From the NCBI GenBank assembly GCA_024405675.1, contig JAKSOH010000003.1, forward strand, positions 1 to 59,047: a stretch of 59,047 bases of DNA, read 5' to 3'. Below the pieces are notes generated by a model. The model was not told the DNA's origin and made no database searches. It saw nothing but the letters and a program-made list of their open reading frames with translations. A program made the position numbers and the translations under genes. This document shows, in pieces, positions 1 to 59,047 of this stretch. Each line of letters starts with the position of its first letter. Within the stretch, counting starts at the first letter, position 1. Source of the DNA: Victivallaceae bacterium (lineage in GTDB: Bacteria > Verrucomicrobiota > Lentisphaeria > Victivallales > Victivallaceae).

Positions 1-1103
1 ATGACTTCGAGCGTCCGGCCTTCCTGCGTCCGTCGGAAGTTTTCGGCGCATTCGTCCGCCACGGCGGTCAGCCGCGCGAACCGCTCCTTCGCGATTTCCG
101 GCGGAATCCTGCCGGGCAGTCCGGCCGCCCGCGTTCCCTCCCGCGGCGAGTAGATGAACCTGTGGACGTTCGCGAATCCGATTTTCCGCACGAATTCCAG
201 CGTCCTCTGGAAATCCTCCTCCGTCTCCCCGGGGAAACCGACTATGACATCGGTTCCGACGTGGATGCCGTCAACCTTTTCCATGGCTTTTTCCGCCAGT
301 TCGAAGAATTGGGCCGTGTCGTATCTTCTTCCCATCGCCTTCAGCACGCGGTCGCTTCCGCTCTGGAGCGAAAGATGCAGGAACCGGCACAACTTCGGGT
401 TCCCTGCCATCTCCTCCAGCACGTTGTCGATGTCGAATCCGGGTTCGGTCGAGCCGAGCCGGATCCTGAAGTCGCCGGGTATCCCGGCCACCGCCTTCAC
501 CAGGTCCGCCAGCCGCCTGCCGCCGTCGTCGTAGGCGCAGGAGTTGACTCCGGTCAGCACGATCTCGGGGAAACCGGATTCCGCCGCCCGGCGGCATTCG
601 TCGACCGTCTCGTCGAACGACCGCGATCTGGACCGCCCCCGGACGAACGGGACGATGCAGTAGCTGCAGAAGTTGTCGCAGCCCTCCTGTATCTTGACGA
701 ACGCCCTGGTGCGGAACGGAAAGGCGCCGCACACTCCTTCCGTGAACGTGCCGTGCCTCCCGTACGCCGGATCGGCCTGACCGAGACAGCTCCGCTTGAA
801 GGCGTTGCCCTTGACTTCGTTTGCCTTGCCGAACTGGTCCGGCGCGGCGTCGGCTCCGCATCCCGTCGCCACGATTCTCGCGTCCGGATGTTCCCTGCGC
901 ATCCTCGCCACGAGCCGCCGCGACTTCGCCACCGCCTCCGCGGTGACTGCGCAGGTGTTGACCACGATGACGTCCGGATGTCCGCCGTCAGGCAGGTTCT
1001 CATCCACCAGCTCGTCTCCGGCGGCCTCGAATCTCGCCGCCAGCAAGGCGCTGTCCGCCGAGTTCAGCCGGCAGCCCAGCGTCGAAATCAGAACTTTCCG
1101 CAT
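1..1103 (-). CDS. mtaB: tRNA (N6-threonylcarbamoyladenosine-C2)-methylthiotransferase, C-terminus off the window
   Basis: Radical-SAM methylthiotransferase that would add a methylthio group to t6A37 of ANN-decoding tRNAs in the cytoplasm. The N-terminal MTTase domain shows its three cluster cysteines at C11, C51 and C82. The radical-SAM triad is C142-x3-C146-x2-C149 (EGCDNFCSYC). Further on are the family stretches LHLSLQSGSD and VIVGFPGETEEDF. Fusion or truncation is not visible; about 367 codons lie inside the window and the TRAM end is missing. The length before the first cluster and the NTCAVT motif favour MtaB over MiaB/RimO. The ATG at 1103 overlaps the end of the upstream SGNH-like gene by 16 bases, so it is the last visible gene of the transhydrogenase operon. 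Confidence in the family is high, in the exact MtaB subgroup moderate. Confidence 0.88.
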   Translation of the reverse strand, partial: MRKVLISTLGCRLNSADSALLAARFEAAGDELVDENLPDGGHPDVIVVNTCAVTAEAVAKSRRLVARMRREHPDARIVATGCGADAAPDQFGKANEVKGNAFKRSCLGQADPAYGRHGTFTEGVCGAFPFRTRAFVKIQEGCDNFCSYCIVPFVRGRSRSRSFDETVDECRRAAESGFPEIVLTGVNSCAYDDGGRRLADLVKAVAGIPGDFRIRLGSTEPGFDIDNVLEEMAGNPKLCRFLHLSLQSGSDRVLKAMGRRYDTAQFFELAEKAMEKVDGIHVGTDVIVGFPGETEEDFQRTLEFVRKIGFANVHRFIYSPREGTRAAGLPGRIPPEIAKERFARLTAVADECAENFRRTQEGRTLEV

Positions 1104-2479
1104 CGCCTTGCCACGATGACGTATTCCTGCGGAACGGCCAGCTTCCACATCTCGGCATATATTTCGTTGCTTTTCTTCACGTATTTCGCGAAGTCCGGAG
1201 ACCATTCCCTGTATTCGTCGAACATCCGAAGATGCGCCTCGTAGCTTTCCTGCGAGGCCGTTCTGCGGAATCCTCCCAGCCAGGTTTTGATGACCTTTTC
1301 GGCCGCATCATCGTCCTCCGGTTTGGCCCCGAGCTGCTGCACTATCGAGTACACCTGGACGCAGCGGCGGATCTTCTGTGCCACCCGGTGCTGCTCTATC
1401 GCCAGCTCCAGGACCTGCATCGCCCTGCGGGCGTTCGGGGTGTCGAGCAACGCCAGATTGACTCCTGCCTCAAGCTGCCTGGACGTGAATTTGCCGAGCA
1501 GGGTGTTGCCGGCCAGGAGCTCGTATTCCCCTTCCTCGAGTCCGAGGATATGCAGTTTCTCGAGGTTGAGGCTGTCGGTCATGGGGACGATCTTGTCCAG
1601 CACCTTGTAGGAGTTGGTGACCGGGAACGGCAGCGATTCAGGACGATAGCTGAAGCTCACCCCGTCCTCGGTCTTTTGCATCCCTGCCACGCTGGCACCG
1701 GAACCAGTGACTTCGCCGCTCAGTGTGTCCACCGTGACATCGGCGATTTCCGGACTTTCTCCGCATTGCACGACAATTTCCCGCATCACCGCGAGCGAGC
1801 CCTTGACTCCTGGATGGATCCGGTCGTCCATGAAAAGCCCGAGATTCGGGTTGCCGGCCAGGAGTTTCGAAATCGGGCCGTGGATGTCGATGAACATCAG
1901 TTTCTCCTCCTTGGCCACTTTTTCCGCGACCTCGGCACAGCCGGCGAGCGCGATGGCGTTTCGTCCCTCCTGGCGGTTGTCGCCGGGGGCGTATTCGTCG
2001 AACGGCACCGGCGACATCAGCGCGACTTCCGCGCCGCGTTTCTTCGCCTCCGCCACGATCTTCCTTAGCGACTGCTCGTATTCGGCCAGGTCGCGTTCCA
2101 CCAAGCGCTTGCCGGCGTCCTTGAGCGGGAACAGCGATCCCTCGACTTCGTTTATGCCGAACGCGACGAGCACTCGGTGGCACGGAACGAGATCCAGTTC
2201 CTTGGTGATCCTGACGATGCTGGACGAAGCGCTGGAACCATTGACACCCATATTGACGATCGCCGAACGTTCGCCTGGGTGGCGGAGCACCACGAACGCC
2301 CTCAGGAACGGCAGGTGCATCCCGGCGTGCGTGCCATCGTCCCCGACTCCGCCGATGTATTCTCCGGCGCGTATCTCGAACTTCCCGATCTTGGCCGTGA
2401 CTTCGGCCGGCTCCGCCGGTTCGTCGCCGAGAAGCGACAATGCCGTCAGCGCGGCCGCGAACATCGCGAGTATTTTCAT
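1088..2479 (-). CDS. Secreted SGNH/GDSL-hydrolase-like protein lacking the nucleophile serine
   Basis: 463 residues. A hydrophobic signal peptide (about residues 1-18) is followed by an SGNH-like core. Block I, normally GDS, reads GDD at 46-48. Block II is MGVNG (77-81), block III is GIN-E (108-111), and block V is DDRIHP (218-223) with the usual Asp and His. The C-terminal ~230 residues include a predicted sandwich-like stretch and a helical end. The family normally hydrolyses ester bonds, for example acetyl groups on sugars. Without the block I serine, ester hydrolysis by the standard mechanism looks unlikely, so it may bind or act differently. The start at 2479 was chosen because its ATG overlaps the upstream TGA (ATGA) and gives a signal peptide; longer starts would read into the upstream gene. 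Confidence 0.75.
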   Translation of the reverse strand: MKILAMFAAALTALSLLGDEPAEPAEVTAKIGKFEIRAGEYIGGVGDDGTHAGMHLPFLRAFVVLRHPGERSAIVNMGVNGSSASSSIVRITKELDLVPCHRVLVAFGINEVEGSLFPLKDAGKRLVERDLAEYEQSLRKIVAEAKKRGAEVALMSPVPFDEYAPGDNRQEGRNAIALAGCAEVAEKVAKEEKLMFIDIHGPISKLLAGNPNLGLFMDDRIHPGVKGSLAVMREIVVQCGESPEIADVTVDTLSGEVTGSGASVAGMQKTEDGVSFSYRPESLPFPVTNSYKVLDKIVPMTDSLNLEKLHILGLEEGEYELLAGNTLLGKFTSRQLEAGVNLALLDTPNARRAMQVLELAIEQHRVAQKIRRCVQVYSIVQQLGAKPEDDDAAEKVIKTWLGGFRRTASQESYEAHLRMFDEYREWSPDFAKYVKKSNEIYAEMWKLAVPQEYVIVARRCGKF

Positions 2480-4509
2480 TTCCCTGACTCCTTCTTCCAT
2501 GCCAGTGCTCCGGTCGGGCAGGCCTCCACGCACGCCCCGCATTCGGAGCAGCTGTCGGGCAGCCGTTCCCCGAACGCCGTTCCTATGAACGTCGAGAAAC
2601 CGCGCTTCTTGAAGCCGAGCAAATTGCGGTTCACCACTTCCGAACATGTCTTCACACAGATTCCGCATTTAAGGCACTTGCCGCGGTCACGGATGATGAC
2701 CGGATGCCGGTCGTCGCATCCCGCCTCCGGCTTCTCCCCGGATATGGCGTCGGGGTCGCATCCGTAGAGCGAGGCGTGCTTGCGCAGCTTGCACTCGTGC
2801 TTGTCCGAGCAGCTGCAGCCGATGCAGCGCTTCCCTTCGGCGGCCAGCTGTCGCGCCGTCATGGTCCTGGTGGTTTCCGCGAACGAGCGTTTCCTGAGTT
2901 CGGCGGGAAGCGTGTCGAGCGTCTCGCGGTCGGCGTCGGACGTCTCCGTCCTGGCGAAGACGATGTCGTCCTTTGATAGATGCTGCCATTCGCCGCGCGA
3001 CACGCATATCGGTTTCACCGGATCGATGTCGACGCCCAGTATGTCGCGGGCTATCTCGTCGGCTGCCTCGTGCCCCGAGGCGATTCCCTCGACCACGGTG
3101 GCCGGGCCGCCGACGCAGTCGCCGGCGGCGTATACCCTTTCCATGACTTTTGCGCCGGATTCCACGGCGATTCCGCCGCGCCGGTCGACCGGGATGCCAG
3201 CGGGGGCCATGGTGCGCTGGCCGATGGCCGCGATCACCGTGTCCGCCTCCAGCTCGAAGTCGCTTTCGGCGATCTCCACCGGTTTGCGCCGTCCGGAGGC
3301 ATCCGGTTCGCCCAGCTGCATCCTGCGGCAGGCGAGCACCAGGTGTCCGTCGCGTTCGGACAGTCCGACGGGGGCGACCAGGAACGAGAACTCGACGCCT
3401 TCCTCGCGCGCTTCGGCCACCTCCTGCTTCTCGGCCGGCATCTCCGTCTCGGAACGGCGGTAGACGCAAGTTACAGATGGCGCGCCGAGACGTATCGCGG
3501 TTCTCGCGCAGTCCATGGCGGTGTTGCCGCCGCCGACGACTATCGTCCTGCCGGGATTCGGCGCCTTGCAGTCCGACTGCACGACGTTTCTCAAGAACTC
3601 GATCCCGACCGTCGCCAGATCCTCGCCGGGACAGCGCATTCCGGAGCCTCCCCAGCATCCCAGGGCCAGCACCGTAGCGTCGAAGTCCTTACCGAGTTTC
3701 CCGAAATCCAGGTTCTCGCCGAGTTTCATTCCGAACTCGAAGCGGATGCCCATGCGTCGGAAATGCGCGATTTCGCGGTCCAGCACTCCGCTTTTCGGAA
3801 GCCGGTATTCAGGTATCCCGTAGCGGAGCATGCCGCCGGCCTCGTCCATCGCGTCGAAGACGACCGGTTCGGCTCCGTGCAGCCTCAGGTAGTAGGCGGC
3901 GGAAAGTCCGGCCGGACCGGCGCCGACCACCGCGACGCGCTTTCCCGAAAGTGGTGGCAGCGTCTCCATGTAGCTGTCGTAGCACATGTCGGCGGCGAGC
4001 CGCTTGAATTCATTGATCGCCACCGGCTTGCCGTAGATGTTGCGGCGGCATTGCTTCTCGCAGAAGCGCGGGCAGACCCGGCCGACCGACATCGGCAGCG
4101 GGATGCGTCGCTTGATGATCTCGAGCGCACCGGCGAAATCACCGTCGCACCCCGCCTTGACGTATTCCTCCACGTCGGCGTGCGCCGGGCACGCCATGGT
4201 GCAGGGCGCCTCGCAGTCGCCGGTGTGCTCGCTGAGCAGCAGGTTGAGCGCGGTGCGGCGCATGTCGCGTACTTCCTCTCCCGACGCGTCGACATCCTGC
4301 CCCTGGGTCGGGCAGGACGAGCATGACGGAAGATATCGTCCGGTTCCGCGGTCGCGGACCACGCATACGAAACAGCTGGTGGTGCGGCTGACCTTCTCGT
4401 CGCGGCAGAGCGTCGGAATCTCGATTCCGTTTCTCTTCGCCACTTCCAGAATGGTCTCTCCTGGTTCGGCCGTGACGGTTCTGCCGTCGAGTTTGAATTC
4501 AATGCCCAT
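2476..4509 (-). CDS. 2Fe-2S / GltD-type FAD oxidoreductase / ferredoxin fusion subunit of a bifurcating NAD(P)H oxidoreductase
   Basis: 677 residues. Residues 1-75 form a NuoG-type [2Fe-2S] domain with C35, C46, C49 and C63. Next is the GltD-type N-terminal cluster region (C99, C103, C107 and VCPRFCEKQC). Two Rossmann folds follow: VAVVGAGPAG near 190 for FAD and VVGGGNTAMDC near 330 for NAD(P)H. The C-terminus carries two [4Fe-4S] ferredoxin motifs (CLKCGICVKTC and CSECGACVEAC). This layout matches the NfnB/GltD-like subunit of Sporomusa-type transhydrogenases, where it would reduce NADP+ in the cytoplasm. It lies 3 bases after the NuoF-like gene and overlaps the following SGNH gene by ATGA. 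A role as a glutamate synthase small subunit is less likely because the extra 2Fe-2S and ferredoxin domains are present and no gltB is nearby. Confidence 0.85.
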   Translation of the reverse strand: MGIEFKLDGRTVTAEPGETILEVAKRNGIEIPTLCRDEKVSRTTSCFVCVVRDRGTGRYLPSCSSCPTQGQDVDASGEEVRDMRRTALNLLLSEHTGDCEAPCTMACPAHADVEEYVKAGCDGDFAGALEIIKRRIPLPMSVGRVCPRFCEKQCRRNIYGKPVAINEFKRLAADMCYDSYMETLPPLSGKRVAVVGAGPAGLSAAYYLRLHGAEPVVFDAMDEAGGMLRYGIPEYRLPKSGVLDREIAHFRRMGIRFEFGMKLGENLDFGKLGKDFDATVLALGCWGGSGMRCPGEDLATVGIEFLRNVVQSDCKAPNPGRTIVVGGGNTAMDCARTAIRLGAPSVTCVYRRSETEMPAEKQEVAEAREEGVEFSFLVAPVGLSERDGHLVLACRRMQLGEPDASGRRKPVEIAESDFELEADTVIAAIGQRTMAPAGIPVDRRGGIAVESGAKVMERVYAAGDCVGGPATVVEGIASGHEAADEIARDILGVDIDPVKPICVSRGEWQHLSKDDIVFARTETSDADRETLDTLPAELRKRSFAETTRTMTARQLAAEGKRCIGCSCSDKHECKLRKHASLYGCDPDAISGEKPEAGCDDRHPVIIRDRGKCLKCGICVKTCSEVVNRNLLGFKKRGFSTFIGTAFGERLPDSCSECGACVEACPTGALAWKKESGK

Positions 4510-4512
4510 CGG

Positions 4513-6228
4513 CTAGTTCTCCTTTCTCGCGATGCGCCGGATCGCCTTCTTCGGACAGGCGTCCAGACAGCTGTTGCAGCGGGTGCAAGCTGCGGGATCG
4601 ATGACGAAGTCTGGTCCGATCGCCTGGACCGGGCAGTTGCGCCGGCAGAGTCCGCATTTGACGCAGACATCCGGATCAATCGACATGTCCACCATCGAGT
4701 TGCACTGCATCGCCCGGCAGAGATGCCGGTTTATATGCTCCTCGTATTCGTTTCGGAAGAACCGCAGCGTGGCCAGCACCGGATTCGGCGCCGTCTGGCC
4801 GAGGCCGCACAACGCGCCGGCCTTGATCTTCGGCGCGATGTCGGTGAGGAAGTCGATGTCCTCGGGACGTCCCCTGCCGTCGACGATGCGGCACAACGTC
4901 TCGTACATCCGGGTCGTGCCGACCCGGCAGAAGGTGCACTTGCCGCAGCTCTCCCGATGCGTGAAGTCCAGAAAATACCTGGCCGTCTCGACCATGCAGC
5001 GGTCGTTGCCGACGACGATCATGCCGCCGGATCCCATGATGGCGCCCAGCTGCTTGAGCGAATCGTAGTCGACCGGCGTGTCGAAGAGTTCGGCCGGAAT
5101 GCAACCGCCGGACGGGCCTCCCGTCTGCACCGCCTTCACGCATCCGCGTTCGGCGCCGCCGATCTCGAAGACAATTTCTCCGAGCGTGATGCCCATCGGC
5201 ACCTCGACGAGTCCGGGGTACTTGAGGTCGCCGGCCAGGGCGAACAGCTTCGTCCCCTTGCTACCTGCGGTTCCGGTCTCGGCGTATTTCGCCCCGCCTT
5301 CGCGCATGATGACCGGCACGTTGCCGAAGGTCTCCACGTTGTTTATCATCGTCGGGAAGCCGCGGTATCCGCTGTCGGTGGGGAAGGGCGGCCTGAACCG
5401 CGGGGTGCCGCGCTTTCCCTCAAGCGAGGCGATCAGCGCCGTCTCCTCGCCGCAGACGAACGCCCCGGCGCCCTCCTTGATGGCGATGGTCACCCGGCGT
5501 CCGTTCAGGACGTCGAGATGGTGTTCCGATATCTGGGAAATGGCGGTGCGCAAATGATCGATGGCCATCGGATATTCGGCCCGGCAGTAGATGACCAGGT
5601 CGGTGGCTCCGGTGGCATAGGCCGCCGTCAACATTCCCTCCAGGACCTGGTGCGGAACGCTTTCCATCAGCGAACGGTCCATGAACGCCCCTGGATCGCC
5701 CTCGTCGGCGTTGCAGACCAGTATTTTGCGATCGGTCTTCTTGGCGGCGAGAAAACTCCATTTCCTGCCAGTCGGGAAGCCGCCGCCGCCGCGGCCGCGC
5801 AATCCGGAGACGAGCACTTCGTTCACCACTTCCCCGGGGGTCATGGAGAGGGCGCGGCGCAGTCCGTCGTATCCTCCGTTCGCGACGTAGTCATCGAAGT
5901 CAATCGGGTTGACGCGGCCGGCCAGGGCCAGGACCTTGACCAGTTCGCGGCCGGCGCGTTCCGGGGGGATCGTGAACCTCCCGTTTTCGCCGAGCGAAAG
6001 TATGTTGTCCATGTCGGCCTTGTCGGGCTTCACGTTGCGGTAGATTACGGACGATCCGTCGTTCAGCACCGCCTCTACCATCGGCTCGGCGTAGCAGTGA
6101 CCGAGGCAGCCCACGGCCACCACCGGAATGCCGCCGGAACTCGCCTTGAGCATTTCCATCACCGGCTCCGCGCCGGAGGCGATGCCGCAGCTGGCCATGC
6201 CGACCCTGAGCTTGGCTATCTTGCTCAT
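4513..6228 (-). CDS. NuoF/HydB-like NADH-binding flavoprotein subunit with C-terminal ferredoxin domain
   Basis: 571 residues. The N-terminal thioredoxin-like [2Fe-2S] domain (1-95) keeps the GCLGHC pair but shows only one cysteine in its first half (MASCGIASGA). The NuoF core follows: glycine-rich GRGGGGFPTGRKW for NADH/FMN, NADEGDPGAF, CGEETALIASLEGKRG and the [4Fe-4S] site SCGKCTFC. The last ~60 residues hold two further ferredoxin motifs (CVKCGLCRRNCP, CTRCNSCLDACP). Such HydB/HndC/StnB-type subunits exchange electrons between NADH, FMN and iron-sulfur chains and can bifurcate. The start at 6228 is chosen from the ATGA overlap with the upstream NuoE-like gene; an in-frame extension exists but overlaps that gene entirely. 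No hydrogenase or formate dehydrogenase catalytic subunit lies beside it. Confidence 0.88.
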   Translation of the reverse strand: MSKIAKLRVGMASCGIASGAEPVMEMLKASSGGIPVVAVGCLGHCYAEPMVEAVLNDGSSVIYRNVKPDKADMDNILSLGENGRFTIPPERAGRELVKVLALAGRVNPIDFDDYVANGGYDGLRRALSMTPGEVVNEVLVSGLRGRGGGGFPTGRKWSFLAAKKTDRKILVCNADEGDPGAFMDRSLMESVPHQVLEGMLTAAYATGATDLVIYCRAEYPMAIDHLRTAISQISEHHLDVLNGRRVTIAIKEGAGAFVCGEETALIASLEGKRGTPRFRPPFPTDSGYRGFPTMINNVETFGNVPVIMREGGAKYAETGTAGSKGTKLFALAGDLKYPGLVEVPMGITLGEIVFEIGGAERGCVKAVQTGGPSGGCIPAELFDTPVDYDSLKQLGAIMGSGGMIVVGNDRCMVETARYFLDFTHRESCGKCTFCRVGTTRMYETLCRIVDGRGRPEDIDFLTDIAPKIKAGALCGLGQTAPNPVLATLRFFRNEYEEHINRHLCRAMQCNSMVDMSIDPDVCVKCGLCRRNCPVQAIGPDFVIDPAACTRCNSCLDACPKKAIRRIARKEN

Positions 6229-6689
6229 AGCGCGGCCTCCTTCCGGTATTTTGCCAATATCGAGGCCAGGGATTTCCTGGTGAGCCTTGCGTGGACGCGC
6301 CCGTTGATGCTGATTACGGGGGCCAGGCTGCAGCAGCCGAGACAGGCCACGGTCTCCAGCGAGAACATGCCGTCCTCCGTGGTCTCCCCGGAATCTATGC
6401 CGAGTTCCTGACGAAGCCATTCGCGCACGAGCGGGGAGCCCTTGATGTGGCAGGCGGTTCCGTCGCACATCGATATCCGGTATTTGCCCGGTTTGACTCG
6501 TTTGAACTGCGCGTAGAATCCAAGCACCCCCTCCACCTCGACCACCGGAGTGGAGAAATGCTCGGACACGGCCTTGACCGCGTCGTCGGAGACATACCCC
6601 TCGCGGGACTGGACCATCTGCAACCCCTTGATGAGATTGCCTGGATCCCCGTCGACAGCGGACAGATATTCGAACTTTCCGTCTTCCAT
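6225..6689 (-). CDS. NuoE-like [2Fe-2S] thioredoxin-fold subunit
   Basis: 154 residues, the normal size for NuoE/HndA proteins. An N-terminal helical region (LIKGLQMVQSREGYVS) is followed by the thioredoxin-like domain with the four cluster ligands, CDGTAC (C-x4-C) and CLGCC (C-x3-C). It would pass electrons between the NuoF-like subunit and the rest of the complex. It is the first gene of the operon NuoE-NuoF-GltD fusion-SGNH-mtaB, coupled to the next gene by an ATGA overlap. A purine-rich GAGGAACGGGA stretch just before the ATG serves as ribosome binding site. The gene is preceded by a strong promoter and an unusual repeat-flanked hairpin leader, described separately. Confidence 0.9.
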   Translation of the reverse strand: MEDGKFEYLSAVDGDPGNLIKGLQMVQSREGYVSDDAVKAVSEHFSTPVVEVEGVLGFYAQFKRVKPGKYRISMCDGTACHIKGSPLVREWLRQELGIDSGETTEDGMFSLETVACLGCCSLAPVISINGRVHARLTRKSLASILAKYRKEAAL

Positions 6690-6701
6690 TCCCGTTCCTC
6701 A

Positions 6702-6735
6702 ACTTGAAATCACCGCTTGCCGCGGTACTTGAAAT
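6702..6735 (-). promoter_or_regulatory. Direct repeats flanking a hairpin in the transhydrogenase operon leader
   Basis: ACTTGAAAT occurs at 6702-6710 and again at 6727-6735 (25-bp register). Between them lies the inverted repeat ACCGC-TTGCC-GCGGT at 6712-6726. The element is inside the predicted 5' untranslated region, ending about 12 bases before the first ATG. It could be a protein or RNA regulatory site. It does not match the Rex consensus. Confidence 0.4.
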
Positions 6736-6759
6736 TCCCCCTTGCTACTTAGTTTGGTT

Positions 6760-6788
6760 ACTATATCGCGCGCGAGATGGGTTTTCAA
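6760..6788 (-). promoter_or_regulatory. Predicted sigma-70-type promoter for the transhydrogenase operon
   Basis: On the minus strand TTGAAA (6788-6783), exactly 17 bp, then TATAGT (6765-6760). The predicted transcript start is near 6753, giving a leader of about 64 bases before the NuoE-like gene. Confidence 0.6.
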
Positions 6789-6821
6789 TTTCGCGAACGG
6801 GCCGTAGGCTTCGGGGATTCC

Positions 6822-8105
6822 CTATTCGATGTTCGAGTACGGCGAGCTCGCCGGCCACAGCCAGCCGCCATCGTAGGTGGTGTCGTATTGCGTGAGATGC
6901 GCTTTCGAATCCTCGGGCCACTTCCATTCCTTTGGATCGGTCCTGTCGTACGCGTTCAGGAAGAACGCCCTGGTTCCCAGGGGAAGTCGCGCCCTGACGC
7001 AGCCGTCGGCGACCTCGGCCGGCGCCGTCATCCACCGGCGTGCGCGCGAAGATTTGGCTTCCAGCGTGTAGCGGAGCTCCACCCGCCTTATGCCGTCTCC
7101 CGGATCGAGTATCTTCGCCTGGACCATGTCTCCGTTCCGGACGTTTCCACCGAGTTTCGGCGGCTTCGAGTCGCATCCTGTCATGCTGTCGGCAAAACGG
7201 AAGGTCATGTCGTACAGCCATCCGGTGTGCGCGTGGTCGATGTCGGTGGCGATGGTACGTCCCCTGGTCCCCGGGGCGCTGTCAGCGCTCTTCTGCCAGC
7301 ACGGCAGTTCGAACGCCATGTCGTTGGTCCCGATGATCCAGTGGCACGGAGTTTCCAGGTTTCCGAGGTAGTTCTTGGGTTCCCACGGTTCGTCCTCGAA
7401 CTTCAGAAAGCTCCCCGCGTCCTCGCCCCGGTCGAAGCAGCCGCATCCGTAGCAGAACACAGCGAAGGCGAAACGCTTGTCCAACGAGCACAGGATGCTT
7501 CCCATCACGCTGCCCCAGGATATGCCGAGTAGTCCGGTCTTCGTCTTGTCGACGTACGGGAGGCCGAGCAAATAGGTGTGGACGTGCGCCAGGAGCCCCA
7601 CGGCGTTTCTGACCCACAGCCGGCGCATCTCCGTGTCATTGTTCTCGCTCTGTTCGGTGACGAACGGCCTCGGTGCCATGCCTTGCCAGGAGCAGGGCAG
7701 GACCGGCCGTCCCGGACGGCGGACGGAGGTGTCCGGAAGCTGGCCGTAGTGGTCGACGGTTATCGCGACATAGCCCCTGCGGCTCCAGGCCTTCGCATAT
7801 TCGGCGAACGCCGTTCCGCCGCCGCCGTGGAAGAGTACCACCGCCGGCCAACCGCCAGCGGGAGGGGTTCCTTCCGGCCTGGCGAGATATCCGTAGGCGA
7901 ACGACTTGCGCCCGTCGGATGTCGGCAGCCCCTCGATGAGAAAGGATTCGGTCCCGTGGACGCGGTATCGCTCGAAGCCGGCGTCGCTTCTTACCTCCGG
8001 CGTCGCGAAAAGTTCCGCTTCCGTCCAGTCGTTCCAAGTCGCGCCGGCGGCCGCGATCGATATCCCCGCCGCCGCGATTATTCCGGTGTTCACGATGCCA
8101 TTCAT
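6822..8105 (-). CDS. Secreted alpha/beta-hydrolase (acetyl xylan esterase / dienelactone-hydrolase-like)
   Basis: 427 residues with an N-terminal export signal (about 1-22, ending AAAGA). The alpha/beta-hydrolase core (85-300) shows the oxyanion loop HGGGG at 93-97, the nucleophile elbow G194-I-S196-W-G198, a likely acid D262 (GTNDM) and a likely base at H291/H293 (DIDHAHTG). The C-terminal ~120 residues look like a beta-rich accessory domain (KILDPGDGIRRVELRYT). A sugar-ester hydrolase acting outside the cytoplasm is the best reading, because a second, unrelated esterase is transcribed divergently 235 bases away. Substrate cannot be read from sequence. The start was chosen for the signal peptide and the purine-rich GGAGAACAAGGC before the ATG. 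Confidence 0.8.
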   Translation of the reverse strand: MNGIVNTGIIAAAGISIAAAGATWNDWTEAELFATPEVRSDAGFERYRVHGTESFLIEGLPTSDGRKSFAYGYLARPEGTPPAGGWPAVVLFHGGGGTAFAEYAKAWSRRGYVAITVDHYGQLPDTSVRRPGRPVLPCSWQGMAPRPFVTEQSENNDTEMRRLWVRNAVGLLAHVHTYLLGLPYVDKTKTGLLGISWGSVMGSILCSLDKRFAFAVFCYGCGCFDRGEDAGSFLKFEDEPWEPKNYLGNLETPCHWIIGTNDMAFELPCWQKSADSAPGTRGRTIATDIDHAHTGWLYDMTFRFADSMTGCDSKPPKLGGNVRNGDMVQAKILDPGDGIRRVELRYTLEAKSSRARRWMTAPAEVADGCVRARLPLGTRAFFLNAYDRTDPKEWKWPEDSKAHLTQYDTTYDGGWLWPASSPYSNIE

Positions 8106-8137
8106 TGCCTTGTTCTCCGTGCGGTTGTGTTTTCTTC

Positions 8138-8166
8138 ACAATAGCCCATGTCGTCGCGCGACTCAA
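8138..8166 (-). promoter_or_regulatory. Predicted promoter for the secreted alpha/beta-hydrolase
   Basis: Minus strand TTGAGT (8166-8161), 17 bp, TATTGT (8143-8138), about 25 bases before the predicted transcript would reach the ribosome binding site. Confidence 0.5.
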
Positions 8167-8210
8167 CTGAATCGGTCGGTGTCCTCCATGCGAAACGACT
8201 GGGCCGGGTG

Positions 8211-8240
8211 TTGATTTTTCGGTTTGATATGGTCTATTAA
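8211..8240 (+). promoter_or_regulatory. Predicted promoter for the CE7-like esterase
   Basis: TTGATT at 8211-8216, 18 bp, TATTAA at 8235-8240, followed by a leader of about 95 bases. Back-to-back with the promoter of the other esterase. Confidence 0.4.
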
Positions 8241-8340
8241 ACAGTATGGTTGCGGCCGTGGCGGCCGGCGGCCTTGGAATTCGTTCGACGGATTGTTTCA
8301 TTCAATATTCTCATATGACGCAACAGGGAGGATTTTTACT

Positions 8341-10086
8341 GTGAAAAGGTTGATTGCTTCGGTCGTCTATCTGTGCTGCATGGCGGCGTTTTCCGCCAAC
8401 TATTTGCTTGACGTCGAGAAGATGAACGGCACCTGGCAGGTCGGTCAGGGACGCGACGCCGAGGGCGGGGCGATGCTGATGTCGACCGCGAAGGGTACCG
8501 ATGCGTGGATCAAGGTCGTCTTCCCCGAGGAGGGAAAGTACTACGTGTCCCTGCGCAGCATGAGTTTCGGTGGCGAATGGCGTCGGGCGTCGGTCTATGT
8601 CGACGGCAAGCTCATCGGCGCGGCCGGCGACGAGAAATTCAAGAGCGATCACTCTTATGAATTCGTCTGGGCCAAGGTTCGCCGCAATCCGGTCAAACTG
8701 GCCGCCGGCGTCCACGAGGTGAAGCTGGTTTCCGCCTGCCCGAACGCCAGGATCGACGCCATATTGTTCTCGACCGACCGCGACTTCAAGCTTCCGGGGC
8801 TGAGCGAGAAACTGCCGGAGAATTCCTACAGCATCCTGGAGCTCGGTGAGAAACGCGAGTTCGAAGGCGAGCTTTCCGTCAATGTCTCGACCGACCGCAA
8901 TCCCGTCTCATACCATTGCGGCGAACCGATTTCGTTCATCATGACGCCGACCTGCGACGGAAAGGCGATGGACAAGGGATTCGTTTCCTGGTCGTGGACG
9001 GCCGACGACGGCGGCAAGGCGTCCGGACTCGAGCCGATCACCGGCAAGCAGCTGGCCGTCAAGGTCGTGCTCAAGAATCCGGGGTTCGTCCGTTTCAAGG
9101 CGCGTCTGCTCAATTCAGAGAAGAATCCGCTTGGAAGCACCCGCGGCAACCCGATGCTGGCTTCCTTCGACGGCGGAGCCGGTGCCGACATCGCCGACAT
9201 CAAGGCGGTTCCGGAGCCGGACGACTTCGACGCGTTCTGGACCAAGGCGAAATCGGAGCTGGCTCAGGTACCGCTGCGCGCCGATTCCGAGAAAGTCGGC
9301 ACCACCGAGGACGGCGAGTATGACATCTACAAGGTCAGCATCGACTGCGCCGGACCGCGTCCGGCAACCGGATACATGACGATACCGGTTGGCGCGGAAG
9401 CGGGGTCGCTTCCGATCGAGGTGACATTGGCCGGATACGGCGTTTCCGTGCAGAAGCGCCCGACCAAGGCGGTTTCACGCAACGCCATCGGCTTCGCGCT
9501 CAACGCCCACGGCATGAAGCTCGAACAGAATAAGGAATACTACGACAAATTGTTCAAGGAAATCGGCCCGTATGCGCTGCACGAGAAGAGCGACAACCCC
9601 GCCGACAGCTATTTCTACGGCATGGCGATGCGCGTCATGAGGACGCTACAGTTCGTCAAGAGCCTTCCGGAATGGAACAAGCGCGACCTCGCCGCCACCG
9701 GCGGCAGCCAGGGCGGTCTCCAGGCCATCTGGGCTGCGTCGCTCGACCAGGACGTCACGAAGTGCACGAGCTCGATTACGTGGGGAAGCAACATCGGCAG
9801 CTGGAAGCTCTTCGGCTACCAGGGACGCGACAACGTCTCGTTGAATCCCAACGGCGGCCGCGGATACTTCGACAGCGTCAACCACGCCAAGCGGGTGAAG
9901 TGCCAGACGGTCGTTCCGAGGATCGGACTCGGCGACTACACCTGCCCGCCGTCCGGCGTCTGCCGCATGTACTTCAACCTGAAGTGTCCGAAGCACGCCA
10001 CGTTCTACCAGAATTCCAGCCATTCAGTCATAATTCCGGGGTGCGAGACGTTCGAGATCGACAACGACGAGATTCCGCGCGACTAG
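8341..10086 (+). CDS. Secreted acetyl xylan esterase / cephalosporin-C deacetylase family (CE7) with N-terminal binding domain
   Basis: 581 residues from a GTG start at 8341. The start is set by GGAGG eight bases upstream and by the signal peptide KRLIASVVYLCCMAAFSA that begins there; a longer frame upstream has neither. Residues ~22-145 form a carbohydrate-binding-like beta sandwich (WIKVVFPEEGKYYVSLRSMS, VYVDGKLIG). A middle beta domain leads into the AXE1 hydrolase core from about 280. The nucleophile S456 sits in GGSQGG, and the C-terminal GLGDYTCPP and SSHS stretches supply the likely Asp and His. CE7 enzymes remove acetyl groups from xylo-oligosaccharides or cephalosporin-like esters. 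The gene ends 17 bases before DUF177, so the housekeeping genes downstream may share its transcript. Confidence 0.82.
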   Translation: MKRLIASVVYLCCMAAFSANYLLDVEKMNGTWQVGQGRDAEGGAMLMSTAKGTDAWIKVVFPEEGKYYVSLRSMSFGGEWRRASVYVDGKLIGAAGDEKFKSDHSYEFVWAKVRRNPVKLAAGVHEVKLVSACPNARIDAILFSTDRDFKLPGLSEKLPENSYSILELGEKREFEGELSVNVSTDRNPVSYHCGEPISFIMTPTCDGKAMDKGFVSWSWTADDGGKASGLEPITGKQLAVKVVLKNPGFVRFKARLLNSEKNPLGSTRGNPMLASFDGGAGADIADIKAVPEPDDFDAFWTKAKSELAQVPLRADSEKVGTTEDGEYDIYKVSIDCAGPRPATGYMTIPVGAEAGSLPIEVTLAGYGVSVQKRPTKAVSRNAIGFALNAHGMKLEQNKEYYDKLFKEIGPYALHEKSDNPADSYFYGMAMRVMRTLQFVKSLPEWNKRDLAATGGSQGGLQAIWAASLDQDVTKCTSSITWGSNIGSWKLFGYQGRDNVSLNPNGGRGYFDSVNHAKRVKCQTVVPRIGLGDYTCPPSGVCRMYFNLKCPKHATFYQNSSHSVIIPGCETFEIDNDEIPRD

Positions 10087-10102
10087 GGGGGGTATTTCCA
10101 AG

Positions 10103-10579
10103 ATGATCAGGGTATCCGTCGCGCTGCTGGACAAGCAGCCGGTCGAGCTCGACGACGAGGAGCCGGTCGAGTTCCTCGATGAGGAGTTCAACGGGCAGTA
10201 CGAGTTCGTGTCGCCCGTCCGCTACAAGCTGCTGGCGCGGAAGGTGTCGGGCAGCGTCCTGGTCACGGGGAGTTGCTCAACCGAGATATGCGGCGTCTGC
10301 GGACGTTGTCTCGACGAGGTCACGATGCCGGTGGAATCGGAGTTCTCGCAACTATATCCGATCGAGGGAACAGGGGATTTCCTCGACCTCTCCGAGGACG
10401 TGAGAAGCGAGGTGCTGCTGGCGGCCCCGCTCAATCTGCTGTGTTCTCCGGACTGCCCCGGTCTTTGTCCGCATTGCGGAGCGAATCTCAAGAGGGAAAA
10501 GTGCTCGTGCACCAAGAAACATGATGCCGTCGGCAGTTCCGTGTGGGACGTGATGGCCGGCGGTGGGAAGAAGGACTGA
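10103..10579 (+). CDS. DUF177 / YceD family protein
   Basis: 158 residues, typical family length. The C-terminal part carries the conserved cysteine signature LCSPDCPGLCPHCGANL plus CGVCGRC near residue 62, a probable zinc-binding arrangement. YceD proteins are cytoplasmic and linked in many bacteria to 23S rRNA accumulation and to rpmF, which usually follows directly. Here rpmF, plsX and the fatty-acid genes are absent and queD follows after 14 bases. The strong GGGGGGG-containing region before the ATG probably acts as ribosome binding site. The family call is firm; the role is not known in detail. Confidence 0.85.
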   Translation: MIRVSVALLDKQPVELDDEEPVEFLDEEFNGQYEFVSPVRYKLLARKVSGSVLVTGSCSTEICGVCGRCLDEVTMPVESEFSQLYPIEGTGDFLDLSEDVRSEVLLAAPLNLLCSPDCPGLCPHCGANLKREKCSCTKKHDAVGSSVWDVMAGGGKKD

Positions 10580-10593
10580 CGGGAGGGTATGCG

Positions 10594-10962
10594 ATGTTCG
10601 AAGTCGAGGTGACCAGGACGATTTCCGCCGCGCACGCGTTGCGCGGATACGACGGCAAGTGCCAGAACCTGCACGGCCACAACTACGTGGTCTCCGTCGT
10701 CGTTGGCGCCGACAAGGTCGACGACATCGGGCTTTCCGTGGACTTCACCCGATTGAAGGCCGAGCTAGACGAGATACTCAAGGCATACGATCATCACAAC
10801 CTCTCCGAGCTGCCGGAGTTCCAGGAGGTCAACCCGAGCAGCGAGATGCTCGCCGTCCATATCTACAGGGCCATCGCCTCGCGGATGAACGGAGACGGCG
10901 TGCGGGTGCTGCGAACCAAGGTTTGCGAGTCGGACCATTCGTCCGTGACATACAGCGAATAG
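10594..10962 (+). CDS. queD: 6-carboxy-5,6,7,8-tetrahydropterin synthase
   Basis: 122 residues, the normal length for QueD. It converts 7,8-dihydroneopterin triphosphate to 6-carboxytetrahydropterin in the queuosine pathway. The zinc histidines are visible in SAAHAL and NLHGHNY, the catalytic cysteine in GKCQNLHGH, the Asp-His pair in AYDHHNL and the conserved Glu in VCESDHSS. The start at 10594 is set by GGGAGGG five to ten bases upstream; an earlier ATG in another frame is ignored. Tgt, the enzyme inserting the queuosine precursor into tRNA, is encoded elsewhere in this window (29728-30834), consistent with a working pathway. The gene sits between DUF177 and rsmI in one short plus-strand operon. 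Confidence 0.93.
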   Translation: MFEVEVTRTISAAHALRGYDGKCQNLHGHNYVVSVVVGADKVDDIGLSVDFTRLKAELDEILKAYDHHNLSELPEFQEVNPSSEMLAVHIYRAIASRMNGDGVRVLRTKVCESDHSSVTYSE

Positions 10963-10972
10963 GTCGACGGCC

Positions 10973-11716
10973 ATGGACGCAGGGGATTTCGACAAGGAGC
11001 TTCCAAAGGAGGAATACGCCGGCAAGCTGTTCCTTGTTTCCACGCCGATCGGCAATCTCGAGGACATCACGCTTCGCGCGCTCAGGGTGTTGCGCAACGT
11101 CGATTTGATTGCAGCGGAGGACACCAGGCATACCCGCCAGCTGCTCAGCCATTTCGACATCCACGTTCCGCTCGAGAGCTTTCATATCTTCAACGAGCAC
11201 GGCAAAGTCGCCTCGCTGGTGGCGAAACTGCAGGCGGGAACGTCCATCGCCCTGGTTTCCGATGCAGGGACTCCGTCGGTCGCCGATCCCGGCTACCTGA
11301 TGGCGAGATCGGCGGTGGACGCCGGAATCGAGCCGGTCGTGATACCGGGCGTCTCCGCCGTGACTTTCGCCGTCACTGCGTCGGCGCTTCCCGTGGACAA
11401 GTTTTCGTTCCTTGGTTTCGTTCCAGTGAAGTCGGGGCGCAAGCATTCGTTCCTGGAATCGGTCAGGGACGGCGACGGGACGGTGTTTTTTTTCGAGTCC
11501 CCGTTCCGCATAGAGCGTACCTTGGCCGAACTGGCCGAGGTGGTCGGTCCGGACCGTCCGGTTGCCGTCATCCGCGAGGCCACCAAGATCCACGAGGAGA
11601 TAATCCGCGGCACCGCCGGGGAACTGGCCGCCTTGCGCCGCCAGTGGAAAGGGGAGTTCGTCGTCGCCGTCGGACCGATGAAGCGCGGACGGCAGGAGGA
11701 TGCGGAGGAGAACTAG
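10973..11716 (+). CDS. rsmI: 16S rRNA (cytidine1402-2'-O)-methyltransferase
   Basis: 247 residues. The SAM-dependent tetrapyrrole-methylase-like fold is recognised from VSTPIGNLEDITLRAL near the start, AAEDTRHTRQLL, SDAGTPSVADPGY and VVIPGVSAVTFA, all diagnostic of RsmI. It 2'-O-methylates C1402 in the ribosomal P site. The protein is slightly short of the E. coli enzyme at the C-terminus, as is common outside Proteobacteria. It follows queD by ten bases, and its stop codon overlaps the stop of the convergent uracil-DNA glycosylase gene by four bases (CTAG), leaving no room for a terminator. The ribosome binding site before the ATG is weak. Confidence 0.93.
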   Translation: MDAGDFDKELPKEEYAGKLFLVSTPIGNLEDITLRALRVLRNVDLIAAEDTRHTRQLLSHFDIHVPLESFHIFNEHGKVASLVAKLQAGTSIALVSDAGTPSVADPGYLMARSAVDAGIEPVVIPGVSAVTFAVTASALPVDKFSFLGFVPVKSGRKHSFLESVRDGDGTVFFFESPFRIERTLAELAEVVGPDRPVAVIREATKIHEEIIRGTAGELAALRRQWKGEFVVAVGPMKRGRQEDAEEN

Positions 11717-12585
11717 CCCCGTCTTCCCGGCGGCGTCTTCCCGAACTTCGCCATTACCATCTGGAGATCTGACCACACCAGCCGCTTGTCGGACGGGCAA
11801 CGTAGCAAATAGGCCGGATGGTAGGTCGGCATGACGTCGATGCCTCTGAATTTCATCCAGCGGCCGCGCATTTTGGTGATTCCGGTTTCCGGGTCGATCA
11901 GTATCTTCGTCGCCACCCCGCCCAGCAGCACTATAACCTTGGGCGAGACCAGCTCGATCTGACGAAGCAGGAACGGCAGGCAGGCCTCCGCCTCGCTCGA
12001 CGTCGGCACCCGGTTGAGCGGCGGCCGGCATTTCACGATGTTGGCGATGAACACGTCTTCACGCCGGAACTGCATCGCGAGTATCATCTTGGTCAGGAGT
12101 TCGCCGGCGTCGCCGACGAACGGACGCCCCTGTTCGTCCTCGTTGCGGCCTGGACCTTCCCCGATGAACATGAGTTCCGCATGCGGATTGCCCTCACCGA
12201 ACACCGGATTGAGCCGCTTTTCGCAAAGACCGCAGGATTTGCAGCCGGCCACCGCCGACCGGAGTTCCTCCATCGTCGCCGCCGCGAACGGTGCGATCGA
12301 CCGCACCGGGGATATCGCCTGGGGGGGAGGGGATATCTGCCGTTCCGCCGGCTGACAGGGGGCGGTGGCGGGAACAACGCTCCTTGGATACATCTGGCGC
12401 ATAGGTTCCCGCGGTTGCGTTTGGCGCACCGCCGCAGGCCGCGCCGGCTCACGCTGCGGAGTTTGGCGTCGTCGTCCGACTGCGCTTGCCATCAGTTCCA
12501 TCACAGCGGCATCGTTTTCTCCCGGCATGTCGCCCGGCTTCTGTTCCTGGAGAACCGCTATCAGTTGCTCGAAGAATTCCATCAT
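11713..12585 (-). CDS. Family 4 uracil-DNA glycosylase with low-complexity N-terminal extension
   Basis: 290 residues. The catalytic domain (about 100-285) carries GEGPGRNEDEQG and PFVGDAGELL (motif A), KCRPPLNRVP and HPAYLL near the end. The four cluster cysteines of family 4 enzymes are present (CKSCGLC region and KCRPP...C). It removes uracil from DNA, starting base excision repair. Residues ~1-100 are an Arg/Gln/Pro/Ala-rich linker after a short acidic helix (MEFFEQLIAVLQEQK); such extensions occur in this family and may bind partners. The start at 12585 is set by a purine run AAAAGGGGGA and the promoter upstream; a longer frame would extend past that promoter. Confidence 0.87.
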   Translation of the reverse strand: MMEFFEQLIAVLQEQKPGDMPGENDAAVMELMASAVGRRRQTPQREPARPAAVRQTQPREPMRQMYPRSVVPATAPCQPAERQISPPPQAISPVRSIAPFAAATMEELRSAVAGCKSCGLCEKRLNPVFGEGNPHAELMFIGEGPGRNEDEQGRPFVGDAGELLTKMILAMQFRREDVFIANIVKCRPPLNRVPTSSEAEACLPFLLRQIELVSPKVIVLLGGVATKILIDPETGITKMRGRWMKFRGIDVMPTYHPAYLLRCPSDKRLVWSDLQMVMAKFGKTPPGRRG

Positions 12586-12612
12586 CCCATTCCCCCTTTT
12601 GTCCCGTCCGCT

Positions 12613-12641
12613 AATATAGACGGGGCGTACCGGCATTTCAA
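12613..12641 (-). promoter_or_regulatory. Predicted promoter for the uracil-DNA glycosylase gene
   Basis: Minus strand TTGAAA (12641-12636), 17 bp, TATATT (12618-12613). It is back-to-back with the TerB-DnaJ promoter; the two -35 boxes are 15 bp apart. Confidence 0.62.
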
Positions 12642-12656
12642 AATCGGCTTCCGGTC

Positions 12657-12685
12657 TTGAAAACGCCGGATGTCTCCCATATAAT
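12657..12685 (+). promoter_or_regulatory. Near-consensus promoter for the TerB-DnaJ gene
   Basis: TTGAAA at 12657-12662, exactly 17 bp, TATAAT at 12680-12685; leader of about 30 bases with GGAGG before the ATG. Confidence 0.7.
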
Positions 12686-12723
12686 AAAAGGAACGATATT
12701 GGAGATTGTACTGTGGAGGTCGC

Positions 12724-13530
12724 ATGGGAATCATAGGCGGAATCATAGGCGCCGTCATCGGCGGTATGTTCGCGGGCCACTGGGGTGCTGTGATCGGCGG
12801 CGGAATCGGTTACACGATCGGCAATCTTGGCGATTCGCCGAAACAGCAACCGCAACCGGAGCAGCCCGGCAACAGCTACGACCGGGTCGAATGCGAGGAG
12901 GATCTGTTCTCTGCCATGGGCGCACTTGCCAAGGCCGACGGGCGCGTTTCCCCGGAGGAGGCGGAGTTCGTCTCCCAGATTATCCGGTCATGGGGACAGG
13001 ACCAGGAAGAGCGGACCAGGTTCAAGGAGGCGTTCGACCGCGGCAAGCGCGACGTCTCCCTGTTCGGCGTTTTCTTTTCCAAGTATTTCATAGACCTGAG
13101 CGAGAACTACAAGCGGGGAACCGCGGTTCTCGAGGTGCTGTGTTCGCTGGCCCGCGCCGACGGCAAGATATCCCAGCGCGAACGCGACATGCTCTACCAG
13201 GCGGAGATGGAAATCAATCGGGTTGGATTCGTCGACAGTTTTTTCGATTCGTCCGATGACGATTGCGATTCCGGACCGGATGAAGGCGATTATGATTCCG
13301 GAGACAGCGGTTCGCCCGGCCTCGACGAATGCTACAAAATCCTCGACGTCAGCTCCTCGGCCGGTGAAAAGGAGGTCACGGATGCCTGGCGCAGGAAGAG
13401 CAAGGAGTTCCATCCGGATAAGGTGCAGGCGACCGGACTGTCAGAGTCGTTTATCGTGTTCGCCGAGAACCAGATGAAGAAAATCAACCAGGCCTACGAG
13501 ACGATAAAGGCGGCTCGCGGCTGGAAATAG
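12724..13530 (+). CDS. Membrane-anchored TerB/J-domain co-chaperone (DjlA-like)
   Basis: 268 residues. The N-terminus is a glycine-zipper membrane segment (GIIGGIIGAVIGG, GAVIGGGIGYTIG). It is followed by a TerB-like acidic helical domain (about 60-170; AMGALAKADGRVSPEEAEFV and LCSLARADGKISQRERDML, two repeats of the same motif). An Asp/Ser/Gly-rich acidic linker (about 175-200) leads to a C-terminal J-domain with HPD in EFHPDKVQ. This is the DjlA order of domains; DjlA-like proteins stimulate DnaK at the inner membrane. The start is set by GGAGG before ATG 12724 and the glycine-rich segment. It is probably followed by the alcohol dehydrogenase gene on the same transcript. Confidence 0.87.
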   Translation: MGIIGGIIGAVIGGMFAGHWGAVIGGGIGYTIGNLGDSPKQQPQPEQPGNSYDRVECEEDLFSAMGALAKADGRVSPEEAEFVSQIIRSWGQDQEERTRFKEAFDRGKRDVSLFGVFFSKYFIDLSENYKRGTAVLEVLCSLARADGKISQRERDMLYQAEMEINRVGFVDSFFDSSDDDCDSGPDEGDYDSGDSGSPGLDECYKILDVSSSAGEKEVTDAWRRKSKEFHPDKVQATGLSESFIVFAENQMKKINQAYETIKAARGWK

Positions 13531-13559
13531 GAAAAACAGACAATCAGGAGGAAATGGAA

Positions 13560-14678
13560 ATGGCGTTCGACATTCCGAAGACATCGAAGGCTGCCGTGCT
13601 GGTGCAGCCCGGAAAATTCGAGATCAGGGAGTTCCCGATTCCGCCGATCGGCGATGACGAGATGCTCGTCAAGGTCGAGGGCTGCGGAGTCTGCGGAACC
13701 GATGGACACGAGTACAAGCGAGATCCATTCGGACTTTGCCCGGTGGTCCTCGGCCACGAGGGATCCGGAATCATCGTCAAGAAGGGTTCGTCCATAACCG
13801 TCGATTCGGCCGGCATTCCCGTCAAGGAAGGCGACCGCATCGTCACCTGCGTTATTCCGTGTGGCAGCTGCAGCGCATGCCTCAACACGCCGGACCGCAC
13901 AAATCTCTGCGAGCACTGCGGAGTCTACGGATTGTATCCGGATGACGACACCCATTTGAATGGCTACTACGCCGAATACCTGAAGATTCGTCCAAACTCC
14001 ACGTTTTTCAACGTTAACGGACTCTCGCTCGACCAGCGCATGCTAATCGAGCCTGCTGCGGTCGCCGTGCACGCGGTGGAGCGTGCCAAGACCACCGGAC
14101 TTCTCAACTTCAACACCAAGGTTGTCGTCCAGGGCTGCGGTCCGATCGGACTCATGGTCATGGCCGTCATCCGCACCCTCGGCATCGACAACATCATCGC
14201 GGTCGATGGCAATGACAACCGCCTGGCTCTGGCGAAGGAAATGGGAGCGTCGAAGACCTTCAATTTCACCAAGTACGCCGATTTCCAGAGTATGCTCAAG
14301 GAAATCCAGGAGGCAACGGACGGTCTTGGCGCTGGATTCGCCTTCCAGTGCACCGGAGTTCCTGCCGCGGCCGCGAACGTCTGGAAGATGGTGCGCCGCG
14401 GTGGCGGCCTTTGCGAGGTCGGATTCTTCCTGCCTATGGGAACTTGCACGATTGATCCGCACTACGATATCTGCAACAAGGAGATCACCGCGGTCGGATC
14501 CTGGGTTTATTCGCCGCAGGACTACCCGATTGCCTTCGCGTTCCTGCGTCGCGCGGCCGGCATCGGACTGCCGATGGAGAAGCTCGTTACCCACCACTTC
14601 CCGCTGGAGAAAATCGGAGAGGCGCTCGAGACCAACGTCCAGATGAAGGGAATCAAGGTCGCCGTCGTCGTGGAATAG
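13560..14678 (+). CDS. Zinc-dependent medium-chain alcohol dehydrogenase
   Basis: 372 residues. An MDR-family dehydrogenase oxidising an alcohol or polyol with NAD(P)+. The catalytic zinc ligands lie in GCGVCGTDGHEYK and LGHEGSG; the structural zinc site has four cysteines in the span CGSC-x2-C-x9-C-x2-C. The Rossmann motif is VVVQGCGPIGLMV. The long insertion between the GHE motif and the structural zinc resembles polyol/galactitol and choline-alcohol type dehydrogenases, but substrate cannot be assigned. The start is placed at the second ATG (13560): AGGAGG lies 8 bases before it but only 2 bases before the first ATG at 13554. A bidirectional terminator follows. Confidence 0.85.
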   Translation: MAFDIPKTSKAAVLVQPGKFEIREFPIPPIGDDEMLVKVEGCGVCGTDGHEYKRDPFGLCPVVLGHEGSGIIVKKGSSITVDSAGIPVKEGDRIVTCVIPCGSCSACLNTPDRTNLCEHCGVYGLYPDDDTHLNGYYAEYLKIRPNSTFFNVNGLSLDQRMLIEPAAVAVHAVERAKTTGLLNFNTKVVVQGCGPIGLMVMAVIRTLGIDNIIAVDGNDNRLALAKEMGASKTFNFTKYADFQSMLKEIQEATDGLGAGFAFQCTGVPAAAANVWKMVRRGGGLCEVGFFLPMGTCTIDPHYDICNKEITAVGSWVYSPQDYPIAFAFLRRAAGIGLPMEKLVTHHFPLEKIGEALETNVQMKGIKVAVVVE

Positions 14679-14702
14679 AAGCGGATTTCCAGGAAAGAAA
14701 AC

Positions 14703-14731
14703 GGCCTCCGTCGACAATTCCGGCGGAGGCC
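14703..14731. terminator. Bidirectional hairpin terminator
   Basis: An 11-bp stem (GGCCTCCGTCG / CGGCGGAGGCC, one G-T pair) with a 7-base loop lies between two convergent genes. T-rich tails follow on both strands (ATTTCTATT on plus, GTTTTCTTT on minus). Confidence 0.75.
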
Positions 14732-14750
14732 ATTTCTATTGCGCGCAAGA

Positions 14751-15740
14751 CTAGAGGTTGTCCTTGACTTGGAAATCCAACTTCTTGCCGATATCGATGA
14801 TTCCCTCGTCCGCTGGCGGGGTCTGTACCTGTGTCTGGCGTTGTAGATGGCCTGTCTCGTCCACAATTCTGCTGGCGGTGAGCTTGCCCTCGTTTGGATC
14901 GCGGAAGTCTGTTCCTGGTCGAGCCGGGGAGCCGCCGATGCGCGTGACTTTGCCGGTGGCCGGATCCCTCCATAGCATGGGGATCGTCTCCTCCGTCTTC
15001 CAGTAGCTGTTGTTGATGTTGATCCCGTCAACGCTGAATGACAGATAGTGGAATACCCGCGGCGACATCGGCATCAACAGATGTATGCGGCTGAGCATGT
15101 CGGTCTCCATCTTCGGCACCTCGCGTCCGACCACCTGGCCGATGCGCATCACCCCATAGACCTTCTTTTCGTCCTCCACTACCAGATAGTAGTAACTGCT
15201 TGTGGCCTCGCGCAGTGTGCGCACCGAGTAGGTGCGTTGTTTTACCGTGTCCGAGCTTTTCTCGTCCAGGTTCGGAACGCCGACTGTCCTGCTCCAATAC
15301 TCGACGCCGGTCTCCACGCTGATGTATTTGAACTCGCTCTGGTATTCCTCGTTCACGAGATTGTGCGATATGAACGCCGCCACCTTGTAGTTGCCAGGGG
15401 TGTCCATGTCGTAGTATCTGCTGATCGGAATCACCATGTTCTTGATTTCACCGGACTGCAGCAGGAGTCCGGTCACGGAAATCTCCCGGCCCGGACGTTT
15501 CTTGACCGGCTTGCCGTTCGGTCCCCTGATGTCGAAGAGGATGAAGCCCTGCAGCCTCGGGTCCTCGCCGAACAGGATGGCGCGACCGGTGTCGTTGCGC
15601 ACGGTCACGCATGCGTATATCGGTTCGTATTGCATGTAGACCCTGCGGCTCAACGTCACGTCAATGTTGAACCTGGCCTCCAGTGAAAAGGCCGAAAGCA
15701 GTGCGACGAATGCTATCGCCGCAATTCGTATGTTTCTCAT
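14751..15740 (-). CDS. Exported protein of unknown function, Ig-like N-terminal fold likely
   Basis: 329 residues with a clear signal peptide (MRNIRIAAIAFVALLSAFSLEA). After it the sequence is beta-rich: YEPIYACVTVRNDTGRAILFG resembles intracellular-proteinase-inhibitor or Ig-like folds that sense envelope stress or bind partners. The last ~60 residues are polar and look disordered (PGTDFRDPNEGK, QTQVQTPPADE). I do not recognise a specific family. The start at 15740 is set by AGGAGG nine bases upstream. It is the third gene of the minus-strand series phosphoesterase, GT9 glycosyltransferase, this gene, with 19 bases between it and the GT9 gene, suggesting an envelope role. Confidence 0.7.
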   Translation of the reverse strand: MRNIRIAAIAFVALLSAFSLEARFNIDVTLSRRVYMQYEPIYACVTVRNDTGRAILFGEDPRLQGFILFDIRGPNGKPVKKRPGREISVTGLLLQSGEIKNMVIPISRYYDMDTPGNYKVAAFISHNLVNEEYQSEFKYISVETGVEYWSRTVGVPNLDEKSSDTVKQRTYSVRTLREATSSYYYLVVEDEKKVYGVMRIGQVVGREVPKMETDMLSRIHLLMPMSPRVFHYLSFSVDGININNSYWKTEETIPMLWRDPATGKVTRIGGSPARPGTDFRDPNEGKLTASRIVDETGHLQRQTQVQTPPADEGIIDIGKKLDFQVKDNL

Positions 15741-15759
15741 ATCGGGTCCTCCTGTTTGT

Positions 15760-16821
15760 TCAGGTCGTTTCCAGTTCAAGCGCCGCCGAAATGTCGGCGG
15801 CCACGATCGCCGCACCTATCCGATGGCAGGCGTTGGTTCCCCCCGGACAGGTCCGCTTGAGACAGCAAAGACAGGGCAGAGCATCCACGGTGTAGACTTT
15901 CGCCTCCGGATACCACGGACCCGTGCGGAGCGGATCGGTCGGTCCGTAGAAGGAGAATGTCGGCGTTTTCAGGTATGCTGCGAGGTGCAGCGGGCCGGAG
16001 TCGTTGCTCAGCACCGCGGCGCTGTGCGCCAGTAGCGAGGCCAGCTGCGGTATGTCGGTTCTTCCGGTGGCATCCACTAGCGGAAAATTCTGGGGCAGGG
16101 CGGTGCGTATGGCCGCCGCCGCCGCACCGTCGCCGGACGTTCCGGCGATGACGAATCCGACGTCGCCGTGTGAGCAGAGTACCAGACGCATTACCTCCGA
16201 GAAAAGTTCCGGCGGGAATGTCTTGCTGGCCCATCTTGCGCCGGGCAGCACCGTTATATATCTCTTTCGGGGAATCGCAAACGGCAAATCGCGTTCTGCA
16301 ATCGTTGGAACTGATCGCGGAGCCGCCGAAGTTTCGCCGAATATCTGGTTCACTATTTCGATGTTTCTTTCGATGGCCTGGATCGCCACGGTTTTTACGG
16401 GCAGGTTGTAGAATATTCTCGCCGTCTTCTCGCGTGGGGCTGCCGGACCTGCGATGATCTTCGCACCGGACGCCCAGGCGCAAAACGCGCTGCGCATCAG
16501 TCCCTGGAAGTCGATGGCGATGTCGTATTTCTCGCGGCGCAGTTCCCCGCAAAGTTTCCATAGCTCGCTCGGCAGCGACGCCAGTTTGCCCAGTTTCCTC
16601 CTTTGGAAAAGAATGCGGTGCGAGACGGGGAACGGCGAAAGATCGAGCAACGGCTCTAACTCAGGGTTCACGACGAAGTCAAGTTGCGACTCAGGGCATT
16701 TCCCGCGAAGCAGGGAGAGCGCGGGAAATACATGGAGTATGTCGCCGAGACTGCTCGGTTTGATGACGAGAATACGCCTGAACGACGCAGCATCGCACGG
16801 TGGTTTCGCTGTCTGTTCCAT
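15760..16821 (-). CDS. Glycosyltransferase family 9 (heptosyltransferase-like)
   Basis: 353 residues. The N-terminal half begins RRILVIKPSSLGDILHVFPAL, the classic GT9 opening that includes the catalytic Asp. The C-terminal half has VLPGARWASKTFP and LSNDSGPLHLAAYL with FYGPTDPLRTGPW, the nucleotide-heptose binding signature. Such enzymes add ADP-heptose or related sugars to the lipopolysaccharide core at the inner membrane, supporting a Gram-negative envelope. The C-terminal end is cysteine-rich (LPCLCCLKRTCPGG), as in many heptosyltransferases. It starts 10 bases after the phosphoesterase stop; acceptor specificity cannot be read. Confidence 0.87.
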   Translation of the reverse strand: MEQTAKPPCDAASFRRILVIKPSSLGDILHVFPALSLLRGKCPESQLDFVVNPELEPLLDLSPFPVSHRILFQRRKLGKLASLPSELWKLCGELRREKYDIAIDFQGLMRSAFCAWASGAKIIAGPAAPREKTARIFYNLPVKTVAIQAIERNIEIVNQIFGETSAAPRSVPTIAERDLPFAIPRKRYITVLPGARWASKTFPPELFSEVMRLVLCSHGDVGFVIAGTSGDGAAAAAIRTALPQNFPLVDATGRTDIPQLASLLAHSAAVLSNDSGPLHLAAYLKTPTFSFYGPTDPLRTGPWYPEAKVYTVDALPCLCCLKRTCPGGTNACHRIGAAIVAADISAALELETT

Positions 16822-16831
16822 TGCGTTCGCC

Positions 16832-17644
16832 CTAGATTCCGGTGGCGAGCCGGTAGGCCAGGTTCTCCGGCAGTCCGGCGTCGATCACCTTCTGCTGTGC
16901 CCAGCCGATGTCATATGGTATGCGGTAGCGTGTCACGGTTTTCGCGACCGTGTCGATCATGGCGAAACTGGCCCTCGGATCGCCGTTTCTCGGCTGACCT
17001 ATGCTTCCGATGTTGAAGAGATACTTGCGTCCCGGCCGATAGACGACCGTCAGTTCGTCCTCGAGCTCGAAGTTCGTGTCGTATTCCTCGGACTCCGCGC
17101 TGTGCACCCAGTCCCTGAGTTCAACAACACCATTGTTTCCGTCCAGGCTCATCGGTTGTTTTTCAAAAGCTATCGGTATGTGCGAATGCCCGCAGAAGCA
17201 GACCGGAGTGAGCTGGTAGCTGAAATGGGCCTCTGCGTGATGTCTCGCGGTGATGTATCCCCAGTTTCTCGGAGTGTCCATCGTGGCATGCACAATGCTG
17301 CATCCGGTTCCTGAAACCATGCTGCTGTCCGGACGGCGCAGGTATTCAGCTTCCTCGGGGGAGAGCTGGTCGCGCGTCCATTCGACCGCTGTCCGCGCCA
17401 GTTCGTTGAAACCGGACAGTTCCGTATTTCCCATGATGGCGTAGTAGTCGTGGTTGCCGATGGCGAACGCCTTCGGCTCGAGTTCGCGGACCATGGCAAT
17501 GCATCGCGACGGTTCGGCGTTGTAGCCGACTATGTCGCCGAGGCATACGAAGTAGTCGATCGAAAGGTCGCCGCATTTCTCCAACACCGCTTCGAACGCA
17601 TCCGCGTTCGAGTGTATGTCGCTGAGAACCGCAATTCTAGCCAT
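16832..17644 (-). CDS. Calcineurin-like metallophosphoesterase
   Basis: 270 residues. All five phosphoesterase motifs are visible: LSDIHSN (7-13), CLGDIVGYNAEP, IGNHDYYAI, IVHATMD (the family's lone-histidine motif) and FCGHSHIP. The two-metal site therefore looks complete. The size and the GDIVGYNAEP motif match the bacterial YfcE/MJ0936-like diadenosine-tetraphosphatase-type cluster, substrate unknown. A near-perfect AGGAGGTGG precedes the ATG. The gene begins 45 bases after the 3' end of the RNase P RNA on the same strand, with no terminator visible between, so it may be transcribed by read-through. Confidence 0.87.
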   Translation of the reverse strand: MARIAVLSDIHSNADAFEAVLEKCGDLSIDYFVCLGDIVGYNAEPSRCIAMVRELEPKAFAIGNHDYYAIMGNTELSGFNELARTAVEWTRDQLSPEEAEYLRRPDSSMVSGTGCSIVHATMDTPRNWGYITARHHAEAHFSYQLTPVCFCGHSHIPIAFEKQPMSLDGNNGVVELRDWVHSAESEEYDTNFELEDELTVVYRPGRKYLFNIGSIGQPRNGDPRASFAMIDTVAKTVTRYRIPYDIGWAQQKVIDAGLPENLAYRLATGI

Positions 17645-17689
17645 AAGGCCACCTCCTGCCAGTCACCGCATGTCAAGCCCGTCGAAGGC

Positions 17690-18040
17690 AACGCATCGTC
17701 CGCTGTAAGCCGGATTCTGTATCGGCCGAGGCGGCCGGCGATCACCTCTCTATGCCAGCGTAACCCGGGGCTTCACGCGTTGCGAGCAACAACTCGTCCC
17801 CTATTTGGTCTTGCTGCAGGAGGAGCTTGCCATGCGACGCGGCTCTCGCCGGCGCCCGGTGGGCTCTTGCCCCACCTTTTCACCCTTACCGGAAAACCGG
17901 CGGTTTGTTTTCTGTTGCGCTTGTCTTGCCGCGGAATATGGTCCGCGGCATCCTTCTTTTCAAAAGGACTCCCCGCTCTGCGCAGTCCGGACTTTCCTCA
18001 TGCCGGTCAAGGCACGCGAACGCCCGCGGACAGGTGCGTT
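17690..18040 (-). ncRNA. rnpB: RNase P RNA (bacterial class A)
   Basis: On the minus strand the 5' part reads GAGGAAAGTCCGGACT with GCGCAGAGCGGG after it. The 3' part reads ACAGAATCCGGCTTACAG; both are the universally conserved core. The ends pair as helix P1: AACGCA...GTCCGC at 18040 downwards with GCGGAC...TGCGTT ending near 17690. This gives about 351 bases, a normal type A size. It processes tRNA 5' ends. Ends are inferred from P1 pairing and may be off by a few bases. Confidence 0.95.
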
Positions 18041-18051
18041 ACCAAAGAACA

Positions 18052-18080
18052 AATATACCGCGAAAACGCGCAACTTACAA
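18052..18080 (-). promoter_or_regulatory. rnpB promoter
   Basis: Minus strand TTGTAA (18080-18075), 17 bp, TATATT (18057-18052), ending 11 bases before the inferred 5' end of the RNA. Confidence 0.65.
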
Positions 18081-18268
18081 AAACATCGCCACATACGAAT
18101 CGTTGGGAATCGAGCATCTCGGATTGCCCTCAGTGTATTCGCGATGGAATTGCGGAAAACTCCGCGTGACAAACAGAAAACATGCAGTGGGAAACATGCG
18201 CAAATCCCTATTTTTGAGAAGAGAAACAACTTTTTTGAGAAAAATTGCAAAAAATCCCTTGAATTCGC
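18081..18268. other. AT-rich intergenic stretch, nothing recognised
   Basis: Together with its two flanking promoters this forms the 318-base gap between rnpB and the 62-residue gene. It is notably AT-richer than its surroundings with A- and T-runs. I see no convincing RNA gene or ORF in it; the A-runs may be curved DNA upstream of the strong promoters. Confidence 0.4.
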
Positions 18269-18296
18269 TTGAAATACTGAAATGTCGGTTTATTAT
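18269..18296 (+). promoter_or_regulatory. Predicted promoter for the 62-residue protein
   Basis: TTGAAA at 18269-18274, 16 bp, TATTAT at 18291-18296. The leader then carries a small hairpin (CCGCA...TGCGG) and AAGGAG before the ATG. Confidence 0.5.
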
Positions 18297-18358
18297 ATTC
18301 TCAGAGCCTAGTGAAAAGCCGCATAAGGTGTGCGGTAAAACAAAAAAGGAGATGGACC

Positions 18359-18547
18359 ATGAATCACGATTTCTACGACGTCAAGACCAAAGGACATGTC
18401 AAGGCCGCAATCATCGAAGTCAAGACCTACGGCGACAAGAAGAATCCGCGCTATCAGGTCATCGGAAAGACCAAGGACGGCCGCAAGGTCTTCAGTTTCG
18501 TCGGAGCCGAGCTCGCCAAGAAGGCCAAGGAAGCCCTCAAGAAGTAG
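18359..18547 (+). CDS. Small basic protein of unknown function (62 residues)
   Basis: 62 residues, Lys-rich, with no membrane segment or signal peptide. The sequence suggests a compact beta-strand/helix protein: FYDVKTKGHVKAAIIEVKTY, then YQVIGKTKDGRKVFSFV, then a C-terminal Lys/Ala helix (AELAKKAKEALKK). It has its own promoter, AAGGAG ribosome binding site and a strong terminator, so it is a complete monocistronic unit, probably well expressed. I do not recognise the family; a nucleic-acid-binding or ribosome-associated role would suit its charge but is a guess. It sits alone between rnpB and thiI. The start at 18359 is chosen over an upstream in-frame ATG because of the ribosome binding site. 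Confidence 0.75.
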   Translation: MNHDFYDVKTKGHVKAAIIEVKTYGDKKNPRYQVIGKTKDGRKVFSFVGAELAKKAKEALKK

Positions 18548-18570
18548 TTCAGCTTTCCAATTGACGGAAG

Positions 18571-18596
18571 ACCCGGGTTCGCCCGGGTTTTTTTTT
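18571..18596 (+). terminator. Rho-independent terminator of the small-protein gene
   Basis: Perfect 7-bp stem ACCCGGG / CCCGGGT closed by a TTCG tetraloop and followed by nine Ts. Confidence 0.92.
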
Positions 18597-18611
18597 ATTG
18601 CCGGGAACCGG

Positions 18612-19817
18612 CTAGATTTCGTCGGTCGGAAGACTCTCCATCTCGGAGGCTATCTTTTCCAGTACCGCCGAATAGCCCGGGATGAGCGATTCCTGGCGTT
18701 CCACCTGCACCAGCGGCGCGGCCGTCGCTGGACTGGTCGGCGCGAACACGGTGCAGCTGTCCGGGACCTGCGGGGCGGAGAGCTCCATGGTTCCAATCTT
18801 CTCCGCGGTGGCGATGGTGTCGAGCTTGTCCTCGCCGATGATCGGCCTGAGAATAAGCATGTCGACCGAACGGTTGATCACATCCAGATTGATCAGCGTC
18901 TGGCTGGCCACCTGTCCAAGCGCCTCTCCGGTCGCCAGCGCGCGACAACCGGTTCTTCTCGCGATTATTTCGGATATCCTCATCATGGCGCGCCGGTAGA
19001 GAATGGTTCGGAAACGCTCCTCGCAATTGTCCCTGACGAGCTTCTGGAACTCGGCCAGATTCACCAGATGCAGCGTCCCCGACATCTGGAAGCGGTTCAG
19101 GTGCCGCGCGATACGGCGCACCTTCTCCGTGGTTTCCGGAGGAGTGTAGGGCGCGCTGTGGAAACTCACGTAGTCGCACGGCGCCCCGCGCTTCATCATG
19201 AGAAAGCTCGCCACCGGCGAATCAATTCCGCCGGAAAGCAGCGAAAGCACGCGCGGATTGCTTCCGGTCGGAAGGCCGCCGATGCACTTGACGCTGTCCG
19301 TGTACAGCACGGCGAACTCATCGCGTATCTCTACTCCAAGCGTAATCTTCGCATTGTCTAGGTCTATGGAGAAGCTCCTCATGTCCGGCTCTTCCGCTAT
19401 TTTCGTCACCAGGTCGATTTCGAGGTCGTGGCTGCGTAGGGGGAAGCGCTTGTCGCTTCTTCTCGCGCGAATCCTGAAAGTCACGCCGTCCTCCTCCGGA
19501 TCCAGTAGCATTTTGGCCAGCCGGACCGCTCCTTTTTCTATATCTTCGAGTTTTGCCGGGATCCTGGCGCAAAACGAATAGCTGCAAAGTCCGCAGACCC
19601 GCTTTAGCCCGTCTGCAATCGCCGCGCGTTCGCAGTCGGTGAATGCGTTACCGTCGGCGCGATCTATCCAGATGCGTCCGCGCACTCTTCCTGCCCTGAC
19701 TCCCTCTAGATTGCGCAGCTGATGCCTTATGTTGTCCAGGAGCGTGCGCTCGAACATGATGCGGTTGTTGCCTTTTGTCGCTATTTCGTGATACCGCCCG
19801 ATTACGCAATTGTACAT
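18612..19817 (-). CDS. thiI: tRNA 4-thiouridine sulfurtransferase
   Basis: 401 residues. A THUMP-type RNA-binding half is followed by the PP-loop ATP pyrophosphatase motif SGGIDSPVA. The family stretch ALATGEALGQVASQTL comes next, and near the C-terminus is the conserved cysteine in PDSCTVFAP, which is the persulfide-attacked cysteine in Bacillus-type enzymes. It makes s4U8 in tRNA and may also feed thiazole synthesis. There is no C-terminal rhodanese domain, so sulfur must come directly from a cysteine desulfurase, as in Bacillus. The start is preceded by GGAGG. It converges on the 62-residue gene; the terminator between them has a T-tract only for the other strand. Confidence 0.93.
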   Translation of the reverse strand: MYNCVIGRYHEIATKGNNRIMFERTLLDNIRHQLRNLEGVRAGRVRGRIWIDRADGNAFTDCERAAIADGLKRVCGLCSYSFCARIPAKLEDIEKGAVRLAKMLLDPEEDGVTFRIRARRSDKRFPLRSHDLEIDLVTKIAEEPDMRSFSIDLDNAKITLGVEIRDEFAVLYTDSVKCIGGLPTGSNPRVLSLLSGGIDSPVASFLMMKRGAPCDYVSFHSAPYTPPETTEKVRRIARHLNRFQMSGTLHLVNLAEFQKLVRDNCEERFRTILYRRAMMRISEIIARRTGCRALATGEALGQVASQTLINLDVINRSVDMLILRPIIGEDKLDTIATAEKIGTMELSAPQVPDSCTVFAPTSPATAAPLVQVERQESLIPGYSAVLEKIASEMESLPTDEI

Positions 19818-19871
19818 TTCTCAATCCTCCGGTTCTTTGGCGTTTCCCGGCTAATATAGGTCGCCTGCGGC

Positions 19872-19900
19872 TTGAAAAAAAGCTCAAACCGGAGTATGTT
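19872..19900 (+). promoter_or_regulatory. Predicted promoter for the TolC-like gene
   Basis: TTGAAA at 19872-19877, exactly 17 bp, TATGTT at 19895-19900, with a ~50-base leader and GGGAGAG before the ATG. Confidence 0.6.
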
Positions 19901-19956
19901 TAGTGGAAAAATAATTTGAGATATAAACGATTGTTTCATCACATGGGGAGAGACAA

Positions 19957-21636
19957 ATGAACTCACGTCAAGGTTTATTGGCTTGCCTGATGGCGACAGC
20001 GGTGCTCGGCGGATGCTATAGCTATGAGAAGCCGCCAGTAGCGACAATGGGAACTACTTACACCGAACGCCAGCACGATGATGCGGACAATATGTTCGAC
20101 GGCATCACGAATCTCACGTTGGAGCAGGCTCAGGAAATAGCGCTCAAGAATAACACGACCTACATCATCGCGCACCACAATGTTGCTGCCGCGCACATGA
20201 GATTCCTGCAGTCCCTCAGTGGCTACCTGCCGAAGGTGACGGCGAGCGCTTCGCTTTCTCGGGGGCATTCCTGGCCGGGCACAGACAAGAACAGTCCGCC
20301 GCTCAGCGGAAACGCGGCACATCCCCGCGTCACGACCAACAACTTCGATGTCGGCGTGCAGGCAACCATGCTGTTCTTCGACGGCTTGCAGCGCGAGTTC
20401 GGAGTGATGGCGGCCAACCATGACGAGAAGTACTACAAGAATCTTGACGACGACGCTCGCCGCAACGTGCTTCAGGCCGTCGCCACCGCCTACAACGCGG
20501 TTTTGCTGAGTCGCGAGGGCCAGCGCATCGCCGAAGAGGACCGGCAATTCCAGTTGAGCTCGCTCAAGGAGGCCCGCTACAAGTTCGAGGCCGGAGCGGT
20601 TCCGCTTAGTGACGTGCTGAACTTCGAGATATTGGCGAACAACGCCGACGTCAAGATGATCGAGGCGACCGCAGATTATGTCACCGCGAAGTGCGCATTG
20701 GCCACGCTGCTCGGGTATCCAGACGGCGAGTTCCCGAAGAACGTCGAGTTCACCAGCGACTACAAGTCCGAATTCATTTCCCTGCCTCCGGTGGAGAAGT
20801 TTCTTGACGCGGCCCTCGCCAACCGCCCGGACCTCAAGGGATACAGGGAGCAGTTGCAGATTGCCAAGTATAACTTGTATTCGACTTACGGCACCTATTC
20901 GCCGACCGTCAGCGGCTTCCTGCGTTTCGGATACGGATCCAATTCCAGTACCAACCAGAACTATCCGTCTTCCTACTACGACTACACGCACACCTACACC
21001 AACGACACCTCGTTCTCCTACGGCCTGACGGCCGACTGGGTGGTGTTCTCGGGATTCGCCCGCTACAACCAGATGCGCGAACGCCAGGCGCAGGTCGCCA
21101 TCAGCGACTACACCGTGACCAGGCAGTGGCATCAGGTTGTCAACGATGTGCGTCTCGCATATACCAACTACAACCGCCAGATTGAGAATACCAAGAAGCT
21201 CCTTGAAATAAGGAACCTGAGCTTCCAGCAACGCGGACTGGTCGACGAGGAGTACCGCAACGGAAACACCGTCCTCACTCGTCTCAACGAGGCCCAGAAG
21301 GACTACACGAACGCCGAGTTGAATCTGGCGAATGGATACACCGGCATCCAGAACGCCAAGGCGCAGATGAAGGCTGCAGTCGGACTTGACAGTATAGACG
21401 AATTCCTCGTTCCTCAGCAAACCGATGGTAAGCCGCAGACGGCCCCGGTCGCTGAGGCGGCAGTCGCGCAAAAAACGGAACTTTCGTCCGAATCCGCTCC
21501 TGCCACCGCGGAAACTACGACTTCTGCAACAGCCGACACTGCCGAGGCTGCCGCTCCTGTCGCGGATCCGGTTCAAAACGCTCCAGCCCAGGCTGGCGAA
21601 TCCGCGGTGCCGGAGATTCCGGCCCGCGCCAGGTAG
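19957..21636 (+). CDS. TolC/OprM-family outer-membrane efflux lipoprotein with Ala/Pro/Thr tail
   Basis: 559 residues. The N-terminal signal ends in a lipobox (AVLGGC, Cys 22), so the protein is probably acylated as in OprM-type channels. Two repeats typical of outer-membrane efflux proteins follow: the first begins LTLEQAQEIALKNN near residue 50 with YKFEAGAVPLSDVLNFE, the second spans ~270-460 with YRNGNTVLTRLNEAQKDYTNAELNL. The last ~85 residues (from about 475) are a low-complexity Ala/Pro/Glu/Thr tail not needed for the barrel. No periplasmic adaptor or inner-membrane pump lies next to it, so its partners must be elsewhere. It begins a plus-strand series with def, a DUF1189-like gene and the D123 homologue. 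Confidence 0.88.
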   Translation: MNSRQGLLACLMATAVLGGCYSYEKPPVATMGTTYTERQHDDADNMFDGITNLTLEQAQEIALKNNTTYIIAHHNVAAAHMRFLQSLSGYLPKVTASASLSRGHSWPGTDKNSPPLSGNAAHPRVTTNNFDVGVQATMLFFDGLQREFGVMAANHDEKYYKNLDDDARRNVLQAVATAYNAVLLSREGQRIAEEDRQFQLSSLKEARYKFEAGAVPLSDVLNFEILANNADVKMIEATADYVTAKCALATLLGYPDGEFPKNVEFTSDYKSEFISLPPVEKFLDAALANRPDLKGYREQLQIAKYNLYSTYGTYSPTVSGFLRFGYGSNSSTNQNYPSSYYDYTHTYTNDTSFSYGLTADWVVFSGFARYNQMRERQAQVAISDYTVTRQWHQVVNDVRLAYTNYNRQIENTKKLLEIRNLSFQQRGLVDEEYRNGNTVLTRLNEAQKDYTNAELNLANGYTGIQNAKAQMKAAVGLDSIDEFLVPQQTDGKPQTAPVAEAAVAQKTELSSESAPATAETTTSATADTAEAAAPVADPVQNAPAQAGESAVPEIPARAR

Positions 21637-21683
21637 GCAGTCTCGTGGGCAGGCAGCGCGGAGATAGACGCGCATGTCCAGAC

Positions 21684-22250
21684 ATGCGCCTGATTGGTGA
21701 TGGTGTGCTTGCTCAAAAGGCGGCTCCCGTCGAGCGCATAGACAATTCAACGATAGATCTCGCAAACGACATGTTGGCGGCGATGCGGGCTCGCAACGGC
21801 ATTGGACTTGCCGCCCCGCAGATCGGCGTGTCGCTCCGCATGGTAGTCATCGACGTTCCATTTGATGAGGACGAGAAGCATAACGGGGCGGATGACGAAG
21901 CGATTCTGGCCAGCATGCCGCTCCTTTTGGTCAATCCCAAGATAATCGCGCTTTCCGGAGCGTTTGTCGAGCGCGACGAGGGGTGTCTTTCCATCCCCGG
22001 GCTGTATCTTCCTGTGATCCGGCAGGACATCGTGCGGGTTTCCTTTCAGGATGCCCGTGGAAAAAACATCGAGGCGGCATGCTCGGGATTACTCGGACGT
22101 TGCACTCAGCACGAGGTCGATCATCTGGATGGAATACTTTTCGTGGATCGCCTCTCTCCAGAGACGGCGTCCGGAGCCGCCGGCCGTCTAAATGAGGTGA
22201 AGCGCGACGCCGAACGTCGCGGATTCCGCATTCATTGCGCGGGCAAGTGA
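21684..22250 (+). CDS. def: Peptide deformylase
   Basis: 188 residues from the ATG at 21684. It removes the formyl group from nascent protein N-termini. The three deformylase motifs are complete: GIGLAAPQIG (39-48), EGCLSIPG (99-106) with metal ligand C101, and QHEVDHLDG (142-150) with H143, E144 and H147. The protein has an acidic insertion (DEDEKHNGADDEA) between motifs 1 and 2. A GTG at 21645 would add 13 residues; the shorter start aligns with usual deformylase N-termini, but neither has a strong ribosome binding site. No fmt gene is adjacent. It lies 47 bases after the TolC-like gene and 10 before the DUF1189-like gene. Confidence 0.93.
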   Translation: MRLIGDGVLAQKAAPVERIDNSTIDLANDMLAAMRARNGIGLAAPQIGVSLRMVVIDVPFDEDEKHNGADDEAILASMPLLLVNPKIIALSGAFVERDEGCLSIPGLYLPVIRQDIVRVSFQDARGKNIEAACSGLLGRCTQHEVDHLDGILFVDRLSPETASGAAGRLNEVKRDAERRGFRIHCAGK

Positions 22251-22260
22251 GGATTCGCCG

Positions 22261-23145
22261 ATGAACTTCTTCCGGACTTTATTCTGCATTTGTCGCGGAA
22301 CGTACGATTTTCCCGAACTTACGGAAAACAAAGTCTGGAAAGTTCTGTTCCATTTGTTGTTTCTCGTCTTCATTATGTCTGTGGTCGTTTCCTTCGGCAT
22401 GTCATACCGATTCAACAGCACGATGCGCCAGTTTGAGAAGGATTACAGCATCGCCTTCGGATCGGAAATCAAGTTCACAAGGGATGTAGGCATCGTTCCA
22501 AGCCGCAATCCCGAGCAGCCGCGTTCCATCCCCATGCCGTTCGGAGGCCGGCTGTTTTACGTTGGCACCACCCCGTCCACCAGTTCTGTGTCACCGCTTG
22601 GCATTTCCGGATTGAACTATTTCGTGCATTGGTCCGGAGGAATTCCGTCCCTGGTGATGCGCGTCAACAACGATGATGCGTCAGCTTCGGATTGGTTGAT
22701 CGGCAGGGAAGGCGAGATGCCGGTCCGGGTTTCCGGAGCAGAGGAGATGATAAGAATCGTTTCGTCCCGCCCGGAGGGAAGGCGCTGGCAGTGGGGCGAC
22801 ATGGAATCGATTTCTGTCAGCAACTTGTTCGACGGATTCCGTAGTGCTGCGTCATTTCTCTTCTTCTGGGCGCACTTCATCACGTCGCTTCTAACTGCGT
22901 TGTTTTTCTCGCTTTGCTTTTTCGTCCTGCATTCAATCTGGCGGGACCGCAAGTTGCGCGGCCTTAGATTGTTGAAAACCGTGATTTATGCGGGATTCCC
23001 GGCCATGATAATCGCCGGAATGTTCCCGGCGCTTGATTTGCCTGCGTTCAATTATTCGACGGTATATGTGTTCTGCCTCTTCGTGTACTGGTGGCCGGTA
23101 TCGGCCCGCATGGAGAGGGAACTCGCTAAAGAGGAAAGGAGTTGA
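22261..23145 (+). CDS. DUF1189-like integral membrane protein
   Basis: 294 residues. One N-terminal transmembrane segment (about 27-48) is followed by a ~150-residue extracytoplasmic domain. Three to four C-terminal transmembrane segments (from about 200: FLFFWAHFITSLLTALFFSLCFFV, VIYAGFPAMIIAGMF, VYVFCLFVYWWPV) complete it. This layout and the opening FFRTLFCICRGTYDFPELTENK resemble DUF1189 proteins, whose role is unknown. The extracytoplasmic domain contains Gly/Ser-rich turns but no recognisable active site. The start follows the def stop by 10 bases with GTGAGGA before it, and the stop lies 4 bases before the D123-like gene, so the two are probably co-translated. Family assignment is tentative. 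Confidence 0.65.
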   Translation: MNFFRTLFCICRGTYDFPELTENKVWKVLFHLLFLVFIMSVVVSFGMSYRFNSTMRQFEKDYSIAFGSEIKFTRDVGIVPSRNPEQPRSIPMPFGGRLFYVGTTPSTSSVSPLGISGLNYFVHWSGGIPSLVMRVNNDDASASDWLIGREGEMPVRVSGAEEMIRIVSSRPEGRRWQWGDMESISVSNLFDGFRSAASFLFFWAHFITSLLTALFFSLCFFVLHSIWRDRKLRGLRLLKTVIYAGFPAMIIAGMFPALDLPAFNYSTVYVFCLFVYWWPVSARMERELAKEERS

Positions 23146-23149
23146 TGCC

Positions 23150-23881
23150 ATGCTGGTACACGATGATCTAATGAGCCTGCCGAAGTGGTATCCGGTTCTG
23201 CACGCCTACACCTTCCCAACCAGTTTCGTCACGCTGACGGACGAGCAGCTGGCGATTTTGCGTCGGGATGATTCCGCGGATTGCATCAGCTATCCCGCCA
23301 TCAAGGAGTTGCTGGCAACCATGCGCAACGAGCTAGAGGACATAAGCGGCAACTGCTTCGCTGGCGTCGATTGCTGCAGTCCGACCGATACAGACCGCTT
23401 CCGCGATAAACGCGGCGCGACCTATTCGGCGAATAGCACGCTCCTGAATCTCATGCACAGCGACAAGGTACGCGAGGCGATACGCGAAGGCAAGGTTACT
23501 TCCATTTGCTTGCGTCCGTTCCGCAGAATGCAGCCGGCGCGCGAGTTTCGGCTTTTTATTACCTGTGGCGAGCTCGTCGCCATGAGCCAGTATCATCTGA
23601 CAAGGCATTTCCGCCGTTTGGCTGGCGCGAGGGAGAAGTACTGGAACCTGGCTTACGATTTTGTAAAGGTCGTGCGCAATCTCCTGCCGGATGAGAATAT
23701 CGTCATGGATATTTACGTGAGTGCTACCGGAACGATTTACATTGTCGATTTTAATCCATGGGGCGAGCCCACCGATCCCAAGATGCTCATCCGTTGGGAT
23801 CGCGACTGGAGCAAGGAAATCGGCATAGTGCTTATGGAACCTCCGCTGCCGTTGTCCGGGGATGTGAACGTCTCCTTCTAA
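23150..23881 (+). CDS. CDC123/D123-family ATP-grasp-like protein
   Basis: 243 residues. The sequence follows the D123 pattern: WYPVLHAYTFPTSFVTLTDEQ at the N-terminus, a basic middle block, REFRLFITCGELVAMSQYH (the equivalent of the eukaryotic REFRVFV...ISQR region) and NIVMDIYVSATGTIYIVDFNPWGEPTDP, where the DxY and DFNP acidic residues would bind Mg-ATP. Eukaryotic CDC123 helps assemble initiation factor eIF2, which bacteria lack, so the bacterial target is unknown. The start is set by AGGAG eight bases before the ATG. It is the last gene of the TolC-def-DUF1189 series and is followed by a terminator. Confidence 0.72.
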   Translation: MLVHDDLMSLPKWYPVLHAYTFPTSFVTLTDEQLAILRRDDSADCISYPAIKELLATMRNELEDISGNCFAGVDCCSPTDTDRFRDKRGATYSANSTLLNLMHSDKVREAIREGKVTSICLRPFRRMQPAREFRLFITCGELVAMSQYHLTRHFRRLAGAREKYWNLAYDFVKVVRNLLPDENIVMDIYVSATGTIYIVDFNPWGEPTDPKMLIRWDRDWSKEIGIVLMEPPLPLSGDVNVSF

Positions 23882-23901
23882 CCGGTGCTCGACAACAAAA
23901 G

Positions 23902-23927
23902 ACCCGATCGCCTTCAGGCGATCGGGT
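23902..23927. terminator. Bidirectional terminator between the D123-like gene and the tRNA pair
   Basis: An 11-bp perfect stem (ACCCGATCGCC / GGCGATCGGGT) with a TTCA loop. Tails are TGTTTTGT on the plus strand and CTTTTGTTG on the minus strand. Confidence 0.85.
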
Positions 23928-23938
23928 TGTTTTGTCAA

Positions 23939-24015
23939 TGGTGGGCGCAGCAGAACTCGAATCTGCGACCCCTGCCGTGTGAAAGCAGTGCTCTAACCGA
24001 CTGAGCCATGCGCCC
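23939..24015 (-). tRNA. tRNA-Val (CAC)
   Basis: A 77-base cloverleaf including an encoded CCA. Acceptor stem GGGCGCA/TGCGCCC, D arm GGCTCAGTCGGTTAGAGC, anticodon loop TTCACAC giving CAC, and T loop TTCGAGT. It is the second gene of a two-tRNA transcript ending at the bidirectional terminator. Confidence 0.95.
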
Positions 24016-24021
24016 ATTGAG

Positions 24022-24096
24022 TGGCATCTCCAACGGGATTCGAACCCATATTGCCAGGATGAAAACCTGATGTCCTAACCCTTAGACGATGGAGAC
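24022..24096 (-). tRNA. tRNA-Glu (TTC)
   Basis: 75 bases with an encoded CCA. Anticodon loop TTTTCAT gives TTC; T loop TTCGAAT. The acceptor stem opens with a G1-T72 wobble pair and the discriminator base is G. First gene of the tRNA-Glu/tRNA-Val pair. Confidence 0.94.
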
Positions 24097-24107
24097 ACGA
24101 CTTGCAT

Positions 24108-24135
24108 ACTATACATTCGTCCTGTTTTTTTTCAA
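24108..24135 (-). promoter_or_regulatory. Promoter of the tRNA-Glu/tRNA-Val unit
   Basis: Minus strand TTGAAA (24135-24130), 16 bp with a run of As, TATAGT (24113-24108), ending 11 bases before the mature tRNA-Glu 5' end. Confidence 0.6.
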
Positions 24136-24184
24136 CTGCATTCTAGTGATTGCCGGTGGGAAATGCTCGCTAATTGCACGGTTT

Positions 24185-24808
24185 TTAGCATTCAGGATAC
24201 CGACGCGCCACGATGGCGCGGATTCGTTCGTCGGGGAAACGCTTTGCCATGGTTCCGCCAGTTGACAATATCACGTTTTTAAAGGCGACGAAAGCGGTTT
24301 CGCCATCCCCGTGAATCGGGGGGAGGGCGGCGCAACGATCCAAGGCCAGCAGCACTTCGCCGGCTATCTTCCCTGCCATGGTCGTGAAGTCCATGTTTCC
24401 GGACTTCGCCATGGCGTTGAACAATACGACTTCTGTTCTCGGGTATCCGGAACAGATCAGGTTCCATGGATCCGGGCAAGTCGAAGCGTCATTGCTATTC
24501 CTGAAATCGGTACGCAGAAGTACTGCGGGAATGTCCAGCATCTTCGCAATGCAGAACTCGGCCACCGTGCCGGAATCGAGATCCGCTCCATCGAAGTTCG
24601 CTACGAACGCATCGGCGGAGAACAGCGCTTCGAAATCATCGTCTCTAATGCTCGTGCCCCGGTCGCTGTTGGAAGGATTTTCCTGCGGCAACAACGCCTT
24701 CCATCTTCCCTGTGCCGCGCTGTTGAAGGCATCGGCCAACAGCTTGTTGCCGACAAGTTCCTTGAAATCGAAGAGTCCTCCTCCCCAATAGATTGTTTTG
24801 TGGTCCAT
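24185..24808 (-). CDS. Nucleoside 2-deoxyribosyltransferase-like protein
   Basis: 207 residues from ATG 24808. It opens IYWGGGLFDFKELVGNKLLADAF, matching the family's substrate-entry region. The acidic stretch RDDDFEALFSADAFVANFDG and then DSGTVAEFCIAKML follow; the latter holds the catalytic Glu in the usual SGTxxExG-like context. Such enzymes swap bases on deoxynucleosides, or hydrolyse them, in salvage. The C-terminal ~60 residues are less typical. The ribosome binding site is poor. The start is supported by the promoter at 24938-24966, which would place the transcript start near 24931 and so rule out the longer reading frame. It ends 88 bases from the tRNA pair and is transcribed alone. 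Confidence 0.75.
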   Translation of the reverse strand: MDHKTIYWGGGLFDFKELVGNKLLADAFNSAAQGRWKALLPQENPSNSDRGTSIRDDDFEALFSADAFVANFDGADLDSGTVAEFCIAKMLDIPAVLLRTDFRNSNDASTCPDPWNLICSGYPRTEVVLFNAMAKSGNMDFTTMAGKIAGEVLLALDRCAALPPIHGDGETAFVAFKNVILSTGGTMAKRFPDERIRAIVARRYPEC

Positions 24809-24937
24809 TTTCTGATATTCCGTAAAGTTTCCCGTTCGTGCCGTGTATGTGTGCGAAATGAGCGCGGCGTAGTCCGTAGATTCATCGCGAACAACAAGAC
24901 TCCACCTTTTTTGCAATGGAGATTTTACCACGCACTT

Positions 24938-24966
24938 ACAATACCGAACGCAAGGAACGATTGCAA
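24938..24966 (-). promoter_or_regulatory. Predicted promoter for the deoxyribosyltransferase-like gene
   Basis: Minus strand TTGCAA (24966-24961), 17 bp, TATTGT (24943-24938). Confidence 0.5.
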
Positions 24967-25086
24967 CCTATCGAGAATGTGCTCTTTGCCAACCTTTTCC
25001 ACCAGTCTAGGGACTTTGCGACGGAACAATTCGCCGCTGGTTGTGCCCTTTGCGGCGAATCGGTCGTCGGTTGATTGCCTCCAGCA

Positions 25087-25117
25087 TAAAAAAAGGGCGG
25101 GATAAGTCCCGCCCTTT
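25087..25117 (-). terminator. Rho-independent terminator of the deacetylase/M24 operon
   Basis: On the minus strand a 10-bp stem AAGGGCGGGA / TCCCGCCCTT with loop CTTA is followed by a run of Ts ending near 25088. Confidence 0.9.
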
Positions 25118-25135
25118 CACGAATGTTCCTGAATC

Positions 25136-26302
25136 CTAGTCCAGCTTCTGGATGCCCATAAACTTCTTGCTAAGCAGCTCGCAGCCGTCCTTGGTGACGA
25201 TGCAGCCGCGCTCCCAACGCAGTCCGTACCCGTTGCCGGTGAAGAACGTGTCGATCTGGTAGGTCATGTTCTCCTTGAGCTTGTACTTGCTGGTGCTCTC
25301 AATCCACGGGCTCTCGGTTTCCATGATTCCGAGACCGTGCACCGGGCCGTACAACATGTAATCGCCCCAGCCCTGGTCGATTCCCCACTTCTCGTACTTG
25401 CGGGCGATGCTTCCGGCTTCGACTCCAGCCTTAATCAGTTCGAAGGTGTACTTGTGGGCGCGGAGTCCGAACTCGACCAGCGCCAGCTGTTCCTTTGGAA
25501 GCTTGCCGAACCAGACCGGCAAGCCGATGGAGCTGCTGTATCCGCCGACGCGGGCGCCGATGTTGAGCTGGATGATCTCGTTCTTCTTGATTTTTGCACC
25601 GGTCGGACGGCTGATGCCGTTGCTGGTACGATCGCCGCCGAAGCAGTACAAGCTGTGACCTTCGTACTCGCCGCCATTGGCGTAGATCTCGCGCTGTGCG
25701 ATACCGATGACCTGAAACTCGGTCATGCCCGGCTTCATTTCGTTGAGAATCGCCGCGACCGCCTTTTCCGCGACCTTGAAGGCCTTGCGGTGGCAGTTGA
25801 GCTCGTTCTCGCTCTTATACCAGCGGAGCGGACGGAACGTATCCTCGGCCGGAATCAGCTCGACCCCGGGCAACTGGCTCTCGAGGGCCTTGAGCGTCGG
25901 ATAGGTCATGACCGCGGTGCCGACGAGTCCGAGCTTGCGGAGTTTCTTGCTACCCATCGCCTTCTTGACGACGTCGGGATAGGTCTCAAGCGGGATTCCC
26001 GGATAGTCCGGTTCGGCGGACTCGCGGTAGTTGAGCATCTGGGAAATCGTCGGGAGTACGCTACGGCCTTGAGCGTACTTTAGGCTCTCGGGGCCGATCA
26101 GCAGGACCGGAGTTCCCTCCGCCGGAACGAATACGCCGGCTTGCTCAAAGGTCGGCCAGTACTCGGACAAGTATCTGACGTTCGCAAAGTCACCCTCGGT
26201 GCCGTGCACGAGGCATGCATCGAGACCGGCTTTCTTGATGTTCGCCTGGAACTTCGCGATGCGGTCGAAGTACTCTTGTTTCGGAATGGTGTAGTTTGCC
26301 AT
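25136..26302 (-). CDS. M24-family (creatinase/Xaa-Pro-peptidase fold) protein with degenerate metal ligands
   Basis: 388 residues, with a creatinase-type N-terminal domain (1-150, HGTEGDFANVRYLSEYWP) and a pita-bread C-terminal domain. Aminopeptidase P needs two Asp, one His and two Glu as metal ligands. Here the first Asp pair reads Asn and Ser (LNIGARVGGYSSS), the His is kept (YGPVHGLG), the first Glu is Asp (MTYQID) and only the last Glu is retained (GLRWERG). It may therefore be a metal-free creatinase-like hydrolase rather than a peptidase. The start is set by AGGAG before ATG 26302. It follows the CE4 deacetylase gene by 31 bases and ends at a strong terminator, making a two-gene operon. 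Confidence 0.82.
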   Translation of the reverse strand: MANYTIPKQEYFDRIAKFQANIKKAGLDACLVHGTEGDFANVRYLSEYWPTFEQAGVFVPAEGTPVLLIGPESLKYAQGRSVLPTISQMLNYRESAEPDYPGIPLETYPDVVKKAMGSKKLRKLGLVGTAVMTYPTLKALESQLPGVELIPAEDTFRPLRWYKSENELNCHRKAFKVAEKAVAAILNEMKPGMTEFQVIGIAQREIYANGGEYEGHSLYCFGGDRTSNGISRPTGAKIKKNEIIQLNIGARVGGYSSSIGLPVWFGKLPKEQLALVEFGLRAHKYTFELIKAGVEAGSIARKYEKWGIDQGWGDYMLYGPVHGLGIMETESPWIESTSKYKLKENMTYQIDTFFTGNGYGLRWERGCIVTKDGCELLSKKFMGIQKLD

Positions 26303-26333
26303 TTTTCTATGTTCTCCTTTGTTGGTTTGGGAA

Positions 26334-27218
26334 CTACTGGATGTCATTGAGCTGGCCGGCCTGGTAGAATTTAGCTCCGCGGTCGAGCAGCATCGAGATG
26401 AGACGATCGAACTCGCGGGCGCTGTAGTCTCCGCAGTTCTTGACGATGAATGGATCCGGAAGCACCGCTCCTTCGCCGGAGTGGAGCAGACCGCTCGGCA
26501 TCGGGGCGAATTCCCACGGGTGGGCGTAGAAACAGTAGAACGGATCGATGTTGCGCTCGGCGCAGTAGCTGGCGTATCCGTCGATGTGCTTGATCACCGC
26601 CTCGGCGTTCTCCGTCCTCCATAGCGGCCACTGGTCCATGTCACGACCGTACTGATCCTTGGAGTCCATGGAGAGATCGGCGAAATTCGGAATCTCGATA
26701 ATCTTCATGTCGCCTTTCTTGGTCCAGTCGGAGCTGCTCGGGTGGTAGGGACGGAGCTGCTCGCGGAAGTAGTACATCGGGTAGGTGGCGTCGGCTTTGT
26801 AGCCGAGACGTTCCAGCGCGTTGACTACCGCGGTGGAACCGAAGAGACGCGGGCACCGGAAGCTAGTCGGATGCACTCCGGAGATGTCGGTGACGATTTC
26901 GGTGGCTAGTTCAAGCCGGTGTTCGACTTCCTCGGGAAGAACCGGCATCATGCCGGGAATTTCGAAGAGCGAGTCGCCGATCGTCTCGTGGAAGAGAGTG
27001 TGGCAACCGATTTCGTGTCCCTCGTCGCGAACGAGCTTTACGATGTCCGGGTTGTTCTTCGCCGCATCGGCTGTGAAGAAGAACGTTGCCGTGATGTTGT
27101 GTTTCTTGAGCATCGCGACGATTTTCTTTGCTCCGATCGGGAACCCTCGATACCAGCTTGTCCAGCTGCCGATGTCAGGCTCCATGTCGAATCCGAGTAC
27201 TACTTGCATTCCAGCCAT
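26334..27218 (-). CDS. Polysaccharide deacetylase family protein (CE4/NodB, PgdA/PuuE-like subgroup)
   Basis: 294 residues, no signal peptide. The NodB-fold motifs are present. The first is FDMEPD at 10-15, with D11 as the likely metal or base residue and replacing the usual TFDDG. The second is GHEIGCHTLFHE with metal ligands H73 and H77. The third is SFRCPRLFG with the conserved Arg. The shape, the DME variant and the absence of an export signal resemble the cytoplasmic PgdA/PuuE (allantoinase) subgroup more than classical chitin deacetylases, so the substrate may be a small amide. Paired with the M24 creatinase-fold gene this hints at an amide or amidine breakdown route. AGGAGG precedes the ATG. 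Confidence 0.83.
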   Translation of the reverse strand: MAGMQVVLGFDMEPDIGSWTSWYRGFPIGAKKIVAMLKKHNITATFFFTADAAKNNPDIVKLVRDEGHEIGCHTLFHETIGDSLFEIPGMMPVLPEEVEHRLELATEIVTDISGVHPTSFRCPRLFGSTAVVNALERLGYKADATYPMYYFREQLRPYHPSSSDWTKKGDMKIIEIPNFADLSMDSKDQYGRDMDQWPLWRTENAEAVIKHIDGYASYCAERNIDPFYCFYAHPWEFAPMPSGLLHSGEGAVLPDPFIVKNCGDYSAREFDRLISMLLDRGAKFYQAGQLNDIQ

Positions 27219-27264
27219 TTTATCCTCCTACAATGTGGTTTTTGACTGATTGCGCATCAAAAAT

Positions 27265-27293
27265 AACATAATGTGGTCTGCCGGTGTTTGCAA
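27265..27293 (-). promoter_or_regulatory. Promoter of the deacetylase/M24 operon
   Basis: Minus strand TTGCAA (27293-27288), 17 bp, TATGTT (27270-27265). Divergent from the ligase-fusion promoter, with 37 bp between the two -35 boxes. CCACATT occurs twice in the leader. Confidence 0.58.
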
Positions 27294-27330
27294 GCATGCG
27301 GGCGATCGTGCGCTCGCATGCGCATAGCGG

Positions 27331-27359
27331 TTGCACGCGACTGCGCTTCGTGCTATATT
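27331..27359 (+). promoter_or_regulatory. Promoter of the XRE-cupin-ligase gene
   Basis: TTGCAC at 27331-27336, 17 bp, TATATT at 27354-27359; leader of about 65 bases with GGGGAAAGG before the ATG. Confidence 0.58.
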
Positions 27360-27431
27360 TACGACTTGAAATATTCCCGGCGTCGTCCGGGTTCGGTTGA
27401 TTTTGTCGTTCTTATTCTGGGGAAAGGTGAA

Positions 27432-29693
27432 ATGGACAACTTGTTCATGCAGGTGGGGAACCGCATCAGGGATATCCGCCAGGTGCTGGACATTCCGGCG
27501 GCGGAAATGGCGCGTGTTACCGGCGTTTCCGAAAAGGAGTATCTTGAGCACGAGGAGGGCAAGGTCGACAGCTGCTTCTCGTTTCTCTATCTTTGCGCCG
27601 AGCGCTTCGGCATCGACGTCAGCGACCTGGTGCGCGGAGAACAGCCGCGCCTTACGTTCTACAACGTCACCCGCAAGGGGCAGGGCATGCCGATCAAGCG
27701 GCGCGCGGAACTGGACTACCATCATCTCGCCCCGATGATCAAGAACCGCCATGCGGAGCCGCTCCTCGTCATGGCGCAGCCACAGGACGAGAGCCTGCCG
27801 ATACCGCTTTCGACGCATTCCGGACACGAGTTCGACTACATCCTTTCCGGACAGCTGCGCGTCCAGCTTGGCGACACGATCGAGGTACTCAATCCAGGTG
27901 ACAGCGTATTCTACGATTCCGGCCGTCCGCACGGCATGGTTGCGGGGCAGGGCAAGCCATGTCAGTTCCTCGCCATCGTCATGCAGGGTGCCGGCGATCT
28001 TCCGCACAAGGTCGAGATCAAAAAGAGCGAGCTTTCCAATCGCAACGAACGTGATTTCATCTACCGCCGCTTCATGGACGAGACGCTCGACGAGCGCGGA
28101 TGCCTGAAGGGCGTCAAGTTCCATTATCCGGACAACTTCAACTTCGCCTATGACGTCGTCGACGCCTTGGCTGAGAAGGTTCCGGACAAGGTCGCCCTCC
28201 ATTGGATCGGCCGCGACAACGAGGAGAAGATATTCACCTTCCGCGACATCTCCAGGCTGTCCTGCAAGGCGGCCAACTACCTGGTGAGCCTCGGCGTCAA
28301 GCGTGGCGACCGCGTGATGATGGTGCTGCGCCGCAACTGGCAGTTCTGGATTCTCCAGATGGCGCTACACCGCATCGGCGCGACGTCGGTTCTCGCGGTC
28401 AACCAGTTGCTAAAGCACGATTTCGTGTACCGTTTCAACAAGGCCAACATCAAGGCTGTCATAATCACCGCATTCGGCGATGTGATGAAGGAGGCGGACG
28501 CCGCGGCGAACGAGTGTCCGGGCGTTCTGGTCCGGATCGGCGTAAACGGCACGATTCCCGGATGGCAGGATTTTGACGCATCGCTCGAACTCTTCAGCGA
28601 TACCTTCAAGCGTCCAGAAGACCAGAAGTCCACGGATCCGATGCTCATGTTCTTCAGTAGCGGTACCACCGGATATCCCAAGTTGGTCACGCATAGCTTC
28701 TCATATCCGCTCGGCCACATCGTCACTGCGCGTTGGTGGCAGGATGTAAATCCGGACGGTCTGCACCTGACCATATCCGACACCGGCTGGGCCAAGGCCA
28801 TGTGGGGCAAGCTCTATGGACAGTGGCTTTGCGAAACCGGAGTGTTCGTCTACGATTTCGACCGGTTCAATGCCGACGAAATCATGCCGCTCTTCGCCAA
28901 GTGTGGCATCACCACATTCTGCGCGCCGCCCACAATGTACCGTTTCTTCATCCGTCAGGATCTGTCTAAATACGACTTCTCGACGCTACAGCACGCCGCT
29001 ATCGCCGGCGAGGCGCTGAACCCCGAGGTGTTCAACCAGTTTCTCAAGAGCACGGGACTCAAGGTGATGGAAGGATTCGGACAGACCGAGAGCACGGCCA
29101 TCATAGCCAATCTGGTCGGCATGGATCCGAAACCAGGCTCCATGGGCAAGCCGACTCCGGCGTACGATGTGCATTTGCTCGGTCCCGATGGCAATCCGGT
29201 TCCGTCCGGCCAGGTCGGCGAAATTTGCATCAAGGCCGAGCCGCACCAAGTTCCCGGACTCTTCTACGAGTACGGTGGCGACGAGGAAAACACGAAGGCC
29301 GCTTGGCATGACGGATTTTACCATACAGGCGATACCGCCTGGGTGGACGAGGACGGATACTATTGGTACGAGGGGCGTATCGACGACCTCATCAAGTCCA
29401 GCGGATACCGCATCGGACCATTCGAAGTGGAGAGCGCCATCATGGAGCTGCCGTATGTTCTCGAATGCGCCGTGGTCGGCGTTCCCGATCCGGTCCGCAC
29501 CCAGCTGGTCAAGGCGTTTATCGTTCTCACCAAGGGCAAGGAGCCAAGCGAGGAGCTGAAGAAGGAAATCCAGGAGTACGTCAAGCATGCGACGGCGCCG
29601 TACAAGTACCCGCGTCTGGTGGATTTCGTCACCGAGCTTCCAAAGACTGCGAGCGGCAAAATCAAGCGCAACGAACTGCGCAAGATGTACTGA
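27432..29693 (+). CDS. XRE helix-turn-helix / cupin / AMP-forming acyl-CoA ligase fusion
   Basis: 753 residues. Residues 1-70 are an XRE-type HTH (RIRDIRQVLDIPAAEMARVTGVSEKEYLEHEEG). About 95-195 is a cupin (LSTHSGHEFDYILSGQLRVQL...NPGDSVFYDSGRPHGM) with the His/Glu metal motif. From about 210 follows a complete AMP-binding ligase: SSGTTGYPK P-loop near 410, GFGQTES, YHTGDTAWVDEDGYYWYEGR and the catalytic Lys in TASGKIKRNEL. The ligase half resembles medium-chain or aryl acyl-CoA synthetases of the acetyl-CoA synthetase type. Elsewhere the HTH-cupin protein is usually a separate gene beside such a ligase, so the fusion could make a substrate-sensing or self-regulating enzyme. It is divergent from the CE4/M24 operon. 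Confidence 0.9.
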   Translation: MDNLFMQVGNRIRDIRQVLDIPAAEMARVTGVSEKEYLEHEEGKVDSCFSFLYLCAERFGIDVSDLVRGEQPRLTFYNVTRKGQGMPIKRRAELDYHHLAPMIKNRHAEPLLVMAQPQDESLPIPLSTHSGHEFDYILSGQLRVQLGDTIEVLNPGDSVFYDSGRPHGMVAGQGKPCQFLAIVMQGAGDLPHKVEIKKSELSNRNERDFIYRRFMDETLDERGCLKGVKFHYPDNFNFAYDVVDALAEKVPDKVALHWIGRDNEEKIFTFRDISRLSCKAANYLVSLGVKRGDRVMMVLRRNWQFWILQMALHRIGATSVLAVNQLLKHDFVYRFNKANIKAVIITAFGDVMKEADAAANECPGVLVRIGVNGTIPGWQDFDASLELFSDTFKRPEDQKSTDPMLMFFSSGTTGYPKLVTHSFSYPLGHIVTARWWQDVNPDGLHLTISDTGWAKAMWGKLYGQWLCETGVFVYDFDRFNADEIMPLFAKCGITTFCAPPTMYRFFIRQDLSKYDFSTLQHAAIAGEALNPEVFNQFLKSTGLKVMEGFGQTESTAIIANLVGMDPKPGSMGKPTPAYDVHLLGPDGNPVPSGQVGEICIKAEPHQVPGLFYEYGGDEENTKAAWHDGFYHTGDTAWVDEDGYYWYEGRIDDLIKSSGYRIGPFEVESAIMELPYVLECAVVGVPDPVRTQLVKAFIVLTKGKEPSEELKKEIQEYVKHATAPYKYPRLVDFVTELPKTASGKIKRNELRKMY

Positions 29694-29712
29694 AACTGAT
29701 AGACTGGCTTTT

Positions 29713-31374
<1,662 letters not shown>

Positions 31375-31402
<28 letters not shown>

Positions 31403-32160
31403 CCGTTGCCTTTTTTGACCATATCCAAGAGAGTCTCGGACTCCTTGTTTTTATCGGGGTTGTCGGAGGCATGCCTGATGACTACGGTTTCCCTCGGCTC
31501 GTTCAAAGACCTGGCCTCCTCCTCCGTAAGAAACTCGATGTAATCGATTTCTGCTCGACCGGACCGGTGGGAATTCTGGGTGTTGCCGCTTATCACCAGG
31601 GCGTACCGATTATTGATCTCCCTTCCGTAGATTTTTTGGAAGTCATTCCAGACATTCCGTTCGCGCACCACCCATTCCCCTTCTTTCGTATCGTTGTTGT
31701 CCATGATGAATCCGGTGGTGACCACGGATCCGCCCATGTATTTACGCCTGCAGGTTGTTCCGAGGTCTTCCACGTTGCCCCAGAGATAGCCTATGGAAGT
31801 CTTCGTCAGGCCGGCGTCATCTCCGATATATATGGCCGCAATCTGGTCGTCGTAATTCCCGGAAGAGAGATACAATGATTGCTTGGCTCTCCAGCGCCAT
31901 CGCATCACCGGATAGCGCTTCAGGTTTACCTTTGGTAGCGTGGCGATGCGCCCGGAGGAGTTCGCGGACTTGATGACGAGGACGTTGCCGCAGCAGTCCG
32001 AATCATATTCCATGAAGAACTCGGTCTTCTTTATCAGCGGTATCTTTCCGGTGTATATCCAGTCTTCGGTGCTGTCGATCTTACCGAAGTCGATACGAAT
32101 GGCCGCGTCCGCCGCAATGGCGCAGAAAGCAAATATAGCCGCCATCGCAGCGCGTTTCAT
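31375..32160 (-). CDS. Exported DUF3047-like protein
   Basis: 261 residues with a signal peptide (MKRAAMAAIFAFCAIAADA). The mature part is beta-rich, with LKRYPVMRWRWRAKQSL, YDDQIAAIYIGDDAG and a terminal RAEIDYIEFLTEEEA. The tryptophan-rich WRWR region and the order of these blocks match DUF3047, a periplasmic family of unknown function. The last ~35 residues are charged and likely flexible. The start overlaps the stop of the lytic transglycosylase gene as ATGA, so the two are probably made together, pointing to a cell-wall or envelope role. The end overlaps the DJ-1 gene by 28 bases. Confidence 0.75.
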
Positions 32161-32723
32161 TTCGCATTTCTCCTGGATTTGTACATGGCGTAGCGATCCA
32201 TGATGGCCTTGACGTAGGCATGAGTGGACTTGATGTCGATGTTGCCCATAACGTCGCCGGATGCTTTTTTCGGACGCCATCTTCTGGCCCGGCTGGGGCC
32301 GGCGTTGTAGCGAGCCAGGGCGAGCTCGGCGCATTGCCGGTAACCGGAATATTCGCGGAATCCGACTGCCAAATAGCGGCATCCGGCGTCGAGATTGCGT
32401 CGCACATCGAAGAATGCCGACGATCCCGGGTAGGGGATGTGTTTGGACCTGGCCCATTCGCGGCCTACCGAGTCCGGAGTCACCTGCATGAGTCCGCGCT
32501 CGCCGGCCGCGCCCTTCGCGTAGCAATCGAACTTGCTTTCGCGGAAAATCAGCGCCCGCACCAGATCGGGATCGAGCCCGTGCCTGGCGCTGGCTTCGCA
32601 TATTTCAGAAGCATACCAGGTGTCGTCAGGGGAGATTGTCACCAAGGGAATCGCTGAAATGAAAATCATCGCGGACGACCCCGCGAGGAGTCCTGTCGTG
32701 ATTTTTCGTGTTCGCGGATTCAT
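32157..32723 (-). CDS. SLT-type lytic transglycosylase
   Basis: 188 residues. An N-terminal signal or anchor (ITTGLLAGSSAMIFISAIPLVTI) is followed by a lone SLT domain. The catalytic Glu is E62 in RALIFRESKFD. Other hallmarks are GAAGERGLMQVTP, AGCRYLAVGF and ALARYNAGPSRARRW. It cleaves peptidoglycan with formation of anhydromuramic acid. The protein is compact, without LysM or other binding domains, similar to the E. coli EmtA/MltE class. It begins 3 bases after the upstream exported gene and overlaps the DUF3047 gene by ATGA, within the six-gene aspS operon. Confidence 0.92.
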   Translation of the reverse strand: MNPRTRKITTGLLAGSSAMIFISAIPLVTISPDDTWYASEICEASARHGLDPDLVRALIFRESKFDCYAKGAAGERGLMQVTPDSVGREWARSKHIPYPGSSAFFDVRRNLDAGCRYLAVGFREYSGYRQCAELALARYNAGPSRARRWRPKKASGDVMGNIDIKSTHAYVKAIMDRYAMYKSRRNAK

Positions 32724-32726
32724 TCT

Positions 32727-33659
32727 CTAGAACGTGAGTTCTTCCTGACTGTTTCCCAACTTTGACATGAGAGATTCGAAGTTCTCCTTGATCGATTCGC
32801 AGAGCAACCTGATCAACTCCTCGTCGGCCGTGATTTCGAATCGTAGCAAGGTTCCGTCGGCGGAGCAACGCAGCGCCTTCGACATCTTCTTCTGCCCGAC
32901 TGAATCCGGCTGAAAGAGAATCCCCCCGATGATCCCCGAGTATAGCGGGGCGACCATCGCCGTTTGCGTGGCGGTGTCGGCGGAGTCCAGATCTATCTTG
33001 CCGCGGATGCGTATGCCACGTTGCGACTCGCCGAAAAGTTCGGTCCAAGTGCATATGTAGCCCTCGTCTGTGCTCTCGCTGAGAAAACCGGCCATGAAGG
33101 CGATCTTGCCATCGGTGTCGAATGTCGAGAGCATCCCCTCGAGCTGATTGGAGATGCCGCGCGGCATGCTGTAGATGTTGGCCAGCTGATTGTAGTCGGT
33201 TGCCAGCATCACGCCGTCGGCGAGCTTGATCATGCCGACCGACGGTTCGGTCGCATCGGGATCGACGGGGTCGAACAGCACGATTACCGTCTTGCCGTTC
33301 ATTTCGCGGATTTCCGACTTGACGTCCTTGCCCTTGAGCTGCACGTAGTTTACGAAGTCGCTCGTGGACTTCATCTTGAGCAGAATGCCGGACATTTGGC
33401 TCTTCCAGTCGAGAAACGCCATTGCCGACTCGAACATGGGCATGGTCCTGAACGTGGTCGCCGCCTGTGGGTTGGAGAGATTCTTCAGTTTCTCATGTTC
33501 CAGCAGCGGCTTGATGTCGGGATGCTTTATCAGGGCGTCGGCGTCCAGGTAAATTACCATGTCGGCATCGGTCGGAACATACTGGCGCAGTTCGCGCTCG
33601 CCGGCAAGGACCGGCAAGGCGAGAGCCAGCATTAACAATGCGGTGGCCAGCTGCTTCAT
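32727..33659 (-). CDS. Exported protein of unknown function
   Basis: 310 residues with a classical signal peptide ([21 protein letters not shown]). The mature part resembles the DUF3352-like exported proteins of planctomycetes and relatives in style: an early [17 protein letters not shown] block, alternating strands and helices, and a middle [22 protein letters not shown] see no catalytic signature. The ATG overlaps the aspS stop (ATGA) and the stop is 3 bases from the lytic transglycosylase start, so it is translated as part of that operon. Function is unknown; location in the periplasm or outer surface is inferred. Confidence 0.7.
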
Positions 33660-35443
33660 TGTGCCTGGGTTTCCTGCTGCTTTTTCGGCAGGTTGACTTG
33701 GATATGCAATTCGCGGAGCTGCTGAATCGTAACCGGCGCCGGCGCATTCATCATCAAGTCCTCCGCCTGCTGGTTGAACGGGAAAGCGATGACCTCGCGG
33801 ATGTTAGGTTCGTCGGCCAGAAGCATGACCATGCGGTCGACTCCCGGAGCGATGCCGCCGTGCGGTGGAGCACCCAGCTTGAAGGCGTTGATCATGCCGC
33901 CGAATTTCTCGTCGACGACGTCGCGGCCGTAGCCGGCGATCTCGAACGCCTTGTACATGATGTCCGGACGATGGTTGCGGATGGCTCCGCTGGAGAGTTC
34001 TATGCCGTTGCAGACGATGTCGTACTGCCAGGCGAGGACATCGAGCGGATTCTGCTTCTCGAGCGCCTCGAGTCCGCCCTGCGGCATCGAGAACGGGTTG
34101 TGGCAGAACACCGGCTTCCCGGTCTCCTCGTCGAGCTCGTACATCGGGAAGTCGACGATCCAGCAGAACTTGAATACGTTGTCATCGATGAGCCCGAGAC
34201 GGCGTCCCATCTCCGGGATAACCGCTCCGCCGACCTTCTGGACGGCGCGCTCCTTGTCGGCGAGGAAGAACACGGCGTCCCCGTCCTCGACCTTGCAAAT
34301 GTCGTGGATATTCTGGATGACGGCCGGATCGAGAAACTTGACGATCGGACTTTTCTGGGTGTCTCCGGTCCAGATGATGTAGGCCATTCCCTTGGCTCCA
34401 TTCTCCTGGGCGAATCCAATCATGTCGTCGAAGAACTTGCGCGGACGATCGGAGACCTTGGGGGCGCGGATGGCGCGGACGATTCCGCCCTCCTCGATGC
34501 AGCCGGCGAAAGCCTTGAAACCGCAACCGCGGAAGCATACTGTGACGTCGACCCTCTCAAGCGGGATGCGCAAATCCGGCTTGTCGGATCCGAAGCGGCG
34601 CATGGCGTCGCGATAGGCGATTCTCGGGAACGGCGGGGCGTCGAATTTCTTGGTGCTGAACTTGGTGAAGACATCCTGAAGCAGTCCTTCGATGACGGCG
34701 AAGATGTCATCCTGCTCGGCGAAGCTCATCTCGACGTCCAGCTGATAAAACTCGCCGGGACTGCGGTCGGCGCGCGCGTCCTCGTCGCGGAAGCACGGAG
34801 CGATCTGGAAGTAGCGATCGAATCCAGCTACCATCAGCAACTGCTTGAACTGCTGCGGAGCTTGTGGCAGGGCGTAGAATTTGCCGGGATGCAGACGGGA
34901 CGGCACGAGGTAGTCCCTGGCTCCCTCCGGGCTGCTGGCGGTGAGAATCGGCGTCTGGTATTCGGTGAATCCGGCTCCGCGCATGTAGTCGCGAATCGCG
35001 GCGATAACGTTGCTTCGCAGGACGATGTTGTTGTGCAACTCGGTACGGCGCAGGTCGAGGAAGCGGTACTTGAGACGCATGTTCTCGGGCGCCGAATCGT
35101 CCTTGGCCACCTGGAACGGCAGCACTTCCGCTTCGCCGAGCATCTCCATGTCGGTGGCCTTGATCTCGATTTCACCGGTGGCCAGCTTCGGGTTGACTGT
35201 CTCGGGCGTACGGGCCACGACTTCGCCGTCGAAGCGGACAACAGACTCGACGCGCCACTTGTCAAGAGCGCGGTAGAAGTTGCACTCCGGATCGATGACG
35301 ATCTGGGTCATGCCGTAATGGTCGCGCAGATCGATGAAGATGATGCCGCCGTGGTCGCGGACGCTGTGGATCCATCCGGCGACGCGGACGGTCTTGCCGA
35401 TGTCCGCCTTGCGCAGGCATCCGCACGTATGGTTTCTGTACAT
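33656..35443 (-). CDS. aspS: Aspartyl-tRNA synthetase
   Basis: 595 residues, bacterial-type length including the GAD insertion (about 285-420). The N-terminal OB fold binds the anticodon ([23 protein letters not shown]). Class II motif 2 is [19 protein letters not shown] and motif 3 is [13 protein letters not shown]. The enzyme charges tRNA-Asp; whether it also charges tRNA-Asn cannot be judged here. The start at 35443 is set by AGGAG before the ATG. It heads the operon aspS, exported unknown, lytic transglycosylase, DUF3047, DJ-1, tgt, all within overlaps or a few bases of each other. Confidence 0.97.
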
Positions 35444-35504
35444 TTTGAAAACTCCTGTGTTGGCCTCCGCCACTTGGCGGAATTTACATTCAAATTGTAA
35501 AAGT

Positions 35505-35533
35505 AATATAACCCCTGATGAGCGAATTTTCCA
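35505..35533 (-). promoter_or_regulatory. Predicted aspS operon promoter
   Basis: Minus strand TGGAAA (35533-35528), 17 bp, TATATT (35510-35505). The leader contains a small hairpin (TCCGCC-ACTT-GGCGGA, 35466-35481). Confidence 0.5.
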
Positions 35534-35544
35534 CAGGGGAAACG

Positions 35545-36084
35545 CTACTTACCTGAGTTGTTCCCGCCGGCCGGTGCCGCGGAGACGATTTCCGGTATGG
35601 TCATCGCGTCCGCCATCTCGCCGCGCCCCCAGGCCACCGCGGTGCCATAGAAGAACAGTTGCATCAGCGCCCAGTAGAAGAAAATCATGCAGAAGTGTCC
35701 GGCCGCCTGGATAAATCCGATCGGCCGCGTTCTCGCTATCAATCTGACCATTACCCAGCAGGCCACTTCGAATACGACGCAGCATCCACCCAGGAACAGC
35801 GCGTTGGCTGCCGGCGTCAGCTCGAGCGGTATACCGAAGAAGAAGCAGAATACGCATGCGATCATCGCCGGGACATATCCGATTACCATGAGCACCCAGG
35901 CGGCGAAGCCGGACGCGCTCGGCGCGGTGACGCCACAAGTCTGGCAGTTCTTCCACGAAATCGCGACGCATACAAGCGTCAACAACAACATGCCGAGACC
36001 ATACAGGTCAAAGACCATCGACAGGTATTTGCGACGTTCCCTGATCCTGCGTCCGGACGACTGCTTCCCAAGTTTGGCGCTCAT
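35545..36084 (-). CDS. Four-helix integral membrane protein of unknown function
   Basis: 179 residues. After a basic N-terminus ([14 protein letters not shown]) there are four hydrophobic segments, at about 23-43, 60-85, 92-113 and 123-147. The first loop holds a CQTCG motif that could bind metal or form a disulfide. The C-terminal ~30 residues are polar. I do not recognise a family. Its ATG overlaps the corA stop (ATGA), so the two are co-translated, which suggests a role with the ion transporter or its regulation, though this is inference only. Confidence 0.7.
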
Positions 36085-37037
36085 TTCTTGGACCTCGTGC
36101 CTTTGGGGCTGGCTCCGGTGCGACCGACCAGCAGGTAGGCGATGTAGCCGATTAGGACCATGGCGACGGCCGGGGCGCTATAGGCATGAGGCCACCAGAT
36201 GCCCTCGGTCATCATGGTGAACTCCGACATTCCGCCGAGCCCCGTCAGAACGGTCAACGGTAGAAATACGATGTTGATGACAGCCAGGTATTTCATGATG
36301 ACGGCCAGGTTGTTGCTGACCACGGAGGCGCGCGCTTCCGACATGCTGGTCAGAATGCCGGTGTAGATGTTGGCCAGGTTGTCGCACTGCTTGTTTTCGA
36401 CTTCGATGTCATCCAGGAACTCCTGTTCCTCGGTATTGAATCCTATGCGCGCGGAGCTGGCTCGCAGCCTGAGCAGCAGGACCTCGTTGGCGCTGGTCGC
36501 CGATTCATAGTAGGTCAGGCTCTTGGACAGGGCGAACATGTTGACAAGACTCTTGTTCGTCACCGCGCCTTCGATCTTGGTCTCGATGTCGTCCGACATG
36601 TTGCGGATGATCCGCAGGTGCTGCAGGAAATGGGCAGTGGAATGATGGAGCAGCCGCAGCAGCACGCCCTGCACGGTGTTTCCGCGCAGCGGCATCCGTC
36701 CGTGCTCGAAGAGCGGCATCCGATCCGCCTGGACGATGATGATTCGGTCCTCGAACAGAAAGGCGCCGATCGACGACACCCGGAACGAGACGTTGCGCTC
36801 GATTTGGAAGTCACGCGGACGTTTCATGATGACGGCCACGTGGTTGGGCTCGAACTCGATACGGCTTATCTCATCCTCGTCGAGCGAAGAGTTGAGAGTG
36901 TGTTCGTCAATGCGACACTTGTCGACCAGATACTGCTTTTCCTCTGCGGTTGGGGAACTGTAGACCTGAATCATGCCCATCTGTCCCTCCGGGCGTATCT
37001 GCACTCGCCCGTCGACGATGTCATAGCATCTAAGCAT
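36081..37037 (-). CDS. corA: CorA-family divalent metal transporter with GMS in place of GMN
   Basis: 318 residues. The large cytoplasmic N-terminal domain (1-245) has the mixed alpha/beta start and long helices of CorA proteins. Two C-terminal transmembrane segments follow (about 246-268 and 286-306). The pore signature, normally YGMN, reads GGMSEF between them. CorA proteins are pentameric Mg2+/Co2+ channels; ZntB relatives with GIN export or import Zn2+. The serine variant makes the ion preference uncertain. GGAGGA precedes the start. A 28-codon ORF and a promoter lie upstream, and a membrane protein is coupled downstream. Confidence 0.85.
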   Translation of the reverse strand: MLRCYDIVDGRVQIRPEGQMGMIQVYSSPTAEEKQYLVDKCRIDEHTLNSSLDEDEISRIEFEPNHVAVIMKRPRDFQIERNVSFRVSSIGAFLFEDRIIIVQADRMPLFEHGRMPLRGNTVQGVLLRLLHHSTAHFLQHLRIIRNMSDDIETKIEGAVTNKSLVNMFALSKSLTYYESATSANEVLLLRLRASSARIGFNTEEQEFLDDIEVENKQCDNLANIYTGILTSMSEARASVVSNNLAVIMKYLAVINIVFLPLTVLTGLGGMSEFTMMTEGIWWPHAYSAPAVAMVLIGYIAYLLVGRTGASPKGTRSKK

Positions 37038-37111
37038 AGGTTATTCCTCCTGATGTTGAATTTCGAATCGCATTCCGGGTAACGCGGATACGACGGAGGA
37101 ATCCAAACCTG

Positions 37112-37198
37112 CTAGTCGAAGAAAGCCATCTCCTTGACCTGGCGGCGGAATCCCCCCCGGATGTCGCACCCTCGGGGAACGGTATCGTCTGCGTTCAT
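37112..37198 (-). CDS. Candidate 28-residue small ORF upstream of corA
   Basis: An ATG at 37198 is preceded by CGGAGGATTAA, an excellent ribosome binding site, and opens a 28-codon frame ending TAG at 37112. The peptide is mixed in charge, with PRGCDIRGGFRRQVKEMAFFD at its end, and has no membrane segment. It starts about 65 bases after a predicted promoter and ends 75 bases before corA. It could be a regulatory leader peptide coupling translation to corA expression, or a small protein in its own right. I know no match. Calling it a gene rests on the ribosome binding site and position only. Confidence 0.45.
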   Translation of the reverse strand: MNADDTVPRGCDIRGGFRRQVKEMAFFD

Positions 37199-37269
37199 TT
37201 AATCCTCCGCTGGTTCATCACAAGCCGTCGGCGACCGATTGTCGCGGACCATCGTGGCTTTCGTCGCCT

Positions 37270-37298
37270 AAGGTAGTTCGGCCAAGGGGTTTTGTCAA
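37270..37298 (-). promoter_or_regulatory. Promoter of the small ORF/corA/membrane-protein unit
   Basis: Minus strand consensus TTGACA (37298-37293), 17 bp, TACCTT (37275-37270). Back-to-back with the next promoter; the -35 boxes are 8 bp apart. Confidence 0.5.
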
Positions 37299-37306
37299 CG
37301 TGATTC

Positions 37307-37335
37307 TTGCAAAAAACGCCGGTCGGTAGTATATT
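37307..37335 (+). promoter_or_regulatory. Promoter of the small exported hydrophobic protein gene
   Basis: TTGCAA at 37307-37312, 17 bp, TATATT at 37330-37335. Only 8 bases separate it from the ATG at 37344, so the transcript would be almost leaderless. Confidence 0.55.
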
Positions 37336-37343
37336 CCCGTATC

Positions 37344-37712
37344 ATGAAATACATAAGAATGTTGTTTTTGGTCGCCGCGCTCACTTTCGTGTTCACACCG
37401 AGAGCGGAGGCGTTCGACCCGATTACGCTGGCGGTTTTGGCGCCGATGGCGATCAAGATGGCGCAGAAATCGGCGCCGTACCTGGCCCGCGTCGGTGTGA
37501 GTTTCGTCGGCGGGTTGACCAAGATATTCAAGGACGTGATTGAGGTCCTGCGTTTGCCGTACGGGCTTCTGGTCATGCTTTTCGCGTCTCCGTTCGGCGG
37601 ATTCAAGCACGGGCTAAGGAATACAATAAAAGGCGCGGTGGCTCCAGTTAAACTGGTAGTGCATACCGTGTTGCTGCCTTTCTATACTGTGGGCGGCATA
37701 AGCAACTTCTAG
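37344..37712 (+). CDS. Small exported or membrane-associated hydrophobic protein
   Basis: 122 residues. A signal peptide (MKYIRMLFLVAALTFVFTPRAEA) is followed by a largely hydrophobic, Gly/Lys-punctuated sequence with at least two possible membrane-contacting helices (ITLAVLAPMAIKMAQ, GLLVMLFASPFGGF). I recognise no family. There is no Shine-Dalgarno sequence before the ATG, and the predicted transcript start is within a few bases of it, so translation may be leaderless. It is followed after 9 bases by the DciA-like gene on the same strand. Confidence 0.65.
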   Translation: MKYIRMLFLVAALTFVFTPRAEAFDPITLAVLAPMAIKMAQKSAPYLARVGVSFVGGLTKIFKDVIEVLRLPYGLLVMLFASPFGGFKHGLRNTIKGAVAPVKLVVHTVLLPFYTVGGISNF

Positions 37713-37721
37713 GCCGATTCC

Positions 37722-38126
37722 ATGGGGTTATATGACGAGAGTTCTCAGAACATCCGGCGAAGGAAATACGAACAGCTACGCCGGATGATGTCCGAGTTAT
37801 ACGGCTCCGACGCGGCCGACGCCAGGATGGACAACCATTCAGATTCGCCGAGACCGATTTCCGAGTGCCTTGGAAGCGTGTTGTCCGACGTGTGCAACGA
37901 GACGCAACGGATTTCGATGCGCATCTCCGTGGAATGGGAGGATATCGTGGGCAAGGCTTTGTCCGGGCTCGCGGTTCCGGAGCGTCTGGACGGAAAGGTG
38001 CTGCTACTGCGAGTCCGTCATAGCGCGTTGGTTCAGGAGTTGCAACCATCGCTTCCTGATTTCGTCAACAAGATAAACAAGCACTTTGAAACGCAGGTCT
38101 GCGATTCGATAAGGCTGATTTGCTAG
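37722..38126 (+). CDS. dciA: DUF721/DciA-family helicase-operator-like protein
   Basis: 134 residues. The conserved DUF721 core is at 68-125: SVEWEDIVGKALSGLAVPER, then LLLRVRHSALVQELQ and the following helix. The N-terminal ~55 residues are charged and probably disordered. In bacteria lacking DnaC or DnaI, DciA assists the replicative helicase DnaB at the origin; this gene would fill that role here, though it is not near dnaA. Start: ATG at 37722, 9 bases after the preceding stop. Its stop overlaps that of the convergent CLC gene by 4 bases. Confidence 0.82.
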   Translation: MGLYDESSQNIRRRKYEQLRRMMSELYGSDAADARMDNHSDSPRPISECLGSVLSDVCNETQRISMRISVEWEDIVGKALSGLAVPERLDGKVLLLRVRHSALVQELQPSLPDFVNKINKHFETQVCDSIRLIC

Positions 38127-39934
38127 AAGTCCCGGTCCCGGACCATTTTCCGGTAGATGTGGAATATGTCGTTGCGAACGACGAATCCGCGGAACGAACC
38201 GTCGGTTTCCAACACCGGGAGGAAATTCAGCGAACGCTCCTCCATGCGGGATAGCGCGGTCTCCAGATCGTCGTCAAGGCCAATCGTCCCCTCGACGTTC
38301 ATGATAAGGTCGAAGGCCACCATCTCGTTGACCATATGACCTCCAATCAAGGCGCTAATGATGTCGCGTTTCCTTACTACGCCGAGAAACTTTCCGTGCT
38401 CCAGCACCGGGAATATCCGGATGCGCGAATCGTGCTGCAGCATCTTCTCCATTTCGACCAGCGGCGTCTCAGGCGACAGGGCAGGGGACCAGTTGCTGAT
38501 GTACATGCGCACCGAACGACAGCGGAGCATCTCGCGGTCGCGGTCCGATGTGAGAAGTCCGGCGAGGAACAACGGACGATGGTATATGGAATACGGCTCG
38601 AATTTGCCGGCGACGAACCATGAGACGGCGGAGACGATCATGAGCGGAACCAGAAGCTGGTATCCGCCGCACACTTCGGCGATTAGGAATATTCCGGTGA
38701 GCGGGGCGCGCATGACGGAGGTGAACACCCCGCACATGCCGATGACGACGAAATTGGCTTCATCGAGACGGATGATTCCCGAGAGATTCATCAGACGCGC
38801 GAAAGCGAATCCGGTGAATGCTCCGATGAACATCGCAGGAGCGAAGATGCCGCCGTCGCCGCCGGATTCGACGGTCAGCGTACAGGCGACCGATTTCAGC
38901 AACACCGCAACAAGGAGGACGATGGCCGTCAGGAACGCGTTGCAGCCGAAGGCATCGCCCCATGGCATCACGGAGCAGATGGCACTGATATTCCCGGAGT
39001 AGACGGCTCCGATGAAACGGTAGCCCTGACCGCACAGGAACGGGAACAAGGAAAGCAGCGCGCAAAGCATCGAGCCACCGCACAGCAGGCGCATCCACTG
39101 GTTAGGCAGAAGTTTCTTCATCCATCCGGCGACGATGCTGCAGCTCCGTATGACGTATACTCCGACGAGCGCGCACACCATCCCGCAGACGACGTAGAAC
39201 GGAACGGCCATCAGCCGCCATTCTGTCGGGACATTGGCAATCGGTATGCAACCATGGGGCAGTGCGAGTCTGGAGACCACGGCGGAGACGGCGCTGGACA
39301 TGAGCATCGGGACCAATGCGTCGACGCTGAATTCGGGAAGCAGAACTTCAACGGCGAACAACACGCCGCCGACGGGACTGTTGAATATGGCTGATATCGC
39401 GGCGGCGGCTCCGCAGCCGATGAGCAGCCGCCGGCTTCTCCGGTCGACGTTGCAGAACGAGCCGGTGTTGGCGGCGATGGCCGCGCCAGTCAGGACGCTG
39501 GGCGCCTCGAGTCCGGCGGATCCGCCGCATCCGACGGCGAGGGCGCTGGAGACCAGATGGGTGAATGTCTCGCTGACGCGAATGCCGATTCTCCGGCGGC
39601 TGATTGACAGGATAAGCGGACTCAGGCTCTTCGCATAGCCCAGTCCGGTGAAAATCTTCTGGAAGAGGAACGAGAGTGCGATTCCGGCGAATGGCAGTAA
39701 TGCCACGCAACCAAGCCAACCGAGACCGGCCTGATCTCGCGAGGAGGCGATCCACAATCCAGTCAGTTCGATTTTGGATACCAGCGCATGGAGCACCGAG
39801 GCGGCTATTCCGACGATTGCCCCGACCACTACGGCCAAAATCAACGTGAAGACGCGGTCTCCCAGCCGACGGCGCAGGAAACGCGCCGGCCTGACAATCG
39901 CCAGCAAGTGCAGCTTGATCAACCGGTGTTTCAT
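38123..39934 (-). CDS. CLC-family chloride channel/antiporter with C-terminal CBS pair
   Basis: 603 residues. The membrane part (about 30-440) has the CLC landmarks. GGSAGLEAPSVLTGAA corresponds to the second selectivity motif, retaining the gating Glu in GLEAP. SGGDGGIFAPAMFIGAF is the third motif. The first motif is atypical (KSLSP region). After ~470 come two CBS domains (MYISNWSPALSPETPLVEMEK and DLIMNVEGTIGLDDDLETALSRM), which usually bind adenine nucleotides and gate the channel. It would exchange Cl- or another anion for protons at the inner membrane. The ATG at 39934 with GGAG upstream is preferred to a TTG six bases earlier. It lies just downstream of the rpsA terminator. Confidence 0.9.
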   Translation of the reverse strand: MKHRLIKLHLLAIVRPARFLRRRLGDRVFTLILAVVVGAIVGIAASVLHALVSKIELTGLWIASSRDQAGLGWLGCVALLPFAGIALSFLFQKIFTGLGYAKSLSPLILSISRRRIGIRVSETFTHLVSSALAVGCGGSAGLEAPSVLTGAAIAANTGSFCNVDRRSRRLLIGCGAAAAISAIFNSPVGGVLFAVEVLLPEFSVDALVPMLMSSAVSAVVSRLALPHGCIPIANVPTEWRLMAVPFYVVCGMVCALVGVYVIRSCSIVAGWMKKLLPNQWMRLLCGGSMLCALLSLFPFLCGQGYRFIGAVYSGNISAICSVMPWGDAFGCNAFLTAIVLLVAVLLKSVACTLTVESGGDGGIFAPAMFIGAFTGFAFARLMNLSGIIRLDEANFVVIGMCGVFTSVMRAPLTGIFLIAEVCGGYQLLVPLMIVSAVSWFVAGKFEPYSIYHRPLFLAGLLTSDRDREMLRCRSVRMYISNWSPALSPETPLVEMEKMLQHDSRIRIFPVLEHGKFLGVVRKRDIISALIGGHMVNEMVAFDLIMNVEGTIGLDDDLETALSRMEERSLNFLPVLETDGSFRGFVVRNDIFHIYRKMVRDRDF

Positions 39935-39958
39935 CGTCAAACTCCGAGAACCGAAAAC

Positions 39959-39991
39959 AAAAAATGGACGGGATGCGTGCGCATCCCGTCC
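39959..39991 (-). terminator. rpsA terminator
   Basis: Minus strand stem GGACGGGATGC / GCATCCCGTCC with a 4-base loop, followed by ATTTTTTGTTTTC. Confidence 0.9.
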
Positions 39992-40006
39992 TCGAGCCGA
40001 ACTGTT

Positions 40007-41746
40007 TTACTTCTGTGGTTCACCCAGAACGACATCGCCGAACATGTCGCCGATGTTGACCATCGGATCATGGGAGGAAGAACCGGACGGCTTTTCAGCC
40101 TTGCCGGAATCCTTGCCGAGATTCTCGTAGCTGTCCGGATCGAAGTTTCCATCGAGAGCCCGGATGGAGAGACCGATGCGACGCTCGTCGGTGTCGATCT
40201 TGATGACCCTGGCCTCGACCTCGTCGTCAACGTTGAGCACGTCGCGGACCTTGTCGACATGATCACTGCTGATCTGGGAGATGTGGATGAGTCCGTCGAT
40301 CTTGTTGCTGAGCTCGACGAAGGCGCCGTACTGGGTGATCTTGGTGACCTTGCCCTTGACGATGTCGCCGACCTTGTAGATGGCGTCGATGTTGGCCCAT
40401 GGATCGTCCTCGGCCTGCTTGAGTCCGAGGGAGATACGCTGCTGCTGCGGGTTGATGTCGAGAATGACGACCTCGACTTCCTGGCCCGGCTTGAGCAGTT
40501 CGCTCGGGTTGTTGATCTTGCGGGTCCAGCTCATGTCGGAGACGTGGATCATTCCGTCGATGTCGTTCTCGATTTCGACGAAAGCTCCGTAGTTGGTCAT
40601 GTTGCGGACCTTGCCGACGATGCGCTTGCCCTTCGGATACTTCTCGGCGAGAACTTCCCACGGATTGCGCTCGGTCTGGCGCATGCCGAGGGAAATGCGA
40701 CGGCTTTCGCGGTCGACCTGCAGGACAACGGCATCGACCTCGTCTCCGGGATGGAGAACGTCGTCGGCGCGGTTGATGCGCTTGGTCCAGCTCATCTCTG
40801 TGACGTGGATGAGTCCCTCGACACCGGCCTCGAGTTCAACGAAAGCGCCATAGGGCTGGACATTGGCGACCTTGCCGTGGATCTTGGTGCCGGCCGGATA
40901 CTTGTCAGCGACCTGATCCCACGGATTCGGGCTCAGCTGCTTCAGGCCCAGGGAAACGCGGCCGCGCTCGCGGTCGATTCCAATGACCTGAACTTCGATT
41001 TCCTCGCCGACGCGCAGAACATCGTCCGGACGGGCGATGCGGCCCCAGGAGATGTCGGTGATGTGAAGCAGTCCGTCCACGCCGCCGAGATCGATGAAGG
41101 CGCCGAAGTCGGTGATGTTCTTGATGACGCCAGTGATGCGGTCGCCGACGTTCATCTCGGTCATGCGCTGCTCGCGCTTCTCGCGCATGCCCTCGGAATC
41201 GAGTTCGCGCTTCGAGACGACGATGTTGCGGCGCTCGGTGTTGATCTTGATGATCTTGACGTCGAATTCCTTGCCGATGAACTCGTCGATGTCGCGGACC
41301 GGACCGACGGACAACTGGGAGCCGGGCAGGAAAGCCGGGAATCCCTCGATGTCAACCATGATGCCGCCCTTGACGCGCTTGCGCATGAAGCCCTTGACCA
41401 CGTGTCCTTCGCCGTATTCGGTGGTGATGCGGTTCCAGGCGCGGGCCGAGCGGGCCTTTTCAAGACTGAGCGTCGGGGTGTTCTGACGATTCTCGATTTC
41501 CTCGATGTAGACCTCGATTTCATCGCCTTCCTTGGCCTCTTCGAAGGTGTTCGCGAATTCTTCCTTCGGGACGAATCCATCGGTCTTGAATCCGATGTCG
41601 ACCATTGCGCCGTCCATGCGCTTCTTGGAAATCTTGCCCTTGACAATCTCGCCCTTCTTCGGGCTGTTGTCCAGGTTCAGGAGTCCTTCCATGGACTCCG
41701 GCATGCCGCCGAAATCGAGGAAACTGTTTTCGTTGTTTTCTGCCAT
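40007..41746 (-). CDS. rpsA: 30S ribosomal protein S1
   Basis: 579 residues with six S1 (OB-fold) repeats. The best-conserved copies, in repeats 3-6, share the pattern VGDRITGVIKNITDFGAFIDL, with the characteristic FGAFV/YGAFVEL core recurring. The N-terminal two repeats are more divergent, as in E. coli S1, where they dock on the ribosome. The C-terminal ~45 residues are a Ser/Asp/Gly-rich tail. It brings mRNAs with weak Shine-Dalgarno sequences to the 30S subunit. The gene stands alone with its own promoter, an A-rich leader and a strong terminator. Confidence 0.97.
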   Translation of the reverse strand: MAENNENSFLDFGGMPESMEGLLNLDNSPKKGEIVKGKISKKRMDGAMVDIGFKTDGFVPKEEFANTFEEAKEGDEIEVYIEEIENRQNTPTLSLEKARSARAWNRITTEYGEGHVVKGFMRKRVKGGIMVDIEGFPAFLPGSQLSVGPVRDIDEFIGKEFDVKIIKINTERRNIVVSKRELDSEGMREKREQRMTEMNVGDRITGVIKNITDFGAFIDLGGVDGLLHITDISWGRIARPDDVLRVGEEIEVQVIGIDRERGRVSLGLKQLSPNPWDQVADKYPAGTKIHGKVANVQPYGAFVELEAGVEGLIHVTEMSWTKRINRADDVLHPGDEVDAVVLQVDRESRRISLGMRQTERNPWEVLAEKYPKGKRIVGKVRNMTNYGAFVEIENDIDGMIHVSDMSWTRKINNPSELLKPGQEVEVVILDINPQQQRISLGLKQAEDDPWANIDAIYKVGDIVKGKVTKITQYGAFVELSNKIDGLIHISQISSDHVDKVRDVLNVDDEVEARVIKIDTDERRIGLSIRALDGNFDPDSYENLGKDSGKAEKPSGSSSHDPMVNIGDMFGDVVLGEPQK

Positions 41747-41791
41747 TTCTCTTTTCTTTTTGTTTGTTTTGTTTGTTCTTTTACGACCCTG

Positions 41792-41813
41792 TCCGCGGCA
41801 CCGTGCCGACGGA
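41792..41813 (-). promoter_or_regulatory. Hairpin in the rpsA leader
   Basis: TCCG-t-CGGC / GCCGCGGA forms an 8-bp stem with one bulge on the minus strand, followed by an A-rich, unstructured tract leading to the ATG. It could be an autoregulatory S1-binding leader; this is inference. Confidence 0.3.
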
Positions 41814-41827
41814 TAGACTAGGCTTAT

Positions 41828-41856
41828 AATTTAATATGCGGAAAAGGCGAATTCAA
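41828..41856 (-). promoter_or_regulatory. Predicted rpsA promoter
   Basis: Minus strand TTGAAT (41856-41851), 17 bp, TAAATT (41833-41828). Confidence 0.5.
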
Positions 41857-41867
41857 CCATGTTCAAC

Positions 41868-41896
41868 TTGATAAATTCAGCCGTCCGGTGTAAGTT
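41868..41896 (+). promoter_or_regulatory. Predicted promoter of the CAT-anticodon tRNA
   Basis: TTGATA at 41868-41873, 17 bp, TAAGTT at 41891-41896, ending 15 bases before the tRNA. Confidence 0.45.
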
Positions 41897-41911
41897 ACGG
41901 ACTTGTCGAGT

Positions 41912-41988
41912 GGATCAGTAGCTCAGTTGGTCAGAGCAGGTGACTCATAATCTCCGGGTCGTCGGTTCAAGTCCGGCCTGATCCACCA
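41912..41988 (+). tRNA. tRNA with CAT anticodon (Ile2 likely, elongator Met possible)
   Basis: 77-base cloverleaf with encoded CCA. Acceptor GGATCAG/CTGATCC, D arm GCTCAGTTGGTCAGAGC, anticodon loop CTCATAA (CAT), T loop TTCAAGT. The sequences around the anticodon loop and T arm resemble the lysidine-modified tRNA-Ile2. The anticodon stem carries an unpaired T-T at its middle position. A run of Ts follows the CCA. Confidence 0.9.
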
Positions 41989-42088
41989 TTTTTTATGCAT
42001 TCTAAGCAGGAAATCCGAAAACAGTTTCCATTTAGTTGCCGTTTTCGATTGAAAATCTCCCCGAAACCGCTATGGTCGCGCTGGAGCG

Positions 42089-43357
42089 TCAGTAGATTTT
42101 TATCTCCGCGTCGGGATGCTGTTCGGCCTTTTTCCTGTCCATCCTGAACAGCGTGATGTTGGCGACTACGGCCATTGCCGAAATCACGCTCAACATGATG
42201 AACACGGCGAGATACGACTTCTCGCTGTACACGCCGTCGACGGCGGTTCCGAACTGGTCCATCATGATTCCGCAGAGATTGTCCACGACGGCGGCGATGA
42301 GGAAAGCCGCCGTGTTGGCCAGCCCCACCACCATGGCGAACACGCCAGCATGGTTGTGCTCCTTGAGATAAGCGACGAACACCGGCGCGATGTTGCCGGT
42401 CGAGGCCACCACGCACATCAGCGCCGCGACCAGCCACGCGCATTTCGCTCCGGTCGCTATCAGGACGGCGATGCCGGTGACGGCGGAGAACGTACCAATC
42501 GATCCGTAGAGCAGAATCGGCATCTTGCGGTTCCCCATCATTCGCGACACCCAGGCGGACACAAAGACGTTGAGCGTGGTGATTATTGTCATTGCCAAAG
42601 TCACGTTGCTGGCTCCGATGGAGCCGAATCCGCAATGGTCCTGCAGGAATTTCTTGCCGAGGGTCATCAGCATCATGAGCAACATGGCCAATGGTATGCC
42701 GGTGATGAAGTAGATCAGCACATTGCGCTTCGAGAAGGCCCAGATGACGTCTGACAGGGACGGCATCTTGCGGCCGGTCATCGGCGGAAGTTCGGCGCTT
42801 GCCATCGCAAGCAGGTAGATGATGTAGATTGCCAGAATGAAAGCCCCGATTGACAGCATCATGATGGTGTAGCCCAAATACTGCAACCCCATGGCGAATG
42901 GCGTGGTCCCTGCGATGGATCCGGTGTTGCCCATCATCAGGCTAAAGCCTAGCACGATCGACAGTTTGTCCCCGGCGAAAGTTCCGGCGTGCTGGATGAG
43001 GCTTACGTAGACCATCGCCGCTCCCAGGGCGGTGACGATTCTGCTCGCATAAAGCACCCACGCCGTATCGGTCATTGCCGCTCCAAACGAACCCAGGACG
43101 AGCATCGCACCAGCGACCGCGATGGTCCGGATTCCGGAGAACCGGTCGGCCAGCGCGCCGGCCACCGGCTGCAGCAACGCGTAGGCGAACGAGAACACTG
43201 TCGCCAGTAGCGTCACCATGGTGGCGCTATGGAGAATCTCCAGCATGTGGTTGAATGTCTGTCCTGGAATGATCACTTTCTGCAAGTTGGCGCAGAAGTA
43301 GAACAGGATGGCGCCTGTCAGCAGCACCCAGTTGCACAGTTCCCTTTTGTTGCGCAT
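42089..43357 (-). CDS. MFS transporter
   Basis: 422 residues with about 12 hydrophobic segments and the MFS inter-helix signature near residue 72-84 (GALADRFSGIRTI, the loop 2-3 motif with DR). The second half repeats it weakly (VSRMMGNRKMP). The substrate is not readable; the neighbourhood of sugar and amino-acid genes suggests a small organic solute. The start at 43357 (MRNKREL) is preceded by AAGGACGGG. A promoter and a palindrome lie in its 114-base leader. It is the most downstream gene of the minus-strand series but is transcribed from its own promoter. Confidence 0.83.
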   Translation of the reverse strand: MRNKRELCNWVLLTGAILFYFCANLQKVIIPGQTFNHMLEILHSATMVTLLATVFSFAYALLQPVAGALADRFSGIRTIAVAGAMLVLGSFGAAMTDTAWVLYASRIVTALGAAMVYVSLIQHAGTFAGDKLSIVLGFSLMMGNTGSIAGTTPFAMGLQYLGYTIMMLSIGAFILAIYIIYLLAMASAELPPMTGRKMPSLSDVIWAFSKRNVLIYFITGIPLAMLLMMLMTLGKKFLQDHCGFGSIGASNVTLAMTIITTLNVFVSAWVSRMMGNRKMPILLYGSIGTFSAVTGIAVLIATGAKCAWLVAALMCVVASTGNIAPVFVAYLKEHNHAGVFAMVVGLANTAAFLIAAVVDNLCGIMMDQFGTAVDGVYSEKSYLAVFIMLSVISAMAVVANITLFRMDRKKAEQHPDAEIKIY

Positions 43358-43408
43358 GTTCGAACCCGTCCTTTTGGTTTGTCGTTTGTTTCGATTCCCT
43401 TCCGGTGA

Positions 43409-43423
43409 CCGACGATGTCGGTG
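43409..43423 (-). promoter_or_regulatory. Palindrome in the MFS gene leader, possible operator
   Basis: ACCGAC-GAT-GTCGGT is a perfect 6-bp inverted repeat, extended with one mismatch by GTG/GAC on either side. It lies between the predicted transcript start and the MFS start codon. Confidence 0.35.
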
Positions 43424-43477
43424 ACGCGGCGCTACCCGCTCGCATAGGCGCGGAAAATCCATCCGGATTGTGGACGT

Positions 43478-43506
43478 AAAGTAGCACGTGCCCCGTTCCA
43501 ATTCCA
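43478..43506 (-). promoter_or_regulatory. Predicted MFS gene promoter
   Basis: Minus strand TGGAAT (43506-43501), 17 bp, TACTTT (43483-43478). Confidence 0.4.
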
Positions 43507-43560
43507 TGTGGCCGCCGGCCGCAGATGAAATCCGTGGCGCGTTTCAGCCTTAGGAAAAGA

Positions 43561-44136
43561 CTAGAAGTTGCGCGGCGCTGCCTGCGGCTTCACATCCGGC
43601 TCGGTAGGAGCCTCCGGTTTTTCTACTTTCTTGATCTGGTTTTTCTTGGCCGGAGAGGACTGGTTTTTCTTGTCTTTCCGCTTTGATGACTTTTTCTTGG
43701 CATCGGGGCGCTTCTTGTCATTTTTGCGTTGGTTTTCCTGTCTGCCGTTGTCATTTCCGCGTTCGTATTCGTCGTTCCGCTGGCGGTCTTCGGCTGACTT
43801 TTGCTGTTGTCTGGCCGTGTTTTCGGCCGCCAGCTTGTACCAGCGGGCCGCCTCGGACTCGTTCTTCTTTACTCCAATGCCCTTTTCGTAGCATTCACCA
43901 AGACACTGCTGCGCCCTCGCGTTGCCCTGCGCGGCGGCCGTCAGGAACCAGTGCACCGCCTCCTTCGGGTTCTTCAGGACTCCGCCATTGCCGTCCTTGT
44001 AGCAAAGCCCGAGCTCGACCTGGGCGTTGGCGTCACCGCGCGCCGCCTTTCTCAGGTAGTCCTCGGCCGAGTTTCCCGCGATGACGGGCAGGGCCGTCAT
44101 CAGCGCCATCGCAACCAGTGTGGTAAGTGTTCTCAT
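43561..44136 (-). CDS. Exported Sel1-repeat protein with Lys/Gln-rich tail
   Basis: 191 residues. A signal peptide (MRTLTTLVAMALMTALPVIAG) is followed by two and a half Sel1 repeats: AEDYLRKAARGDANAQVELG, then KEAVHWFLTAAAQGNARAQQCLG, then SEAARWYKLAAEN. From about residue 105 the sequence becomes a Gln/Arg/Lys/Asp low-complexity tail (RKNDKKRPDAKKKSSKRKD) that ends Pro-rich. Sel1 proteins are scaffolds in the periplasm or on surfaces; the highly basic tail could bind nucleic acid or anionic polymers. Its ATG overlaps the stop of the upstream symporter gene (ATGA). Confidence 0.8.
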   Translation of the reverse strand: MRTLTTLVAMALMTALPVIAGNSAEDYLRKAARGDANAQVELGLCYKDGNGGVLKNPKEAVHWFLTAAAQGNARAQQCLGECYEKGIGVKKNESEAARWYKLAAENTARQQQKSAEDRQRNDEYERGNDNGRQENQRKNDKKRPDAKKKSSKRKDKKNQSSPAKKNQIKKVEKPEAPTEPDVKPQAAPRNF

Positions 44137-46154
44137 TTTGTTTCCTTCATAGTTGAGAGTTCTGTATCGTCACCTTTGACAAAACCATTGTCGTCTTCGT
44201 TGCGCTTGAAGTTTTTCAGGTCGCGGACCAGCTGCACCGCATCCCTGAGGCCGCCACATGCCAGCCAAATGCTGGCAATGGATCCGAAGGCCGCGTAGGG
44301 CACGATGTGGCGCCAGAAGTGCAGGTCGGTCCAGAATTTTCCTCCGTCAAGCCAGTTCGTGGTCAGCGCCAGTATCGTCACGACCGCGAAGATCAGCCAT
44401 TCGCCCATGGTGAACCAGAAGCTGAAATACACTAGGAAACGCTCGATCGGTGTATGTTCCGGCGAGATTCCAAATAGCCGCGCCCACGTGAACTTCGGCT
44501 TGGCGATGGGCGCCTCGCCTGCGACCGCATACTTGCCGCGATGGAGCAGCTGGTCCATGTTATGGACGTGTTTCGGTCCCAGTAGCGATACCAGCGCGTA
44601 GCTTCCGATGGCTGTCGCCATGGTCATCAGCGTGACAATCGGGGACGGTATCGGAAACTTGGTCTGATTCGCCGTCAGGTACTGCCAGTTCGGGAACCAG
44701 CCGTGGAGGATCGGCCACACCTGCGGCCAGAAGCTCTGGAGCAGCACTCCTCCCAGGCAGATGATGGTTCCGAGTATCATCGCGGTCCATGCCGCCGGCG
44801 TGGACCCGCGTTTCCAGTAGAGCCCGCCGATAACGACGGCTCCGGCGCCGCCCATGTAGATGGCGCCTGTTACCATGAAGTACATTCCGACGAAGTCCTT
44901 GAGCGGGAACCAGCAACTGAAGAGGAAGCTGAACAGCGCTATGCCGATGATGCTGAGCCGGAGTAGCAACAGGTGCGTCTTCGGTTCGAACGCCTTCTTG
45001 CGGATCGGCATGACTATGTCCTGGATGAGAATGGTTCCCCAGCTGTGCAGATAGCTGTCGTCGGTCGATATGGCTCCCGCCAGTACGATGACGGCGAACA
45101 TGCCGAAGAAACCGGCCGGAAGCACATGCGCGAGGAACAACGGCACCCGCATTTGGCTGAGCGTGGACATGTCGGTGATCGAGGCGAGATGCGCTTTCAC
45201 TTCGGCATATTCCGCGGCGTACTGCGGCATGTTGAGCATCGCATAGGCCGCCAGCGGGATGAAGGAGGCCGTCAGGAACGCCGAGTAGCTCTTCCAGCGG
45301 TTTAGGATGCCGGACATCAGGCTGTCGTGCGGGGTCTTCGCCGCGGCGTTGAATCCGCCTCCGCCCTGCCAGCAGCCTCGGCTGTAGGAGTTGAACGCCA
45401 GCAGTATGACGAAGTACCATATGTTGAATCCGTCGGCGTCGAACGCTTCGAACGGGTTCACCATCGACTGTCCCTGGGAGGTCGCCCCGTTGATGAGCCC
45501 GTCGGCGACGGTGTTCCAGCCGAACTTGCAGAGGAAGAACCACATGATGACGAAGAGGAAGCAGAGCACGACAAGGTTCATGATGAATCCTGTCAGCAGT
45601 ATGCATACCTGGCCGCCGACGCAGGCGATGAAGCACGCAGTGAATAGCATCGCCGCCATGACCAGCGGATAGGTGCCGATGGACATCTCCTGGATGACGA
45701 TTGATGTCGGAAGGCGGAAGAATCCCATGATGCACCTGGCCGTGATCATCGGGAATATGCCGTAGTTGAGCACGCCGCTGCACCAGCAGAGGATTCCCGC
45801 GAACATGCGGAATTTACGGCTGTAGCGTTCCTCGAGGAACTGCGACAAGGTGAGCGCCCTGGTCTGGCGCAGCCTGTACTGCACGAATCCGAACAGGGTG
45901 AGCATGATGCTCACCGGCATGCCGAGCGTCGCCCACCACCCTGACGAGATGCCGTTGTTGTAGGACGCCTCGAACGACAGGATGAAACCGGTGGCGCCGC
46001 ATATCCCGGGCGCGATGGTTAGCATGTAGCTGCCGGCCATGCGGCTGGCTGCCATGAAGTCGCTCACGCCGCGCATGTAGCGACGGAAATACCAGGCGGA
46101 CGAAATCGCCACGGCGAACACCGCAACTACCATTGTCCAGTCGATTGCGTGCAT
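44133..46154 (-). CDS. Sodium:solute symporter family transporter, long form
   Basis: 673 residues with about 14 transmembrane segments. The SSS fold is recognised from the start (a discontinuous first helix, FMAASRMAGSYMLTIAPGICG) and from the Na+-site region LAGAISTDDSYLHSWGTILIQD in helix 9 with its Ser/Thr residues. The substrate is unknown. A charged segment of ~60 residues (GKYAVAGEAPIAKPKFTWARLFG) separates the last helices and the C-terminal tail is polar. It is preceded 60 bases upstream by a second, different SSS transporter gene, so the pair may take up related sugars or acids released by the neighbouring glycosidase. It is translationally coupled to the Sel1 gene. Confidence 0.85.
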   Translation of the reverse strand: MHAIDWTMVVAVFAVAISSAWYFRRYMRGVSDFMAASRMAGSYMLTIAPGICGATGFILSFEASYNNGISSGWWATLGMPVSIMLTLFGFVQYRLRQTRALTLSQFLEERYSRKFRMFAGILCWCSGVLNYGIFPMITARCIMGFFRLPTSIVIQEMSIGTYPLVMAAMLFTACFIACVGGQVCILLTGFIMNLVVLCFLFVIMWFFLCKFGWNTVADGLINGATSQGQSMVNPFEAFDADGFNIWYFVILLAFNSYSRGCWQGGGGFNAAAKTPHDSLMSGILNRWKSYSAFLTASFIPLAAYAMLNMPQYAAEYAEVKAHLASITDMSTLSQMRVPLFLAHVLPAGFFGMFAVIVLAGAISTDDSYLHSWGTILIQDIVMPIRKKAFEPKTHLLLLRLSIIGIALFSFLFSCWFPLKDFVGMYFMVTGAIYMGGAGAVVIGGLYWKRGSTPAAWTAMILGTIICLGGVLLQSFWPQVWPILHGWFPNWQYLTANQTKFPIPSPIVTLMTMATAIGSYALVSLLGPKHVHNMDQLLHRGKYAVAGEAPIAKPKFTWARLFGISPEHTPIERFLVYFSFWFTMGEWLIFAVVTILALTTNWLDGGKFWTDLHFWRHIVPYAAFGSIASIWLACGGLRDAVQLVRDLKNFKRNEDDNGFVKGDDTELSTMKETK

Positions 46155-46214
46155 GATCGAGTTCCCTTGCTGCTATGTTGTTTTATGGCGTTATTTGAGA
46201 ATTGCCGCGTTCTT

Positions 46215-47837
46215 TCAGTGTGAAAGCAGCACTGAGATGTCCGCGAACTTCCAGTAGACGGACACTGATAGCGTCAGCAGCGCTAGCGCGACAATCCATG
46301 CGTATCGCCATGGAACGAGTTCGATGGCGTTGCTGGTTTCGAGCTCCCTGGCCTTGTCGGTCGGCGCGATGGCGCCGATGGCGAGCATTAGGACGATGAG
46401 CGCGACGAAAAGAATCCCAAGGAAATGCCAGTTTCCACCGCATATGTTCATTATCTTGGGGAATATGAAGTTCGCCACCAGAAGGATGACGAATCCGCCG
46501 ACGAGTCCGATCTTGGCGGCGACGGCCGGCACCCGTCTCGTCAGTAGCGCTACGAATCCCACGGAGAGAATCGGGATACTGTAGAGTCCGTTCATCTGCT
46601 GCAGATAGGTGAAGATGTTGTCGTGGCCGACTAGCAGCGGGGCGATGAACATCGCCGCGATCGCCATGATCCACCCGAACCACTTGCCCGCGACCACAGT
46701 TTCTTTTTCCGGGCAGTTCGGTCTGATGATGGTGCTATATATGCCGATTCCGAATATGGTGCTGGCCGAATTGAGTACCGAGTCGAAGCTGGAGAATATG
46801 GCGCCGACCATGACGGCGGCGAAGAATCCGGCCAGCCACGGCGGCAGTACCAGCCGGACCAGCCTTCCGTAGGCATCCACGGGCTCGATGGTGATTCCCT
46901 GCTTGACGGTGAACCAGTAGTAGGCGATGATTCCGGGAAGTACCAGGAAGCACGGTCCGATTAGCTTTAGCCCTGCCGCGAGCAGCACTCCCTTCTGCCC
47001 CTCGGCGAGGGACTTGGATGCCAGCGTGCGCTGGATAATCTGCTGGTTGGTGCACCAATAGAACACATGTATCAGCAGCGCTCCGGTGAACATCGAGCCG
47101 AAGGAAGTCGGCGCGGTGGGTCCCGGAATCGAGTTGAACCGTTCCGGAATCGCCTGCCGCATGGTCAGAAAACCATGCCAGGCCCCTTGCCCGTCGCCGA
47201 TCAGAACCAGCGCCAGATACACGATCAGCAACCCTCCTATCAGCAGGCCTATGCTGTTGAGGGTGTCGGATATCGCCACGGAACGCAGTCCGCCGAACAA
47301 CGCGTACACGGCTCCGATGATGCCAATCATCCACACCGATCCCCACAGGATTGCGGTGTCGCTGGATATTCCGAACAATGCGTTCACATCGAGGATTTCA
47401 GTGAGTCCCTGCGCTCCGGTGTAGAGTATTATCGGCAGTAGCACTGTGGCGTAGGCCAGCAGGAATATCAGATCGCATATGATCTGGGTGGTTTTGTCGA
47501 AGCGCTGGGCGAGCAGCTGGGATACCGTGGTGATTCCGCTTTTCAGGAACCTCGGAAGGAAGAACAGTGCCATCGCCGACAGCGCGAAGACCGCCGTCAC
47601 TTCCCAGCACATGACGTTGAGTCCGAAGCTGTATGCGTCGCCATTCAGTCCGACCAGTTGTTCCGTGGAGAGGTTCGTGAGCAGGAGCGAACCTGCGATT
47701 AGGGGGAAGGTCAGACTGCGTCCGGCGAGGAAGAATCCGGTGTTGGTGTCGCCATTGTCATTGCGCGTGAGCCACCAGGTGAGCACACCGACCAGCACGG
47801 TGAAGAACAGAAACGATCCGATCGTAAGTAACCACAT
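46215..47837 (-). CDS. Solute:sodium symporter (SGLT/SLC5-like)
   Basis: 540 residues and about 14 transmembrane segments. Landmarks are GRSLTFPLIAGSLLLTNLSTEQLVG in the first helices, SLLIHVFYWCTNQQIIQRTLASKS and the helix-9 region VMVGAIFSSFDSVLNSASTIF, which includes the Na2-site Ser residues. These match sugar-transporting SSS proteins such as vSGLT more closely than the proline or pantothenate branches. It sits between the threonine-dehydratase-like gene and the long SSS transporter. GGAGAGA precedes the ATG, and a promoter lies about 55 bases upstream. Confidence 0.9.
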   Translation of the reverse strand: MWLLTIGSFLFFTVLVGVLTWWLTRNDNGDTNTGFFLAGRSLTFPLIAGSLLLTNLSTEQLVGLNGDAYSFGLNVMCWEVTAVFALSAMALFFLPRFLKSGITTVSQLLAQRFDKTTQIICDLIFLLAYATVLLPIILYTGAQGLTEILDVNALFGISSDTAILWGSVWMIGIIGAVYALFGGLRSVAISDTLNSIGLLIGGLLIVYLALVLIGDGQGAWHGFLTMRQAIPERFNSIPGPTAPTSFGSMFTGALLIHVFYWCTNQQIIQRTLASKSLAEGQKGVLLAAGLKLIGPCFLVLPGIIAYYWFTVKQGITIEPVDAYGRLVRLVLPPWLAGFFAAVMVGAIFSSFDSVLNSASTIFGIGIYSTIIRPNCPEKETVVAGKWFGWIMAIAAMFIAPLLVGHDNIFTYLQQMNGLYSIPILSVGFVALLTRRVPAVAAKIGLVGGFVILLVANFIFPKIMNICGGNWHFLGILFVALIVLMLAIGAIAPTDKARELETSNAIELVPWRYAWIVALALLTLSVSVYWKFADISVLLSH

Positions 47838-47891
47838 GAGTTCTCTCCATTGTTTTATTCATTGAGCGTCATTGTTTGCAATCCACGGGAT

Positions 47892-47919
47892 AAGATACAC
47901 CGCGGGGGGTGGTTGACAA
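47892..47919 (-). promoter_or_regulatory. Predicted promoter for the SGLT-like gene
   Basis: Minus strand TTGTCA (47919-47914), 16 bp, TATCTT (47897-47892). Confidence 0.45.
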
Positions 47920-47938
47920 GGGCATGCGAACGGAGTTT

Positions 47939-49024
47939 TTACACCATTCCTGTGTTTCGAAAGTCCATTCGCCGGACGCGCTTGCGTCGTTTGATGCGCC
48001 GCAGTATCGCGCCAAGGCCCTTCTTGCCAATCGCCACGATCTTACGCAGTTTCTCTTTGTCGATGTTCCCTCCCGACACCAGGCAGACTACTTTCTTTCC
48101 GCTGCAATTTATACGGCCGCTTATGACGGCCGCCGCCGGCAGGGCCCCCGCGCCTTCCGCTGTGACCCGGCAGTGGCGGTAGAGCAGGTGGATGGCGTCT
48201 TCGATCTGCTTTTCCGTGACGGTGATCATCCCGTCAACGTATTTGCCGCAGATGTCGAACGTAAGTTCCCCCGGCCGCTTGACCGCGGTTCCGTCCGCTA
48301 TGGTCGCCGCCGACAACAGCCGGCAGCGCTTGCCGCGGGCGAGGGACCTGGCCATTGCCGCCGACTTCACCGACTGGACTCCGAAGACCATGCATTCCGG
48401 CTTGAGCGATTTCACGGCCATGGCGATGCCGGAGAGCAGGCCGCCTCCGCCGGCCGGAACCAGCACGACATCCGCCTCCGGGAGCTGCTCCAGGATTTCC
48501 AATCCGATGGTGCCCTGTCCGGCGATGACGTCGGGATGGTCGAACGGGGGGACGTACGTCGCCTTCGTCTTCTTCGCGAAACGCAGGGCCGCGCGTTGCG
48601 CGGCGTCGAATATGCCGACGACCGGCTTCACGTCGACGTTATGGTACGATCTTACCGCCTCGATTTTCTTTCGCGGCGCCAGCGCGGGCAGGAAGATGGT
48701 CGCCTTGATGCCGAAGGTGTCGGCCGCGAATCCCACACCCTGGGCGTGGTTCCCTGCCGAACTGGTGACCACTCCGTTCCTGGTCTGTTCCTTCGTGAGC
48801 TGGCTGATCATGAAATAGGCGCCCCGCAGCTTGAACGAACCGGTCTTCTGCTCGTTCTCCAGCTTCAGGTAGACGTCGTTGTCCCCGGACAGCGCGGCCG
48901 CCTTGACCAGCCGGGTCCTGGCCGCCACTTTGGACAGTACCGCCTGCGCGTTCCTTATGAGGTCTATGTCGACCCCGCGGCACGAAATTCCGCCGCGGCC
49001 TTTTTCCCTGCATTCATTCATCAT
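47939..49024 (-). CDS. ilvA: Threonine/serine ammonia-lyase (PLP-dependent, single-domain TdcB-like)
   Basis: 361 residues. The PLP lysine is in KTGSFKLRGAYFM, the cofactor-phosphate loop is PAGGGGLLSG, and SSAGNHAQGVGFAA follows the lysine; all are diagnostic of threonine dehydratases. It deaminates threonine (or serine) to 2-oxobutyrate or pyruvate. No C-terminal ACT-like regulatory domain is present; the tail is a short Lys/Arg-rich segment (RRIKRRKRVRR). This favours a catabolic rather than isoleucine-feedback-controlled enzyme. The start is uncertain among two adjacent ATGs (49024, 49021). It lies 54 bases after the Zn-ribbon/TPR gene in the same direction. Confidence 0.88.
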   Translation of the reverse strand: MMNECREKGRGGISCRGVDIDLIRNAQAVLSKVAARTRLVKAAALSGDNDVYLKLENEQKTGSFKLRGAYFMISQLTKEQTRNGVVTSSAGNHAQGVGFAADTFGIKATIFLPALAPRKKIEAVRSYHNVDVKPVVGIFDAAQRAALRFAKKTKATYVPPFDHPDVIAGQGTIGLEILEQLPEADVVLVPAGGGGLLSGIAMAVKSLKPECMVFGVQSVKSAAMARSLARGKRCRLLSAATIADGTAVKRPGELTFDICGKYVDGMITVTEKQIEDAIHLLYRHCRVTAEGAGALPAAAVISGRINCSGKKVVCLVSGGNIDKEKLRKIVAIGKKGLGAILRRIKRRKRVRRMDFRNTGMV

Positions 49025-49078
49025 TGGTACTCGTCTCGAAAACAATAATTGTATTGGCGGCGTGCCACCGGACTGTTC

Positions 49079-49726
49079 CTATTCGTCGATTCCCGGCGCT
49101 TCGGAGATGTTGTGGCACTTGTCGTCCTCGTCACCCGCCAGCTTCCTTTCGAACGCCGCCAGTTTCCGATGTATGTCGTCGGTTTCGCATTTTTCGATTT
49201 TTTCGATGTATTCGAGCGCAATGACAAACTCCCCCGCCCGTCTCGCGATATCCGCTGCCATCAACATCAGGTCAGCGTTTTCCCCGTCGGTCTTGAGAAG
49301 CGTGTGCACTTGAACCAGCGCCTTGCATCTGGCTTTGACGGCCTTTGCGGCATCGCCCGCATCATCCGCCGCCCAGGCGGCGTTCAGGAAACAGTTGAAG
49401 GCGCTTTCATGGTCATCGTCGGCGAGCAGCCTGATCATGCCCGCGTTGAAATACGTGTCGGAGAGGTCCTTCGCCCGAGGAAGCGAGGACACGATTCCGG
49501 CGAGCATCACCTTGTTTTTCGGCGCCTCCGAGACATCGTACCAGGCGTAGCCGCATTCCTTGCACATGTGCATGACCACGCCTATGGTGCTGCGTTGCAT
49601 CTCCGCGGGACGCAGGTCGAGATCGCTCCATCCGAAGCAGTTGGTCGATCCCAGTTGCTGGTAGGTGTCAACCGCTCCGCAGTTCGCGCATATCTCGGAC
49701 ATTGGAAACATTGTCGTCATAGTCAT
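49079..49726 (-). CDS. Zinc-ribbon plus TPR-like protein (DUF2225-like)
   Basis: 215 residues. The first ~60 residues contain two CxxC pairs, CANCG near 13-17 and CKECG near 55-59, forming a probable zinc ribbon. A helical region with TPR-like repeats follows (SDTYFNAGMIRLLADDDHESAF, FLNAAWAADDAGDAAKAVKARC, LMLMAADIARRAGEFVIALEY). The arrangement resembles DUF2225 proteins, which have no known function. No signal peptide. It begins 1 base after the GH106-like gene's stop on the same strand and precedes the threonine dehydratase gene. AAAGGTGAA lies before the ATG. Confidence 0.65.
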   Translation of the reverse strand: MTMTTMFPMSEICANCGAVDTYQQLGSTNCFGWSDLDLRPAEMQRSTIGVVMHMCKECGYAWYDVSEAPKNKVMLAGIVSSLPRAKDLSDTYFNAGMIRLLADDDHESAFNCFLNAAWAADDAGDAAKAVKARCKALVQVHTLLKTDGENADLMLMAADIARRAGEFVIALEYIEKIEKCETDDIHRKLAAFERKLAGDEDDKCHNISEAPGIDE

Positions 49727-49727
49727 T

Positions 49728-51788
49728 TCACCTTTCTTTTGTTCCAGTCACGATCACCCGGCCGGGCCGCGGTTCGTTCGGAAACATCCGTTCGAGGCCA
49801 AGCGCCAGCCGGCAGTAGTAGTTGACATATCCGCGTTGGTTCATGAACTCAACATGTTCCGGGGCATTGACGGCCTTCGCGGCAGTGGTCGTCAACTCGA
49901 GTTCGATCCGGTTTCTGCCGGATTTCAGGAATTTTTCAATGTCGAACCGGTACGGAGCCCAGACTGCGAATCCCGCGGACTCGCCGTTCACGCGCAGCGA
50001 ATACATCCCGCGTTTTGCGTCGGGCAGCTCCAGCAGGGCGTCGTTTTCGTGCGCATCGAACTCCGTCGTCCAGACCATCCGTCCGCAGAAAGCCGCGACA
50101 TCGTCGACCGTTCCTTCGGCCGCGACAGCGGCGATGCCGTCTTCGCCCGTCGTGAAGCGTTCAACGGCGACCGGACTTCCGATTTCGATCTCGCGACGCT
50201 CGGTTTTTTCCGCCGTCGCCGTTTTTTCCGCGTCCGCCAGACGATTTTCCGCCAGCAGCACGACGCATCCCGCGAACGGAAGCTCCATTTCCAGCCTGCC
50301 GTTTTCGTCGGGAACGGCATGCCGATATCCGCCGGTCGCCGGATCGTACCACTGCAGCGGTCCTTCCGGAGCCTGGAACGCGAATCCTATGGTGTCGCAT
50401 CCGGCGTTCGCCAGAATCAGCCTGGTGCCGTTTGGCGACTTCAGCCTTCTCGTCCTGAGCTCGGGGCAGGGGGCGGCCAGCCGGATGTCCGGTTCTCCGA
50501 CGGATCCTTCGCCCGTCGTGAACATGAACGTGGTCTGGTTTCTCAGCATCTCGGCCGCCTTGTCCATCGGATCCTCGAACGGTTCGCCGCGTTGCATTTT
50601 TTCGACCGGATACGGCACCTTCGCGCCTATCGCCGGGGTTGTTTCGCGGAATATGGCGCTCATGCGGTCTACGTAGCTTGAATATTCGCCGAAGAACCTC
50701 CATCTGGGATCCGGCTCGAAGAGATTGGAGCTGGTACCGACATAGCGCCCCTGCCGCGACGAGCAGTAGAGCGCCATCACTGCGACGAGCTCCACTCCCT
50801 GGACTGCCTGCATGTTGACGATGTACTTCATTTCCGCGAGACTCATGTCCGGGCCGCTAACGGCGAAGCTTTCGCTGAAATGCACCGCCGCCGGAACCGT
50901 CGCAGGAACTGCGGAGAACGGGATTTCCTTCGCCAGTGGATGCAGCTGCCGGACCACTTCGTCGCATGCCGGGATGTCGAAGTGTCGGAGCAGCCTGAAC
51001 AGGTCGCCGCCGGCGAATTCCAGTATCGACGCCGTGTCCTCGTCGCCGTTGAAATGTCCGATGAGGATCAGGCCGTTGTCGGTGCACCACCTGTGAATTG
51101 GGCGCATGTACGAGTCCTCGGCCAGCTGCAGCCAGATGTCGCAGAAGTCCTCCCTGGCCTGCGGGTCCTGCTTCGAAAATATCCTGCGGTAGGCCTCTTC
51201 CAAGGGATATCCCTTGCTCTTCTCGAAGAGCTCCGGCATCGCCGGCGTCCACGGCAGTTCCTTCTCCGGGGAGAAGTGCCCGAAATACGGCTCGTCGGTG
51301 AATATCCCCGGAATCACGGTTCCGAACTTGTCGCCGAACCGTCTGCGATATTCCTCGTGGGTGAACTCGATGAAGAGCCGGGTCGTCTCGGGATCCAGCA
51401 GGTCCGCGCGCTCGGCGCGTTCGCCGATCTTTCCATCCGGGCCTACGAATCTCGCCACGAGGTCGGGACGTGCGGCGAGCACCTTGCCGTTGGCGTGGCC
51501 GCTCGGCCAGCCGCCTTCATCGTACAGCCAGGCCGTCATGCCGAGCTTTCCCGCTTCGTCGATCGCGGTTCCGATCATGTTGAACCACGTCTCGGAGAGA
51601 TATCCATCCAGTCCGCCGGGAAACGACTTCGGACGATATTCTGACGGCATCGCATGCATGAAGAAGCCGTCCACTCCCTTGTCGCGCATCATCCGTATCT
51701 GGCGCCGGATTTCCGCTTCGTCCACGCGCTCGTTCAAGAACCAGAACACCAGCGAGCTTCTGCCGAGAAGATTTCTCGAGTCGAACAT
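49728..51788 (-). CDS. GH106-like glycoside hydrolase (alpha-L-rhamnosidase-related)
   Basis: 686 residues, no signal peptide, so cytoplasmic. A TIM-barrel-like half (1-400) carries WLYDEGGWPSGHANG and GIFTDEPYFGHF, both typical of GH106 and its neighbours, with acidic residues likely to be catalytic. The second half contains beta-sandwich domains, ending in a GH2-type sugar-binding jelly roll (GMYSLRVNGESAGFAVWAPYRFDIEKFLKSGRNRIELELT). It would remove rhamnose or a related deoxysugar or uronic residue from imported oligosaccharides. The cytoplasmic location and the two SSS symporters downstream fit import followed by intracellular cleavage. The family is likely, specificity unproven. Confidence 0.75.
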   Translation of the reverse strand: MFDSRNLLGRSSLVFWFLNERVDEAEIRRQIRMMRDKGVDGFFMHAMPSEYRPKSFPGGLDGYLSETWFNMIGTAIDEAGKLGMTAWLYDEGGWPSGHANGKVLAARPDLVARFVGPDGKIGERAERADLLDPETTRLFIEFTHEEYRRRFGDKFGTVIPGIFTDEPYFGHFSPEKELPWTPAMPELFEKSKGYPLEEAYRRIFSKQDPQAREDFCDIWLQLAEDSYMRPIHRWCTDNGLILIGHFNGDEDTASILEFAGGDLFRLLRHFDIPACDEVVRQLHPLAKEIPFSAVPATVPAAVHFSESFAVSGPDMSLAEMKYIVNMQAVQGVELVAVMALYCSSRQGRYVGTSSNLFEPDPRWRFFGEYSSYVDRMSAIFRETTPAIGAKVPYPVEKMQRGEPFEDPMDKAAEMLRNQTTFMFTTGEGSVGEPDIRLAAPCPELRTRRLKSPNGTRLILANAGCDTIGFAFQAPEGPLQWYDPATGGYRHAVPDENGRLEMELPFAGCVVLLAENRLADAEKTATAEKTERREIEIGSPVAVERFTTGEDGIAAVAAEGTVDDVAAFCGRMVWTTEFDAHENDALLELPDAKRGMYSLRVNGESAGFAVWAPYRFDIEKFLKSGRNRIELELTTTAAKAVNAPEHVEFMNQRGYVNYYCRLALGLERMFPNEPRPGRVIVTGTKER

Positions 51789-51837
51789 GTCGTTTCCCCC
51801 TGCCTGAATATATTAGCGAACAATTCCAGTCGGTAAT

Positions 51838-51865
51838 AAGATACAACGGGGACGGTCGATATCAA
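51838..51865 (-). promoter_or_regulatory. Predicted promoter of the GH106-like gene series
   Basis: Minus strand TTGATA (51865-51860), 16 bp, TATCTT (51843-51838). Back-to-back with the nuclease promoter, with the -35 boxes 7 bp apart. Confidence 0.45.
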
Positions 51866-51872
51866 ACGCAGG

Positions 51873-51901
51873 TTGACGCGCGACGGGGCGTATACTAAAT
51901 T
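51873..51901 (+). promoter_or_regulatory. Predicted promoter of the membrane-anchored nuclease gene
   Basis: TTGACG at 51873-51878, 17 bp, TAAATT at 51896-51901; leader about 40 bases with AAGGAG before the ATG. Confidence 0.5.
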
Positions 51902-51949
51902 ACGGAAACCGGGATGACTGCCCGGCTCGGCAAACCAAGGAGATGCCAT

Positions 51950-53032
51950 ATGGCTAAAAAGAAAACGAAATCCGGTGGCGGCTGGTTTCGCTCGGTATTG
52001 CGTGTGTTGCTTGTAATGCTGATCGCGGCCGCCGTTCTCTCTGGGTGGTTGGCTTATCTTCATTCCACCGGCCATCTCGACGTCTGGATGGATTCCGCGA
52101 GACGCGGGGTGTCCGCAGCCGTCGGCGCGGTCGGTCGGTTCGTGGATGGAATCTTCCCAAGGGAACCCGAGTCTCCCCGACGCCGTTCGACCCAGCCGGG
52201 GCTGCGGTCCAAGTCGAAGAAGGCCACGTCCCGTCCGCGAAAGAAGACGCGTCGCGTTCAACACCCAAGGACGATTACCCAGCCGGGACTGCGTACTTCC
52301 GACATCGTCGATCAGGACGCCTCGATCAAACCCGTGGAAAAGGGCGACAACACCCGCTACGGCGTTCCGGGCGAAAGCGATTGCCGCATCGACCGCGACG
52401 GATATTCCCTTGGGTTCAGCGACTACCACAAGCAGCCGATCTGGGTGAGCTACCGTCTGACCCGGCCGATGGTGGAGACGAAGGCGGCAAAGAGGAAGGA
52501 CGATTTCCGCGAGGACCCGGCCATACCCAACGGCAGCGCGACCCTGGGCGACTATCGAGCCTCTGGATACGACCGCGGTCACATCGCGCCGGCCGCCGAC
52601 ATGGCGTATTCAGCGAAGACCATGAGCGAAAGTTTCTTCATGTCGAACATGAGTCCGCAGGTGCCCGCGTTCAACCGCGGCGGATGGAAATATCTGGAGG
52701 AGCAGGTCCGGGATTTCGCCAGGCGCGAGGGCGATATCTACGTCGTCACCGGGCCGGTGCTTCCTGAGACCAAGACGATTTCCATCGGTCCTAGCATGGT
52801 GACCGTGCCGGAAAAATACTACAAGGTGATATATGACGTCACTCCGCCGCAGAAGATGATCGGATTCATCATGCCGAACTCGAAATGCGACGATTCCGTA
52901 TCCGACTATGCGGTGACGGTCGACGCCGTCGAGAAGCTTACCGGACTGGACTTCTTCTCCGAGGTGCCGGCCGAGACGCAGGAACAGTTGGAAGGGCAGT
53001 GCGATCCAACCCAGTGGCGCTGGGTACGTTAG
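51950..53032 (+). CDS. Membrane-anchored DNA/RNA non-specific endonuclease (NUC1/betabeta-alpha-metal)
   Basis: 360 residues. A single N-terminal transmembrane anchor (about 13-35, VLRVLLVMLIAAAVLSGWLAYL) is followed by a Pro/Arg/Lys/Ser-rich linker (~65-120) with repeated TQPGLR motifs. The nuclease domain (about 130-355) has the catalytic signature D208-R-G-H211-IAPAADM, and the metal-binding Asn is in FMSNMSPQ. The active site should face the periplasm, where it could degrade nucleic acid for nutrition or defend the cell. The start was chosen by AAGGAG. Its stop overlaps that of the convergent dut gene by 4 bases. Confidence 0.9.
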   Translation: MAKKKTKSGGGWFRSVLRVLLVMLIAAAVLSGWLAYLHSTGHLDVWMDSARRGVSAAVGAVGRFVDGIFPREPESPRRRSTQPGLRSKSKKATSRPRKKTRRVQHPRTITQPGLRTSDIVDQDASIKPVEKGDNTRYGVPGESDCRIDRDGYSLGFSDYHKQPIWVSYRLTRPMVETKAAKRKDDFREDPAIPNGSATLGDYRASGYDRGHIAPAADMAYSAKTMSESFFMSNMSPQVPAFNRGGWKYLEEQVRDFARREGDIYVVTGPVLPETKTISIGPSMVTVPEKYYKVIYDVTPPQKMIGFIMPNSKCDDSVSDYAVTVDAVEKLTGLDFFSEVPAETQEQLEGQCDPTQWRWVR

Positions 53033-53466
53033 TTGCGTCCGGAACTGCCGAAACCGCCGTAGCCACGGTCGCTGTCGCCGAGCTCGTTCGCCGCGACGAG
53101 TTCGCATTCCGCCAGTTTCGCGATTACCATCTGCGCTACGCGGTCGCCTCGCCTTATCTCGAACGGCTCCTGCCCGTGGTTGATCACGATGAGACCGACT
53201 TCCCCGCGGTATCCGGCATCTATGGTCCCCGGTGAATTGGTCAACGTCACGCCGTGTTTCAGTGCGAGCCCGCTACGTGGCCGCACCTGGGCTTCGTACC
53301 CGAACGGTATCTCCATTTTCATTCCGGTCGGTACCAGCGTGCTGATTCCGACCGGCACGGTGATGTCGACAGAGGCCTTGATGTCGTACGCAGCGTCGGA
53401 CGGATGCGCCTTTGATGGAAATAGATCCTCACAACCCTCGGCCATCATGATCCTGATCGAAACCAT
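53029..53466 (-). CDS. dut: Deoxyuridine triphosphatase
   Basis: 145 residues, standard trimeric dUTPase length. All five motifs are readable: SDAAYDIKA, PRSGLA, GTIDAGYRGEVG, RGDRVAQMVIA and RGYGGFGSSG, with the catalytic Asp and the motif 5 Phe. It converts dUTP to dUMP, preventing uracil incorporation; a family 4 uracil-DNA glycosylase encoded at 11713-12585 would repair residual uracil. The ATG is preceded by AGGGAGAAAAGGAT. It follows the EamA-type transporter gene by 16 bases on the same strand. Confidence 0.96.
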   Translation of the reverse strand: MVSIRIMMAEGCEDLFPSKAHPSDAAYDIKASVDITVPVGISTLVPTGMKMEIPFGYEAQVRPRSGLALKHGVTLTNSPGTIDAGYRGEVGLIVINHGQEPFEIRRGDRVAQMVIAKLAECELVAANELGDSDRGYGGFGSSGRN

Positions 53467-53482
53467 ATCCTTTTCTCCCTGT

Positions 53483-54376
53483 TTATCTTGATGCGAAAAG
53501 CAGCACGGTCACTCCGGCCAGCACCAGTACCAGCGCCAGCGTCTTTCGCGGTATGTCCAATTCCTTCATGAATACGGCGTCGAAGACGAACGGAACCACC
53601 ACGTTGCATCTTCTGATCAGCGAGAGCACCGATATCCTGGCTTCCGGAACACTCACCGCCTTGAAATACAGATAGTCCCCCAGCAGCAAAAGCAGTCCGG
53701 TGGCCGGTATCGTCCATCTCCAGCGCATCCGTCCTTGGACCGGATCCGAGAAACAGGAGAAGGCGGCGAGAAGTGCGCCGAACACCACCACCTGGCCCAG
53801 CGTGAAGTAGAACTGCACCGTGAGACGCGGCAGCGCCAGGGTGTTGAGCAGGTACTTGTCATAAAGCGCGCTCGCTGCGCCTAACAGCGTGCCGGCCAGA
53901 AGGAGCAGCGTCCAGCGGTTGCCGAAACTGATTCCTTCCAGCTTGCTGGTGAACGAAATCATCACGCCGGAAATAGCCATCGTCATTCCAAGCGCCTGGA
54001 ACGGGGACGGGATTTCACCGAATACCAGCATGGCGCCGGCCAGCGACCAGCATGTCGAGCTTCCGCGTATCGGTGCGGCTATCGTCAGCGGGGTCTTCTT
54101 GAACGACCAGAATACGCATGCCCAGCTCGATGTGACGATCAGTACCTTCACCGCGATCAGCCATAGTTGGCGCTGTGTGCAGCACACCGCTTCTCCTAGG
54201 CATCCCGCCGCCAGTAGCGCGATAGTCATCGCGATGAGTCCGGTCAGGCTGGAGAAGAAAAGCACTCCGGGAACGAAGTTGTCGGTTACCGACTTTTTCT
54301 TGGTGATGTCATAGAAGCCGAGGGCCAGCGCCGACATCAGGATCGGCGGAGCCCACGCCGCGAGCTGCATGGTCAT
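53483..54376 (-). CDS. EamA/DMT-superfamily transporter
   Basis: 297 residues with ten transmembrane segments in two five-helix halves, the EamA pattern. The first half opens PPILMSALALGFYDITKKK and includes PIRGSSTCWSLAGAMLVFGE; the second ends IPRKTLALVLVLAGVTVLL. It probably exports or exchanges a small metabolite across the inner membrane; substrate unknown. The start is taken at ATG 54376, 4 bases after the lipoprotein stop, because the longer frame would overlap that gene. Operon order is lipoprotein, EamA, dut. Confidence 0.87.
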   Translation of the reverse strand: MTMQLAAWAPPILMSALALGFYDITKKKSVTDNFVPGVLFFSSLTGLIAMTIALLAAGCLGEAVCCTQRQLWLIAVKVLIVTSSWACVFWSFKKTPLTIAAPIRGSSTCWSLAGAMLVFGEIPSPFQALGMTMAISGVMISFTSKLEGISFGNRWTLLLLAGTLLGAASALYDKYLLNTLALPRLTVQFYFTLGQVVVFGALLAAFSCFSDPVQGRMRWRWTIPATGLLLLLGDYLYFKAVSVPEARISVLSLIRRCNVVVPFVFDAVFMKELDIPRKTLALVLVLAGVTVLLFASR

Positions 54377-54380
54377 GGCG

Positions 54381-54866
54381 CTACTCGAACTTGATGAACT
54401 TGGCGCGGATCGTCCTCGTATAGGATCCGGCGCTTTCAACGCCTTCTGTCTTCTTCGGGAAAATCCGTCCGTAATGCATGTCAACGTCGGCCGACAGGCT
54501 GTTCCAGCTCTGGTTCGAGCTGTCGTCGGCGTAGCCGCTTTGGAACTGCTTGCCGCCGCTGGTGCTAACGCCCTTTGGCAGCACGCTCTGCTCGACGATC
54601 ATGATGGCATCGGCTCCCTTTTCGGCGGCTTCCTTGCGCAACTTGTCGATCATTTCCGCGCGGGGTATGTTGTCGTAGTCGCCGCTTACTTCAGCGGTGC
54701 CGAGAACGCGGAACTCGTCGTTCAGCGTCTCGTTCTTCGATATGATGCGGATGTCCTCCTCCACCGTCGGTATTTTGGCCGAGTCGCCATCGTAGGTGTA
54801 TTTCATGCAGCCGCCGGCCTGCAATGCCACCGCGCAGGCGACCAGGGCGAAGATGCTGTTTTTCAT
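54381..54866 (-). CDS. Small lipoprotein of unknown function
   Basis: 161 residues. The signal ends in a lipobox, ALQAGGC (Cys 20), so it is anchored in a membrane. The mature part is a single alpha/beta domain: EFRVLGTAEVSGDYDNIPRAEM, KLRKEAAEKGADAIMIVEQ and a C-terminal YTRTIRAKFIKFE. The GADAIMI block resembles YbjQ/DUF4156-type lipoprotein folds. I cannot assign a role. It heads the minus-strand unit with EamA and dut, using the divergent promoter region shared with dapA. Confidence 0.75.
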   Translation of the reverse strand: MKNSIFALVACAVALQAGGCMKYTYDGDSAKIPTVEEDIRIISKNETLNDEFRVLGTAEVSGDYDNIPRAEMIDKLRKEAAEKGADAIMIVEQSVLPKGVSTSGGKQFQSGYADDSSNQSWNSLSADVDMHYGRIFPKKTEGVESAGSYTRTIRAKFIKFE

Positions 54867-54928
54867 TGTGGGAAAGCTCCGTTCGAGTGATTTGCCGATA
54901 CCGCGGCGCATCGCCGCGTAACAACGAA

Positions 54929-54957
54929 AATCTACTCCGGAAAGCACTTAAAATCAA
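54929..54957 (-). promoter_or_regulatory. Predicted promoter of the lipoprotein/EamA/dut unit
   Basis: Minus strand TTGATT (54957-54952), 17 bp, TAGATT (54934-54929). Confidence 0.45.
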
Positions 54958-54975
54958 CCTGCTGTCAGTTGATTT
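54951..54975. repeat. Inverted repeat formed by two divergent -35 elements
   Basis: AAATCAAC (54951-54958), 9-base spacer, GTTGATTT (54968-54975): a perfect 8-bp inverted repeat. Each arm contains the TTGATT box of one of the two divergent promoters, so one dimeric regulator could control both directions. Confidence 0.6.
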
Positions 54976-54997
54976 CGTCCGTTACACGATGTAGGTT
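54969..54997 (+). promoter_or_regulatory. Predicted dapA operon promoter
   Basis: TTGATT at 54969-54974, 17 bp, TAGGTT at 54992-54997. A perfect TATAAT at 54997-55002 overlaps but has no well-spaced -35. ATAATC-ATAAA-GATTAT at 54998-55014 is a second small inverted repeat. Confidence 0.45.
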
Positions 54998-55076
54998 ATA
55001 ATCATAAAGATTATGTCCTGTTGAAACAATGGTCGCGACAAAGCGCGTCGCGGGGTAAAAGAGAGGGTATGAAGCT

Positions 55077-55949
55077 ATGATTGACATCCGCGGAGTTTAC
55101 ACGGCGCTCGTTACGCCGTTCAAGAACGGAAAGGTCGACTACGAGTCGTTCGGCCGCATCCTGGATAAGCAGGTGGAGGCCAGGGTAGCCGGAGTCATTC
55201 CGGTTGGAACGACCGGCGAGAGTCCGACTGTCGACTTCAAGGAGCATGGCGAGGTTATCGCTTACACGATCGAGAAGGTTGCAGGACGCTGCCAGGTCAT
55301 CGCCGGAACCGGAGCCAACTCCACCGCAGAGGCCATCCGCCTCACCAAGGAGGCCAAGGAGCTCGGCGCCGATGCGACACTCCAGGTCACGCCGTACTAC
55401 AACAAGCCGACTCCCGAGGGCATGTACCGGCATTTCTCGACGGTCGCCGATGAAGTCGGTCTCCCCGTTGTTCTCTACAACGTGCCGGGACGTGCCGGAG
55501 TGCCGATTCCGGTGGACGTCGTCGAGCGTCTGTCCGCCAATCCCAACGTGGTGGCGGTCAAGGAGGCGGCCGGCAGCGTCGACCGTGTCTCCCAGATTCG
55601 CTCGCGTTGCGACATCGCGATTCTCAGCGGCGACGATTCTTTGACGTTGCCCATGATGTCCGTGGGCGCCGTCGGCGTTGTGAGCGTGGCGTCCAACCTG
55701 ATACCGACCGAGCTTTGCCACATGGTCGACGCCGCGCTGAACGGCGACTTCCGGGCCGCGGCCGATCTGCATCGCAAGTACTATCAATTGTTCGTAGACC
55801 TCTTCATCGAGAGCAACCCGATCCCGGTGAAGGAGGCGATGGCGATGCTTGGATATCTCGAGCCGGAATTCCGGCTTCCCATGTGCAGGATGACAGATGC
55901 GCATCGCGACAAGCTTCGCGAGACGCTGGTGAAATGCGAGGTGCTCTGA
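55077..55949 (+). CDS. dapA: 4-hydroxy-tetrahydrodipicolinate synthase
   Basis: 290 residues, standard. It condenses pyruvate and aspartate semialdehyde in lysine/diaminopimelate synthesis. GTTGESPT holds the substrate-binding threonines, the catalytic Tyr is in VLYNVPGRAG and the Schiff-base lysine is K162 in VAVKEAAGS. All three catalytic-triad elements appear intact. It heads the operon dapA, phosphatase-like protein, proA and possibly V-ATPase subunit I, with the next gene starting inside its stop (TGATG). Confidence 0.96.
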   Translation: MIDIRGVYTALVTPFKNGKVDYESFGRILDKQVEARVAGVIPVGTTGESPTVDFKEHGEVIAYTIEKVAGRCQVIAGTGANSTAEAIRLTKEAKELGADATLQVTPYYNKPTPEGMYRHFSTVADEVGLPVVLYNVPGRAGVPIPVDVVERLSANPNVVAVKEAAGSVDRVSQIRSRCDIAILSGDDSLTLPMMSVGAVGVVSVASNLIPTELCHMVDAALNGDFRAAADLHRKYYQLFVDLFIESNPIPVKEAMAMLGYLEPEFRLPMCRMTDAHRDKLRETLVKCEVL

Positions 55950-56620
55950 TGGCAGGCAAGGACAGCAAGCGGATTCTGGCAATTCTCAAGGCAAGCGAGA
56001 TACGGAGGCGTTTCCCAAAGCAGTGCATCGTGATCGACGAGGAAAGGAAGATCTTCGGATCCTGCCAGCCGACGCGCGAGGAATTCGTTGAATTGATTCG
56101 CTACGGATTCAAGACCATTGTCAACCTCCGTTGCAAGCACAGCGACGCGGCGATCATCCGCGGTCTGGACATAGAGGAACAGTCGGCACCGTGTCATGCC
56201 TTCGGATACGAGGAATTGCAGTCGGCGCTCAAGATGATAAAGAACTTCGCCACTGGCGACGGGGCCGTGCTTGTCCATGACTGCCGTGGCATCGACCGCG
56301 TCGGAGCTATCGCCGTCGCATGGCACATCGTCTACGGCGGAGCGGATCCGAAAAAGCTGATAGACATGTACGATTCGCCACGCCAGGATTCCGATGACGA
56401 GGAGGATAACGACTTCGATAACATCTCCGCCGTCTTCGGACGCGCGAAACGTCGTTTCATCTACCGTGGATTGTCGGACAAGTTGCGCGGCACCGATTGG
56501 GTACGCATGCGTCGCGAGCTGGGATGCACAGGAAGCTTCAAGGAGAAGCTCCAAGGCAAGCTCAGCTCCGTCCGTTCCTATCTTTTCTCGTTGTTCGACA
56601 AAGGCGAAGAAAAACAATGA
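55949..56620 (+). CDS. Dual-specificity-phosphatase-like protein with a displaced active-site cysteine
   Basis: 223 residues. The fold is suggested by RRFPKQCIVIDEERKIFGSCQPTREEF, by FKTIVNLRCKHSDA (the WPD-loop-side strand) and by AVLVHDCRGIDRVGAIA, the P-loop. In tyrosine phosphatases this loop reads HCx5R. Here it is H110-D111-C112-RGID-R117, so Asp sits at the nucleophile position and the only Cys is one residue later, giving Cx4R. It may be catalytically dead or use an altered mechanism. After ~145 the sequence is acidic, then basic and helical to the C-terminus. Start TGATG overlaps dapA by one base; the stop overlaps proA by ATGA. The role is unknown. Confidence 0.72.
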   Translation: MAGKDSKRILAILKASEIRRRFPKQCIVIDEERKIFGSCQPTREEFVELIRYGFKTIVNLRCKHSDAAIIRGLDIEEQSAPCHAFGYEELQSALKMIKNFATGDGAVLVHDCRGIDRVGAIAVAWHIVYGGADPKKLIDMYDSPRQDSDDEEDNDFDNISAVFGRAKRRFIYRGLSDKLRGTDWVRMRRELGCTGSFKEKLQGKLSSVRSYLFSLFDKGEEKQ

Positions 56621-57879
56621 CTCCGGCCGACATGGAACGCGAGGTGATCGACATCTGTCGCAAGGCGGTGGCGGCCTCCCGCGAACTCGCTGCGGTTGAC
56701 GGAAAGACGCGATCTGCCTGTTTAAACCTCATGGCCGATTGTCTCGAAGGTGGCTCCACTGCTATAATCGAGGCCAACGCCAGGGACGTGTCTGCTGCTG
56801 TGGCGTCCGGAATGTCCGCGGCCATGGTCGACCGGCTGACGCTGAACGAGGCCAGGATATCCGGCATGGCGTCCGGACTGCGCTCGGTGGCCGCCCAGAC
56901 CGATCCGGTCGGGCGGGTGCTGGAGAAGCGGGTGCGCCCGAACGGACTTGAGATAGTTAAAATCAGCGTCCCCTTCGGAGTGATCGGCATGATCTACGAA
57001 TCGCGTCCCAATGTGACGTCCGACGCCTCCGGGATTTGCATCAAGGCCGGCAACGCCGTCGTTCTCCGTGGCGGAAGCGAGGCCTTCGAGTCCAACAAGT
57101 GCATCGTCTCCATACTCGATCGCGCGGCCGTCGATTCCGGACTGCCGGCTGGCGTTGTGCAAATGCTGCCTTGGACGGACCGGGCGGCCGTGGCGGTCAT
57201 GCTCAAACAGGATCGCTACATCGATCTTGTGATTCCCCGCGGCGGCGAGGGACTTATCCGAATGGTGACGTCGACTGCCACTATGCCTGTCCTGAAGCAT
57301 TACAAGGGGGTCTGCCATTTGTTCGTCGACCATTCCTGCGACATCGGCATGGCGGTGAAGGTCATCGTCAATGCCAAGTGTTCGCGCCCCGGTGTTCGCA
57401 ACGCCCTGGAGACGTTGCTCATACACCGCGTCATAGCGCCCCGGTTCGTCCCCGAACTCATGAAGGCGATGCGGGAAGCCGGAGTGGAAATGCGCGGCGA
57501 CGACGAGTTCCGCAGTTTCGCACCGGACGCCGTTCCGGCCGTGGAGTCGGACTGGAGTGCTGAATATCTGGATCTCGTGCTCGCGGCCAGGGTGGTGCCG
57601 GACGTCCGCGCCGCGGTCGACCATATCAATACATATGGTTCCCGTCATAGCGACGGGATACTTGGCGACGACGAGGCCGACATCGCCTATTTTCAGTCCC
57701 GGGTCGATTCATCCACTGTGTACGCCAACGCCTCGACCCGTTTCACCGATGGTGGCGAGTTCGGCATGGGAGCGGAGATCGGCATCAGCACCGACAAGTT
57801 GCACGCCCGCGGTCCAATGGGGGCCGACGAGCTCACTTCCTACAAGTATCTGGTCCGCGGAAACGGCCAAATTAGATAG
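56617..57879 (+). CDS. proA: Gamma-glutamyl phosphate reductase with Arg at the catalytic Cys position
   Basis: 420 residues, full length. It would reduce glutamyl-5-phosphate with NADPH for proline synthesis. The family stretches VPFGVIGMIYESRPNVT, AVVLRGGSEAFESN, LVIPRGGEGLIRMV and NTYGSRHSDGI are all present. The nucleophile, normally in RPxVCNALETLL, is replaced: the loop reads RPGVR261NALETLL, codon CGC instead of TGC. The nearest cysteine is C255. This would abolish thioester formation unless another residue substitutes, or it reflects a base error (T to C). No proB is adjacent. Its start overlaps the preceding gene's stop (ATGA); the V-ATPase gene begins 12 bases after its stop. Confidence 0.9.
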   Translation: MTPADMEREVIDICRKAVAASRELAAVDGKTRSACLNLMADCLEGGSTAIIEANARDVSAAVASGMSAAMVDRLTLNEARISGMASGLRSVAAQTDPVGRVLEKRVRPNGLEIVKISVPFGVIGMIYESRPNVTSDASGICIKAGNAVVLRGGSEAFESNKCIVSILDRAAVDSGLPAGVVQMLPWTDRAAVAVMLKQDRYIDLVIPRGGEGLIRMVTSTATMPVLKHYKGVCHLFVDHSCDIGMAVKVIVNAKCSRPGVRNALETLLIHRVIAPRFVPELMKAMREAGVEMRGDDEFRSFAPDAVPAVESDWSAEYLDLVLAARVVPDVRAAVDHINTYGSRHSDGILGDDEADIAYFQSRVDSSTVYANASTRFTDGGEFGMGAEIGISTDKLHARGPMGADELTSYKYLVRGNGQIR

Positions 57880-57891
57880 CGGGGATTCGAC

Positions 57892-59047
57892 ATGATCGTC
57901 CCGATGAAGAAGATACTTCTCCTGGCGCTGGCCGATGAAATCGAATCGGTTCTCGCCGATTTGCGCGATGTCGGCGTTGTCGATATCGTGCGCCGGGACG
58001 TGAAGCCATCAGCGACCGCCACATCCGTGGAGTCGGCGGTCAGCCGGTTGTCGGGCATATTGTCCAAGTTGAAAACACGGACGGCGGAACGCGGAATCGT
58101 TCAGGCTGCATCCGGGATGGACGCCGGCGCAGTCGCCGACGGGGCGGAGAAGGCATACGCCGAACTCGCCGAACTGAGAACGGCCATCTCTCGCGATACC
58201 ATGCGGTTGGAGGAACTTTCCATATGGGGCGAATTCAGCCGTTCGTCGCTGGCCCGGCTGGCGGCAAGTGGGCTGCGCGTGACGCTATGCGTTGGCTCGG
58301 AAGCCGACTTCAAGCGGGCGGAGGCACTTGACGGAGTTTGCGTGCAAAAACTAGAGCAGGCCAAACGCGGACAGGTCAGGTTCGTCGTAATCGGTTCGTC
58401 GCCACTGCCGACCGATGTCAATCTTCCGATTTTCAAACTTTCCGACAACGATGATCCGGCGACGTTGCGTGCAAAAGTCGAGAAGATGATTTCCGATGCC
58501 GATGAACTCGAACGTCGTCTTGACGGGTTCGCCGCGACCTGCGCCTCGCTGGAACGCCTTTTAAGACAACTCTCGTCAGAACTTGAATTCTGTCGTGCAA
58601 GGGATTCCTTTGAACGCCACCGCGACATTATCGTGCTGGAGGGCTTCGTGCCGGAGCCGGCGCTGGACACTTTGCGCGCCGCGTCGGCCGAACATGGATG
58701 GGGACTTTCCATCGATGACCCAAACGAAGATGACGAGGTTCCGGTTCTCGTCAGGAAGAACAGGTTCAGCAAGCTGATTGATCCGCTCTTTGACTTTCTG
58801 GGCATTCTTCCGGGGTATCGTGAGCTAGATGTATCCGGTGCGGTGATGGTTTTCTTCACCGTGTTCTATGCCATGATCATCGGCGACTTCGGATACGGAC
58901 TCCTGTTCTTGGCGGCCAGTGCCGTCGCCTCCATACTGCTCAAGGGCAGGCCGGCTGCGAAGGTTCCAATCCGGCTTTCCTGGATACTCGGCATAGCTAC
59001 GGTGGCATGGGGCGCGCTTTGCGGCAATTTCTTCGGCACGTCGCTCG
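57892..59047 (+). CDS. V-type ATP synthase subunit I, C-terminus off the window
   Basis: About 385 residues are visible. The N-terminal ~300 residues form the long soluble, coiled-coil-containing half (VESAVSRLSGILSKLKT, DELERRLDGFAATCASLERLL, LEGFVPEPALDTL). The first membrane segments of the proton channel begin near 320 (VFFTVFYAMIIGDFGYGLLFL). This is the a-subunit homologue of V/A-type ATPases, with the motif IGDFGYG typical of the family. Other V-ATPase genes should follow outside the window. GGGGATT lies before the ATG at 57892. The protein is incomplete here. Confidence 0.92.
   Translation, partial: MIVPMKKILLLALADEIESVLADLRDVGVVDIVRRDVKPSATATSVESAVSRLSGILSKLKTRTAERGIVQAASGMDAGAVADGAEKAYAELAELRTAISRDTMRLEELSIWGEFSRSSLARLAASGLRVTLCVGSEADFKRAEALDGVCVQKLEQAKRGQVRFVVIGSSPLPTDVNLPIFKLSDNDDPATLRAKVEKMISDADELERRLDGFAATCASLERLLRQLSSELEFCRARDSFERHRDIIVLEGFVPEPALDTLRAASAEHGWGLSIDDPNEDDEVPVLVRKNRFSKLIDPLFDFLGILPGYRELDVSGAVMVFFTVFYAMIIGDFGYGLLFLAASAVASILLKGRPAAKVPIRLSWILGIATVAWGALCGNFFGTSL

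What the first reader, a model, noticed from the sequence alone, without database searches (positions are those of the whole stretch)
22261..23881. Bacterial CDC123/D123 homologue coupled to a membrane protein and peptide deformylase
D123 proteins are known mainly as eukaryotic eIF2 assembly factors. Here an ATP-grasp-like homologue sits 4 bases after a DUF1189-like membrane gene and in the same run as def. The bacterial target is unknown and eIF2 does not exist in bacteria.
Basis: partly seen in the sequence, partly recalled or inferred. Interest (0 to 1): 0.55.

Follow-up and report, generated by a model that had tools for sequence, protein, structure and literature searches.

The report
Bacterial CDC123 relative missing key lysines
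A gut bacterium and many of its relatives carry a cousin of the eukaryotic translation helper CDC123 as an ordinary conserved gene, usually last in an operon with peptide deformylase and a membrane protein, and this cousin has lost two basic residues thought to hold ATP.

Summary
Window 23150-23881 encodes a 243-aa D123/CDC123 protein (PF07065, E 5.7e-21). Its predicted structure matches human and S. pombe Cdc123 at Z about 24 (2.2 A over 229 residues for 8phd), against 11.1 for the next fold. It starts 4 bases after a Yip1/DUF1189-like membrane gene (MEM), which follows def. The arrangement is conserved: def-MEM-D123 in 42 of 44 loci of the order. D123 occurs in 75 of 98 sampled genomes of the class and 0 of 190 from other classes of the phylum, and is about as conserved as Def.

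New here: 0 of 58 sequences of this class have Lys or Arg at either R2K position (human K104, R111), while 4 of 4 other bacterial D123s have both. The acidic/metal residues and ExR are kept. In a second family, D123 follows map-ffh (4 of 4 loci). This looks like a third kind of bacterial CDC123, beside the toxin-linked and effector-like kinds in print.

Best reading: an ATP- or ligand-binding assembly/regulatory factor near nascent-chain processing, not a canonical peptide ligase; partner unknown. Against it: def-MEM also exists without D123, some genomes lack D123, other contexts are unrelated, and EF-Tu shows no matching change.

The parts
19957..21636 (+). TolC-family outer membrane protein, first gene of the conserved run
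   Evidence: TIGR01844 E 1.6e-32, below that model's curated cut-off; a TolC-cluster gene in 38 of 44 loci
21645..22250 (+). def, peptide deformylase
   Evidence: PF01327 E 1.3e-46; TIGR00079 above cut-off
22261..23145 (+). MEM: Yip1/DUF1189-clan membrane protein with a helix-sheet-helix layout; a likely periplasmic beta-rich domain lies between its first helix and three later ones (topology inferred)
   Evidence: DUF1189 in 27 of 37 relatives; AF2 model pLDDT 92.8; no solved-structure match at E<=0.001
23135..23141 (+). Ribosome-binding site (AAAGGAG) of D123
   Evidence: read from sequence
23150..23881 (+). D123/CDC123-family ATP-grasp protein, 243 aa
   Evidence: PF07065 E 5.7e-21; AF2 pLDDT 92.4, pTM 0.86; Foldseek ranks 1-10 are all Cdc123; VIA Z 24.2
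23363..23365 (+). Codon of Gly72, the position of human K104 (R2K lysine 1): no Lys/Arg in 58 of 58 class sequences
23384..23386 (+). Codon of Thr79, the position of human R111 (inferred second R2K basic residue): no Lys/Arg in 58 of 58
23708..23710 (+). Codon of Asp187 = human D233, kept in 58 of 58
23747..23755 (+). Codons of Asp200-x-Asn202 = human D246xN248; D in 58 of 58, N in 57 of 58
23858..23878 (+). Conserved C-terminal tail GDVNVSF; the pattern G-x-[VIL]-x-[VI]-x-[FY] ends 52 of 58 proteins
23901..23928 (+). Hairpin with T-rich tail, probable terminator of the run; also a terminator-like match on the other strand, towards the convergent tRNA genes' 3' side

Best explanation
This is a true bacterial member of the CDC123 (R2K.1) family and a conserved, mostly vertically inherited gene of the class Lentisphaeria. 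Shown: family, fold, operon, strong conservation, and loss of both R2K basic residues with the acidic ATP-grasp residues and ExR kept. Inferred: without the phosphate-gripping residues it is unlikely to be a standard ATP-grasp peptide ligase. It would bind Mg-nucleotide or another anionic ligand in a remodelled pocket (class-invariant R125 and R131, near-invariant K106; in the order also R83 and K87) and work as a protein-binding assembly or regulatory factor, as eukaryotic CDC123 does for eIF2. Its genomic company (def-MEM in the order, map-ffh in a second family, gltX in part of the order) points to proteins acting on nascent chains or at the membrane as the likely client. The client, the ligand and the role of the conserved C-terminal tail are unknown.
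For: Family and fold: PF07065 E 5.7e-21; human CDC123 E 3e-17 by profile over residues 118-219; VIA Z 24.2, 2.2 A over 229 residues against Z 11.1 for the next fold. Residues: 0 of 58 with Lys/Arg at the K104 or R111 positions, 4 of 4 other bacterial D123s with R and K there; D187 58/58, D200 58/58, N202 57/58, E132 and R134 58/58. Context: def-MEM-D123 42 of 44, MEM-D123 43 of 44 plus 5 of 5 further order loci; map-ffh-D123 in 4 of 4 loci of family f11. Constraint: mean identity 0.492 against 0.499 for Def over the same 630 pairs, and correlated distances (Mantel r 0.82, 37 loci). CDC123 as an eIF2 assembly factor: PMC8844851 (abstract and passages). Human A109V, in the ATP pocket beside these positions, changes ATPase activity: PMC12860950 (abstract and passages).
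Against: No direct evidence of any partner or of nucleotide binding. def-MEM exists without an adjacent D123 (10 loci). 23 of 98 class genomes lack a PF07065 match, including 13 of 13 of family f10. In families f9, f12, f13 and f14 the neighbours are not translation genes. An acyl-CoA ligase-like gene follows D123 in 4 of 9 class loci. MreC and PBP2 (3 loci) or McsA-McsB (5 loci) follow it in parts of the order. EF-Tu, the nearest bacterial relative of eIF2gamma, has no C-terminal extension and no change tracking D123 in the 24 of 25 genomes read.
Confidence: 0.4

Rival explanations
1. It is still an active ATP-grasp peptide or amino-acid ligase; the two R2K roles were taken over by other invariant basic residues (R83/K87 in the order, K106, R125, R131 in the class), and it tags a protein, perhaps its own conserved C-terminal tail or MEM.
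For: D187, D200, N202 and ExR are kept; K106, R125 and R131 are nearly or fully invariant in the class and two of them are not in most other D123s; R2K proteins were proposed as peptide ligases (PMC4431377); the tail is conserved to the last residue in 49 of 58 as [VI]SF.
Against: Both phosphate-side basic residues are absent in 58 of 58; R83 and K87 are not conserved in the 9 sequences outside the order; no ligase activity has been shown even for eukaryotic CDC123 in the passages I read.
Confidence: 0.25
2. The neighbourhood says little about function: D123 is a general cytosolic factor, or an envelope-related one, that became fixed behind def-MEM in one order and behind map-ffh in one family by chance.
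For: def-MEM without adjacent D123; varied neighbours elsewhere, including MreC/PBP2, McsA-McsB, acyl-CoA ligase and DAHP synthase; TolC and MEM are envelope proteins.
Against: MEM-D123 adjacency in 48 of 49 order loci across several families; two separate contexts with factors that act on nascent chains.
Confidence: 0.25
3. It is a toxin-system or secreted-effector CDC123, as proposed for the bacterial members described in 2015.
For: Other bacterial D123s do sit beside SMI1/KNR4 genes (3 of 4 plasmid loci) and one with VgrG and PAAR.
Against: No such gene was recognised beside D123 in the 44 order loci or 9 class loci (recurrent clusters and short previews, not a full annotation). The gene is conserved like Def and tracks it. 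The active-site pattern differs.
Confidence: 0.04
4. It is a decaying or inert relic.
For: Loss of the R2K basic residues; absent from some genomes of the order.
Against: Identity as high as Def and many invariant residues argue for strong selection.
Confidence: 0.04

Closest known systems
Eukaryotic CDC123 (human, S. pombe), eIF2 assembly factor
   Same: Same fold over nearly the whole length (Z about 24); same D233, D246xN248, E177xR179; N-terminal W-Y shared (W 56 of 58, Y 57 of 58).
   Different: No Lys/Arg at K104 or R111; eIF2 does not exist in bacteria; a class-specific C-terminal tail; found in operons with def or map-ffh.
Other bacterial CDC123 (R2K.1), polymorphic-toxin/T6SS linked or Legionella-type (PMC4431377)
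   Same: Same Pfam family and ATP-grasp C-lobe.
   Different: 4 of 4 examined keep R at the K104 position and K at the R111 position, and have E-x-N rather than D-x-N; 3 of 4 sit beside SMI1/KNR4 genes.
R2K families 2 and 3 (PF18299, PF14243)
   Same: Weak profile matches (E 0.0021 and 3.8e-5).
   Different: Both are below their cut-offs; D123 is stronger by many orders of magnitude.
DUF1189 / Yip1-clan membrane proteins (for MEM)
   Same: 27 of 37 match DUF1189 and 10 of 37 match Yip1 at E<=0.01.
   Different: The window's own match is below the cut-off; no solved structure matches at E<=0.001.

Membership tests
D123/CDC123 (PF07065) | Profile score above the curated cut-off | tested here: met
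   75.4 bits against 24; also 7 of 7 further D123 proteins scanned
D123/CDC123 (PF07065) | CDC123 fold | tested here: met
   Foldseek ranks 1-10; VIA Z 23.6-24.3 for six entries
D123/CDC123 (PF07065) | Acidic residue of strand 4 and [DE]xN of the last strand (human D233, D246xN248) | tested here: met
   D187, D200, N202; 58/58, 58/58, 57/58
[quoted passage not shown]
   E132, R134 in 58 of 58
R2K ATP-grasp clade | Absolutely conserved lysine of RAGNYA strand 2 (human K104) | tested here: not met
   Gly in the window; no Lys/Arg in 58 of 58 (two have His); R in 4 of 4 other bacterial D123s
R2K ATP-grasp clade | Second Lys/Arg in the following loop (taken here as human R111) | tested here: not met
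   Thr in the window; no Lys/Arg in 58 of 58; K in 4 of 4 others. That R111 is the second residue is my inference; the paper's figure is not held
CDC123 as eIF2 assembly factor | Binds eIF2gamma domain 3 and promotes eIF2 assembly | not testable with these tools
   eIF2 is absent from bacteria (established knowledge)
CDC123, ATP binding/ATPase | Binds and hydrolyses ATP | not testable with these tools
   needs protein
Polymorphic-toxin/T6SS CDC123 | Gene beside VgrG, PAAR, Hcp or SUKH (SMI1/KNR4) genes | tested here: not met
   Conserved neighbours are TolC, Def, MEM, GltX; none of those genes recognised; not every neighbour was scanned

The most novel reading that the evidence does not exclude
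Lentisphaeria possess a bacterial translation-side assembly factor of the CDC123 family that lost the R2K lysines and serves nascent-chain processing or membrane insertion (Def, Map, Ffh, MEM). The eukaryotic eIF2 factor would then echo an older bacterial role beside the translation machinery, rather than only a toxin-system origin.
Probability: 0.15. Interest if true: 0.8.

Novelty: new variant of a known kind. Interest (0 to 1): 0.5.

Why it matters
CDC123 is a eukaryotic translation protein (essential in yeast) whose biochemistry is still debated, and its bacterial relatives were put down to conflict systems. A conserved bacterial version with a naturally stripped ATP-grasp site, in operons with nascent-chain processing genes, gives a tractable way to ask which part of the CDC123 fold does the work: the ligase-like site or the protein-binding surface. 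It also bears on where the eukaryotic factor came from.

Tried and rejected
EF-Tu as the bacterial counterpart of eIF2gamma: searched in 25 genomes with and without D123. Of 25, 24 sequences were read (L157/G036 was not recovered by my script). All 24 end at the normal C-terminus. A VGAG to VASG change near the end occurs in the order whether or not D123 is present (D123-lacking G051 and G056 have it) and also in f10 genome G124, so it does not track D123. Rejected as evidence.

A closer link of this group to eukaryotic CDC123: the N-terminal segment is more like human (mean BLOSUM score 14.0 for the order, 20.9 for the class, -6.0 for the 4 other bacterial proteins), but the catalytic lobe is not (130.5, 125.2, 142.8) and the S. 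pombe segment favours the others. No tree was built, and no claim about ancestry is made.

Phage or viral origin: no match in phage records, and none confirmed of 19 candidate stretches in viral contigs. Plasmid records: 1 match for P0001.

First alignment attempt used loci on the wrong strand and was discarded; one search replaces it. One search printed 41 of 44 for def-MEM-D123; L042 was missed because a second def paralogue scored higher, and one search shows its def directly before MEM, so I count 42.

MEM fold: no match at E<=0.001; VIA was not run for MEM. Not examined for toxin-system genes by profile: every neighbour; only recurrent clusters, previews and selected proteins were looked at.

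Literature, six searches: none of the listed titles or abstract starts showed an experimental study of a bacterial CDC123 or of a def-D123 operon; only open-licence PMC papers are covered. Read: PMC4431377 (abstract, section 3 parts 1-2 of 4, section 7); PMC12860950, PMC8844851, PMC6412873 and PMC6682643 (passages only).

Full report
What is there. The window holds tolC (19957-21636), def (21645-22250), a membrane gene here called MEM (22261-23145) and D123 (23150-23881), all on the + strand with gaps of 8, 10 and 4 bases, followed by a hairpin with a T-rich tail (23901-23928) and then two tRNA genes on the other strand. The D123 start at 23150 has AAAGGAG before it. The genome is a 1.64-Mb draft, 71% complete, and its nearest named relatives are Lentisphaeria/Lentisphaerae MAGs (47-51% identity).

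Family and fold. PF07065 matches at E 5.7e-21, the only match in the genome; none of 14 control genomes has one. By sequence the C-terminal half aligns with human CDC123 (E 5.8e-13 alone; 3e-17 with a profile). The AlphaFold2 model from 25 class sequences is confident (pLDDT 92.4, pTM 0.86). Foldseek's first ten hits are all Cdc123, and VIA-align gives Z 23.6-24.3 for six Cdc123 entries against 11.1 for the next fold, carbamoyl phosphate synthetase. So it is CDC123-like along its whole length, not only in the lobe that the sequence profile sees.

Active site. Burroughs et al. 2015 (PMC4431377) define the R2K clade by two basic residues in the RAGNYA domain (human K104 and a second Lys/Arg shortly after), an acidic residue (D233), D246xN248 and ExR. 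With the PDB chain offset of 20, checked on D233, D246 and N248, human K104 falls on window Gly72 and R111 on Thr79, in a stretch aligned without gaps. That R111 is the second basic residue is my inference: it is K in 4 of 4 other bacterial D123s, while the K123 column is not basic in them. In 58 of 58 sequences of this class (49 of the order, 9 outside it; no pair above 92% identity) there is no Lys or Arg at either place; two have His at the first. The 4 comparison proteins have R and K. D187, D200, E132 and R134 are in 58 of 58 and N202 in 57 of 58. New basic residues are R125 and R131 (58 of 58) and K106 (56 of 58, plus one Arg); R83 and K87 are invariant in the order (49 of 49) but not in the 9 others. 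The proteins also share a C-terminal tail, G-x-[VIL]-x-[VI]-x-[FY], in 52 of 58; of the six without it, L046 is cut by a contig end, three are the f8 family, and L061 and L068 end differently.

Spread. Of 60 relatives, 50 have the gene, one match each. In 288 genomes sampled from the phylum 75 have a PF07065 match, all in the class. From together the class has 98 of the 288: 75 with and 23 without; all 13 of family f10 lack it, as do the 190 genomes of other classes. One order genome counted as lacking it (G053) has a contig-cut copy, and one (G154) has two fragments at contig ends. D123 identity over 630 shared pairs is 0.492, Def 0.499, MEM 0.235; D123 and Def distances correlate (r 0.82, Mantel p 0.001, 37 loci). 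This is the behaviour of a conserved resident gene, unlike the patchy spread described for other bacterial members.

Neighbours. Among 44 order loci, MEM is directly upstream of D123 in 43 and def-MEM-D123 is complete in 42; the exceptions are L056 (D123 and def-MEM on different contigs, L149) and L046 (no def found). Five further order loci have MEM-D123. TolC is in 38 loci and GltX in 11. Downstream, 5 loci have McsA-McsB (NCBIfam on L003) and 3 have MreC, an unidentified membrane protein and PBP2 (named on L071). Outside the order, in family f11, D123 follows map and ffh in 4 of 4 loci. In f9, f12, f13 and f14 it has other neighbours. Against a tight D123-MEM bond: def-MEM stands together without adjacent D123 in 10 of 14 MEM loci fetched for this purpose, Def confirmed by Pfam in all ten; across the class, presence is 71 both, 4 D123 only, 14 MEM only, 9 neither, with five of the 71 having only weak, non-adjacent MEM relatives.

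How it may work. The kept acidic residues and ExR argue that the pocket is still used; the missing basic residues argue against standard ligase chemistry. Eukaryotic CDC123 acts as an assembly factor for eIF2 (PMC8844851) and its ATPase rate matters (PMC12860950). Since two separate contexts place this gene beside Def or Map-Ffh, I favour a protein-binding factor on the nascent-chain or membrane side. This step is inference. EF-Tu gave no support.

Relation to print. Bacterial CDC123s, one from Lentisphaera araneosa, were reported in 2015 and sorted into toxin-linked and effector-like types. The class-wide def-MEM-D123 operon, the map-ffh context and the loss of both R2K residues were not in the parts of that paper I read (abstract, section 3 parts 1-2, section 7), and no listing in six searches showed them. 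Loss of activity in some lineages (apicomplexans) was noted there, so a stripped CDC123 is not without precedent.

Noticed in passing
L142-L145, L149, L152-L156: A def gene followed by a Yip1/DUF1189-like membrane gene, without D123 beside it; the def-MEM pair seems older than the D123 operon and itself has no known explanation.
   Followed up: partly
window 23858-23878: A C-terminal tail G-x-[VIL]-x-[VI]-x-[FY] conserved to the last residue in 52 of 58 proteins, suggesting that the free C-terminus is recognised by something.
   Followed up: partly
L002, L003, L004, L062, L066: McsA-McsB (protein arginine kinase) genes directly after D123.
   Followed up: no
L071, L073, L074: MreC and PBP2 genes follow D123 in family f8, whose D123s lack the tail.
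   Followed up: no
window 23939-24096: tRNA-Val(CAC) and tRNA-Glu(TTC) on the other strand, convergent with D123.
   Followed up: no
window 24185-24931: Nucleoside 2-deoxyribosyltransferase-like gene (PF05014 E 3.5e-8); a relative lies two genes upstream of def in L061.
   Followed up: no
EF-Tu loci L159, L162, L163, L172, L173, L176, L178, L181, L174: EF-Tu ends with TVASG in place of the usual TVGAG motif in the order and in one f10 genome.
   Followed up: partly
L106, L107, L108, L109: An acyl-CoA ligase-like gene directly follows D123 in 4 of 9 class loci outside the order.
   Followed up: no
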